Assembly: GCA_963170055.1 (NCBI GenBank)
Contig: CAUJGJ010000083.1
Span: 1,380,601 to 1,444,600, forward strand
Reading direction: 5' to 3'
DNA length: 64,000 nt
Origin: Halisarca cf. caerulea
Lineage: Eukaryota > Porifera > Demospongiae > Chondrillida > Halisarcidae
Positions within the stretch are counted from its first letter, which is position 1. Each line of letters opens with the position of its first letter. The notes under the pieces are model-generated. The model was not told where the DNA came from. It worked only from the letters and a program-made list of their open reading frames with translations, and ran no database searches. Of the stretch, positions 1-64,000 are shown piece by piece. The position numbers were made by a program, and so were the translations under genes.

Positions 1-341
1 GCAAATTTTGTTATCCATGAAAATTTATGACCCACCCCCCTTTTTACCCCAAAATTTCCTGACATACAGCAGTAGCCATTGTAATTGTGCAGCAAAAGAT
101 CACAATAATCACATTTGTTGGACCATAGTAGAATCCAAAAATACTACATAATGCATCAAGTTTGAACTAGACCAAATGGCATGGCGACTATGCTAATTAC
201 CATTCAGCAGTGATTACCACAACACCCATAAATAGATAAAAATAATACACAGCACAAATTTCTGAAATACAAATTGTCAATTATTGTCTGACAAAATATA
301 ATGTTTTAGGGATAATTAGAATTATTACTTAACCTTGTTAA

Positions 342-3300
342 AGAGGTCATTGCATGTACTTGAGAATGGCTCCAGAACAGGTGTTCTATACATTCTATCC
401 CCTAGGCACTGCTGGTGTTGCTCTGTACAGACTTCTAGCTGTCCAGGTCTTCCGTCCAGATCGACTGACTGCAATGATGAACATTTTTGTGTCATCTGTT
501 ATGGGAGAAACTTTCCTGCAGTATTGTGAGCAGGAGTTGAACTTGGCAACAATTGTTGAAGAGGAAATTACATCTAAGACACCAGTGATATTGGCATCAG
601 TAGTCGGATTTGATGCAAGTGGCAGAGTAGATGATCTAGCAGCTCAGTTGAGTAGGCAGTGTACAGCTGTTGCTATGGGTGAGCTACTCTGCGTTCCAAC
701 ATACATTTCCAAACACAAGTAGTGTGATGCTTAGTTCAATAGGGATAGTACATCAATGTTTACTCTGTAGTGTGGCAACAGTGTCTGTGCCATAAGATAT
801 CATGTTGGAATTGAATTGTGGTTTTGTGCTACTGTCTATGCAAAGTGCAACACTTCTTTTAGTACAATGGACTTGATGATGTGCTATGTCTTTTCCCTGC
901 ACAATCAGGATCTGTTGAAGGATTCACATTGGCTGAGAAGGCAATTTCATCAGCTTCCAAGACTGGACGGTATATTGAATTCCATATACTATATTATTAA
1001 GGCACAATCTGTACACTGCATATTGTAAAGAGTATCCTGAATACCTTTTAGTTGCACGTCGTATTTTTGTTTTGTGTTATCATAGTTAAGATACGTTACA
1101 TGTCATTATATTATATATCATTGTTAGCAGTGTAGCGTATGTGCAGCACTGTCTGTTCCTTCCTGATATCTATTCCCTTCAGATGGGTCATGCTGAAGAA
1201 TGTACATTTGGCTCCCCAGTGGCTGGTGCAGATGGAAAAGCGACTTCACTCAATATCACCTCATTCTGGTTTTAGACTGTTTTTGACCATGGAAATTAAT
1301 CCTAGAGTACGTGTGATGTTTTATGCCAAATATTCCTTATCTTTATTCATGTGCATTGCCATTAATTGAATTGGTATTGTTTTTAGGTTCCTGTAAACCT
1401 TTTGAGGGTATCTCGCATTACAACTTTTGAACCTCCACCAGGAGTGAGGGCTAACTTGTTGAGAACATTCAGTACAGTGTCGCCATCTAGAATGTCACGG
1501 GTGGGTTGGCAGTGTGCAGCCATTTACTGATGTATCAAATACGTACATACACTGTATGTGCTATATGTGGTTAATTTCAGTACTCCCATATTGTTTTTAT
1601 GCACATAATCTTTTTTCATCAGATACTGTAAAGTTAATGTGCATTCAGTACTATTTATGTACCATGAAGTATGTTGAAGTATTGTGCTGAATGGAATTTT
1701 GCCAATGTACAGTAAATACATACGTTTATAGTTTACAGCATATAAAATATGTGTCTGTTTTTTTAGGAACCAGCTGAAAGGTCGAAAATGTACTTCATCT
1801 TAGCATGGCTGCATGCTGTAATTCAGGAACGACTGCATTACGCACCTCTTGGGTGGGCAAAGAAATATGAATTTAATGAGTCTGATCTGAAGATGTCATG
1901 TGATACACTTGACACATGGTTGGATATGGCAGCACAGGTACATACGTAGTTCTCTGCAGATGATAGTGCATTGACAAGTTGTATATCATGCTAGTATTGC
2001 TAGTAGCATGATATACAACTTTAAAGGTATGTACATACATAATAACAGTAGCCATTCAGCTGTTTGCCAGAAATTTTTTATGTGTGTTTGGGCCAGTGGA
2101 TTACACTCAGCTGTTTGTATGCACATGTTATACACTTTGGTTGTCATATTGCTATGTACTTATTGATATGTACAGTATATGCAGGACTGTAAATTATTCA
2201 CCTTGTTCTTCTCTAGGGACGTTCCAATGTTCCTCCTGAAAAGATTCCATGGAATGCTCTTTGTACTTTACTGTCTCAATGCATTTATGGTGGTCGCATT
2301 GACAATGACTTTGACCAGGTACCACCTACTGATGTGTATGTGCTGTATTCTACACAATGTTGAGTAGACATCTTTTATTACTTTGGCTATTTTTGTACAT
2401 GCCATTTATGTACATTGCAAGTGTTTGCATGTGATGTGATTATGTTTGATTATACTAGTATGATCCTATGTGTGTTCTCATTATTGATATTCTACATGTA
2501 TGTCTCCATTAGAAACTCCTGAACAACTTTGTTCAAAAGCTTTTCAGTTCAGTCAGTTTCAGCCCAAATTTTGCCCTGATGAAAGATGTGGAAGGGTTGC
2601 CAGGCCAGCAAATATCAATGCCTGAAGGAATAAGGTGAGCCTTAAAGACGATCGATCACTGATTTATATCAGCGCTTGTTTGTGTATACATTTAGACTTT
2701 ATTTGGTGATGTACACACTTACTGTGTATGTGTATAATTACACTCTCTTGTGTACACACTCGCATTTTCTACTGTCAGTTTGTAATTGTATTTAGCACTT
2801 CTGAGTACATTTTGTGTGCAGTGGAACCTCAATTATCTGGTCTCACCCCCTGGGGTGCCAGGTGGATTATAACATATGACAAGCCAGCCATTTCTACGTA
2901 GAATTATCTACACAATAATGTCTGTCAGGAAGTGTTCAGAAAAGGCATCGACTATGTTCCATAAAATATTTATGTTATGTTCCAAACCTATATTTCCAAA
3001 AATTGACATATGCAATGGTTGATTGCTATATTCAAAATAGTTGAAAGCAATGTGCTATGTACTGTATAAACGTATTTGTGAACACTTATTCTTTTTTTTA
3101 GCATGAAGTGACGTTGAACATTAGGAAAAAGGCTGCTGTCTGTTTTTATGACATTCTATGGGTGTTCCATTGTCATTACCATACAATATCTGAAAATATG
3201 TATTTGCACTTTCCTTGCCAAAATTGTGTTATTTTTGAGTATGGGTGATTTTGGACTTAAGGAACCCTTGTGTCCCACACTGCTGGATAGCAGAGGTTCC

Positions 3301-6300
3301 CTTGTATTTATGATTACTATTTGCTCATGTAAAATGCACTTTCATTTTCAGGAGAGAGGATTTCCTCCAGTGGATAGAAGCACTTCCTGATACACAGACA
3401 CCTTCCTGGCTAGGTCTCCCAAACACTGCTCAGAAAGTAATGCTCAGATTAAAAGGTTTGTATCTTTTCTCTTTCAAATTACACCAATATTATGAGGCAA
3501 ACACACTTCTCTATGTACACATGTAAAATATGTACTCATGTACAGTACATGACAAAAGTAACTTATGTTTTTCCGCAAACGTACGCACAGAAATCCCCGG
3601 AATATTAGTTAAACATCCGCGCAGTAAACCGCAAACATGCATTGTCAAAGTTCCGTGCCCGCAGAAACATCGATCACAATACATGTTAGGATTATCAATA
3701 ACACACACATGCTTAAACACAGAAGTTAAAAACTTAACGACTCGATGGTTCGCCATTCTTTTCTGCAACAATTGGAATAACTTGGGAAAGATGGCCTATG
3801 AACTTGGAACAAACATCGGGCTTCAGAGTCTTCCAAAACTCTCTGATCCCAGCCTCCAGTTCTTGGAGATCCTTGGGTTTTACTTTTGCCCTAAGGTGGG
3901 TTTTCATCACTCCCCAGACCAGCTCAATAGGGTTCAACTTTGTTCTGTCGTAGCTAATCATTATTGCAACTATTGGGAGTAAGTTTTATTATATCGATAT
4001 TGCAGCGCACTAATAACAGCCATTTTTGTCAGTATTTTTGGAGTTTTCGCAGACTACAGTATATACGCCTATGCGCGGACTAAGCATTTTATTTCCACAA
4101 AATTTCCGTGAATTCCTGTTTCCTTGCATTGTGGAAGTTGGCGGAAAAACATAAGTTACTTTTGTCATGTACTGTATCTATGTACTGTATGTACAGTGTA
4201 TCATGCTTATTTCTAACTTGATTAGCTGCACACGTTGTTATGTTTTACAGGAACTACTGTTATTGCCAAACTCTTGAAGATGCAGCTGCTAAGTGATGAT
4301 GATGAAGTGGTCACCACGCTAGAAGCAGATAAAGGGTATGTATTCCGTATTACAGGAAGGTTGCTAGATTCATAACCAGGACTATGTGAACTTTTAATGA
4401 GGTGCTACTGTATGTGTACACATGTGGCTGAAGTGTTTTAGGAAACCATTGTTTACATATATAGACAAATAGCAATAGACCCAAACTACTACAAATAATG
4501 CAGTACCTGCCTGTTAATTCCATATTTTATCAGTCTTTGTGTGTACTGTTGTGTAAGATTTATGATGTAATTTTTTTAGTGTGAACATTATTTGCTGTAT
4601 TGATTTGATAGCATTTTACGGAATTACACTACCACTGTTTTCAACAGTCTGCCTGTAGCAGTGGCTGGTACTCATCTTAATTTAGCAAACTTGGGCAACC
4701 AATACATACATGTGTACTGTATGCATACGTACAGTAAATGCCAGGCCTCAGAAACCAAACTTATACAGGTGTCATGCACATGGCCTGTGATACTTGAGTG
4801 AATTGTTTGTGTATGGAATTTCTCCATGATTATTGACCTATGGTATATTTATGTACTTACAATACATGTGTTAGTCAGATGTGCATATGTATGTTTGACT
4901 GTACCAATCCCCTGCATTGGGTATTTATGTTGCCCTGTATAGTGGTAGAACGATAAAGCAAAGCTTCTTCTCAACTACAGTAGTTAAAATACAATACCTT
5001 TACTGTTGTTTGTGGTTTGACGATTTTATCATAACTGTAGTGTTAACTGTCTTGTTAAATGCAGTAAGAAACCCTTGGCTGGAGGTGATGGAAGACCTAG
5101 CTGGATGCTTACTTTGCTGGGAACAGCTCAGAAGTGGATATCTATTTTGCCTCAGGTACCAAATGATTGTGTTTAACAATTATCCAAAATTATCTTTCCC
5201 TAGAAATTTGATGTTGCTTTTTGAGCACATTGATGTTTGGTTGTAATTGCTTATTATTTGGAAAGTTTATTCCGTACATTGCAATATCTTACACTTGCAT
5301 GAGTATTTTGTGTTCCTTCATCATTTTCCCTTGTTTTCAAGTTTAGTGTTGGTCAGATCTTTTATCCTTGTGCTTTATGTCTTATGGGTGGAATGATAAT
5401 AAGTGTACTATGTACAAGTGATTGCATGCTTATTGATTTTACAGTACATATACCATTTAATACCTGCTGCTATGCATTTAAGATTATTCACCTCCCTATT
5501 ATAGAAACTCAATCCTCTCCGAAGAACTGCTGACAGTTTAAAGGACCCTATGTTTCGATTTTTTGAGCGCGAAGTATGTACTTTGATCTACATGATTGTG
5601 CATCAATCTTTGCTGACATTTTCGTTCAGTAGATACGTACATCATTCATGTACTGTTGTATGACATATGTAGATTGCTTCAGGGATGAAGTTGCTGAAAG
5701 TTATATGTAGAGATTTGCTGGATGTTGTCAAAGTCTGTGAGGGGAAAATGAAGCAAACCAATTATCTGCGAACACTCATTAGTGATTTAGTTAAAGGTGT
5801 GGTAAGCCTGAATGCTTTCTATCTGTATGAAAACATGCAGTACTTTAGTATGCTATTGCATACATTTGTGCTCCCACTCTCTCCATTATCCTTCCATATG
5901 TTGGGATTGCGGAGACAAGATTGGTCTTCACGTTGTGCTGTCTGTCATCTGCTTTCTGCTTGCAATTTGTATGGTTACTATTAAATGTCAGTAGATAATT
6001 TTATGGTTGAAAGTGCTGCAAAAATTGTTGTTCTGTTGTTGAACAAAAGTAATACTCAAGTCTTTTGGTGTTTGTCTTTATCAATGCTCAAAAGAGATTG
6101 TGTACAGTACATGTGTGCATTGTATATACATATGTACTCAAAAGTGTCTGGTTGGTGTACAATGTTTACCATTCTTTTAAGCATGTATTGTTTTGATTGG
6201 ATCTCTTTGTCTTGTTTCAATTTGATAGGAATCATCCCAGAAACATGGAAATGCTACACTGTCCCTCCTGGTTTAACTGTTTTGCACTGGGTAACTGATT

Positions 6301-9300
6301 TCAGTAAGAGAATTGAACAGCTGCAGAAGATTTCGAACTTAGCTGACAAGGGTGGAATTAAGGCTCTTCGGGTAGGCTCAATCTTTACACTTTATACTTT
6401 TGTGGAGTAGTTTGTGTGGAATTAATTGATTGTTAGTACTGATTCTTTATGGAAAAGTGGGAATTTGAGGTTCCACTATACGTACGTGTATGTCATGTTT
6501 TTAATGTACAGTATTAGTTGTATCTACATATAGTCCTTTGCTTTGAATTTTGTTTCCAGTCCATGATTTGTCTCTATACATAAACTAGCCAGCTGTACTA
6601 TGTATGTAACTTGCCATGTTGTAACCTTGTTCATTTCTACTATGTTGCCACCATGTTTATTTCTCTCTTTGTGTTCTATTGGTACTTAAAAACGACATGC
6701 ACAGAACTTTGATTTTTGCCTTCACAGTGTTGTATTGGCTGTACCTATGCCAAATTGATTTGATCTTCTTTCTTGTTTATGAACTCTGCAGTCTGCACAT
6801 GTCTGGCTTGGTGGCCTTTTCTCACCAGAAGCTTTTGTTACTGCCTCACGGCAACATGTTGCACAGGAAAACAAATGGTCATTGGAAGAGCTTCAGTTGA
6901 AGGTACAGTATTGTCATATCTGTATTCTGGAATTGTGTTTTGACATTAAGCATATGTGCAATACATGACACCAGCACTTGTGCCAGTCTGCAGTCAAGAT
7001 GTCTTTTGAGACTCACTTTTCGTCTAACTTTTGGTCACTGACAAACAGTATCATATTTAAAGTACTAATAGCACCACTGAGTTGAGAAAGAAAGTCAAAA
7101 AAGCTAGTACATACGTATATGAGGAAAATGAAGTTTTGTATATCATCCATAATATGTGGATGTTTTGCTGAAAGTTAACACTTTTCGTGGATGTGTGCAG
7201 GCTAATGCTGTTTACTGGTGAAGGAAGAAAAGATTTTCATTCATAATTAACTTGTATGTAATGTACTGTATTATATGCCTTATGACTTACCTTATGCGCT
7301 CAAATTTTTGCAGGATGAAACTTTCGCGGATCGTCGATTTTCGATATTTTCGTGGTTTTTATTTTTGTGGATCCCCCTTTAATCCTTCCTTTATTTAGCC
7401 TTTTACTGACCTAAACTGCTTTAGTTTCCAATGAAAATTTTTAGAGAAAAGAGTGAAGGCGCTGCAGTGCTTCTCCACGACCCCTTGTTCTTTTGATGGA
7501 TCTTGGTCATTGCACAAGAGCTCGACTTAAATATTTGCACATGGCTTCCAGTCTGCGAAAACTGTGAAAGTTTCATCCCGTGAAATTTCAGTGCATACAG
7601 TATCTGGAGCGTGAAGAATGATTGGGATATTTCATTCATTGTATCGGTAGAATTTTCAGAAGTTGTCCTGATTTTATTATCATGATGTACATGTGACTAC
7701 CATAATATTTCAGTATGTGGTCCATTGTGTACATCAGTTCCAGGAATTGATGCATAATGGTATGCACAGTTACATGGAGAACTCTGTTATGTAGAATATC
7801 CACATTCTAAAACATAGGATAATGACAAAATTAATTGTCAGTATTTGAGTATATACCAGTTCTTGTCAACTTCACTCTCTGTAGGTTTATGTTGGGAATG
7901 ACAAGCCTGTGGACAAGTTCAGCTTTGCAATACTAGGTACATATGTACTTGACTGTATTTAAGATTACATGTTCATGCAGTGTGTGTTGTATGCTGTAAA
8001 CTTGTATATAATATATGTACTTTGCATTTGTTATGCTCTTGTGCAGTGTATGTACTGTATAATAGTTGTATATATTGTAAAATGGTTTATGCATTGACAG
8101 GATTACAAGCTGTTGGAGCCAACATCCAAGGCTGTAGGGCAACACTGTCATCTGAAGTAGCTGTTGACTTACCTGTTTCACTGTTAACGTGGACTAGGTA
8201 AAGAATTTGTTCTTCAGTACGTATGAGTATTCGCATACCAAAGACTTTTTGTTGTACTCTTACCTATTTTAGAGTTTCAAGTGAAGTGAGGGAATCCAGT
8301 AGCAAGGTGAGGAAATTCTTCAAACAACTGTGCCCTTGCATTTAAAAACAGGTCAAAGTTGCTACTCAAGATGGAGGAAAATGTAACCTTTCCAACACCA
8401 GCTGACAAAGTGTCCGGCCACTTTCAAAATATGACCGGACATGACCTGACATGAAACAAGTGTAAATTACATACTATTAGAGCAAATAATCTGACCATTT
8501 TCACACACAGAGCTGATACATTAGCAGGGGGTACTATATTTTAAACACTCCTCAGTTAGTGGGAATCTTCTAGGAGTTGTGTGCGAATCTTCAAACTAAC
8601 TTATGGGATTGTTTTTCAATTTGTGAATATTATCTTCAAACCTTGACAAACTTTGTACCATGGATACAACCAACACACTCACTTCTTCGGATCTGCTTCA
8701 ATAAAGCTAACTGCTTTCTTCCATCTTTCAAATGCATTTAAACTGATTGTTTCCACTTGCTGCTGACCAGTGGTCGGGCAGGTTCATTTTCTCCTCAGTG
8801 GAGTAGGAACACACCACAACCAAAAAAAAAAAAAAAAAAAAAACTGCTGGAGGGGCTGGTTCCAGCATGAAGAACAGGTCAATCAAAAAGAAAAAAGAGA
8901 AGGAGAAAGTATTTTGACACATGTAACATTTAACTGAGTTTCTCAATGGTGCATAATATTTATATCTTTATGCTCATATTTTATTTGATAATTATCACTA
9001 CGTAGACAAATATATAAGTTGCCATAAATGTACCCACATGTACCCCCAATGTACAGTATCTTCCTACTCCACTGCATGCTCCTAATTGATTACCATTTTG
9101 TGACAGGACATTTTGTCCACTCACATGTGATCTGGCACGGCAGATGGCTGATGTCCACCTGTTACATTTTTCACTGCAAGGATAGTTTCATTAGTGGGCT
9201 GGAACACCCTATGTTGAATGCTTAGAGCGTATTTACTGTTCATTGATCCATCTAGAAAATGTTATAATTTTATATACAGGGAAGTTTTTTTCTTTGCTGG

Positions 9301-9782
9301 CATGGGATGGTGTTGATGTTAGTACAGAGTGTTGTGCATCTCAACCTTATAGGTAACGACTCCCACCATATTCGATTCCCTATTGCATTTATTTTAAAAC
9401 TTGTCCAATCCTGAAGGACAAATGCACGTGTATATGACATGATTCAGAAATTGTCCCAATGTGACAGTGTACTGTACATTACTGTACATAATACTCTTGC
9501 CAATGTTATGCTCAGTGTCAAATCATTGAATACTGCAAGCGATTGTATTAGCAACTCTTTCTCCATCTACTTGCACTGCAGTGTGGCCTACATTGGTGCT
9601 TACTACCCATCGACCTTAATAATTAAATGAAATTGTTTATATGCAATTTTCATTTTGTACAGGTGTCGCTGCCATTCTACCTGCTGCAAACTCGGTCAGA
9701 ACTGCTATTCACTGCTGAATTTGACACAGACACAAGCAATTTCTATGAACGCGGAGTTGCTGTTGTGTGTTCCAGCTTGTAG
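342..9782 (+). CDS. DYNC1H1: Cytoplasmic dynein 1 heavy chain, C-terminal part (18 exons)
   Basis: This is the C-terminal ~686 residues of the minus-end-directed microtubule motor heavy chain (end of the AAA ring plus the C-terminal domain). I joined these exons at GT-AG sites with consistent phases: ~342-678, 909-969, 1183-1306, 1387-1500, 1767-1937, 2217-2318, 2513-2634, 3352-3455, 4251-4335, 5065-5155, 5505-5573, 5673-5796, 6229-6371, 6792-6902, 7885-7936, 8101-8197, 8273-8306, 9663-9782 (TAG stop). Family-typical strings include [75 protein letters not shown] and the ending FYERGVAVV. These fit cytoplasmic dynein 1 better than axonemal or dynein 2 chains. The start of the first listed exon is approximate, and upstream exons lie outside the window. 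No canonical AATAAA was seen soon after the stop. Introns host at least three MITE-like insertions. Confidence 0.95.
2819..3305. mobile_element. MITE-like element, CAGTGGAACCTC ends
   Basis: Imperfect inverted ends sit in a dynein intron: CAGTGGAACCTC near 2819 and its approximate complement (GAGGTTCCCTTG) ending near 3305. The left end reads on into AATTATCTGG and the right end mirrors it imperfectly. There is no coding capacity. The termini resemble other CAGTNNAACCTC elements in this window, which end in TA. The exact boundaries are uncertain. Confidence 0.45.
3543..4174 (-). mobile_element. Internally deleted Tc1/mariner-type element with TA duplications
   Basis: Near-perfect terminal inverted repeats of about 35 bp begin CAGTACATGACAAAAG and are flanked on both sides by TA (3541-3542 and 4175-4176), the target signature of Tc1/mariner elements. 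The 632-bp interior keeps only the 3' end of a transposase gene on the minus strand. It lies in a dynein heavy chain intron, antisense to the host. Its ends and protein are related to, but diverged from, those of the 3-kb element at 21817-24803, so it looks like an older deletion derivative of a sister family. Confidence 0.85.
3734..3961 (-). pseudogene. Tc1-like transposase C-terminal remnant
   Basis: The 75-codon open stretch contains LNPIELVWG followed by [21 protein letters not shown] and VCSKFIGHL. This is the C-terminal block of a DD34E transposase that carries the third acidic residue (the E of NPIE). The N-terminal helix-turn-helix and the first two catalytic aspartates are missing. 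It aligns residue for residue, with substitutions, to the C-terminus of the intact transposase at 22131-23153, so it is a decayed relative and not a host gene. Confidence 0.85.
7294..7597. mobile_element. MITE-like element with TTTCGCGG-type ends
   Basis: An imperfect inverted repeat in a dynein intron. The left end carries GGATGAAACTTTCGCGG and the right end carries its near complement (CTGTGAAAGTTTCATCC), both preceded by TATGC-like tips. The interior contains further TTTTCG/GTGG motifs. It resembles the better preserved 14362-14876 element. No ORF was recognised. Confidence 0.45.
8820..8842. repeat. Poly(A) tract inside dynein intron
   Basis: An uninterrupted run of about 23 A residues in the last large dynein intron (8307-9662). 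No TSD-flanked retroposon body was recognised around it. The rest of that intron shows nothing beyond short dispersed motifs such as GGACATTTTGTC. Confidence 0.8.
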
Positions 9783-10094
9783 TAGGTCTGCTGGCTTGAA
9801 CTGGGCTTATTTACTAACATCCATAGCATAGAAATAATAATATAGTATAGTTATTACAGGATTTACAACTATTAGAATAAGCATATTATACTTTGATTTG
9901 CAACTTCGTTTGCTATGTATCATTGCTGTAGAATATGATAGTATTGGATCCTCTTAAATCTACATTTTGTGTAGACCTTTGTACTGTACGTATGTACAAT
10001 GTGCATATCTACAGTACATTAGCTGATGGTATATTTACCACAGATAAGCTGACTACAGTATAGATGCTAATTTTCGTGCAAAGTATATATATTC

Positions 10095-10560
10095 CCAAAT
10101 CTAAGGATGAGGGGAATATGCTCTCAAAAGCTCCATTTATGCTATATGTTACTGTGCTGAAGGTTCAATCCCAATAATATGCATTGAAATTTAATTACCA
10201 ATTATTCCTTCAAAATATTTAAACATAGTATATGCGTAGTATAGAATGATGGGCCGGTATACAACCACACAACATTGTTACCACATGCATGCAAGCTGCA
10301 AAGATCAGTATACATGCAATTATTCCTCAATTGATAGGAATTACCGCACTACTGCTTGTACTGACAAACTCTAACTAGAGATTAATTACCTACGTTCCCT
10401 ATTCAGAGTACTAGTTGAGCTATTGGTAGCCATGCATTTTAAACCACTTGGCATTGGATATGCCAGCTATGAATTCTGATTATTCCCACATTATGCCTGT
10501 GAAATTTCAACACCTATTATTCCCTAATCTATGCCAGCATATTCCCCTCATCCTATACCC
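10095..10560. repeat. Inverted-repeat (MITE-like) unit between dynein and ATPase genes
   Basis: GATGAGGGGAATATGCT near 10104 is mirrored exactly by AGCATATTCCCCTCATC near 10535, and the flanking bases (CCCAAATC) occur outside both arms. The ~465-bp unit has no ORF of note. It probably represents a non-autonomous element. The intergenic stretch 10561-11490 beyond it shows no recognised feature. Confidence 0.5.
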
Positions 10561-11494
10561 AAATCCCAAAGTTGGTTCTAAATCATGATTTTATAGTTTC
10601 ACAAATGGCCCAGTCCATAATAATTTATTACTATAATATTATGTTAGATTAATATACTACCTATATATTGATCAAACCATGCCAATATTCGTGATTGAGT
10701 TTATACATAAAATACAGGGAGATGTTGCGAACTGTGCATGCATTGCAATAATGCACACAGGAGATCATATTTGATGGTGTAAAAAGTATATAATACATAC
10801 GTAGTATAGGCCGGGGACTGTATAAGGATCGATGCATGCATGCTTGCAGTATGCATGCAGTATACACCAAAGACCATAATACATATTGCAGAACTTGTGG
10901 TATAAAAGACAGTAGCTGCACAGTTTATAATCAAATGAAAAATGATGCTCTTTCTGCAGGTATTAATAATATTATTATGTGAACCAAAGCCATTAGGCCC
11001 TATAGAGCTTACCAAATAGCCTCATGCAGTATTGGAATTGAGTCAAGTTCGTTCTGGAAGTCTAAAAAATACAATGTCTATGCATGGAACTCTGGGAGAA
11101 ACATGTCTATTATTTTATTGTATACGTATATGTACTGTACTCCTTATACCCTATATGCTACTCTATACTTCTCTTAATTCCATGGAAACAGCTAGTCTGA
11201 ATTAGAAGCACGAACCTTAAATTCCTCATGCATGAGGAATTTAAGGATAGTAGATTGTAGATGTAGTCTGGTGTATATAGCCATGCAACTGCAATCTCCC
11301 TTAATCGGCCATTTTTTGCAAGCATATGTGGGACTATTGTTGCTGCGCCTGCTTGATGCCATGCAGTCATGGTGTGAATGGGTCTGCATGGGTTATATCA
11401 GACTGTAATCAATATAATATTATATATATATATATTTTTTTTTTTCACTGTAATAATGAATAACATATCACCAAAAAAAAAGAAAATACAAGAA

Positions 11495-12222
11495 TTACGT
11501 GCAGAGTTCATCATCATAGTCAATGTGGCTAGGGGGAAGAGTCCCCAAGATAGCAGCTGAATTGCAGCGTTGAATGCACACACTAATTCTCTGGCAGAGT
11601 CTTGAGAATTCATCTATCTCACTAGATGTGTCCCGAATTCGCCTATTCAGGTCCCGAACAAAGGCCATTGATTGCTCTCCAAAGACCCCTGTGGTCTCCA
11701 TAGCTAGGGAAACAAAAAAATGAGAGGTCGTGAGCTCGTGGTACCTGTCTAGCTTCTGACGGGCAGCCTGATCAGCTAAGCGTCCTGCACCATGGCTCGA
11801 CAGCCCAATGTTAGACGGTGCAAAAGAGTCATGCACTGTAACGTCCCACACCAAGGAGCGACCCCTGGACCAGGGAATAAGGGTAAGTCCATCTGGTCTG
11901 GAGTCATTGGCTGTACATAGACCACGAGGTTCCAAAACTGCTGGAATGTTAGCTGCAGCTAGCGAGCGCTTCACCACCTCATTGAGTTGGGAATGGCGAG
12001 GATGCCGGCCCTGACTCCTTCTACAGCTCAGTCCATGCGTGCCTGATTCATCAACTTCCTTGCCACACTGGTGGCAGACGTGCCGAGAACACAGAGACAA
12101 GTCGAGGCGGAGGCTTACTGCAGTTGAGATGACAATGTCCTCCATATGGAGACCAAGGGCAGTGATGGGTGGAGCATTAAGCCATGCTCCAGACTCTTTT
12201 CTCTGTGAAGCAAGTAGCCTAG
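11495..12222 (-). pseudogene. 3' fragment of a retroelement ORF: zinc motif plus restriction-like endonuclease domain
   Basis: About 240 sense codons on the minus strand end at a stop at 11495. In order they show HVCHQCGKEV, then THGLSC (a C-x2-C...H-x3-C zinc-binding pattern), then RHSQLNEVVKRSL, NIPAVLEP, SRPDGLTLIPW and VWDVTVHD. The PDG...DVTV pair is typical of PD-(D/E)XK restriction-like endonuclease domains found C-terminal to reverse transcriptase in some invertebrate retroelements. No reverse transcriptase lies upstream: the reading frame runs into a TA microsatellite at ~12230, so this is a 5'-truncated copy. The family assignment is from memory of such proteins and the exact clade is uncertain. 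Confidence 0.6.
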
Positions 12223-12227
12223 CCTTA

Positions 12228-12261
<34 letters not shown>

Positions 12262-12301
12262 TGTGAAGCAAGTAGCCTAGCCTTACTGTATATATATATA
12301 T
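12203..12301. repeat. 58-bp tandem duplication with (TA)n
   Basis: CTGTGAAGCAAGTAGCCTAG followed by CCTTACTG and a (TA)n run occurs twice, starting at 12203 and 12261. The unit includes the upstream edge of the retroelement fragment, so the duplication happened after that insertion, probably by slippage through the TA tract. Confidence 0.85.
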
Positions 12302-12450
12302 AGTAGAACCTCGTTAGAAAGAACACTGTTAACGAGTAATAAATGGTTAGGAAGTACAAGAATGTGATTAACAAGTACTACAGATAGTGAGTAGCACTTT
12401 GGAGGGTCCCCAGGTGTACTCACTAATTATAAAGAGGTTTGACTGTATAT
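12299..12450. mobile_element. Short MITE, TAGAACCTC / GAGGTTTGACTG ends
   Basis: The left end (TAGTAGAACCTCG) and right end (AGAGGTTTGACTGTA) are imperfect inverted repeats of the CAGTNNAACCTC type, about 150 bp apart and ending in TA. It belongs with the elements at 2819 and 28139. It has no coding content. Confidence 0.45.
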
Positions 12451-13002
12451 ATATTAAACCTATAGACAAACCAGCTGCAGGGCTTTCCTGCGTGTTGATC
12501 ATTGCAATGGCAATAATGCAAATTGGTAAACCTGGCCCTTGCATGCATATGGGTCCTTTATAAGCATCTATAGACCTATATATAGTGTAGTATATACGTA
12601 TACACTATATATGTATAGCTATAATATAATTAAATACTGGTATGAAATATAGTGTATATGTTAGCATTGCATGTCCTTATGAATTAACTTCGATATTATA
12701 TATACTAACTTTTAGAACTGTATAATATAATATTATATTAATCGATCTTGAATCTATAACAATCATTGCATACATGCATGCATGTGAATGAATGCAATAT
12801 TGCACATACATCAGTATACTTTAATTCTTATATAATACAAACATTGCATTGAATGCATGCATACCTTTAAATTTTGTATATCATTTTCATATGTTTTTTT
12901 TTGTATTTTCTGTGTGCCTTTGTATATAGCCTTGGGCTATATATAGCTCCCCTGAATAAATAAGATACTATTCCTATCCTATTCTATACTAGAATGCATG
13001 TC

Positions 13003-13130
<128 letters not shown>

Positions 13131-13360
13131 TATACTGTAAACGCATGCGGACATGTCTATGAATACACACACGTGCATGTACCTTAGCGCACACATGCAC
13201 ACTCACATGAGCACAAACATGCAACTACACACTAACATGCACACAAACATCCACATTTTTGTATGCACACTTGAAAGAATGCAAATATACACACAAATAC
13301 ATATGTCCACGTACAGTATCTAAACGTAAACACATACACAGTATACGTGCACACGCATGC

Positions 13361-13362
13361 AT

Positions 13363-13452
<90 letters not shown>
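13361..13452. repeat. (CA)n microsatellite, second tract
   Basis: An essentially pure CA run ~230 bp from the first tract. The spacer between them is also CA-rich (ACACAAAC, CATGCACAC), suggesting a decayed single microsatellite array. Confidence 0.95.
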
Positions 13453-13453
<1 letters not shown>

Positions 13454-13515
13454 AGGACTAGAGTAAGGGAGATTGGGGGTACTGTATGTCTATGAGATGT
13501 ACGTAGGTGGCAGAA

Positions 13516-13574
13516 TAGTCTAGCCAGCTGTGCTGTCAGCGCTTATGTACGAACGCGGCCAGCTGGCTGGACTA
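13516..13574. mobile_element. Mini inverted-repeat element (TAGTCYAGCCAGCTG ends)
   Basis: TAGTCTAGCCAGCTG at the left is mirrored by CAGCTGGCTGGACTA at the right, with one mismatch in 15. The whole unit is only 59 bp. A 94-bp relative sits at 36121-36214, where an empty site is also visible. Confidence 0.55.
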
Positions 13575-13659
13575 GTGGCAGATGTTTTGCTTGAACATTA
13601 CAGCATACGTATAGAGTGATGACAGCTTATATTACAGTACAGTAAATTAATGACCATAA

Positions 13660-13665
13660 TTTATT
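13660..13665 (-). terminator. Polyadenylation signal AATAAA for the P5A ATPase gene
   Basis: AATAAA on the minus strand lies 82 bp downstream of the ATPase stop codon at 13747, the usual spacing for a 3' UTR signal. Only the hexamer is seen; the cleavage site is not identified. Confidence 0.5.
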
Positions 13666-13746
13666 AAAATTAATAGTGAATACACTTTTAACCTTTAACA
13701 CTTGCATAAGAATGAACTACTTGTATCTCGTGTCCTAGTGATCACC

Positions 13747-16700
13747 CTATCTCCTGTTGCGAGCAAACAAAAAGTGTAATATCCTATCGCAAATGAACGA
13801 CAGAAAAAAGTCCATGACCATTATTCCCAGCATGAATCTCTGAAACTGATGAGAGTACAGAAATAATTATATGCATACCACTGGCAGATCCACACCAATA
13901 CATAGATGAAAGGACTTACTTCAGAAGAAAATTCCACTATTTCGAGGTATGTTGCAAATTCAGGATATAAGTTAAATACCAAAGTCAAAACCACCAACAG
14001 AGGACCAATCAAGCTACAAAACAGGGGTTTATTTTCATACAAACTACTCATAAAAGGCTTTCCCTGGAAAGAAGCGAAAAATCAACATAGTCAATACAAT
14101 GCAGCACTGTGAAAACAACTTTGTAAATCACATACATAACATGACATTGACTCACATGATAGTTCACAATGAAATTGTTAATCTGCATAGTTACACATAG
14201 AAGGAACACAGCACTGTTGACAATAGTTTCCTCGAATTCTTTGTCCAGATCAACAATACCATGTGAGCTACTGCATGTAAAAAATAAAATATTCTTCTTA
14301 TGCATCAATCTGATGCATACGTACGTATGTACACATGTACATCCAGAAGAGACAAAATATACCGTGTGCTCGGAAATTTTCGCGGTACTAAATTTTCGCG
14401 GACGAACACTTGAGGATTTTCGCGGTACTAAATTATTCGCGGATGCAGAATTTCAAATTCGCGGATCTTAGATTTGATTTTATATTAGCTCAACAATATG
14501 TAATCTTATATAAATTATGCACTGAAAAATGGCTGCTCTGTTTGTTAGCGTAGTTGTTAGTCCATGGAACGGTTATCAAAACAAATGCAAATTGTTGCAG
14601 TTGATCTTCTCCAGCTGCCTTACAGATTTTAGTCAGATATGGAGCGTCTGATGGGGGTAAAGAATGACTTGATCGACATAACGGACGAGAAAACGAACGG
14701 TATAATATACGAAACGTTCGACACTCCTGCTTCTTTGTTCTTTGCTAAGACTCCTGTGCATAGCGCTGAACATAAACGGTCGCATAGGATTTTCGCGGAT
14801 TTAATTTTTCGCGGATGCCGTGCAGTACCGCGAAAACCGCGAAAGTTTAGTACCGCGAAAATTTCTGAGCGTACGGTATGTGAAACATAGCATACAATCT
14901 TCCACTGGCTGAGCAACTGCAGGTATCCTTGATGATCAGCTATGCATGCACAATAATGATGAGTTGAATCAGGCACAGCAAATTTTGTGTAATTCAGCAG
15001 TACCCATAAGCACAAAAATCAAATATACTGTACACATGTAGTGTAGTTGAAAATATTTCATACGCATACTGTATAATATGTGTAGTGTATATGTACAGTA
15101 GTTGGTAGAAAAAGGCAATGTTACCAGATGTAGCATGTTTAGATCTTTCCCTGCCTCATTTGTAACTGTAATCATTATCAACTATTGAATACAAATAAAA
15201 ATATTATGGTGTACAGTAAATGCATACCTTGAACCCAGTGTATGGGTTTCTTGTGTCACAAGAATTAATGCCATCAAATGAATTCCAAACTGTACCATAA
15301 CAGTAGCTATGGTGTAGACATTGAAAAAGTTGGGCAGTGGTCGTTCTTTAGAAAGACTTTCTAGAGGCTGTAAAAAGTTGAACATTACAATACGAAGAGG
15401 CAAAGGCTTGTTATTTAACCAACTTTAGACTGAGAGACAAAAAGAAAACAAGCTGCAAGGAGAATTCCTTGTAGAGTGTATTGCCTGCAGTTTCAAGAAC
15501 ACAAAAGCAAAAATGGGTATACATATTCGAATACAAATGTACTTAAAACACATACACAAGGCATGAGGTTATCTTAGCATACATGTATGCATCACAATCA
15601 TAACAGAGTGCATATTCACATCATAGTGTAATTCTATTATCTATGGTCTAATATTCTGCATCAAGACTCTGCTATCCACTGCATAAGGGAAGGTTGAAAT
15701 ACTGTTTTGTGTATCTATCCTTTTGGGTTTGGTGAAGTTAGGGATCATAAAACATCAGTAGACAGAAAATTCTTGACGCATAGAAGTTGTTAGACATGTT
15801 AGTTGTATATTATTCGAGTTGTAGGACTATTGTTGAACATGTCTTGAACGGTACTCAAATAGTTCTTGTCACAAAATAATCAATTTGTGCAACGTTTCAC
15901 CCATCACGGGCTTCTTCAGGCACATGCAATACAGAAATCAAAATAATTGGCTATGCCTAGTAGTTACCCATTGGCCTATAAAAGACCAATGGGACAGCCA
16001 ATGAATGTACATTCATATGTCCTTGATCAGGATGTCCCACACTGGGCTAAGGGGGTATCCCTAATCCAGGTTGTAACTCCTGCTCCTCCTGATGTGAATA
16101 CTTTCCTTGATTCTTCTCTGCTTCATTCTTCCCTCCCTTTCTACAATGGTAGACTCTTCCCAATTGATACAATGGTTAAGAATTTCTGAGTGAACTGCAT
16201 TAGCATTCTTCATGTCCTTCTTTTCTACTGCTTGTCTGTGTTCCCCGATCCTCATCTTCAATGGTCTCCCTGTCTCTCCAGAAGATGAGGATCGGGGAAC
16301 ACAGACGAGCAGTAGAAAAGAAGGACACGAAGAATGCTAATGCAGTTCACTCAGAAATTCTTAACCATTGCATCAATTGGGAGGAATCCACCATTGTAGA
16401 AAGGGAGGGAAGAATGAAGCAGAGAAGAATCAAGGAAAGTACAGTGTATTCATATCAGGAGGAGCAGGAGTTACAACCTGGATGAGGGGTACCTCCTTAG
16501 CCCAGTGTGGGACATCCTGATCAAGGACATAAGAATGTACATACATCTGTTATCCCATTGGTTGTTTATAGGCCAATGGGTAACTATTAGGCATAGCCAA
16601 TTATTTTGATTTCTGTATTGCATGTGCCTGAAGAAGCCCGTGATGGGTGAAACGTTGTATGAATGATAATTTTGTGACAAAAACTATTTGAGTATTGTTC

Positions 16701-19700
16701 AAGACATGTTCACCAATAGTCCTACAACTAGAATAATATAGAAAATTCTTGACCCAATTCCTTTGCACTCTGGTGTCAGAGGATCTTTCTGTAGAAGCAT
16801 AAGGGTAGTTCACAAAATTCTTATACAGTAATTTAAGTGTGGTTGGAAGAAAATTCTTTGCTGGACAATCTGTATACAGTTGAATAACACAAACACTTTC
16901 TTCGGAATAACCCAATTACCATACAGTTCTCAGAAAATCCTCTGCAGTGCAATGGCTAAGCAGCATGTATATTGTTCAGTGTATGCCAAACTATTGTCTT
17001 TTACCATGTTGTATGGTACTTACTGTACGTTGTACACATTTCGAGTGACTGATCAAACACACATGGAGATAACAACATTCAAATTTAATTCCCCCCATCC
17101 CCTCCAATTGACAAAACACACTACCACATCGAGGGAAGCCTTCAGTTAACTGATTGAGACATGGAATATGTCCAGTATACAAAACAAGGTAGGACCTAAG
17201 TATTGCAGTACTTGACAATTATCGATCCTTCACGTCACTTCTTACGTATCACTGAATTTGATCCCATGTATATACAAAACACTCTGTGAGTAGGCCAGTA
17301 TCAATGCATTAAGAGCCAGAATCTTCAACATTTGCAAAGTAGTTACAAGCGTGCAGCGCCCTTGCTTCAATATTTGGAGAACTATATACAATGTAAGAAG
17401 AAACAAGACCATCAAGAACAGTTTTAAGTTCAAAGCAAGGTACAACTAACCACACACAACACTTGAGCCTTTGTATGTAAAAGGACTAGCAATGGAAGCA
17501 TCACCAAGCTTAACTGGCCCCTCTTCTTCTCCGTAAAGTTGATTTTCCAGTAGCAGCTAATATCAATAGTAAATGAAAAGCTACAAATCACACGTGGGAA
17601 TACTCTCTTCTACAGTATGCACACAAATCACTAGGTCTTACAAATGAATACTATGTATGTACAGTATGCACTTGCTTTCCCAAGTTATGCAATACATACC
17701 ATATGTACTGTGTAGTGGGTATTTTTCAAGGGATAAAAAATTTGTGGTTTTTGTGGTAGGGCATGTTGTGTCAATATACTGAATAGCCCACTATTTTATC
17801 TCCAATAAAGTCCCCTATTTTATCTAGATGTTTATTAATGAACACTCAAAGCATTGTATCTGTGTTTGGAACAGACTATGCTTTGCTCAGACTGAACCTG
17901 CTCAAGTTACCATAATATCATAGAGGTTATGTTTCACGGGACAAAATTTTGTGGAAGGTAACAATTTGGATTGTTTATGGTAAAAAATTGTGGTTCATGC
18001 CAGAAGGATATCAAACTTACAGTAATACTAAGTTCGTGGGTAAATGTTTTGTGGTTCCTTTCCCAACCATGAATTTTTTACCCCTTGAAAATACCCACTA
18101 TATATGGTATTTGAGCACTGATTGATACAAATCATATATGATACATGTCCTTATCTCTCTGCTCTATTGAAATGGTCATGTAGGGCCTAGTGGCAGACTG
18201 TAGTTTGTATTCTCTGTGGTTTGCTTACTACGAGCCCTAGTGATATGCAGCAGCTATGAAAGACACCACTGCTTGAAGCAAACAATATTGTACTAAAAGT
18301 AAACCAATTAAAGCATATGACATTGTATGCATATTAAGTATATGGTAGGGAAGGGGGTGTGGTGGGGGTATTTACAGCACATTGAAGATTGTGGATGAAT
18401 AAGCGTGAAGATTTGCTTGACCTCTGAATTTACTTTTGACAAAATTCATGATTGACAGTATATGCACATGAACATGAAATACACAGGCACATACTCGACG
18501 ATCTCTTTTTTCACTTGAATGAACATTGCATGCAATATCCTTATGCCTTCTGTGCAATGATCTTCGCTGTAGTACATTAGGCTTAATCGCGGCATGCTCG
18601 ACCCTTTTTTCATCAGCAGGTGGCAATGCTGCATTTGTAGCCCTTCGCTTAGCATGCTTTAGCAAAGAAACACCTATAGACCGAAAGAGAGCTAGCACAT
18701 AAAAGATACAAACAATGATAAAAGGGATTTATACATAATATTCCTAAACCATACTAAAATTACTGTGAAGCAACTCATCAAATATGAGTAATCACTTTGC
18801 AAGTTACAGTAAAATTCATGATACAGTATCCACATCATGTGACTGTAACCATAAAATCCCAAAGCAAGTACAGTTCCTGTTCAGATGAAGCATGCACTGC
18901 AAACAGTGGCTACCCATTACTCATATTACCCCTACAGTATGTACATATATACTGTATATGATATAAACATATGCACATGTGTGTACTTCTTCATGCAACT
19001 TTTGAAATACTTACCAACATGGGCATGCTTCAAGGCTCCGACATCATTCGTACCATCTCCACACATAAGTGCATACATTCCTTTGTCTTTGTATGATGTG
19101 ATCACATGCTGCTTTTGCTTTGGGGTTACACGTGCAAACACCTTCACATGTGGCAACAAGTGGTTGTAGGCGTGCTTGTGATTTTTGACCAGGAAATCAA
19201 GCCCCTACAACACCAAAGCAGGGTAAATGCTGCTAGAAGTTGCTACGAAGATATTAAAGTTGTATTATTATTTCAGTTATAGGACTATTGTACATTGTAT
19301 GTGCCTGAAGAAGCCTGTGATGGTTAACACGTTGCATGAATGATTATTTCGTGACAGAAACTACTGGAGTATCAATAATCCTACAACTGGAATAATACCA
19401 AAACAGGGTAGACGCCAGAAAAAAAATGAAAGGATGATGGTTCATGGATACCCTACAGTAAGCGCCATGTAGTAGAGAACCAAAGGATTTGCTTTCCATC
19501 TACAAGTATCTGTGATAGATACTGCAGAGTGCAACATTTTCGAGGTACAAAATTTTTGTGGATGCCAAGTTTTTGAGATTTTGCAGATCTTGTCCAAGAT
19601 CTTAGCAATCACCAATAGTAATGACAGTTGGCTGTTGAAGAGTGGATGGCAGTGGGTTACCATTGGTGACACCGGTTACAGGAAAGGACCTTCAATGTCA

Positions 19701-22700
19701 CAAGGACCTGTTATGTGTTACTGAACAATTGAGTTGGTCATGTAACGAGGAGGATATCGAACAGTTGAAATAGCGTTACTTGTGGTATTTACAATAGCCT
19801 ACTGTTTGTCGAGTACAACTATCATATTACTTTCAGTAACTTTACCATGAACAGTTCCACCCTGATGAAGAAACAATGTGGATATATGCAAAATTTATCA
19901 CAGAAGATGTCACACAACAGCTACAGCATAGCTAGCATGATCATTGGCCTCTTCTCTTTTATGAACGAATGCATCGTAGACTGCAGGCATCTAAATGCCT
20001 TGATAGATGTGAAACCCTGAACGGCAGTCAATACCTTTTAGTTCTCAAGCCACCACTTTTCAATACAATGTAACAACAGATATCACTCTAAACCTTTGTC
20101 ACCTCTCTAAAGATTGGTCTCAAATTCTAAATACAGTATATTCGCTGCCAAAAACTACATGCAGTATGCCATTCCCATTAAATTTGTGTGCATGAAGTGT
20201 GACGAACTTTAGAGAGAATACAGTGTATATAGAACATAATGGTGCTGTAAGAGTCACACATAATTTAGAGAATCTTCTTTTACAATAAATACTTTCATAA
20301 AACTGCAACAAAGTAGGCCATACCTCTCCTGTCAGGCACAAATCATGTAATTTCCCAATGCTCTTAATGGCCTCAGCAGAAGGATCAAACATTTGCACAG
20401 TAGTACCTGTGGTATTCCGCCATGACCAAACTAAAAAAAAAACGTACAAGAACATACTAAATCTGGTATACAAATAATGATGGTATACAGTACTGTATGT
20501 ACTGTGCATCAATAATCACCTTTGTCACTTTCTGTAAGCACTAAAATATCCTTTGGTGACATTACCAAATCTTGAGCCACATGACAGGCAGTTAAAGGGC
20601 TGTCACCGGTGATCATGACTGCCTGTGCACAATCAAGTAGTGATGTGTACGTAAATGTGTAGAAATGTGTACAAAATAGGGAACATACAGTGGAAAGACC
20701 AACTTTGAATGGAGGATGTACAGTATTATTGATTTAGTTATAACTCCCAATCAGGAAATGTACAGCATTGATGAAGGGCATCGCTATGTATGCATGTGCT
20801 GTGATCTATAGGTCACAGATGAGTACATGGATCAGACATAACAGCACACTTTAGCCTATGAGCCATTCATCACGACACAACTAGGCACAAACTGCATACA
20901 CCTTCATGCCAACATTGCATACCTCAAAATAATAAGAAAGGCACAACAAGGTAAGAATGACTCCATTAAAATTATAATGAAGCAAGATACACAAAATCCT
21001 GCACTCAATTTCAGAAGCTCTGCATATGCAACACATGCAGTATTGTTGTAACATTGGTTATGTATTTCATTGTGATGCTTTAACATTCAAGGTCATAATA
21101 TCTCATGCTCAATATTAGAGAGGTCGTCCTTCAGCCAATCTCATACACACAAGCAAACAATCATATTCAATCAACTGGTGCGTGGCGGGTATAGTTTGTG
21201 CTCTTGTCCTCAATTTTCCTCTTAAGTAATAATTAATAATATAATAATAATAATTTCTTATTTTGACTGGGTGGCCATTAGCCTGAGGCTACTACTAAGG
21301 CCCCCAGTATCCCACACACTCGCTCACACACACACAATCAAATTCAATCAAATTCAAATTGTTTGGTGGCTGCGAGTGAGGGGGAGAAGGGGAAAAACAC
21401 CAAAAGGCCACTTCTGATGGGGATAAACCTTCATCTATCCCATAACCCAAGCTCAGAATAACTTGTTCACCAGCTATGCCACTGACACTCCACTTTGACT
21501 CACCACAGACACACACCAAGGTCATCCTTGGTGCACAAACACCAACAGTTTTTAAGGTATACTAGAGATACAAGTCACAAAACCATTGCAAGAAGGTATG
21601 CAGCATATGTACCTTATGTGAAGAGGAAATAACAGAACGAATACACTTCAAGGAGCCTTTGTTGATAGGACTAGATGTAACCACAAATCCTGCAAATTCT
21701 AAGCCACATTCAATATCATCTCGATGCATAGTCTTGACCTGAACAAAGAACAATAAAATGGTACTAAATTAATAATGATGATAATTAAGAATAGGAATAG
21801 GCAGTAACAGAGAATACAGTACAAGTCAAAAGTAACTCCCAGTTTTCCGCAGGCACAGCGACGGGAATCTGCAGAAATTCCGCGTAAGTCTTCGATGATC
21901 GCCGCAGTTAGCAGAGAGGAAATCCGCGGACTGATAATTTCACTTCCGCGTACAAACACAGATAATTAGTGGTCGCTGTATTTATCCGCGGTCGGCATCA
22001 AAGTACTAGATAAACAAACGAAGTTGAATGCAAGCTTTGATTATTAGAATTCACAAGACAAATATTATCGTACAGAAATATCGAAACAAAATAATGGTAA
22101 TAGTAATAATAAAATATATTTAATAAGAGTCTAATGTCCAGAAGGGCCGCCACCGACTTCCAACACAACAGGAAGGACTTTCTGGAGATGGTCAATGTAC
22201 CGCGAACACAATTCTGGCATCATCCTCCCCCAGTATTCCTTGATACCTGCCTTCAATTCCTCGAGGTTCTTTGGTTTGACCCTGTCCCACAAGAAAGTCT
22301 TCATTGAACCCCAAACCATTTCTATTGGGTTTAAATCCGGACTTTCTGCTGGGCTTTTCCACCAATTGATGTCATTAGCGTCGAAATAGTCTCGGATATA
22401 GCGGCTAGTGTGCTTTGGGTCATTGTCCTGGTAGAGATGATGTCCTGCCGGATACACTTCCCGAATGAAGGGCAACAGAGAAGCGGTCAAAATATCAGCA
22501 TATCTGACGGCTGTCAGGATACCATCGAAGATGACTATCTGAGTCGCTCCTCTCTTTGAGATCCCTGCCCAGACATGAATCTTCTGCGGGTGCTTGTGCT
22601 TGCACTTAAGCTTTCTTGCAGAGCCTTTCTTCCTATAAGACCTTTGTCTATGTCGGTCCAATTGCACAGTGCATTCGTCCGTGAAGATAACGTCATCAAA

Positions 22701-25700
22701 CATTTCGCTTTCATCGAGCCTTTCCTTGCACCACTCGAGCCGCTTAGCTTTGTTGCCTACTCGAATGGCTTGACAATAGTGTGCAGTACTGATGGTCCAC
22801 CCCAGGTCTTTTCTGGCTCTTGCAAGTGTCCTTTTAGAGTAACCGCAATGTCTTCTTCCGAAGCGGGCGATCATGAGATCCAGTAAGTCTGCAGCTGTTA
22901 GTTCATTATTCTCTTGCATCTTTTTCTCGATAAACAGCTGATGTGACTTAGGTATCATAGTAGGCCGGCCACTTCTAGGAAGATTCTGGGTGTGTCCGGT
23001 TGTCCTCCACTTTGCAATAGTAGCCGCTATCGTTTTCCTTGTCGTCACAATTCCTTCCAAAGCAAGGGTTCGTTCCAGTTCACTTAGTGTTAGCTTTCTG
23101 TTCTCCATAAATATAGTCACAATTCTCTGTCTCTGATAAGCGGACAAAGGCATCTTGAAATTCTCTTCTCTGATCGATCGATGAATATAACTTGATTCTG
23201 AATCAATGGATGTTTGGCTCTAGAATTTATACCTTCTTTAGGGGGATACCACCATTCTAATTTGTCCAATCAAATCATACTGTAGATTCAGTCTGCCTAT
23301 CACCTCGGATATCTGCAGAATTCTGAGGTGTAAATCTAAGCGGACCTCTGTGTAGTGATATACCCTCTAGCTATGATTTGATTGGATCGTCTAAAAACCT
23401 TGTTATCCCTCCTATACTGTATAAAGTCGAACTACCAATTGGAAATCATTGTATTGGAATAAAGTGAAGCAGTTAAATACGTCAAGTTATCAAGGGTTTT
23501 CAAAATGTCGGACAAAGTAATGGTGGAGTGGATTGGAGAGCGTTCGAAAGGGAAGAGGTCGTTGGTGAAGTGCAGTGATGTGAAGCAAGGGAAAGTGTGC
23601 AATGGTCCGGAGAGAAAGTCAAAGTAGTGTGGGGCAAGTCAAAGAAACTTTTCAATGCCATCATCGTTGGAAGGGAGTGCGGATTTCTATCTCCTGACAT
23701 TCCACAACAGAAGTCTGCCATGCCTCCAACTACTACCGAAGACTTCAGCTTCGAGCTCGGAAGTCCTGGACCCGTTAGATCATCCAGTAGTGCTACGGAA
23801 CCTGAGCAGAAACTGCTCACATTGGAGGATATTCGTCCGCTCTTCTCTCATATAGAGGAAAGCATTTCTACTATAAGAGATTCTGTTGACGGACTATGCG
23901 CTCGACTTGTTGCTAGAATGGACAAGATCGAAGATTCTATCGCTACCCTAGGCGATCGCCTAGATAGCTGTACTACTATGGTAACTGCAACACCGGCCTT
24001 GTCAGACGACACACAGATACAGAGAAATATCCCCGGTACTCCAGTGACCTGGGTGGAGCCTGAACGTCCTATAGTGCCTACTGCAACCCCCCTACAGGAT
24101 GTTACTAATATTGCCAGACCAACAACCAATGATGCCTTACCCGAGGAATTGGTACTGGAATGCTTACAGTCTTGTAAGACTCGGAGGAACCTGGCTGCCC
24201 GACTTTCTGCTCGAGTTTTTACTGATGCCGAGAGAATCGTGAGTAACTGCCGGGGTATGGTAGGCAAGAAAGCCCTTAACCAGCTCAAGGTGAGGGCCAT
24301 ATTCGGTACCTGCATCCAGAAGTACCCCCTGGAGAGAATGGAAACCGTGGCAGGCGCTGAGAAGGAAATGAGAATAGTGATAGACGAGGGCTGCAGAAAG
24401 CTAAAGCCGCGACGTCCTCTCAATAACTAGCTCTATTTGTTATTATTGTCTTTATTATGCTATCATGACGTTTGTCTCTTATTATATGACGATTTCTTAT
24501 AATATTCTTTTTATAATGACTCTTTTCCTTAAATTTGTGATGTCTAATAAACATTAGTGTTTTGCATGAGTTGATGATTTTCTCAGCCTCTGAATGATCG
24601 AACTGTATGTTAGCAAGGTTTCCGTGGATGTTGTTAGCGCAGTTTTCCGCGGATATTAGCGCAGTTTTCTGCGGATGTTAGCACGGTTTTCCGTGGATGT
24701 TACTGCGGTATTGCACAGATGACAGCGCAGTAATCTGCAATTAACAGATTCCGAGGTATGTGGGGAATTGCGGAAAACCGGGAGTTACTTTTGACTTGTA
24801 CTGTACGTATATTGTCACAATAATCTACAACTAAGTCAAAAATATCTCAATATTCGATATACGATGTAATAGGTATCATTTTGATATGCAGTCTTTTGAG
24901 ATGAAGAGCTACTTAAATTACGTACATTCACAAATTCAGAGGCTCATATAGGTAACTCAAAGATACCTTATACACAAAAATAGCTAGGCTCAAAGATACC
25001 ACAATTTAGCTTAGGCTGACTGCATCAGTCCTTCAAGACAACAGCAATATAGATGGATCAAAACATAAAACTGGCAATGCCGAAAACAGTGCTGAAAACT
25101 GTGTGAAAATTGTACTAGTATATCATATCATGTTATACATATATGTATGTATAACAGTACATTGCATTTACAGAAATTTTCACAATACACAATTTGCAGT
25201 ATTTGCAGATCAAGAATCATTTGTAAAGCTTAGTCTAACAAAATTCAATGGACATCACACTTATGTAGGTCGATCAGTCTTTTAATTTCCCTTACATACG
25301 TAAGTTTTATGACAAGAGAACTATTTCTGCACTATTTTTCACTTTGGTTACAAGTCTGGTGTGTTCTAGTCATGCATTTCCATCCCCCTCTCCATTCACA
25401 TCCTCAGTAGAGGAAGATGTCAGTAATACAGTACTATGGTATTTCTGTTGCATGTGTTAACAGGAAAGAGCTTCAAAAAGGATTGAAATTGAGCAGAGAA
25501 ATCACTCAATGAACAAAGCAAGCAAGAATTATTGGACTGCATGGTATCTCTTTAAGTGGGAGCTTCCCATAATTAAGTTATTGGAAAAGATTACAGGGAG
25601 CTGGCAATCCAATAACTAAAGAAACAGCTGTGTAGTGGCAGTACGAATACACCCTAGTATTAATAAGAACGTCAGAAGTCTGAATCAGAGAAATCTCAGC

Positions 25701-28700
25701 TTTTGCCCAAATGCATACAATTGCTTTGAATGGCCTTCAAGAATGCTTTCCAGACTAAGTTAAAGATTCAGTATATACAAAGGATGTCTACTGTCACCTA
25801 CACAGGCAAACAAGAAAGCAATTACCCTAAAACAGGAAATCTACGCTAGCATCTTAATCAAACAGATGACAACTTTGTGTCTATAAGAGCAATGTAGGTG
25901 ATTGTTGTGAGCAAATTTGCAGGGTTCACGAAGATGATGAATACATAGATCACTTCCAGTACCTGACAAAAATTAGAGTTACATGATGAAAATTAGAATG
26001 GTTGCAAATTTGACAGGATTAGAATACAAATAAACCAAAGAATTAACCTGACGAAAATTACAATGATGAATGACTTCATTACCACCTTGAAAGATTATCT
26101 GGGAGAACTCTGACAACCCTATTCCATTTAAGGCGGTTTAGAGTCAAGGATGGGCTAGTAAGTTAGGGATGGACATTAACTGTGGTTATTATAATATGGT
26201 TGAATTATAGTTTAATTAGGATAGGATTCATTATCTTGACCTACAGTATATACGCAATTACACAGAAAATGCAAATACACTTGATGCTTAGCCAATGTGC
26301 ATTTCTGTAAGCTTTGGTGTGCATGTATACATGCATGTTTGTATGACTGTAATATCTCATGATGGTAAACCATAATTTCCTTTACAAAGCACAGAACTGG
26401 CATCCCTTGGTATACTATTCCTAACACTGATAGTGTAGTGTAAAAGATTGTAAAAGGATATCTACCTGTCCAATGAGGTTAAATGATGCACATTAACACC
26501 TTCTAGTTATGCAGATACACATGCATCATGATACTATGAAAATATTACCAAGTGTACGTATCATGACAAACAATATTATTCTATTATCACATACGTAAGG
26601 CAAAAAAATAATCTCACTTGACTGGACGACAAAGACCCAAGGGATTTGTAGCCAAGTGCCAATACACGATAACCAGAAGCTGACAATGATGTGTAAAGAT
26701 CTTGATAATGTGCAGGGGGATCCTGGAACTAATAACCAAAAGTAAGCAAACATGTACACAATCAGAAAACACTGGCAAGGTATGTACGCATCAATAAACA
26801 GTTACCATTGAAAGTAAAACTTCTGCGGCACCCTTCACAGTACAAATGTAAGTATTTTTCATATCTGTTCCTCCCATATTTTGTGTGCAAATAACACACA
26901 TCCTTTTCAAAGAACTTGTAAAATGAAACCGACGAACAATTTTGAGACTAAGTTTTCTATCCTTCTTGGAACACAAGAAGTCATCTACGTAAAAGCAACA
27001 AGTACTGTATAGCATTCATGCACTCCTTACAACTTGAGTATATTATTATGCCTTAAACGTACTTTTTGTAAGTTTCCAATTGATAGCATTTAGAGAGGCA
27101 ACTTCAATGGGATCACCCACAAGAGTTCCATCAACTTGAACTAATGAATGACATGATGCCAACACTAATGTAGGCTTTATTGACAGCTTATCGGGAGAAA
27201 TAATATCTTCTGGGTGGGATACACTGCTACCAGCCACTCCATGAACATCAAATGAGTCGCTGGTTAAAGTTCCAGTTTTGTCAAAGCAACAAACATCAAT
27301 TTTCCCCGCAAATGGAATGCGAAAGGGTTCAGTGCAGAAGATATCTGCAGAAAGTAGAAATTATTGACTGTACACATGGCAAAGTTACTATAAGTAGTGC
27401 ACATACACATACACATACATACACAAACACACATGCATGCACCCACCCACACACCCACACCCACACACACACACTTGTAATACCATACCATAGCCTACAG
27501 TGTAGGCTATTGTGGTCCATGATGGGCCCCAAAGGGCCCAATTGGGATGAGACATCAGACATCAGTGAGGGAGAGACCCATTGAATATGGCCCCAGCTGC
27601 ACCCTGATGGCCCTCTCAAGCAATCAGGGGTTGGCAATCTGTGAAGTTCCAAGTCCCACAAGATGAGTAGGATTGGACTGTGGCTGAAGAATGATGGCGT
27701 GTCCACCTAACTCACAGCAGCAGTGATTCCCTACCCTAAAGTTGGTAATAGCTATGCTAAAAACAATTGGGGCATCTAAGAGCCTGATAAAGAATTACCC
27801 AACTCAAAATTAATGCTTCCAGGGGTTGAGGCTAATACATGTAGGTATGATTTGACATATAAGCTACTGAGAGTCACAGTTTTTATCCCTCTGAAAGCAT
27901 CACCTGCTGGTAGCAGGCTTAAGCTATCACAAGAGACTAGTACGTACGTACATACGTACCTGCCTTAACGAGTCTTGCAAGGGAGGAATTCACTGCTAGT
28001 GACAATTCCACAGGCAGCTCTGGAGGAACAACTGATGTAATGATCAAAATACATTCTAGAAGCAATTTGTAAGTGTTCTGATTAGGATCCTCAGCACCTT
28101 GAAAACAAAAAAATATGAATTAAACTATTGTATGTTATATAGTCAAACCTCATTACAAAGTCAGTTGATACAACATTACTCCTTTTATAGCAACATGCAT
28201 GCTGGGAACTGTTTCCCTGGTCTCTGTACAATCAATTTAACGTTAAAACTACTTGGTTACAGTAGTGTGTTGTAGTGGAACAAAAGAGGTTTGATTGCAT
28301 ACACAAATTTCTGAATAGTTAACTGATACAACATAGCACTGTGCATGCAAATTAACATACCTCGTACCCAAACATAAAGTGATGCTGCAATGGCAAACAT
28401 CAGTAGAAAGGCAATAAATAGAAAGCTCTCCAAATTGTTGGCAGTTACTCGCTTCACACTATACAAAATAGTGCGAAGCAGTCGTCCTTGAGATGTACTA
28501 TATCCTGTTCTCAAAACAAATCCAATACATCCATTGTCTGGTGCTCCTGAAGATCAATTACAATTGCTAATAACTCCATGCACAACCTTATGATTGATAT
28601 ACATGCAGTATTAGGAGAATTACATCAATGATACTTGAACTAGCAACAAAATGTGTAAAATGAATGCTACTGTATACTATGTACAATCTATGTGAACATA

Positions 28701-31700
28701 CACCTACATACGTACGTACGTATGTGCAGGTGTAAAGTCCTTTAATTGTAACCTATGTATAGAGAAGTGCATATTTCATAAACATGTATGCAAATGACAT
28801 AAAAAAACGAATATGCCACATAGCATTCAGGGTCCAGAACTGATTTTCATCATGCATCCAACAAAAGGTTACAGCTATTTACAAGTACCCAATGCCTAAC
28901 AGGCTTCATTACTTTACAGGTGTGTGTATGTGTGTGAGGTGTGTTATGGAGTACATACGTAGGACTCCCCATATGTAGGATTGATACAGAAAACAAGGTC
29001 AACATACTGTACATTAGTGCAAATTCGTTTCACCCAAAAACTAACAGTCTGGAGAGTAAATAGCTTACTACATAAATGGTTTTTGGTGAATTTCGACACA
29101 CCAGTTACAAGATTCAAAAACTTTGTAAGCAATCTCTTCAAAGAAAAGAAATTCGAAGAACAGATGGTGAGGTATGGCTCTGCAACACCAGTACCATTTC
29201 AAGAATGTTCTCCTTACTGATCTTTTTGTCAATTTTTTGGAACTAAGTTACAGATCTCCAGGAAGGGTCTAAAGGTTTCATCTCTTGCCAGTGAGCCCCA
29301 ATTGTTAGTGCAAAGTGCCTTATGCTGTAGGTTTTCAAGTAATACCTGCAGTAATTTTTCAAGTGAGAAAAATATTAATAGGCAAATCCCATACATTTGC
29401 TGGGTCAGCCATTTTCTGATCAGTGTAGTGGCTATATGCAAGACTAAGCATACGCGTATGTACACAAAGATGAGGATGGATTTGATGATCGTTGGCTTCA
29501 GCACTCTTTAGTTGGAGCCTTTGCTGTTAGGTGGGTACACTGATTATAATCAAGTAGCTACCAATTTTACAGTAGTTGTACTATATACTATAGTATAGGC
29601 AATGCTCATCTAGCCTTATCCCATATCTTACCCTTTACCTGCCTAGGTTGTTTACAACTTATTAGTTTCGACTCCTTTACAACTTATCCTTGTTCCAAGT
29701 GTTTTTGGATGCTTTTTGGATAGCCTTTCTGTATGGTACTGTGTCGATCCTCCATCCTTTATCATGTTAATATGTTTTTATACACGCTTAAAAGTACATT
29801 TGGTGAATCAGCAATACATGTCACCATCAAAAATGTAAGTTAGTGTGCTCCTTTCATCACAAACACACAAATACATGCTACATATAACTATATACATACG
29901 TACTAAAGTGTACATGGGAATACTATGCTATGCAACCTTTTTACACAGATCAAGAGTAGCTTACAGTTTGCCAGAATAATTCCTACAGGCTTTATGATTA
30001 CAAATACAGGTAGCCATTACCTAAACATGAAAAAGAGGCTATGCTCACCCTTCAGGCATGATGGCAAATCAGATGCAGGGATATGCTGTGCAATTTTGGT
30101 TCCACCACTAAGAACATGGACTTTTGCATCTGTCTCAAGGGACAATGATTTATCACATGGAAGAGATGAAATTGGTTCCTGCAAAAATCATTCCGTGATA
30201 TGTAACAATCAGGTAAACAGTATGCATTGTACGTACCTGCAAATTTATGTAATACAGAAAGCAAAACAAACCTTCATTTGTGGGACAGATTCTCCAGTTA
30301 GCAAAGCTTCATCAACTATGCATTGTCCATGGAGGAGTAAAACATCACAAGGGACAGAATATCCTTCATCATAGCGAACTATGGATGTTTGCAAAGTGAA
30401 ATCATAACATGCTAACAAAATACCAAAGGGATCACAAAGGCACCACTAGATGGAACGCAAAATGCCAACTTCAGCATTTGTACACCCCTGTATTAACAGC
30501 AAAGAGCAGGAAAAGACTAACTAGAGGCCATCAAATGGATTAACTTCACATTTCATCTACAATTGATTCCCAGCAAATGTATGATTGCATAACCACAAGC
30601 AATGTGATGATGAACCAAAAGTACCCTGCAAGTTTTTCAAACAGGATACTAATTTATTGTTACTGAGATAGACTATAATATCTGCTGTCTCATTCACCTC
30701 CTAATAGGTATCTAATACATAATACAGAGGACAGCATAAATAATTTACAGCAGGTTACAATATAAAAGAAAATATATGTTTCCCAATAATTACAACTGAT
30801 ATGGGATACAGTATATTTGTGTGAATGTAGAAGCTGAAACCTTGAATAAGAAAAGATGAAATGACTGTGATGACTGAACTAGTCTACTACGTACAATACT
30901 ATTTCATGGAGATACATACTTATGCACTGTACAAAACAAGAAACTGTTACCTCCATACCATGAATCTATACGATACATACTGCTTAGAAGGAAATATTAG
31001 TAGACAAAGATGCTGGTGGTGAGTCCAAAACACTTGGTAAAAACAAGTTGCATATTTAAGGCCACACAAAGTAAATAAAATGTTTCTGGTCTTGGACATC
31101 TTTACACATTGACCATGCCACGAGGGTTTTTATTTTTATTTTTTTCCAATCTAGTCATTGACAAAGGCATTCATGCATGTACTGTATACATATTCCTTAT
31201 ACGTATCTGTAACAAGAATGTTGAATTGAAACAAGTTGAAAGATGATACAAACTTATAAAGCACAATTAGATAGGGAGTGCTACTAGTCCCACAACAACA
31301 CAATGGTTGTGCATGTGTTCATGCTGAACACACATGCTTTACTTGATAGATTACAATATTTTGGTCAAGGTTTGAACCCAGCATGCTCATTGATTATTCT
31401 TTAAAAAAATTCTCTTTCTTTTTTTTACCTAAATTTTTTGACCAGGAAGGAGACCAGAAACATAAAATTAATTTTGCATGGCCTAAACTAGTAAACTATT
31501 GAACATGGTACAGAAACAAATGATCGAGCACCAGGAAGCCATGATAGTTTTAAATCAAGGCCTAGATAATGCATTACAGAATCAAATTTAATTAGAAGAT
31601 TTACAAAGAAATTGGGAGGGATACTATTGAGCAAGCTACATAGTTATCAGAGAAGAAGACAATAACACAAAATACAATTTTTTTTGCAATTACACACAAA

Positions 31701-34700
31701 AGTGTGATACTGTAGCTTGTCCAGTTGTTCTCCTACTTTCTTGGGCATCAATAAACTATGTATCCATGTGCTATAATCACCTACTCAGCCGACAAAGCTT
31801 GAGGGATCCAGAAGCACTGTACATACGTATGGGCTACTACTTGAGCTACAGTATGTTTAACCAATCAACAAAATTTATGGCCAACCACCTCTAACTTTTT
31901 AGACACCAGAGGATTTGAAATCACAGTAAGAAAGTGGGGAAATGGCAAACTGTACAAGGAACAATTTAGAGTGGAAAGGAGATACTAATTCACAAGAGCA
32001 AGTATACAGTTAAAATTTCTACAATGTGTCACAGATTCACTCTATTGCTTGCCTACCCCTAAGCCTCAAACATTCATCATACAGTGATGGATGACACAAC
32101 AAAGTGGAGATCACTTAACCTTAACTTGCTTAACTCCAAATTTAGCTCAGGGAAAATGTTAAGTTTTGTCCTCCCGTAATTTATACTAAAATAAATCCTC
32201 ATGATGATCCTCCTAATTGGATTATTTAACATATGTACTAGTGACAAGCTGTAACTTATGCAGGTACAGTATATATATATAGAATCCACCCCATGACCCG
32301 TACATATGGATGTTACTATTGAATCAACCAAACAAAGGTTACATACGTACCTAGGGAAATAATATCACCAGGAAGCAGAGAATCTGTGAGTAGCTTGCAC
32401 CACTTCTTGCCACGGTAAGCCTGCAAAATGTAGTAGACTATGATGTCAAAGTAAACACAGCATGCAAATACAGAATTAACGTAATAACAGCGTTGGACTC
32501 CTGCACAGCTTGCAGATACAAAGTTTCTGTAGTGTTACACAATCATTTACTGAGATGGCATTAAAGGAAATATGACTGCAATATCAATGTCAATTCTGCA
32601 CATACTGTACAGATGGTATACAGTACGTACTTGTGTACAGTCACAAATCACACAGAAGATATCAGGTCTTATTCATAAGTACTGTAGCCAAACAGACAAG
32701 AAGTTCCATAATACACAGACTGTGCACACACCACTGCATTTATACACAAGTGCACTCAATCACTCACTGTACCAAGTAACATCAGTAAGACAAGAATCAT
32801 TTCATCTAGTACTTACATATACTGCATATGGTTTGGGGCTCATATTCTTTATGAGAAACTGATTTCTTTGTTGCTACAAGAAAGAGGCAAAATACTGTAA
32901 TACCCTATAACTAGCCCTGGACAATATATTCAATAATTGATATTAGTAGTCAATATCAATATCTTTCCATAACTGACAATACAATAATTACAATTTTGAA
33001 TAGTCAATACATCAAATATTAAATATATTGATTATCAGCAATTTCTAGAGCAAGTACAGTTATCTCAATTACAGTATAAGAACAGCCAGGTTAAAATAGA
33101 AAACCAATAGCAGAAGTCTAAATATGGCTAAGGTTTCCAATTAGCCCAGGTAGAAAGTGCTAAAATATTTTTAAGCAGCCCCTCAGTTATGCCATCACTC
33201 AGGGATCAAAATTAGAATATCAAAATTGGAGGATAATATTGACATTTGTTGCATGGTTGTGCTTAACATCAGAGGAAAAAGCATGCATTGTTCTTGGTAA
33301 TTGCCCACTTTTTGACCTTTTCAGCCACAAGAGTGCTTCATTAGTAATTGTCTATGATGGCATGATTCTTTATTATACTGTATTATTGTAATTATTGTCT
33401 GAGAGAAAAAAATGTCACCTATGCATAAGTGCCTAGTGTTATGATAATTAGTTATCATCAAAAACACCTTGCTGTTTGTCATTGGACAAGTATGGGACAG
33501 CCCACACATTGACATCTCGAGCACTGCAATTCAAGACCCCAATTAAGCACCTACAACAAGTAAGTTATTGTATAACCAACTGTGTATTGGTTCTTTATTG
33601 CTGTCGCCCTCGGGACTCTAGTAATAAATACACCAATGCACAGTTGATTACATATCGACTAATACTGACTATCTGTCAATTAGTAACTAGTTATAATTTT
33701 CAATACAATCCAGGAATACCTGTAACTATGTACAAAGTAATAGCAGAAGAACACGTGAGTGAATATTGAGCCCTGAATACAGTCCAGAAACACACTCATA
33801 ATATCTGTTAACATCATGCACTCACCTGCTTAACAAGAATTGCCTCAAAGATAATCAGCATCAATAGAGTGAAAACACTGTAGTACCAGTATTCCTCCAA
33901 ACACCACAAAATAACACAAAATACTTGAAATACAAAGAAGGGAGCTGTTGCCCTTTCTATGAAAAGAGTTACAAAATCAGGAAGCTCTATATTGATGCTG
34001 TAAGAGAGAAAATACATCAAATGACTAAAAATAACTACATGCACTTGAAGCCAGAAGGGAAATCACACACAGTGGCACATGTACTTAGATATGTACTTTA
34101 GTGAAAGAAATACACTGCTGATAACAAGCTTGTGAATATAAATTTTGTGATACCATCAAACAATTAACTGCTTGATTTGGCTTTTTACTGTATAAGTCGG
34201 TACATGCAATTCTTACTTATGAAAAGAGTTTGGATAAAATTCTACAAAATATTTGTTCTGGACTTTTGGACTTCTCTAAGGCTAAACTGTCTAAAGGCCT
34301 ATGATTGTATCCTTCAACTACGTATGTGTTGACAAGCAGAAGAAAACATGGAAAATTTGTCATATACGTAGCATGTCACACAAGTAGAAACTCATGTGTT
34401 CAATCATTATCCTAATAATATACTTTTATCATGGTAAGAAATAAAGTTCAACTACATATTTCACAGGTTTATTCTCAATATGTAAACCATACCAAAACCA
34501 TTTAAAAATGGATAAAAGATGTAAGGACAAAAAATTGTCAATTGTCAAAAATCATTCGAACAAGGTAGAATTGTTTGTTGCACAGGGCTGGACAGGCATA
34601 GGTATAGACAAACAGAGGGCTAGGTATACATAGGACCAGATGGGCATGGGGATAGACATGCATAGGTGTAGACTGGCACAGTGGCCCTATGCATAGGGCT

Positions 34701-37700
34701 AGGCATATATGGGGCTTAGATGGGCATAGAGCTATATAGCCAGAGGTGGGTTAGATTGGGTACAGTGTGTGAATTCCTAAATCCCACAGCTAATAATACA
34801 ATGCACAGAGAAAGGTAGTCCAACAAAAAAGTCAGACAGGGGGTATGTGACCCTATGCAAGAGACAAGTCAATGATGGTGGATTGTCAATAAGGGTGAGA
34901 TGATCTGGTTCCCGAGAGCTGCTATTGCTGATCGTAGAAGACTGAAGGATATGCGATACCTAAGCTACTGCATTACTTGACAGCACCACTGATTTCGCTT
35001 CTCTGCTATCAGTGAAGCTAGTCTCTTGTCCCATTCCTCCACTGGCAGAAAAGACAAGTGTATGGAGTGAAAGGTCCATGTTCTCCTTCTCTTATCCGTT
35101 GGTCGTATGTCCTCCTCTTCTCTCTCATGTTTGATGAATGTTGATCTGATGTTTAGGTTTCGGTTAGATGATGCCAAAGGGTTAAAAACCCTAACATGAA
35201 AAGATGCATCTTGATACGTATGTACATACTTCGTCCAAAACCTGTAAATATGATATCAACTCAACTGTCATCTTGTACATTGGCTAATCTTCTTGAAAGG
35301 CCTCGCCTGAAAGTGGTTGTAGATGTGGCTCAGTCTCTGTGGAAGAACTCACTTCCTCCATTAAAGTTGCTGTTAGATCCTGGATGTTATAATGTTGGTG
35401 GATAGGAAGGCGTCCTTTCGTGTAACTGAGAGCATGCTGCATGGAGTTGGCTTTGCCACATGAACACACAAGAGGAGGGTTATTCAGTTGTCGGCCATAC
35501 CTCAATGACAGCGTGTTCCCAAAGGCTCTTTTGTGCAGTGAAAATCCATGCTCCTTAACTGGTAGGGTTTACAGCCATTGAGATGCCCCCTTCTCTTGTG
35601 CTACAGTGGCTGCTTTCTTAGTGGTGCTGCTAAGTGACTCCATGGTCATCTTCATCTCATCTTCTTGTTGTAGCTTGTTTTGTTCTCTGACCCTATTCAC
35701 GGTTTTCACTTGCTGCACTTGGATTTCCACAATACTGCTTATATTCTTCTATATACTAGCTACATCCGGCAAAATAGGAATTCCTAAACCTCCCTTGTGT
35801 ATGGGTATTGCAAACAGCTTTCTGTGAGCATCGCTTATGGAGTGTTTCCCTGGTTGGTGGCGGATAGCATCCTCCACAGGCTGAACTAGCATCAATGTCC
35901 CCTGTGTTCTCACTAGGAAGCTTTATTTATGCTTCAAACTGAAAAGTAGTGCTGAATAAGCAGTCTGAGGCTGAGAAGTTGCAATGTCAGCTAGATTTTC
36001 TACCACACAGACCCATTGACGAACTTTCTCACGTATAAAGACTAATGTAATAAAAGAAAATAACACAAAAAAGTTGCCACATATGAAAATGGCAAACACG
36101 GCCAATTCTGTGGTCGAGTCTAGTCCAGCCAGATGTGACCCATGTTTGTGCACAAGCACCAGGAGCGGGAAAGGGTTTATGTATGAAGGTGGGTTGCAGC
36201 TGGCTGGACTAGTTGAGTCCAGAAAATCTGCTAATCCCAGAATGAATTTCTTCTAAAGATGGTAAAGGGCACCCTGCGCAAAAAATTGAGTTAGAATGGT
36301 GTTGCTACAGTATATCCCTTCTAGTGGTTGCTATCTTGTTTAAACTAAAACGTGTGAATAATAATACTAATAAGCTGAAATGGTGACCTTTTATGCTAAG
36401 TAAACTTTCCGATTTTCAGCCAGAGTAAGGCACTTACGTAGTGGCCTGTTATATACTTTTGTCTATCTAAATCCAGCAAAACGTCAAAATATGGGGTTTA
36501 GGAGCCCCAAAACGTACAGTACCTGAAGCAACTTTTGGTGCACATACGTTAGCCACTAATGTATGGGCGGCCATTTCGTTTTGGCATCATCCCTACATAT
36601 GTAGTACTACCATACTTACTACATATACGTAGTTAGCCAAAATTCTTTTAAAGATTTACTGTATTTTTGAAAGGAAATGAATGCAAGATACAGTACATAT
36701 AAATTGAACATACATTGAGCGGATGTCTCATGTGTAGTTAAAGATGAGCACAGGAGAGGACCATTGAGACCATACACTGAGCGGATGTCTCACATGTAAT
36801 TAAAGATGAGCACAGGAGAGGACCATTGTCATTTACGTTGCTCTATAGTGTATCATTTAAAACTCATCTGAATGTTGATGGACTTCAATTCCACTTTGAG
36901 TAACACACACAATGCAAAATTAATCACCTTAATGCACACTTATGTATGGTCTGGTTGGGCAACTTACAGGTTAAGGCCATACTTCTGTTTTCCACAAACT
37001 ATATCAACTTCAGTCTGAAAGCCAGTATAGCTGAGGTAATCATTTAGGTACCAATCTTCTGGAAATTTCAAAGAACAAAATTGCTTTGTGCAATTATTGT
37101 AAATGTATCTGGATTTCTGGAAGTCAAACCATGTGAAAGAACCACCTGTAGCTACATCCTGTACAATAGATTGGAGAAAAATCATATATAAACACCTCAA
37201 GCACAACAATGGCTTACAATATGTATAGTGAGACAGTTAATCAAAGTGACGAGCACAGCATACCTAGACAGAACATTGATTTACAAACTTGCCAGTAATG
37301 ACTGCAAAGTGTATATTATTAATTATGTCTTTTACAAATCCTTTTCATAGTAACCATAAGTATTCAGTGGACATTTGTATAAGCAATGTACACAAGGCAA
37401 TTATCTGTATACAATAATATTGCACCATTATATATATGTACATACTGTAGATTGCAAAGAAACAATTTCTGGAGAGCCATTATTACTCGTTGGTACAACC
37501 TTAACCATAGATGCATCCTTTACATCATAAACCTGCAGAAATGTAATAGCAGCATTTGTGATTAGAAAGAAAAACATCTGTCCCACACATTAGTACAATA
37601 CGTATCTATATGAGCTCACTCCCACTAAGAGAGTCTGGTACAAGGGGTCTGCAACGAGGCAATATGATGTACGAGATTTCAAAATCCCATGAGATTTCAC

Positions 37701-39662
37701 AACATTTCAAAGATTTCACTAAGATTTCAAAGATTTCGAAATAAGATTTCACAAGATATTGCCTAGTGAGATTTCAAGATTTCAAGATTTCGCCTAAGAT
37801 TTCCAGATTTCAGATAAGATTTCTGGATTTCAGGCAAGATTTCAAGATTTCGTTAGTGATTTTAAGATTTCGGCAAAGATTTCTTATAGGATTTCGGACG
37901 CATACGAGGATTTCAGATTTCAAGATTTCATAAGATTTCATAAGATTTCGGGATTTCACTTGAGATTTCAATCAAAGTGTACGAGATTTCACTGTGTTAC
38001 GGACCCCTCGGTCTGGTATGGACTCCACACCTACTATGCCAATTGCTTCTTACATACACGAAGCTGATAATGAGTTTAGTTCTCGTATGTACATCTGATT
38101 GTATGCATCCACTAGGCAATGGAGCTCAATGCAGGATAATTATGGATTGATATTTACAGTGAGCGTGCAAAAATTCACTACTCAAGACATCAGCAAATTG
38201 GCATTTAATTTCCATGTTAGTAGACTGTGTAACTCTCCACCTAATATTGATCTTGCAAAACCATTCTCCAACTCACAACTACAGTAAAACCTGTTTTAAA
38301 GACCACTTGTATAGAAGGACCACCTGTTTATAGAGACCATTATAGGCTAGCCTGAGAACCATGAAAGATATACTACTGCAACTCTACATAAGGACTTGTT
38401 CTTTGAGACCACAATTACTCAGTCATATCATATATGCATCATATGCTTTTCAGTCACAATTGTGACTGATGGACATACACCGAGATTAGTCTCGGTCCCA
38501 GACCGATCCGCCCTATTTTTTTATTATATGGACGGGCAGGAACGTCCATATATAATAAAAAATAGGGCGGATTGGTCTGGGACCGAGACTACACCGAGAT
38601 CTGGTGTAGCCAGAAAATGTGGACCTAAATTGATTGTGGGCTAAACATTGTGATGTATGTATTAAATGGAACTGAGTTTGTGGTGGAAATAAAGGCATAA
38701 AATCAATATGTATGTTGTTGGTTCTGATAATGCGTTGTAGTTTAAGCCATCAGGGGTGGAGAGAATCGTTGATAATTGTATGAACTTGAAGCGCATATTT
38801 TGTACCTTCATAAATACAGATATAAAAAATGAAAGTAAATTTGATTGGTAATTGTAGTCCATGAAGTGGTCTTTATATACAGGTTTTACTGTATATAGTT
38901 ATCATCATTTCTTCTGCTCACACTAATTTGGCCACTCCAGAGAATATTAATTTCATTTACACCACAATGTGATTCTTGCAATTACCCCACTCTATCTGTG
39001 GCTTGTTTTAATTCCATCTATTCCACACCCGCTAACTGCCATCAGCTACAGCACTAAATTCTATCTCTCTATTCAGGCTATCCCACACTGTGGCGGTAAA
39101 TTCCTTCAGTATCCCATATAATAATGTAGATTGGGTAATGTGGGGTAATTGGGCACATTAGGGTATTTCAGTGCAGGGGCTTTAATCTTGCTATGTTTAA
39201 GCTGCCCAGCCATATTTGTAATGCACTACTGAACTCCCAATTCATGGAGACAACACTGATAACAAGTAATTTCTGCAGCTTGTGATTAACACTGTTTTTC
39301 ACCACTGTCCTGAATTATCCTGCTTCGCCTTATTACTAATATTCGTTTATCCAGGTCATTCCCGTACCAAGGCACATAAAAAGTATACAGTATGTAGATT
39401 CAACAATAACAGAAAGATTAATTACCTTTTTGTAAGCCAGGAATGCCTTGGCATGGACAGACCACACACACGATAAAACCAAAACGAACTGGAAGAATAC
39501 AGTGAGAATAAATAGTCCGAACGCTCCTTCACTGGTCAGACACGTGTACCAAATCAAACACTCAATGATATACACAATAACAAAGGGATAAAAGTAGCTA
39601 TGAAAATACCACTGCAACGGGACAAGATAAGAAACAGATTCGATGTCCTCGCTGACGGCCAT
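13747..39662 (-). CDS. ATP13A1: P5A-type ATPase, ATP13A1/Spf1 family (25 exons, complete)
   Basis: Predicted 1146-aa polytopic ER P-type ATPase, close to the ~1,200 aa of animal ATP13A1, a dislocase for mis-inserted membrane helices. Exons, 5' to 3' on the minus strand: 39662-39426, 37532-37446, 37158-36968, 33997-33826, 32873-32817, 32420-32351, 30378-30272, 30178-30049, 28546-28361, 28097-27960, 27344-27063, 26984-26806, 26722-26618, 21738-21613, 20622-20520, 20430-20324, 19204-19015, 18673-18495, 17556-17451, 17381-17246, 15484-15424, 15367-15228, 14270-14156, 14063-13920, 13839-13747. All phases join. Motifs: LTGESVPQ (actuator), PPELPVELS (P5A signature), [10 protein letters not shown] (phosphorylated Asp), [15 protein letters not shown] and [10 protein letters not shown] (hinge), then six C-terminal hydrophobic segments. 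I chose the Met at 39662, but the frame stays open to a Met at 39941 (93 extra residues). Intron 13 (4.9 kb) holds an entire transposon. Confidence 0.96.
14362..14876. mobile_element. MITE with ATTTTCGCGG repeats and TA duplications
   Basis: The inverted ends start CCGTGTGCTCGGAAATT on the left, and the right end complements it with a few changes. TA lies on both sides (14360-14361 and 14877-14878). The subterminal DNA repeats TTTTCGCGG(TACTAAA) several times on both strands. It is 515 bp long and lies in ATPase intron 23. A short internal ORF (about 14639-14760) has no recognised relative. Degenerate relatives lie at 7294-7597 and near 19535-19600. Confidence 0.75.
15886..15924 (-). ncRNA. 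Hammerhead-ribozyme-like motif, left arm
   Basis: Reading the minus strand: TGTGC, CTGAAGA, GCCC-loop-GGGT, GAAAC, GTT, GCACA. The conserved core CUGANGA...GAAA is present, stem II can form from GCCC/GGGU, and stem I from UGUGC/GCACA (5 bp). The short ACGU stem III with a GUU cleavage triplet matches the layout of dimeric hammerheads known from Penelope-like elements. An extra A between the core and stem II is noted. Activity is not shown. Confidence 0.55.
16061..16281 (-). pseudogene. Penelope GIY-YIG endonuclease C-terminal fragment (left arm)
   Basis: Minus-strand codons read [15 protein letters not shown], then [32 protein letters not shown] and SRSYNLD. The order GETGR / R+xEH / NHxINWE / R+IKEAxxI / xNLD is the C-terminal GIY-YIG domain of Penelope-like elements. 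The GIY-YIG tyrosines and everything N-terminal are absent, so it cannot be an active enzyme. After NLD the frame continues briefly as a tail like that of related elements. Confidence 0.75.
16282..16485 (+). pseudogene. Penelope GIY-YIG endonuclease C-terminal fragment (right arm)
   Basis: This is the mirror copy of the left-arm fragment on the plus strand: [30 protein letters not shown] and RRIKES in the same order. It diverges after IKES through a small indel ([12 protein letters not shown] in place of the SRSYNLD end), so the reading frame is broken near 16440. Upstream coding sequence is missing. Confidence 0.75.
16623..16662 (+). ncRNA. Hammerhead-ribozyme-like motif, right arm
   Basis: This is the plus-strand twin of the left-arm motif, with the same CTGAAGA core, GCCC/GGGT stem II and GAAACGTT. 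Its 3' stem I strand has drifted (GTATG instead of GCACA), so stem I needs G-U pairs and is weaker. Of the two it is the less likely to fold well. Confidence 0.5.
17699..18108. mobile_element. MITE with AGTGGGTATTTTCAAGGG ends
   Basis: The left end (CCATATGTACTGTGTAGTGG, then GTATTTTTCAAGGG) and the right end (CCCTTGAAAATACCCACT, then ATATATGG) form inverted repeats of about 45 bp with small gaps, flanked by TA. The 410-bp body carries repeated TTTGTGGT motifs and no ORF. It lies in ATPase intron 18. Confidence 0.65.
19255..19400 (+). repeat. Decayed Penelope-like terminal fragment
   Basis: This resembles the outer ~140 bp of the right arm of the palindrome at 15781-16739: TTATAGGACTATTG, GTGCCTGAAGAAGCC, TGATGGTTAACACGTTGC and CCTACAACTGGAATAAT. 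The hammerhead GAAAC core has become AACAC, so the ribozyme motif is destroyed. It lies in ATPase intron 16, between the exons that encode the end of the P-domain. Confidence 0.65.
22131..23153 (-). CDS. Tc1-type DD34E transposase, intact
   Basis: A single-exon 340-aa ORF, the usual size for Tc1-family transposases, which excise and insert DNA at TA sites. Residues ~1-115 look like paired helix-turn-helix DNA-binding domains ([19 protein letters not shown], then [10 protein letters not shown] as the GRPR-type hook). The DDE domain follows, with IFTDECTVQ (first D), [13 protein letters not shown] (second D) and [12 protein letters not shown] (E). Thirty-four residues separate the D of QDN from the E, which defines DD34E. 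There is no stop or frameshift. The Met at 23153 is the first after an in-frame upstream stop region and lies ~72 bp from a TATAAAT box. A related C-terminal relic occurs at 3734-3961. Confidence 0.93.
   Translation of the reverse strand: MPLSAYQRQRIVTIFMENRKLTLSELERTLALEGIVTTRKTIAATIAKWRTTGHTQNLPRSGRPTMIPKSHQLFIEKKMQENNELTAADLLDLMIARFGRRHCGYSKRTLARARKDLGWTISTAHYCQAIRVGNKAKRLEWCKERLDESEMFDDVIFTDECTVQLDRHRQRSYRKKGSARKLKCKHKHPQKIHVWAGISKRGATQIVIFDGILTAVRYADILTASLLPFIREVYPAGHHLYQDNDPKHTSRYIRDYFDANDINWWKSPAESPDLNPIEMVWGSMKTFLWDRVKPKNLEELKAGIKEYWGRMMPELCSRYIDHLQKVLPVVLEVGGGPSGH
23225..23231 (-). promoter_or_regulatory. TATA-like box for the transposase
   Basis: TATAAAT on the minus strand, 72 bp upstream of the transposase ATG at 23153. 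It faces away from the box at 23420, so the intergenic segment could act as a two-way promoter. No initiator was defined. Confidence 0.45.
23420..23426 (+). promoter_or_regulatory. TATA-like box for the BEN-domain gene
   Basis: TATAAAG on the plus strand, 79 bp upstream of the ATG at 23505. The distance is almost the same as for the divergent transposase box, which supports paired promoters between the two transposon genes. Confidence 0.45.
23505..24430 (+). pseudogene. BEN-domain accessory gene of the transposon, 5' frame broken
   Basis: A 5' ORF from the ATG at 23505 ([17 protein letters not shown]...) stops at 23625. A second ORF in the -1 frame is open from 23579 to the stop at 24428-24430. 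Its first residues ([20 protein letters not shown]) look like the continuation of the same small N-terminal domain, so one base appears to be missing in 23579-23627. No canonical slippery heptamer is present. The C-terminal ~95 residues ([33 protein letters not shown], then [14 protein letters not shown]) fit a BEN domain, a DNA- and chromatin-binding fold. The middle is Ser/Thr/Pro-rich with a probable short coiled coil. The domain call is by pattern, not by search. Confidence 0.72.
24610..24702 (+). repeat. Subterminal tandem repeats of the two-gene transposon
   Basis: Four imperfect 22-24-bp units of the form TTAGCRCRGTTTTCYGYGGA start near 24610, 24634, 24656 and 24678, about 100-190 bp inside the right end. 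TTTTCCGC is also part of the terminal inverted repeat, and scattered TCCGCGG sites occur near the left end (21895-21995). Arrays like this can be binding sites for a transposon-encoded protein. Whether transposase or the BEN protein binds here is unknown. Confidence 0.7.
27405..27474. repeat. Short CA-rich low-complexity tract
   Basis: Interrupted CACATACA / CACCCACCCACA / CACACAC DNA in ATPase intron 10. Open frames across it are artefacts. The rest of that intron (27475-27959) holds no recognised feature. Confidence 0.8.
28139..28301. mobile_element. Short MITE, AGTCAAACCTC ends
   Basis: TATAGTCAAACCTCATTACA at the left is mirrored by AAAGAGGTTTGATTGCATA at the right, ~160 bp apart in ATPase intron 9. 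It belongs to the same CAGTNNAACCTC-like group as 12299-12450. Confidence 0.5.
34875..35890 (-). pseudogene. Retroelement ORF remnant (region between reverse transcriptase and endonuclease domain)
   Basis: Minus-strand peptides, in order but with frameshifts and stops: [54 protein letters not shown] (Cys/His zinc-like motif), [47 protein letters not shown] and [12 protein letters not shown]. This order matches the C-terminal half of retroelement proteins that carry a DVRV-type restriction-like endonuclease. A segment between LQPLSG and VRVFNP is deleted. It is the same family as the relic at 49697-50260. It is non-functional. Confidence 0.65.
36121..36214. mobile_element. 94-bp mini-element with 5-bp target duplication
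   Basis: It starts TAGTCCAGCCAG and ends CTGGCTGGACTAGTT, flanked by GAGTC at 36116-36120 and 36215-36219. The homologous repeat at ~41205-41220 lacks the insert and has one copy of the target (CAGGCCCGG at the matching spot). It is related to the 59-bp unit at 13516-13574. Confidence 0.65.
36711..36830. repeat. 62-bp tandem duplication
   Basis: GAGCGGATGTCTCAYRTGTA followed by AAAGATGAGCACAGGAGAGG occurs twice with a 62-bp period and few differences. It is intronic in the ATPase gene. Confidence 0.9.
37641..38010. mobile_element. hAT-like MITE filled with AGATTTC repeats
   Basis: The 15-bp inverted ends are CAAGGGGTCTGCAAC (left) and GTTACGGACCCCTCG (right; 12/15 complementary), bracketed by an exact 8-bp direct repeat GTCTGGTA (37633-37640 and 38011-38018). 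An 8-bp duplication with CRAGGGGT-type tips is typical of hAT elements. The ~310-bp interior is almost entirely an irregular array of AGATTTC(A/G) units on the plus strand, with no ORF. It sits in ATPase intron 1, ~110 bp upstream of exon 2's acceptor. Confidence 0.8.
38282..38891. mobile_element. TA-flanked MITE, CAGTAAAACCTGT ends
   Basis: The left end CAGTAAAACCTG (continuing TTTTAAAGACCACTTG) is mirrored at the right (AGTGGTCTTTATATACAGG, TTTTACTG), with TA on both sides (38280-38281 and 38892-38893). It is 610 bp and lies in ATPase intron 1. It contains a long internal hairpin described separately. Confidence 0.8.
38488..38590. repeat. 47-bp-arm hairpin inside the MITE
   Basis: The arms 38488-38534 and 38543-38590 (AGTCTCGGTCCCAGACC ... 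GGTCTGGGACCGAGACT) are near-perfect reverse complements with an 8-base loop. The tip resembles the TAGTCTCGTACCCAGCCCC ends of the element at 51724, so it may be a tiny foldback element nested in the MITE. Confidence 0.85.
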
Positions 39663-40439
39663 TTTTGCAAAGGTGACACAATGAGTGCGTAGATTTGGCG
39701 GCAGCACGTGCTCTTCTTGATTCGCTTGTGAGGAGCGTTGGTTGGTGCGAGCGCCAGTGTTCTTCCACCTGTTGCGTTCAGTAAGTCCACCCACAGATAA
39801 TACACCGAAGTCTTTGTGGTGAGAACGTCTGGGGCGAGGAATGGATGGCGATTTGCCAGTATGTAACTTCAAGAAATGTAGGAAGCGACTGAATTCGTTT
39901 GCCTGGGTGAGCTGGCTGGCTGACAGCGCTTTCCTCCACATGCATGCTGTGGTGTGGTGTGTTGCAATTGTGATATCTTAATCCACTGAGTGAGCGTACT
40001 GGATACAATTATAGGAATGTTCGTTTGATTATTGGCAGTCTTTTTTATTGGTAATTTCCTGGAATTGAAGTTTATCGGGTATATGTGAATCAATCAATCA
40101 ATCAATCATTCATTTCTTTATAACCAGTAAAGGACAATGTGAGTTACGTTAAAATTATGGCAGAAAAGATAGGTTAATGGTCTGCGTCAACTTGCGAAGC
40201 AGCCAGAGGGAAGAGTTCAGAAATTAGGGTGGAAGCACTCGTGCATATTGTGGATTAATTTGATGTTGCGAGAATACAGTAAAGAATACATGTCGTGAGG
40301 AAACGTTACATGTAATCAAAATGTATAGTGGTACATCATTGCCTATCCGTACCGCCTCGGCAAAAGAACTTTCCTCTTTCTGATCTATTAGGGGAAGTGA
40401 AGAAAAGTTACAAGTGAATACATTGCAGAATTTATTACG

Positions 40440-41610
40440 TATTTCACAGGTCTATTCACAAAATGTAAATCATCCAAAAACCATTTAAAAATGGTTAAAG
40501 GATGTAGGGATAAAAAATGTCAATCATCAGAAATCATTTGAACAAGGTAGAGTTGTTTGTTGCACAGGGCTGGACAGGCATAGGTATAGACATACAGAGG
40601 GCTTGGTATACATAGGACCAGACGGACATGGGGATAGACATGCATAGGTGTAGACTGGCATAGTACTAGGCATACAAGGGGCTAGATGGGCATAGAGCTA
40701 GCCAGAGGTGGGTCAGATTGGGTACAGTGTGCATATTTCTAAATCCCACAGCTAATAATATAATGCAGGATGTAGGAATTTGCACACTGTACCCAGTTCA
40801 ACCACCTCTGTCTAGCTCTATGCCCATCTAGCCCCATGTATGCCTAGCCCTATGCCCGTCCAGCCCCTTGTATGCCTAGCACTACACCAGTCTATCCTAT
40901 GCATGTCTATCCCCATGCCCATTTAGCCCTATGTATACCTAGCCCTCTGTAAGTCTATACCTATGCCTGTCCAGCCCTGTGCAACAAACAACTCTACCTT
41001 GTTCAAATGTTATTTGACCATTGACGATTTTTTATCCCTTCATCTATAGTTCTTGTCCATGTACTTTTTATTTTGAACATATGCTCATATAGGCCAGTGT
41101 ATTCTTTACATTTTAATTAAAAAATAACAAAAATTGCCATGTCGAGACCATCTGAGTTGGCCATTTATAAAATGACAGTTGAGGCCAATTTTGTGGTCAG
41201 GCCCGGAAAATCTGCTTATCCCAGAACATATTTCTTCTAAAGGTGTAAAGGTATCCCGTGTAAAATATTGAGTTAGAAGAGTGGTAAAATTAGGTCGCCA
41301 TGTCCCTTCTTGCAGTTGCTATCTTGTTTGAACTAAAGGGTTTGAATAATAATAATAAGCCAAAACAGTGACCTTGTATGCTTTGTAAACTTTGCAATTT
41401 TCAGCGAAAGTACTTAAGGCACGTAGTGGCCATTATACACTTTTATCTATCTAAAATCCAGCAAAACGTCAGAATATTGGGGTTTGGAGCTTCAAAATAT
41501 ACCGAAAGCGACTTTTGGCAAAAATGTGTGAGCCCCTAATGTTTGGGCAGCCATTTTGCTTTGGCGTCATCCCTACATATAATACTATTGTACTACATGA
41601 TACCGGTATA
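40440..41610 (+). repeat. Dispersed composite repeat, copy 2, with long inverted repeat
   Basis: 40440-40775 and 41140-41610 match the two parts of the repeat at 34440-36650. In addition, 40785-41030 is the reverse complement of 40540-40770 (TTGCACAGGGCTGGACAGG ... CCTGTCCAGCCCTGTGCAA), making a ~490-bp hairpin built from GGCATAGG/TAGACATG-type submotifs. The hairpin arm is the only part shared with 42450-42680. Confidence 0.8.
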
Positions 41611-41654
41611 CTGTATTATAGATATCTATTATTACTGTACATGTAACCTATGTA

Positions 41655-42144
41655 CAGTGGAACTTGCTTAGTAAGTTCCTGGTTTAGTACATACTCCTGG
41701 ATAATAAGTACTCATTCTGTCCCTGGGTACGTATACCTCATGTCAGGGTGGTCACCAGAAATTAAAGAGGGTGGCGTTTGCGTAAGCCAGTAGTAGACTA
41801 GTGCACAGCTGCCATTATCCTGGTTCACTTCTATATTATTTAGTATTGAGTTACTCCTCTGCATTTGTAGAAATCTTGTGAAGTGGGAAATGTGTTGAAA
41901 ATATATAATATGCACAGTGTCAGTATTACCTAATCTATCCACTTAGTGTCTGAACAAAGGAGGATTGACTCTACTTAAAGTATAAAAATGGTCTAAACCA
42001 AAGTTTAAGGAGGGTGGCCTGCCCTGCTTAAAAGGGCTGGCGAGAACACTGCATGTATATAAACCAACCCTGATAGTAAGTACCTCTGATAATAAGTACT
42101 GATTTTGTGTCTCCTTGGAGGTATGTACTAAGCAAGTTCCACTG
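41655..42144. mobile_element. TA-flanked MITE, CAGTGGAACTTGCTTAGTA ends
   Basis: CAGTGGAACTTGCTTAGTA and its exact complement TACTAAGCAAGTTCCACTG bound 490 bp, with TA on both sides (41653-41654 and 42145-42146). Subterminal GATAATAAGTACT motifs occur at both ends. There is no convincing ORF. Confidence 0.85.
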
Positions 42145-42449
42145 TATATGAAACTTTTATTACTGTATACACTGTAATTTTCCTGTGGTTTTATATTGGT
42201 GGTTTTTGTGGATTGAAAGCCATTGATAAGTTAAAGTGTATACCCTTGAAAGTTTGATTGGGCTCTTGTGAAATGGCAAAACATAGTCATCTTCGAATAT
42301 AAGAACACACAAATCAATAAAATGCAAGATATGCAAATGTTTTACCATGTGAAAATTTAAGTGTATGCAGTAATTGAATAGGGATGTAGGAACATAGACA
42401 CTCTAAACTAGGGTCTATGGTAGGAATGATTACAATTTTAGCAAAATGC

Positions 42450-42680
42450 ACTAGCTGAAACAAGGTAGAGATGTTTGTTGCACAGGGCTAGACAGGCATA
42501 GGGATATAGACAAGCATATGGCTGAACAGGCATAGGGATAGACCAGCATATGTAGAATTAGATAGGCATATGGCTAGTTATACACGCCTAGATGGGCACA
42601 GACATAGACAGTGCTTGGTTGGACTGGGTGCAGTGTGAAAATTCCTACATCCTACATTATACATAGCTGCAGGATTCAGG
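42450..42680 (+). repeat. Third copy of the GGCATAGG-type repeat arm
   Basis: GTTTGTTGCACAGGGCTAG, then GACAGGCATAGGGATA and GGGTGCAGTGTG match the left arms at 34560-34780 and 40555-40740. It ends with a short inverted tail, TACACCACATTC-like DNA around 42660-42700. It lies immediately upstream of the microexon at 42771. Confidence 0.7.
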
Positions 42681-42770
42681 AATTCACACACTTAACCCAT
42701 GTCCAGTTTAATCAAACGGTATTTAGCTCTTGGCTTCATTTACTGCTGTTAATATGCTTCTTTTTTGTAG

Positions 42771-42786
42771 ATTACATCTTGTTCTC
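42771..42786 (+). CDS. CCNB1IP1: 16-nt microexon of the HEI10-like gene
   Basis: It encodes I-T-S-C-S plus the first base of a His codon completed by the next exon. It is preceded by a strong acceptor (TGCTTCTTTTTTGTAG), whose last three bases are an in-frame stop, so the exon cannot extend upstream in this frame. It is followed by GTATCC. The peptide matches the T-x-C-S-H stretch of the RING finger of animal HEI10, and the phase fits the exon at 42879 exactly. Confidence 0.8.
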
Positions 42787-45700
42787 GTATCCTTATTGAA
42801 CTTAGTTACACGTATTTGCAGTACATATGTAAGGTATCTCAGAACGGCATGGATGTTGATCTTTACATGAACTTTCAGATATCTTTTGTGATGAAGATGG
42901 AAGCAGGGAATTCAATGGAAAGCTGATATGCCCGGCTTGTTAGTTCCTGATTTGCACCATATATACACTTTATACTATGTAGTATATAGTGCCTATATTT
43001 GCACTGACTGACACTGGCAATATTGAATATGTAATCGTTATTGTATGACCAGCTGTGTATGGATATATTTGTTGCTTGAGTCCTGTGAGTGAGTGCAATA
43101 AAAAGCCAATGCCTAGTTGGTCATAAAATAACTTACTTGTTGTGGGTAATTTTCCAATTAGACTACGGATAAAGACTAAAGCGAACTTTTAGAAAGGAAC
43201 ATGTGCTCCAGTGAGCTTTGTTTTCACGGCGTAGTATTGTTGTAGTTGTCTTCCTTAGAATCAAATTAAAAACGTTATCTTCGCATTTGCTGCGCATGCG
43301 TACCCATTATTTGGTGTATAGATGCAAGGTTCGTCGCTGAAATGGAGATTTGTAAAGATAATAACCGTCGTTAGGCTTGAATTTAACACCGAAGTACCTT
43401 CCTTGCGAGCAAAATCCTCCTTTCAAGTGGGATATAACTTGTACTCTGCTTTTGCTGGGTACATGGGAATATACTAAGTGTTAGGTGTTGATTAACACTC
43501 GGGCTTTGCCCTCTTGCATCTACACCTCACACTTAGACAAAGACTAGAAATTAGAGAACACTACTCTTTGGCAAGAATTAGAGTATAAACCGACCCTGTT
43601 TGGTCAGGCACTGAATAATAAGGGTGCAGAAAAATTAGGGAATATATGGTACTGTAAAACTAGCAGGAAAGCTTGCATTTGGCAGGCTTCTTTGTTAATC
43701 TGGTGTGTTATATGTCAGCATGTTGTACAAGAATCAACCTACACAAATTGTTAGCACTTTATTTGTGTGCATGTACTGTATGTGTTTTGTTACAGTAGGG
43801 ACAATTACAACCATTTTGGTGTGGTCTAACATTTTGTAGGACTAGAAGACTGTCTGGTCTGACATAGGCAAGTCTGGTTGGACAATTAAAAATATTGCAC
43901 TCATTTTGCTCGTGCACTATCTTGCATACTTCTTTTAAATAGTGCATCAGAACACAGTATTAGTTACATTGAATTCATCTCCGTAAGAGTAAATATGACT
44001 GGGGTGCTGTAAGCAGACCGTAAATTGTCATCATGCAATCATAGGCATTATATACTACATAGTGTCTATGATGCTTATGGCATAGTGGGCCTATATATTG
44101 TTAGCAAATCTGGATACTTAGCACAAAGAATGTTTCCTTTGCCATTGTGTAGCAACATTGAACTTTTGCTTCAATCATGCACAATTTTTTTCTCTAGCAT
44201 GACAGATAATGACGAATTGTACGAAGATGGCATCACAGGAGAATTCCAGCTAGTTTTCAATGATCTGCACACATCTGCAACATGGTATCTCTAAGAATCT
44301 TGTTAGAGGCATGGTCGAGAATGTTGCTACAGTAGTTTTAAGATTTGTTGAAATACTGATCAAGGTCTTTGATATGCAGTGAATGGCAAACGTCTTGTAC
44401 TTGTTGCATATGATGAAGTATAGCAACACAATGTGCGTGGACTTTGTCATGATTAAGCTCACAAACGAAGCTACAAGAGAGTGCTACATATATTCCCTAT
44501 TGTATTCTGACTCACTCTACATATTTCTCAAACATACTCTAATTAGTTGACGCTTGGATGCCATCAGAGTCTTCTTGCTAGGAGCCTAATCCTCTTGCTG
44601 GGCTCTGCACATTATTGACTGGACATTTTGTCAAGCCATAGTCAGACCAGCAATAAAATGGTCGGACAACTACCGGATATTTGTCTGGTGACTAATTAAT
44701 TATCCCTGTACGTTGCGGATGTTGCACCTAGGCTAATGGTGTTTATCCAGGTGGGGGCCTCTCTGCAAGCTGCAAGGGGATTTTGCTTAGCAGCGTGTGC
44801 AATTGAATGATGCATGCAACAATTTATAGGTCTTGCTGCTGAAGGTGATTCCCATAGAACCAAATGACATAACATTATTCAGGAAATAGGCACAAATTCA
44901 CCATTCATGTTTAAGTTAGAACAATTGATTAGTGTACAGAACTCTGGAATTGTTTGGTTTAATTCGATTGTACACGTGGGTATAGGAGGAGTAACTTCTT
45001 TGTAGTGATGTATATGTAGTTGTTCATCCATAACATATACTCTGTCCCATGCCTTTGTGCAGGTGATGCAAATCTCCCTGGAAAACATGACATTTTGAGG
45101 ATTAGCTTGAATCCCAGTGATGAATATAAATCAGTATGTTGTCCCACAATACAGGGATGTACGTACTGTAAACATGTTGATATAGTATTTTTATGTAGTC
45201 TTATGATAGCAATCAAGAAGTTTGTAGATCTGTTACACATACATATGTATGTTATGTCCAATTTTGGACATAAAACAGAATGGCAGATCTTATTGAAGCA
45301 CTGGAATCTATCACCTTGTTTTATTTCCTAGCTGCCAGAAAGTTTTAAATTGTGCCTGCATGCAACAACGCATGAATACATCTACTGTCTATCTGATCCA
45401 AGTTATATTTTCATGTGACAGAATGTGCTAATCAACTAAGAAAGAAGAAGACTCTGCAAGGATATTGCTATCAAAATTCTTGTGGTGGAAGTTAATAGAG
45501 TATTATATTGAATTTTTCACAGATTGTTCCTAAAGGATGAAACCTTCCAAATTTGTATGTTGTTCCATATACTATGTCCAGTGTTTTGTGAGCGGACATA
45601 TTTTTTTTCTTGTGGATAACCTTGGACACAGAGTCATGGACTGGAGCAGCTATATAAATTAATTTTCTGACTTAGTAAATTACTTATACTTTATTCTACA

Positions 45701-48700
45701 TTTGCAGCCTACTTTTTGTATGTGCAAACCTTCCCCCCCAATTCCTACAACTGAAATTTGTCATCTTTGTGTTTTCATGTAGACCTGAAGGAAGTTCGAT
45801 CTGCAGAGAATTAAACTTTGTAGCACATTCAGACACAAAATACATGTGTTTGTGCATGGGTGCAAGCATGATTTAGAACTATACGTATATCCCGTTCCAG
45901 TAGAAAGCAAAGTGATTTATTCCAGTGCTTCAATAATGTCTGACTCTGCGCATGCGGTACTTGTCCAATTAGGGCCAAAATGGCGCGATATGCTTAGGCC
46001 AGGCAAAGTTAATTCCCAGTTTATTGTTTCCGCCCGCATGTGATTTGGCTTGCGCCTGACTATTTTCATTATTCATTATTTGTGGTTATGTGATCATAGA
46101 TGAGTCTAGCCATTACTACCTTACATATTTTTTTCATTAATTTGTGTGTAAAGTATGATTTTAGTATGCTGTGTAGTTATACATGTATTAGTCTTAGAAC
46201 AAATAAAAGGATATACTGTAATACCTTTGTTTCTTTGCATAGTTCGTAGTATTACAATGATCAAGGAGTATGAATACGTATGTATACATAATAACTTAAA
46301 GTGCATTTCATTATAAATGAATAATGAAAAATGACCTCCCTCCCTCATGCTATAATTTAGAGGGCTTGACGACAAACTGGGAATCAATTTTGCCTGGCCT
46401 TACTAAGCTTTTTATCTTTTTTTTCTGTTGATGGTGAACGGTTCAGCCTTTAAGTTATTTGAACATGAACAATATTATGTTTTTGTTAATATTTGTAAGC
46501 GTTTTAAGGTTCTTTGTAGTTTTGAGCAATTTACAATACCTGAAAGATAACATATACGAAGAGAACAAAAACGCCGGTGGGCACTGGGAGAAGCTCAACG
46601 GGGAACAGCAAACCTATAAGTACCATAGTAAACTGGATTATCTAGCGATTGTATGTTGCGGGAGTGAGAAGTCTCTTCCATTCGTGAGCAATTTATAAAA
46701 GACCGCAAGAGCAAAACTACTGCAAGTCAGAATTTCGTCCAACCTTCGAGTTTCAACTCCCGCAACATGGAATCGCTAGATTTTATCGAAAACTCACTTT
46801 TAAGTGAGATTTCATCCTTCGAAAAGCTCTTCCACCGCCCACCGACATTTTTGTGACATGTCCAACAAGAAAGCGATCAAGAATTATCACAAGAATATCA
46901 TGTGATAATTATGCCCCTGTGATGTTTTGTGACGCAATCTCAACGGCCAGGTTGACGAATTAGGACTGAATCACGGGCGAACCACGTGACAAATAACAAA
47001 TTCACGCGGCAAACATTAACTTTTATCACTATGCACTCCAGTGAGCCTTATCATAACAACCTGGACATGTTCCACATGCGTGACATTTTGTTTTATGTCC
47101 AAAATCAGACTAGCATACCTGTATAAGTATGTGTTTTACAGTACGTCTATACATGCAAGTTTTCCATAATTCAAGTGTTTTATTGACTGTTACACTTCAT
47201 CTTGTTGCCTTTCTATGTTCTACACAGTCCAATTTGGACATAAAACAAAATGACGGGCAAGGCCCATATACTTGAATCCCACAAGGGGGGGTTCCATGAG
47301 CAAATTAGAGCTATATATGATTTTCAAAATGCAGTTAATTTTTTTCTGGCTGTTTCATCTCTTCAACTACAGTTTTAGATGAATTTTGTTGTATATTATT
47401 CCTCAACATTAACAATGTCCACCATAATTATTGTATAATATCACTATATACCAATGCAGCTTCGTGTATTGGCAATGGTATATCCCAACAATGACATCAT
47501 TGTGGGGTGGTATGACATCATCCATAATCATGGCCATTCTTTGTGACCCAAAATCCACTGCTGGAAAGCAACATACAGTAGAATCCCACAATAAGATCAC
47601 CTCGGAATTAGGACCACCTCAAAAATTCAGATCACTTTATTGCAGTCCGGAATTTTTCCTATACTCTTATATAAAAAACAGTTTCAGAATAATGACCACA
47701 CTCTTCCTCTGGATGTCTAAACCTCACAAATATGACCACTCTTACATTAGTCTATATACCTATTTTTTGAACATTTTAGATTCCAATAGCACTCCAACAG
47801 TTGGAGATATTGAACATATTCTTGATCCCATTACTTAAGTAACTGAATGGTGGTCAAAGAAGTAAAGTGATTTCAAATTTTGCAGTTTCTGTAGATTTAG
47901 ATTGTCTTTCATGTGCGTCCTGACTCATTAGAGTGACTTGTTGACAAGTGAAGCCATTTTGGACAGGTCATCCAGTACTTTCAGAATTAAGACCACCTCA
48001 CACTTAAGACCATTTGTACTGGTCCTGAGGGTGGTCTTGTTTGTGAGGTTCTACTGTACATTGGTTGCGACATCTTAAGAAACTTCACATTTTTGCTACA
48101 ATTAAGATTATAATATTAAGATTATATGGTTAATATCATCCATCTGGCTGATTTTGATTTCATTGTGGGTGATCTGCCTAGGCTCTCAGCTTGGTATTGT
48201 ACTAATAGATAATTTGTGTAAAAACATGAGACTCCATTATTGGGGTTGGGGTTGTTGTTTGTACCCTCAACCCCCCCCCCTCCCCCCCTCCCCATGTATG
48301 GGCTTGCAGACTTTATGAAAGCACTGAAATAAATCACCTTGCTTTCTGCCAGAACGAGATGTACAATTCTAAATTATGCTTTTACCAACGCATGAACATA
48401 TTTCTTTTATTTCTGATGTATACGTATGCAGTATACCTGGGCCTATAATGTATATTTTATTTGACAGCATCTGCTATCCAACAAAGAAGAAAGATTACCC
48501 CACAAGGATATTTCAATTGAAATTCCAGTTGTGAAATTTTGGTTTTCGAATCTGAAACTTTCACAAATTTTTCCTAAAGGACCAACCCCTCAGAGTCAAA
48601 AATGAATCTTTGTACTTTGTTCCATTTGTTTTATGTCCAGCGTATTGTGGCCAGATTGATGTTTTTCTTGTGGATAACCTTGGATATTGAAGCTTTGGAA

Positions 48701-51700
48701 TGGAATGGTAAAACTCATTTTTTGATTCAGTAAGTTTATACTTTGTTCTACATTCTGAGCCTACTTTTGTATACAAAAACCCCAATTTCTATGACTATAC
48801 AAACACCCAGATTTCTATGACTGGAATTTGCAGTTTTTTGTATTTTTGCATAAGCTTAAAGAGAGGTCTGCAAAGACAAACTTTTAAATACTGGACAAGC
48901 CTTGAAGCTGCTCAAATACAAATACTGTAGATATGTCCTTGCTTTTGTATATGCATTCTGTAGGAATGGAAAGTTATGTGATCGTTTTAGTTTTGCCATT
49001 ATGCGAATTTTCACAAAATCGCATAATTTAATGTAACATAATACGGTTCAGGTCATTAGAAAGTTCCCACTTTGTAATTGTAATATGAATTTGTTACGAT
49101 ATATTTATGACTACGATACGTTGCAATTACTATCACGATACGAAGAGATAACGATCATCCTGTGCTCAGAACCTACCAAAAACACGAAGTGCTTCATAAG
49201 GAGAAAAAGGTGTTGGTATGTGACATATGCATGAGGAGTTTTGCTACTTTGCTTTTCGATCGCATCTGAGTTCGCGCGATAGCCATTTTGGGCAAATTTT
49301 GCAGTGACATTTACCAGCATGCATTCACAGTGAGAGACTCCTGGTAGATTCATCCTCGAAAACTCGCCCCATGCAGTCGCTGTTGGTAACGAAGCATAAG
49401 AAAGTTGAAAATTATGTCTTACGATCAATTCTTGTAACTCGGTGAATATAGTTTCGTCATCTGTTTGTGTCGGAGCCGTCATCTTTGACCTTGTCTGTAA
49501 CTTTTGACGAGCCCTTTTTTACCTGTATTGTGGAGTCTGTCCTTTCATATTTCCAACAAAATATGTCATTACCTCTCTTTGTGGTGCTAAACCCTTCAAA
49601 CGAAAATATAAATAATTAGAAACATATAACTGAGCCTGATACAGATAGTATTGAGTTTGCATGTACATTGAATTTCATGTAGTGATAGTTCATGATTCAT
49701 GCAGATCTTCCTTCAGCCGTAATTGCTCTGGCTGAGTCACAGTCAATCTTGCTGCCTGTAGCTGTACTTTTTGAGCCTCTGATGGCGAGGATAGATGACC
49801 GTAGAAGGCTGAATGGCAATCTGGTTCTAATCAGCTTCACGATGATGCTGTATGGCTCTCCTTGCTTCTTGGCAATCATGCTTGCTAGTCTCTTATAGAA
49901 GGTTGAGGCAGTAGGGGCCAGCCCCCTGGTGGCTGACATCACAAGGGGAGTGAACGATCCATACTCAACTTCTCGGACTCTTTGTTCATATATGCACGCC
50001 TCTTTTCCCTCTCATTTTTCGGGTACAAGGTGGCTAAGGGTTTGGTGTGCTGGCTTGGCGCCAAAGGGTTAAACACCCTTACATCAAAGAATGCGTCTTG
50101 TCTATAGGACCAGAATCCCTTGCATTTTATGTCCAATCTGCCATTATCACTGGTGTTGGCTGTACACATTGTCTCATCATCTAGTGGTTGAAGGATCAGT
50201 ACTAAGAGTTCGATGCTCTCCTATAAGTCCTACAATAGCGCTGTACACTTTGAAACATCCTGACACAGCTAGTAACAGGCAAACAAGGTGAATGACCAAA
50301 TAGCATTGACGTTTGAAACACTTTACAGTTGTATAAATAAGCTGAGGATGGCGAGATGTCGTTTGTGAGCAAAAACATTATAGGCTACATGTCGTGAGCT
50401 GGAACAGGGATGTTCAGAACCTTCAGAACACTCACAGCACTCCTAAATACTTTTTCACTACCATGTTTACTTTCAATCACTTGTAGTAGTCTGCGCTATT
50501 GATATCAGGTGGACTTTGGTACCGTTGGAATCATCGAGGAGTGTTGCTCGGTCTGAATTTGCCATTTAAGTGACTCAGCACTTCCTTTTCTTGTTACAGA
50601 CTGTTGCAAAAACAGGAAAACTCCAAGTTTTTATACAGATACTATGGGGCTTGAACATATTCATTACATATTTGTAATATCCGGAATTGCGCAACCGTAA
50701 CAGACCTGGCACACGTGTACCACGCCAGTTTCCAATCCGGGGTATTTAGTATCTATGGTCTGTCTCATGTAGGTCACCATATTTTGCCTCCTTTATATCA
50801 AATCAAGGGAGCAAAATAGCAGTCGGGCTGCACGAGACTTAAAGCACTATACTGCATTCTCTGATGAAGACAGGCATTGGATATAGTATGACTAGTACTA
50901 CAGTAGTACTTTGGATATAATATGACTAGTACTACAGTCTTTTAGCCAGAACGCATGACAAAAATGCACAATGCTCTAAGAACTCAAATTACAAAACTTT
51001 AGTGACCAGGGCTGCATACAGGATTCTGGGCTAGGGGGGCAAATTGAGCTTCCTAAAGTCAAAGGGGGGGGGGGCAATGCAATATGGGAGTGTATAGAGA
51101 CGTACGTACGATGTACGACATACAGAGATGGGGGGGGGGGGGGGGTATTATATAGTAGGTACCAATGCTATGTACAATTCAAGGGGGTTAGGGATTGGTG
51201 GTAGTTGTCTTGAGAAATTTTTCTAAATTATGGCATAAAAGCTTGTTTTTCATTCATTTTTCAACAAATCCTGCCTTTCAGGAATCCTTAGTGTATATGC
51301 CAAGATACAAGTTTGGGGAGGCAGCAGATCTGCAAGGGGGGCATCAGAATGCCCCCTTCCCTCCACCCCCCTAAATGCAGCCCTGGTGATGCATAACTTT
51401 CCAATCCTACGGTATTTTCAAACTGTATATCTCGTTCCCTCAGAAAAAAGTTGGCTTGTTTCAGTGCTTTGATAATGTCTGCCATTTTGTTTTGTGTCCA
51501 AATCAGACAAAGTTACCTGTGTACTTGGCCATAACTTTCAACAAAACAAAACAAGTTTTTGCTTCCAACTATATAAATTATATAGTTGGAAGCAAAAGGT
51601 TCAGTATTACGTAAATTTGTACTATGGTGCAATCTACAGAGGGATCTAATTTATCCTAACCCTTGTGTTCCCAAGAAATATGTCTGGGTGATCAAGGTTC

Positions 51701-54700
51701 GTGATAATCAAGGCACACCTAGCTAGTCTCGTACCCAGCCCCACTTCTGCCCGCCATTTTTTTGGGCGAAGAAGTGGGTCTGGAGACTACCTGCGAATTT
51801 CTTGGCTTTTTATTGTGCAATATCACATGTGTTACACACTGCTAGCAAAGAAAGGTCTCTTAGTTCTCTTTGCATCTGAAATGTCGGAACAGAGCGATAC
51901 TTGCTTTTTCTGCCCTGATACAACCAGAAAGGAACAGTGCCACACTGTTGGTTCCCTTGTCCTCGATATCATTGTTTCTTCGTTACTTAAGTGCCTATGG
52001 CCCTGTTTGTGGAACGATCGCTGCAAACCATAACGACTATATCACTGTTGTGGTCCAAGAGCAAACGAAGAAACGACTTTATCAAGTCAACAGTGCCATG
52101 AATTAAAGTGAAACAGAGAGATTTACCACTGTCGTTAGGTAACAATACAAATACATCTTTTCCTTGTAAAAACGCAGAAATATGTAGCTTCCTTCTGACT
52201 GTTCTTCACATTTTATATCCCAACATCTTTGCTACTTTGTCTATTTAGCCCTCTAGTACAGGTTTAAGCACTGTCTTCTGCAGCAGGGGCACATTCATGT
52301 ACAGTACACGGGTAGCGCCTGAAGTGGGGCTGGGTACGAGACTACTGAGATTGAGCGTGACATCATGTGACTTTTGCACAATATTATATCACTCTGCAAT
52401 TTGATTGGCCCTTACCAAATCCAGGAAATAAGCCAGGAAATTTATGGATAGTCTCCAGACCCACTTCTTCGTCCAAATAAAATGGCGGGTGGAAGTGGGG
52501 CTGGGTTAGTCTTGTACCCAGCCCAACTTCTGCCCGCCCAAATAAAAGTGCGGGCAGACATGGGGCTGGGTACGAGACTACACCTAGCATGTATTACAGT
52601 ATGTATACAAACAACAACCCAAAACTTATGTCCGTGACAGTTGAAAATCCTATATACCATAAGAGTAGAAAATTTCGAGGGTTCAAATCTTTGCAGATCC
52701 CAAAATTCCCTTTATTCTGAAATTTTGTAGGTATACAATTTTGCAGCTCCTGCCTCTAAGGTGGTCACGTGATTGTCATTTGTGGGTGTGGTTCAAATCC
52801 TCATGGCCTGCAGAACGTGCAACTGTTCAAAGAAAGCACGAAACTGTGCTGTTATGGAAGCCTTTTATTCAATCAATAGCGCTGTTAAAGGATACCATGT
52901 ACAGGGTTTTATCTGGGGTCAAATTTTTGGGGGGGAACCCACACATCTATTTATATGTATGTATGTATATACACACATGCGTGGCGCGGCGCGGCGTGGC
53001 GTGGCGTAAGCATGATGTTGTGTATTCAATGATATTAAAAACCCCACTCATGCATGCAGCATGCATATCAGGTTTTCTTTCAGAATAATGATGAAGATGA
53101 GGCAATGGCAAAGTATAGTGATGTACGTAACGGCGGGCAGATATGCATGTGGAATGATAGTGGTCTGAATTAGGGGGGTCTGGGGGTATGCTCCCCCAGG
53201 AAAATTTTTAGTTTTCATGCCTCAGAAGATGATAAATGAGGCTGTTTTACGCCACTCAAGCTGTTTCTGAATACAGTCCACAGATTGGTCTGTTGCAACT
53301 GCGCATGTGTGTTATAGCTAGGATAAAATTTCAAGGGAAAGATACCCCCTGTGCCCCCTTTCCTCTAAAAGAAACCCTGAACATGTGCAAGCATGCGTAA
53401 GTACCTACGTATACATGAATAAATCCTTGCATGAATGCTTATGCCAAGCTGTTTGGAACAAAGCTAAACCACGTGCAATTTACATTAGAACTCCTAAATT
53501 TTGATACATGCCAGGGTTTTATCTGGGGGGGGGAACCCTGGCTATGGTTCCCCCCTAAGCAGAAAGGTTCCCCCCAAAAATAGAAATATGCAGGCTTAAT
53601 TTTTGTGAAGGAACACTGTCATGAATTGATCATAAATCCATTTATAAAGGGTAGAATTTGCCAAAAATGCTTATATTATTAATAGCTTGTATTAATCAAT
53701 CTTGAATCCATTGGTATGTATGTTTATTTAGCAGTTACATAGTCAATGAATACATGTGTCAAAATTTAGGAGTTCTAATGTAAATTGCACGTGGTTTAGC
53801 TTTGTTCCAAACAGCATGGCATAAGCATTCGTGTAAGGATTTATTCATGTATACGTAGGTACTTACGCATGCTTGCACATGTTCAGGGTTTCTTTTAGAG
53901 GAAAGGGGGCACAGGGGGTATCTTTCCCTTGAAATTTTATCCTAGCTATAACACACATGCACATTTGCAACAGACCAATCTGTGGACTGTATTCAGAAAC
54001 AGCTTGAGTGGCGTAAAACAGCCTCATTTATCATCTTCTGAGGCATGAAAACTAAAAATTTTCCTGGGGGAACATACCCCCAGACCTCCCTAGACCACTA
54101 TTATTCCACATGCATATCTGCCCTGCCGTTACGTACATCACTATACTTTGCCACTGCCTCATCTTCATCATTATTTTGAAAGAAAACCTGATATGCATGC
54201 TGCATGCATGAGTGGGGTTTTTAATATCATTGAATACACAACATCATGCTTGCGCCACGCCACGCCGTGCCACGCCACGCATGTGTGTATATACATACAT
54301 ACATATAAATAGATGTGTAGGTTCCCCCCCAAAAATTTGACCCCAGATAAAACCCTGCATGCATTTATTGACAATGTAACTGCTAAATAAACATACTTAC
54401 CAATGGATTCAAGATTGATTAATACAAGCTATTAATAATATAAGCATTTTTGGCAAATTCTACCCTTTATAAATGGATTTATGATCAATTCATGACAGTG
54501 TTCCTTCACAAAAATTAAGCCTGCATATTTTTATTTTGGGGGGAACCTTTCTGCTTAGGGGGGGAACCATACCCAGGGTTCCCCCCCCCCCCCCCCCAGA
54601 TAAAACCCTGCGTGTATGCAGTGAAGTATGGTAGCCAATTAATGCAGAAGTTTTACAATGTAAGAGTTAGACTAGTAATCATTTTGATCCTTTTGTGGTA

Positions 54701-56270
54701 GCAGTCAAGAAGAGCTGCGTTGTTGTAGGATACATACCAAGAAGATTTTCAGCGATTTGCTCTCTCTTTGAGAAGAGGTGGATTACCTGTACACCAAATG
54801 GAAGTAGACGGTACTCCAGTGATCTTCCTCAAGGTGAACTGGAAATACCATGTGTATTGACGTTTAGTGGTGCACCCCGTTTCTCCATTGTCCATGATGA
54901 TGATGGGACAATTTTAGCAGCAGTTTGATCCCAGTTGAGGATCAGTCCATTTGGACTACCACTGACTTAATATCCAACAGGAAGCAATCCTTGATCTCTT
55001 CAAATTTGTGTGGAGATATTTTCACCATGGCATTAGCTCTCCTTTTAGAAAATCCCATTTGCCTAAGAATGCTCTATGCCCACTCTTTATTAAGCATAAT
55101 GAAACCACCAAAAAACTCCTCTAGGGTAATTCTGTTGTACTTAAAAGGTATCCCTAGGCCAACGCCAATAATGATGCTGGTTTCTGTTAGTGCTCCAAGA
55201 CCCAACATTTCCTTGATCACATCTTGTAGCTTGCATCCAGTTTGCTGCCTAAAAGTGGAGGCCTACCGTGCATTTTCTAAGGAAACTCCGGTACAGCAGG
55301 CCTGCACTTTATTTCCATCTTTCCTCATATTTCTTCTTCCAGCCTCTTACTGTACTCTCTTTCAAATTCTTATCCTTAAAATGACGAAGAACCTTAGCTA
55401 CCCCATGTTTGATTTGATTTGATTATAAGAATGGAACTATTTAGCCAATGCAGGCTTACAGGGTTGCCATGATAAGAAAACGAAAAGTAATAGCAAACAA
55501 AAGCCTCCCCCCCCCGAAAATTTCTACCCTTATGGTAATTGCTTATTATTTACATCTTAGTTCTAATTTCCTCCAAATCTGCCTTTAGCTGGCTTGCATA
55601 AACAAAAACACATTCTTTGCAGCATCTGTGAACAATACGTCTTGTATTCAACTTTTTGTACACTGTACAACATAGAAAATGCCTTGATTGTCATCTATTA
55701 TCATGCTTGGATGTGAGGGTAAGGCCCTTAGGAGTCTGTTTCAGAATGAAGGAAATTCCATCTCATGTTTTCCCTAATTCCGTTTCATTCTGTTTTGCAA
55801 AGGGAACTGTACTTGGTTGGAAATGTATTGAAGTATACATCCAACTGTTAGCAGAAAAAAAGGGAACAGGCTGGCTAGCATTATTACATAGCCACATGCA
55901 ATAGCGATAATATTCAAAGTCATCCTATCTACATGCAAATCATCTTTAAATTATTTGGTTCTCTCTTAGGATATTAATTTAGCTAAAGGAGTATTCTTTT
56001 GGGCTTTTTTTCCCAGTTGGAGGGCTATTTGTGCTATTCTGAACCTAGCAGGATTAGTGAGGTCTGTACATAAATGAGGTACAGACATATCATCAGGTCC
56101 CACTGTATATTTGACACATTTGTCCACAAAGTATCCTGCATACGTACATTTAGTATCTCCCACTTTGGGTATTGATGGTATTTCTACACACAATTAGGAC
56201 TTTGTATGCATGCATACTATGAGTAATGTACGTATGTGACAGTATGTGTGTATATGTGTGTGCAATGTAA

Positions 56271-56365
<95 letters not shown>

Positions 56366-59300
56366 TACATGTGTGAATGAGGTGTGTGAGTGCATATGTC
56401 CATGCAATTGCTTTTGAGTGTATGCATGCATGTACAGTACATGCAGTATGTACATACATTATGAGCATGGAGTTTGTTTGCATGCAGTGTGTATTATTTG
56501 GCTATGTCCTCCAGGTCGTTAGCCTTTCATAATTTTCTGTAGATGGTTATCTCGGGACAAAGACCAGAAGTGATAATGGATATCTGTTCTAGAGCACTTT
56601 CATTTTGGACTTACCAGGTATGAATGAAAACTGAATATGGTATTTCAAGCAGGTACAACTTTTAGCCAGAGGTCATCTAACTACCTACTGTGCTGTATTC
56701 TATTTATTGTTAGTGCCACCAAGAGCTCAGCTATCAAAAGTTTTGTTGTAGTAAGGCACAGCAACAAGGCCAGCAGGTTGAGAAGTTTTATGAGCAGCTT
56801 CTCAGTAAAGCACAAGCTGACCTTGCATGTATCCTTTGTTTGACATTATAATGTTTGGGATATGTGTACTAAGAGATGACTGAGCAAATACTATTTTAAT
56901 TTTCACAGAATTTTAACCTGTAGCCAGCCCTCAGGCCAGGAGGTCTTCTACACCTCCACTGTATATATAACACATATGTGTTACTGTGCTTTTTGTTGAG
57001 AAGTGTTTTTATGATTTTTGTTATGGAAAGGTGCCTTTGAAAAAAGCCCTTGCAGCTCTAAAATACATTACTTTGTGCTAAAAATGACACCAGATTAGCA
57101 GTAAATCATAATATGCACAAATTTTCTCATGACTAAAATTTAATACCTAACTGCACTGTACTGCACAACTTAACCAGCTTTGAGAATGATAGCCATTGAG
57201 CATCTCACAGTACGTAGATCATTTCTAACGTCGCACTTGTTATAGACAACACTTATTAGTTATTGAGGACTATGTCAAATACAAGGCCAAGCCATAGCCA
57301 TGACCAAGTATTTTGTTTAACTGCAATTGAAGCTTAAGTACATATATGTGAATAATGAAAGATCTGATGAAAAATAGATAGTAAATTATATCAAATTGCA
57401 AGGACTCTGTTTAACACTGATGGATATTAAGAGACAAATGAAGTGAAATATATCCTAATGTGAAAGTCCAAGGAGTCCCAATCATTCCACGATCTGTGCC
57501 AGAGAATCAGTGTGACAAATACTGAACTCAATAGCAAATTCAGTTGCCACCAATAAGGACTTGTGGACTGTTTTTTTCTGCTATTGTTGTCTAAAAAGTT
57601 ATGTAGCCTATGTTAAGTTGTTTTTCGATAATGTGTCTAGTATATACAGTATATAATACACCTGTTAATGTGTGATGTGTTTACTTGATCCCACCTCATG
57701 TAATCTGTGATTTTGAAAGATAGACACTCTGAAAGTTTAACAATGAAAGAATACACAAGCAAAGTGATATATACTGCCATGTTACATTCGACTATCAAAG
57801 ATATCCTAAATTGGTATATACTAAAAATCAGTGTGCACTTGTCTTAGAAGCAACAAAAGAGAATAAATGATGTGGAAACTGTACCCAATGTGAGCTACAG
57901 TGAAGCTTTTCATGGTGGTACTGCTTTTCTTCTATTACAAATACATGTAAAGTAATTATTTAGTTCCGTAACCATCAGTCAGTACAGTATGTGACATGTA
58001 CATGCATTACTGTTTGTAGCAAATGTGCACTATAGCAGTGTGTGATTCATTACAATATGCTTATATTCACTGGTATTTTGTCTGAGCTTCACTTACTTAG
58101 CTATTCAAGGACAAATAGAAGGTATGTATGTTCATTATGTATGTATTTAAGTGTAATGTTGTGATAAAAACCCTTTTCATTACAGCACATTGAAACTTTG
58201 TGTTATGTGTTTTATAACCAAGGCACATAGTTTAAGTAGCAGGGTTACACCAGGATGTAAATACATGTGGCATGTGTTAAGGTGCTTGTCTCTTGGTGCC
58301 TACCTAGCAATGAGGAAAATGTGAAATCTAGCACGTGTTCTTTATAATGCCTTAATTGAGACCACCTAATAATATCAGCAATTATGAACAGGATGATGCA
58401 TGCTTGTTTTTCGTGAGTCATTCCTAATCCATGAGTACAGTACAATCCCAGGCACAATTCATATTATGTACAATGGCCGGGAAAATATGTTAACCAGTGA
58501 CTCGACATGAGGTAAACAATGATGTTTTTGAAGCACTAAAGTTATATTGGAAACATTACCCCTCCTGATCTAGTCCATCTTCTGTAAACATTTCTTTTGC
58601 ATATGCCTACCCCAGAAGTAATTAATTTGTCTAGAGGGAGTGGAAGTATGAAAAAGTAAGAGGCAAGTATGAAAAGTATTGCATATGCACAAGTTAGATG
58701 TTGCATGGATGTTATGATGGTAAACATGAGGTAGCTGAACTCTTCATAATCCTAAGGACAAGAATTCGTCGTAAGTTGTAAAGATTACTGGTTTGTCTCT
58801 TACATTACAGCCCTTCTGCATTAGCTGGCTGCCATATACAATGTTGATGCTTGGTGCTGAATCATACCCACAAATGCTATTCATGTGACTATATCTTTGA
58901 GTATGGACTTGGAGTTTGAATATACCCATGAAAATTTCAACCTATGTACATATAGGAAATTTACGGATTCACAAAAATTTAAGCTGGTATTGCATTCCAT
59001 GTCACGATGGGTTATTTTAGAGTACTAACTTGTTTTTAATGACTTTACTCTCTTGTTCCTTCTAAATTTACCTTGCATTCACTTCAGTTTTGCTGTGTGT
59101 TGTGTAATAGAGGAAACAGTAGTATGTACAAACATCAATTTTAAATCTTATTGTATGGTTGGAGATGAGGGTGATTTTGTATTGAGTGGCTTTTAAAGGA
59201 GGAACACTGCAAATCACAATCCTGGATGCAATGCTCTGTCATTTTTATTTATATGGTGTTTGTATTTTAAGTACTCCATTTCCAATTAACAAATATTGTG

Positions 59301-60251
59301 TATGTAACAATATTTAGGAATATTGTAATTTAATAGCAAAAGCAAATCATTGAGAATAGTCTTTTCATTGTACCTACTATGGGATAAATTCTTGGAATTC
59401 ACTGCCCCCTCTCTCACACATTCATTCAATGATGTGAAAAAGTGTACCATCATTCGTTTTATTTATTCTTTATACCTAAGTAAACTATATACAGGACTAG
59501 CTTAAACACCAAGAAGCAAAATGCTCAATGATTTGCTTTTGCTATTACATTTCAATTTGCCAAAAATTGATCATACAAATGCTTTCAACTTTTGTGGTTA
59601 TGACGTTACAAAGTAAGAGAGCCAAAAAAGTTAAATTATCTTGCATGTGTCAAAATGGCATCCACCTCTTCTATTGTACCTGAAAGTTGCATCCTGTGTG
59701 CTTCAACAGGGATTTCCATTGGCCCTCGGTACAATTCATTCTTCAGCATTTCATTTGAGTTTCAAGCTATAGCAGTCAGAAACTGTCACTCAAGGCATTT
59801 AATGAGGGATGATATTCCTCAGCTGGGCCATCTAAAACATTGGTTTAAAATCTCAGGAATATTCAATCTGTTTATGGCTGGCTTCTTGTATGTATGTTTC
59901 ATCACTCTCTGCAGTCAGATTTCCATAGTTTGATGATCAAGGTGCCACTCATGTGGCCAAAGTGTAGTAGGTGCCATTGTTTTTGTGGCCAGGAGGTGAC
60001 AGAACCCTACATTTTAGAACTTGTACATCCTACTGCTGGGGTAAACTGGTTGAATCTTTATCTGATGTGTTTTGCTGATGTTATATGTATATATTTGAGA
60101 TAGAAGCATGTAAGTGTATAATAATATATGAATTATTAAGAATTCCTGTATATCTTTAGCTTTAAGAAAAGACTTGGAGGACACTAAATCAAAATACAGG
60201 GAAGTATCTGAGAAACTCAGGGAGAAGTCACGTCAATATCAAAAGCTGCAA
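42771..60251 (+). CDS. CCNB1IP1: CCNB1IP1/HEI10-like RING E3 ligase, six internal exons
   Basis: Exons 42771-42786, 42879-42938, 45063-45133, 56543-56617, 56714-56828 and 60160-60251 join in phase. They match CCNB1IP1 (HEI10), a RING/coiled-coil ubiquitin/SUMO-type ligase that marks meiotic crossover sites. Exons 1-3 give the second half of the RING: ITSCSH-IFCDEDG, then LICPAC, then NPSDEYKS. Exon 4 gives MVISGQRPEVIMDI and RALSFWTYQ. Exon 5 starts the coiled coil (CHQELSYQKF, QQVEKFYEQL) and exon 6 ends SEKLREKSRQYQKLQ. The coiled coil is 7 residues (one heptad) shorter than I recall for the vertebrate protein. The first exon with the start codon and first RING cysteines, and the C-terminal tail, were not found. 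The 45134-56542 intron is 11.4 kb and packed with repeats. Confidence 0.88.
45255..45960 (+). repeat. Dispersed direct repeat, copy A
   Basis: This shares an ordered series of blocks with 48300-48970: GCACTGGAATCTATCACCTTG, CTTGTGGATAACCTTGGA, TTTGTTCTACATT and GCCTACTTTTTGTAT. Divergence is moderate with indels. It lies in the 11.4-kb HEI10-like intron. No coding content was recognised. The DNA between 43140 and 45060 holds no recognised feature beyond short repeats. Confidence 0.65.
46560..46860. repeat. Loose inverted repeat with AACTCCCGCAACATGG
   Basis: The left half reads GCCGGTGGGCACTGGGAGAAG ... CTAGCGATTGTATGTTGCGG. The right half is its imperfect complement (CCGCAACATGGAATCGCTAG ... 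GCTCTTCCACCGCCCACCG). A related AACTCCCGCGACATGG stretch is at ~62470. Nature unknown. Confidence 0.5.
47576..48056. mobile_element. TA-flanked MITE, CAGTAGAAYCYCACAA ends
   Basis: CAGTAGAATCCCACAATAAG at the left is mirrored by TTGTTTGTGAGGTTCTACTG at the right, 481 bp apart with TA on both sides. GACCACCTC-like motifs repeat inside both ends. Same broad group as 38282-38891 (GACCACTTG). Confidence 0.75.
48300..48970 (+). repeat. Dispersed direct repeat, copy B
   Basis: This is the partner of 45255-45960 with the same block order. The first blocks read GCACTGAAATAAATCACC and CTTGTGGATAACCTTGGA. A CT-rich C-run (CCCCCCCCCCTCC) sits just before it at 48270-48292. Both copies are intronic in the HEI10-like gene. 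Confidence 0.65.
49697..50260 (-). pseudogene. Retroelement restriction-like endonuclease domain remnant
   Basis: Minus-strand peptides [35 protein letters not shown], then after a frameshift near 49940 TASTFYKRLASMIAKKQ and PFSLLRSSILAIRGSK. The D...GFW...FFDVRVFNP arrangement is a PD-(D/E)XK-like core seen C-terminal to reverse transcriptase in some invertebrate retroelements. It is the same family as 34875-35890, where the DVRV neighbourhood also survives. A stop and a frameshift make it a pseudogene. The flank (50261-51700) holds G-rich runs (51064-51143) and no recognised gene. Confidence 0.65.
51724..52344. mobile_element. MITE with exact 24-bp inverted ends (TAGTCTCGTACCCAG...)
   Basis: TAGTCTCGTACCCAGCCCCA (and four more bases) at the left is the exact reverse complement of the right end at 52321-52344. 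The interior has a 78-110-codon open stretch (SEQSDTCFFCPD on the plus strand) with no recognised relative. Rearranged copies of the same end occur at 52443-52590. Confidence 0.7.
52443..52590. repeat. Two partial copies of the TAGTCTCGTACCCAG element end
   Basis: GGAAGTGGGGCTGGGTTAG and GTCTTGTACCCAGCC, with AAATAAAA-G-CGGGC spacers, sit back to back, ending GGGGCTGGGTACGAGACTA. These look like short foldback pieces of the 51724 family. The following 52591-52911 holds no recognised gene. Confidence 0.6.
52912..54610 (+). mobile_element. Outer copy of a CAGGGTTTTATCTGGGG element, split by an inverted copy of itself
   Basis: Starts CAGGGTTTTATCTGGGG at 52912 and ends CCCCAGATAAAACCCTG at 54610. 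After removing 53512-54357 and one copy of CATGC, the outer halves join into an ~848-bp element that is the reverse complement of the inserted one, including the phase of the junction. The joined target site is matched by the uninterrupted sequence inside the inner copy. No transposase was recognised. G/C homopolymer runs flank the tips. Confidence 0.85.
53512..54357 (-). mobile_element. Inner copy of the same element, inserted in reverse
   Basis: 846 bp with the same CAGGGTTTTATCTGGGG ends, flanked by the 5-bp direct repeat CATGC (53507-53511 and 54358-54362). Its sequence runs opposite to the outer copy. Divergence between the two is a few percent by eye, so the insertion is fairly recent. 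A 5-bp duplication does not fit Tc1/mariner (TA), hAT (8) or piggyBac (TTAA). Confidence 0.85.
54686..54880 (+). pseudogene. HIRAN-like domain fragment
   Basis: Codons read DPFVVAVKKSCVVVGYIPR, FSAICSLF, ITCTPNGSRRYSSDLPQG and LEIPCVLTF. This resembles the HIRAN DNA-end-binding module (xAVAV...VGHIPR...C...LEIPC). Only one domain-sized piece is present, with no start, splice signals or partner domains. From ~54880 its frame overlaps the antisense of a pogo-like transposase, so the true domain ends there. It is probably a transposed or decayed fragment. Domain recognition is by eye. Confidence 0.5.
54830..55430 (-). pseudogene. pogo/jerky-like transposase relic
   Basis: Minus-strand peptides in order, broken by several stops and frameshifts: HGVAKVLRHFKDKNLKES, TVRGWKKKYEERWK (DNA-binding half), RVILAFLRQMGFSKRR-like helix-turn-helix debris, KFEEIKDCFLLDIKSV and NWDQTAAKIVPSSSW, TMEKRGAP (start of the DDE-1 catalytic domain). 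The relic is cut at ~54830-54880, where it meets the HIRAN-like fragment, so the remaining catalytic residues are lost. Confidence 0.65.
55966..56193 (-). other. Unidentified ORF, possible exon or transposon piece
   Basis: About 75 open codons containing IPKVGDTKCTYAGYFVDKC, KYTVGPDDMSVPHL and NPARFRIAQIALQL. The composition looks protein-like rather than random, and there is an AG acceptor-like site upstream. I do not recognise the family. It is antisense within the HEI10-like gene's 11.4-kb intron, ~350 bp before the next exon. Confidence 0.3.
56270..56363. repeat. (GT)n microsatellite
   Basis: A near-pure GT tract with one TTTG interruption, intronic in the HEI10-like gene, ending ~180 bp before its exon at 56543. 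Histidine/threonine-rich open frames on the other strand are artefacts. Confidence 0.95.
56829..60159 (+). other. Intron of the HEI10-like gene without recognised elements
   Basis: 3.3 kb between the two coiled-coil exons. I saw no TIR-bounded element, microsatellite or protein family here. A 92-codon open stretch at 59655-59930 (starting MASTSSIVPESCILC) has no recognised relative. Confidence 0.5.
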
Positions 60252-61166
60252 GTATGTCCATTCAAAACTGAATGTACCATTTACCATGTGTTACCATTTT
60301 TTGGGATTTCCTTTTTGGATCTCCTATAGTATTATAATAATACACATATTATTGCTATAAAACTAGGTTTGCTACCTGGCTAGGAAAATTTTGTGATACT
60401 AAACTTTCATGGGTTTTGCAGTATTCTGTGCATCAGTTAAAAATTTAATGCACAAAATCCATGCTTATGTACAATGTGTAATGAGGTCATATGTTATAGA
60501 AGGGCCTTTGTTTTGGACTACGTACATATTCTGTAAATATAATTATTTATCCCATTTTATACTGGAGAAACTACCTTAATTTACCTAAATTACCTTCTTG
60601 GTAAACCTGATACCATTGTTGCAGAGATAAACTGTTGCTTGTTAAAGTCTTCTTTTCTTTCAGCAGCCATTTCTATTCGCCTACTTCTTACACTTCTGGA
60701 ATTCATTATGAAACTGATATAGGGGCTGCCTGCGGTGGTCTTGTCCCTTTTGCATATATGTATGAATGTGTGTGGTGTGCTTGGTGTATGTTATTGATGA
60801 AAATCTAGCTTTCATTTCTTCAGCTATCTGCAAATAGTTTTTCCCCCTGAAATGTCTGCTATTTGTAAATTTATCTCCAAACGACCTTAGAATTAAATTG
60901 CATTAACCTGCTAAAATTGTTATTTTAAAGTGGTTTTGAAGTGACCTTAAACCACCTTGCAATGTGGTTTAGCTAAACCAGTTATGTGACCACTTTAATG
61001 TGTTAACACGCAAGTGGTTTAAACCAATTTTAATGTCAAAGCGCTTTCTAAACCAATTTAACGTTCTTGTGTAAATGGGTCTTTTGTCAAGGTTAATGAA
61101 GAAGCATGAATCGTCAACATCAGGCCCAGATCTGCTAGAGTTCAGTTAGTTTTCTCATTAGCTATA

Positions 61167-61867
61167 CAGTAGGAGGCAAAAGTTTGGTCACATTTGATTT
61201 TGAAAAATGAATACGAAAAGCTATAGCGTTTTGTTCTGTTTTAATCTTCCTCTTCGTAGAGTGCTGCTTCAGTTTTACTGTGTTAATTGTGAAGGAATTC
61301 CACGCACATGTCAGCGATAGCAGACCAACATTGGGTATCAAAGTGAGATCGTATTTTTGATAAGCGAGCTTCAAGGATGTTAGTTCAGCGGGTGCAACAA
61401 AAGTGGGTTCTTGTTCTTTCATTTGTGTGAGCTCCAACAATCAGGCATCATCTTTGGAAAGAGAGAATCAGAGCATCAAGGGAATGCATATTTATTGGGC
61501 TAATCTCACGGGTAGAATTCTTAGAAAGCGAGTGTCATTGTTGCAGGTTATATACCAGGTTAGTATAGCGAACGAATTCACGGAAGATGACGAAACCACC
61601 GCTAACCAGGTCCACCGAAAGCTCTAAGAGAAAAGCGTCAGCCTATCGATCAGAATAATATTCTGTTGTAGAAAAGCGCTAAGGTAGAATTATTGAGGGA
61701 GAAATACTCTATTCAACACCTTGCGTTTTGTCCCGCCATCTTAACGTTTTTAAGATTTATTTCCATTTTGTTTTATTCTGTTCCATTTCTGTACATTCTT
61801 GCGTAAAAACATAAACGATTTACTGCTCTGTAAAAACAAAACGTGACCAAACTTTTGCCTCCTACTG
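61167..61867. mobile_element. TA-flanked Tc1/mariner-type MITE, exact 26-bp inverted ends
   Basis: CAGTAGGAGGCAAAAGTTTG (continuing GTCAC) at the left is exactly mirrored at the right (GTGACCAAACTTTTGCCTCC, TACTG), with TA at 61165-61166 and 61868-61869. It is 701 bp. Open stretches on both strands (up to 92 codons) show no transposase motif, so it looks non-autonomous. Confidence 0.85.
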
Positions 61868-64000
61868 TATATTCATGTCAATAAAGTTGCTTGATCTTCA
61901 CCCATATCAGATCTTCCAAATCCAATGGCAGTTTGGTGAAGGTTGTTCCATCTTCAACTCTTTGATTCTCACAAAGATCTGTATATGGGACACACCAATG
62001 GAGACGCAGGTGTGACATGTGGACATGTGCAATGTTAACAAAATGGCCGCCCTATAGTGTCGGCTGAAATCAACCCCCACTTTTCTTGAGTTTAGTGTAT
62101 TTATGGAATACAAAAAGCATACAAAACATGGATATGACTATTTAATGCTACAACAGTTCACTTAACTTTGTTGTCAATACTTCACAAAGCCGAAAAAATG
62201 ACCACAGATTCGGACCTTAAAAATAACTTTAGTGCAAAACCCAGTCATGTAAACCATCGTTTAGAACAGCCATACTTTGTCAAGACTTTTCTAACATCAT
62301 TATCTAAATTTTCACTGCTGTCGAACTTACCATTCTCTTTCGTTCCTGAGATGTCCATCAAAATGTTGTTTTCGACACAGAGTAAAACCATAACTTGTGC
62401 ACATGTCGGGAATAGAGCATGCTATCAAGATCGACAGCGGTGAAAATTTAGTTTTACCTATCGTGATCAAACTCCCGCGACATGGCTCCTCTACACAACC
62501 GTTTAGATGACCGGGTTTTCGAAAGAAATTCACTCGTTGCAAAAGTCTCTCGCCGTTTGTTACAAGGTGGTCACGCAATATGATGACGTCACCAAGCAAT
62601 GGTAACGATCGGTGACATTGATATTTCTTCTAGCACGAACGTTTTGAAAACACGAAATGTGCAGACCATTGCGATATTCGATACAATTCACTTCGGTTTG
62701 AGAAAGAGATGGCCTATATTTCAAGCCGACTTCATAAACATTCACGTGACTAACGCATGTACATTAGTTAAATGTGTAAATTTTGAATTAAATTCCTTTG
62801 TAAACCACACAACGCCCCTCTGTTTACAGAATATGCACATGTTATACCTGCGGATGTGAGGTTCTTATAAAAAGCCAAGAATGGCTAGTGGGCCTGAATT
62901 AGAAGGAGACCACAGTGTGGGGCTAGAAGAAGGAACATTGCATGCGTCTAACCAAGGGTGAGACAGATTGTAGAGTGTCAGACATTGAAGTGTTACTTCA
63001 CAAGAGGCCTGTAGGCTGTCTATTGCTGTTGGGCCAAAAGTGGAGAAAGCAACAGCAACAGGGATTCATAGTGCAGGAGGTGTTATCAACAACCCGATAG
63101 TCTTTATCATCATCATGGGTGTCATCAAGGATGCTGACAGCAATCTTCTTTGGAGAATGGCAGTTGCACTTGTGTAAGCAAGTTGGTGGAAACACACCTT
63201 TCATGAAGAATGTATTATGTTAGAAGAAGGGGGACAAAAAGTTTGAGCATATAGTTTGAGATAGCCCTATATTTTTGAAATAAAATACTGAGAGTAGATT
63301 TTGGAAGACACTAGGAATGAAGCATTGGAAAATATTGCTTCTGGCCTTATCTTAAACTGGAAATATACAGGCTTGAATTATGTCCCGACGTACATCTTAA
63401 AAATCTTCATGGAAGTGTGAAACAGAAGGTGCAGTATAAGTCCCAATCACAGCCATTTATGAAAACGACAGCTGACTGCAGTTTTCATTGTTCTCAGTGG
63501 AATTTCTACGTCCACAAATGATTAATGGTTGGAAAATCCAGGGTATACACCTAGCTAAGAGGATGAAGTCTTCTCATGACTGTCATGTCAATGATGGATT
63601 TTTTACTACCATATTCTTTTTGGAGGACATGGAAAGGTTAGAGTTTGTCATCCCATCACCTGGCCTTTGTCTTTTTGATGATTTTGGAAATCAGTTTATC
63701 AACACAGTCCTGAATGTCACTATCAAGAAACCATCAAAGAGTGCCCGAGGTCCAAATATCAGGGCTGGTATGTGGCAAGCCTTTCTCACCACCAAAGAAA
63801 ACACACTTTACGATTAAAGAAGCACACGGATATACCCAGCCAATCTGTACCTCTCGGTGATTAAGCCATTTGTAGCAAAATGATTGATGGAGACTGCAAA
63901 ATGAAGACACAATCTGATGTGATAGCATTAGGATTAATTAAATGTGGTGTTTGCATGAGGTACAGTTTCACATTTACTGAAGTGATTTCAGTTGTGGGAA
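61868..64000. other. 3' end of window, no recognised gene
   Basis: 62304-62453 contains a small hairpin (TAAATTTTCACTGCTGTCGA / TCGACAGCGGTGAAAATTTA) followed by an AACTCCCGCGACATGG repeat related to 46740. The open stretch at 63488-63817 (109 codons) has no recognised domain. The C-terminal exon(s) of the HEI10-like gene could lie here or beyond but were not found. Confidence 0.5.

Follow-up and report, generated by a model that had tools for sequence, protein, structure and literature searches.

A Tc1/mariner transposon in the genome of the sponge Halisarca cf. caerulea carries, besides its transposase gene, a gene for a BEN-domain protein. The two genes lie inside one pair of ends, have been copied together and have co-diverged across families in two layouts, divergent and convergent. 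The element occupies positions 21817–24803 of the window, the 64,000-nt stretch of contig CAUJGJ010000083.1 that was analyzed. The same gene pair recurs in many relatives, which argues for a long-lived two-gene lineage rather than a chance hitch-hiker. The lineage, of which the window element is a member, is old. In our preferred reading, to which we give an even chance of being right, its BEN proteins act on the DNA or chromatin of their own families. Its features are as follows.

21815..21816, TA target duplication, left (arm search; the TA-CAGT start is also seen in copies L002 and L003)
21817..21851, + strand, left terminal inverted repeat, 35 bp (arm search)
21817..22166, subterminal zone on the left, dense in CpG (19 within the first 300 bp), with motifs of the CGCGGA/CGGAAA type
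22131..23153, – strand, intact 340-aa Tc1-like DD34E transposase (ORF, Pfam and PDB matches)
23154..23504, intergenic region of the divergent genes (TATA boxes, inverted repeat, near-palindrome, degenerate motif)
23505..24430, + strand, BEN gene, frame-shifted in the window copy, starting at ATG 23505 (alignment of copies)
23514..23674, + strand, putative N-terminal Tudor/SH3-like barrel (residues 4–55 of P0001; split by the 5-base insertion of the window copy)
23822..24001, + strand, long helix, probable coiled coil (residues 105–164 of P0001)
24137..24406, + strand, BEN domain (Pfam, profile and fold comparison)
24454..24803, subterminal zone on the right, dense in CpG (14 within the last 300 bp)
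24608..24701, four repeats with TCCGCGGA-type cores (repeat search)
24769..24803, – strand, right terminal inverted repeat, 35 bp (arm search)
24804..24805, TA target duplication, right (arm search)

The initial annotation described TA-flanked, near-identical inverted ends, and a repeat search recovered them as 37-nt arms at 21815–21851 and 24769–24805. These arms are 97% complementary and carry TA at their outer edges, so the limits of the element are exact. Terminal inverted repeats with a TA target duplication, as in other Tc1/mariner elements, occur both in the window family and in a convergent relative (below). The 194-Mb assembly contains two more full-length copies of the window element, on C412 and C290, at 96% identity, along with partial copies of the family. 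Both full-length copies have the same ends, different flanks and, as predicted, the BEN as well as the transposase coding region. In the window element the repeat search found no second set of inverted ends flanking the BEN gene, and hence no sign that this gene is an insertion of its own. In each of the three full copies of the window family at least one of the two genes is broken; other families have both intact.

The transposase was confirmed as an intact 340-aa DD34E protein. It matches Pfam DDE_3 (1.2e-20) and, in the PDB, Sleeping Beauty (2.2e-24). The spacing from the second D to the E, counted by eye, is 34, and the Tc1/mariner catalytic triad (DD34E/DDxD in a DDE_3 domain) is present. 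Helix-turn-helix matches all fell below their cut-offs, and the only NCBIfam models to match were IS630 and IS3 transposase models.

The proposed BEN ORF held up in its identity, not in its frame. In the window copy, 5 extra bases near 23604–23608, absent from four other aligned copies, shift the frame, and the 277-aa reading seen there starts at GTG. The gene is also broken in L002. The intact ORF, present in L003 and in partial copy L005, encodes 300 aa. Against the Pfam BEN model (PF10523, cut-off 23.2), the window ORF alone scored 16.6 bits (E 0.009) and P0001 scored 15.8; P0002, P0003 and L018 also stayed under the cut-off, and P0004 and L015 had no Pfam BEN match. Relatives L023, L063, L038 and L059 passed it (28.1–30.6). 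The comparison of profile and structure with BEN, suggested at the outset, recovered BEN by both routes: a profile built from the BEN relatives matched BEND3 (3e-9) and BANP (4e-4), and the top 19 matches in the fold comparison were all BEN domains, so that both fold and profile resemble solved BEN domains. P0001 had no match in NCBIfam. The N-terminal barrel looks Tudor-like. An AF2 model of L038, a BEN protein of the convergent type, was of low quality (pLDDT 44.6) and was left out of the analysis.

We then compared the positions of BEN and transposase genes across the genome. BEN matches, with the nine weakest rows (E 0.05 to 2) left out and three Pfam-model places added, gave 56 places; transposase matches merged to at least 109 places (119 of 390 candidates scored). 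Among the matches listed, 44 of the 56 BEN places have a transposase place no more than 5 kb away, compared to 0.36 expected. The two-gene family postulated from the single copy is strongly supported. The other 12 have no transposase within 5 kb among the matches listed, and 65 of the transposase places (at least 109) are without a BEN match on the same basis. Twenty pairs are divergent, 23 convergent and one is on the same strand. One divergent pair may have been counted twice, since C37:876–881 kb and C260 share flanks and are thus probably one insertion in two contigs. Pfam's own BEN model found 21 places above its cut-off, 17 of them belonging to the 44 pairs. As to the weak BEN rows left out, three of the nine (two on C3, one on C172) have a transposase row at a distance of 5 kb or less; contigs C292, C181, C386 and C62, where such rows also occur, have no transposase row among the matches listed.

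Gene layout tracks transposase clade. A transposase tree of 36 rows places the 13 divergent ones in one group (82/73, open fork) and the remaining 21 ingroup rows in a second (98/96). Eleven of these 21 have a convergent BEN or BEN-like gene, that of L056 having been judged BEN-like by eye although the core profile missed it, and in 10 none was seen. Of the latter, L055 was masked and for six the flank was too short; L053, L054 and L068, whose flanks sufficed, show degraded opposite-strand BEN-like pieces, identified in L054 by a score of 23.2 bits with a profile that included divergent seeds and by eye, and in L053 and L068 by eye only. BEN and transposase distances are strongly correlated, both overall (Mantel r 0.868, n = 20) and within the divergent (0.819, n = 10) and convergent (0.934, n = 10) sets, with none of 2000 permutations reaching the observed value in each case. 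BEN has been kept in both transposase clades, at a mean transposase identity of about 40%. The N-terminal module appears, from sequence profiles, to be common to both clades: a profile–profile comparison of the divergent with two convergent sequences gave a probability of 90.5, whereas direct profile matches across clades fell short of significance (E 0.26 and 0.38). In the simplest history, BEN would have been acquired once, before the clades split, and the gene order would have changed later.

The convergent layout is exemplified by a 4245-bp element with 22-bp ends, present in five copies (C30:109873–114117). Four comparisons with the C30 copy gave 99.9–100% identity over 2.3–2.9 kb, all starting no more than 6 bp from the left end; a pair extended to both ends was 99.4% identical over the full element, with similarity stopping at the ends. 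Its N-terminal module lies in a separate open frame upstream of the BEN part, so this BEN gene probably has an intron. Two short BEN-only elements were considered as separate mobile BEN units and rejected. The first (1382 bp, C412:4034635–4036016) derives from the C412:6900 type by an internal deletion that removed the transposase and the BEN start. The second (1092 bp, C412:6688792–6689883) keeps a C-terminal piece of BEN and is probably a deletion derivative too; it matches two of the four families compared, and these at the ends only, and thus probably derives from another family. Four proteins from protein searches (P0002, P0004, P0007 and P0009) are at most 41% identical to the fetched loci of this genome (best four matches each); against the whole genome, P0002 reaches 44% along the greater part of its sequence, with short stretches at up to 58%. 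Because these matches are weak, the BEN protein family is probably present in other genomes. Of six relatives found for the convergent BEN proteins, two are named, as reptile BEND3. IMG/VR and GTDB contigs yielded 44 and 128 pattern matches, respectively, with no relative confirmed among them.

Outside the element, the window is CpG-poor (observed/expected 0.38; mean 4.1 CpG per 300 bp, maximum 21, in 203 stretches). The 300-bp ends of ten measured elements contain 10–35 CpG (observed/expected 0.84–1.88), their middles being at 0.47–0.73. CpG density alone is not diagnostic, because the ends of a nested 1.2-kb element, in which no BEN gene was seen, are CpG-dense too (19 and 22 per 300 bp). 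At the right end of the window element, where four repeats of ∼22–24 bp had been noted, a 14-bp core does occur four times (24619 to 24701), the 22-bp unit only three times (24634–24699). The repeats are not of the Sleeping Beauty-type end arrangement, IR/DR, since the repeat search shows no second internal copy of the terminal sequence. Three motif classes were seen, each read from the sequences in which it was then tested, so that the further copies and families amount to replicates, not to a blind test. CGCGGA/CGGAAA marks the window element, L002, L003, C412:6900 and C412:6905; for each of these five, none of 200 dinucleotide shuffles reached the observed level. It is absent from their middles except that of C412:6900 (2 and 3). 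ATCGCG/CGCGCA marks C37, C226, C144 and C412:8180 (reached by 0–6 of 200 shuffles), and GCGAGG/CGCGAG marks C30 (0 and 1 of 200). With motifs so chosen, the ends thus resemble VANC targets in having noncoding repeat arrays that differ between families. The motif CCAATTGG, which we take to be the Insv-type binding site, was rejected as a target, with one copy in the window element (23435–23442) and none in 12 others, including L002 and L003.

By analogy with VANC, the BEN domain would recognize these CpG-rich, family-specific repeats inside both ends. The arrays could instead be transposase sites, since motif class follows the phylogeny common to both proteins. A further possibility, less probable than the preferred reading though to be taken seriously, is that the BEN protein is a transposition co-factor, binding the subterminal sites and helping the transposase to reach the ends or enter the nucleus, much as the Myb-like second protein of PIF/Harbinger elements serves transposition. 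The pairing and co-divergence of the two genes and the family-specific arrays at both ends would fit such a role, which applies to divergent and convergent layouts alike. Yet the transposase looks self-sufficient, with its DDE_3 domain, intact DD34E triad and helix-turn-helix matches (albeit below cut-offs), and Tc1 relatives such as Sleeping Beauty work without a second protein.

The region between the divergent genes raises another possibility. The TATA-like boxes reported there are real: TATAAA at 23226–23231 (minus strand) lies 72 bases from the transposase ATG (23153), and TATAAA at 23420–23425 (plus strand) lies 79 bases from the BEN ATG (23505), although copy L003 lacks the transposase-side box. 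A 15-bp inverted repeat (23265–23279/23372–23386) and a near-palindrome (about 23301–23330) are also present. In nine divergent loci, some of them near-copies of each other, one or two copies of the 16-mer CGGACYYARTTGTAAT occur between the genes with 0–1 mismatch, and at that stringency the scanned loci, 182 kb in all, contain it nowhere else. The form in C412:8180 has three mismatches, and that in the window family (23341–23356) has four. Given that synonymous sites are saturated between families (below), its conservation indicates that the 16-mer is a constrained site. A BEN protein that is a transcriptional regulator only, binding the intergenic region to repress or balance both genes and so limit copy number, could explain the confinement of the 16-mer and the symmetrical elements in the window family. 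We consider this unlikely, because the convergent pairs have no common promoter, the window family has only the four-mismatch form, and the 16-mer could be a site for a host factor. With 23 of 44 pairs convergent, control of a shared promoter, one of the roles suggested in the initial annotation, is not a general function.

In five comparisons between divergent families, BEN shows 0.76–0.87 changes per synonymous site, which is saturated, and 0.44–0.49 per nonsynonymous site; conservation of the protein against this background points to long-term constraint. Within families, dN/dS is 0.53–1.22 for BEN, some pairs having only 4–5 differences, and 0.63–0.70 for the transposase, values consistent with decay after insertion. 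That a host BEN gene was captured once and now has no role for the element is improbable: weak within-family constraint, the broken genes of the window copy and L002 and the apparently host-like exon split of the C30 gene would fit, but retention in both clades with co-divergence, and a protein conserved between families, argue against it.

In the three full copies, CpG has changed to TpG/CpA at 2.8–9.1%, versus 0.3–1.6% for substitutions elsewhere. This decay fits methylation of the resident copies, and the CpG-depleted genome is probably methylated. Ends (14 of 240 CpG bases) and middle (41 of 570) have decayed alike, so the ends are not visibly protected. Protection of the CpG ends from methylation is thus not seen in resident copies, and the earlier suggestion that the BEN protein shields the element from silencing finds no backing in these copies.

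Under the preferred reading of a BEN protein acting on its own family, the N-terminal Tudor-like barrel would contact chromatin and, in the divergent clade, the long helix would cluster protomers and the BEN domain might also bind the central promoter. The most likely net effect would be to keep the family's own DNA accessible (anti-silencing) or to regulate transposition, as with plant VANC. The window copy, which makes no full BEN protein, would rely on protein from other copies. More specifically, and only tentatively, the analogy suggests a BEN-based, sequence-specific form of anti-silencing in Tc1/mariner, in which a CpG-rich end 'address' of each family and its BEN reader evolve in step.

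The elements share with the Sleeping Beauty-like branch of Tc1/mariner a DD34E transposase, the DDE_3 domain, the TA target and short inverted ends. They differ in having a second gene, a length of about 3.0–4.2 kb and CpG-dense subterminal zones with family-specific repeats. Carrying a single gene is a usual, not a defining, trait of Tc1/mariner, and here a second gene is kept in relatives. PIF/Harbinger elements likewise encode a DDE transposase and a second DNA-binding protein, but that protein is Myb-like, and transposase and target site are of other kinds. VANDAL elements have a transposase of a different superfamily, and VANC is unrelated to the BEN protein. BEND3 and BANP share the BEN fold and CpG-containing DNA motifs, but they are host chromatin factors, BEND3 having more than one BEN domain (BEN3 and BEN4 are named in PDB entries), and we know of no transposase partner for either.

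In BEN domains, the last helix enters the major groove, BANP and BEND3 use CpG-containing motifs, and BANP and BEND6 bind CGCG in vitro about equally well whether or not it is methylated, according to PMC10206803; regulation through the Banp motif in cells is described as methylation-dependent in part of PMC9363121. Excerpts from PMC5735166 and PMC10398659 state that VANC of Arabidopsis VANDAL elements often targets noncoding tandem repeats that vary between related elements. The likeness to our case is thus an element-encoded second protein and noncoding repeats that differ between families, but VANC binding and loss of methylation were demonstrated in Arabidopsis, whereas here they are proposed. 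Extra ORFs alongside a Tc1/mariner-type DD34E transposase are already known from ciliate Tec/TBE elements, where, in the passages cited, the extra gene is a site-specific recombinase (PMC7325037); what is added here is a BEN protein as the second gene. No BEN-carrying Tc1/mariner element is presented by title or abstract in the open-licence literature searched; papers that mention both a BEN domain and transposons include PMC5704228, PMC4190172 and PMC4574769.

Tc1/mariner elements are viewed as minimal one-gene parasites. Across deep divergence and in two gene orders, this lineage has retained a DNA-binding gene of chromatin type. Its paired proteins and candidate target arrays form a natural set for testing how DNA transposons manage chromatin where the genome is CpG-depleted and probably methylated, and BEN-carrying transposons bear on the origin of BEN domains. 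If the anti-silencing reading is true, these elements would be a counterpart to the plant VANC systems, and host BEN proteins would share ancestry with proteins used by transposons.

Some divergently arranged BEN-transposase pairs share a conserved 16-mer, CGGACYYARTTGTAAT, between the two genes. It is found at nine loci of the genome, representing several families, and its conservation persists even though synonymous sites are saturated. The carriers are as follows.

16-mer CGGACYYARTTGTAAT, intergenic: L015, L016, L018, L020, L022, L023, L025, L026 and L031

The window family has just a degenerate version of this 16-mer, at 23341-23356. Its intergenic region also holds a 15-bp inverted repeat surrounding a near-palindrome, CACCTCGGATATCTGCAGAATTCTGAGGTG (23265-23386), an arrangement retained in the full-length copy L002 and, for the most part, in L003. 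The inverted repeat with its near-palindrome is a possible operator.

Some copies show signs of nesting. The L003 copy is flanked, outside its own ends, by a 38-bp inverted repeat with 2 mismatches (L003 1463-1500 and 4896-4933), which suggests that it lies within another inverted-repeat element. Elsewhere, a second Tc1-type element (G000:C29:326967-328158, the L043/L020 region) lies within a divergent BEN element; its ends (TACGGTAGGAGGCAAAAG) differ from those of the enclosing element, and its transposase is partial. Two copies, C37:876667-881912 and C260:4598-9844, have identical 20-bp flanks on both sides and are therefore probably a single insertion assembled twice.

Short elements with family-type ends were also seen at L028 1137-2518 and L024 1083-2174. 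Both retain BEN coding sequence but lack a transposase; the former is clearly an internal-deletion derivative, and the latter probably is.
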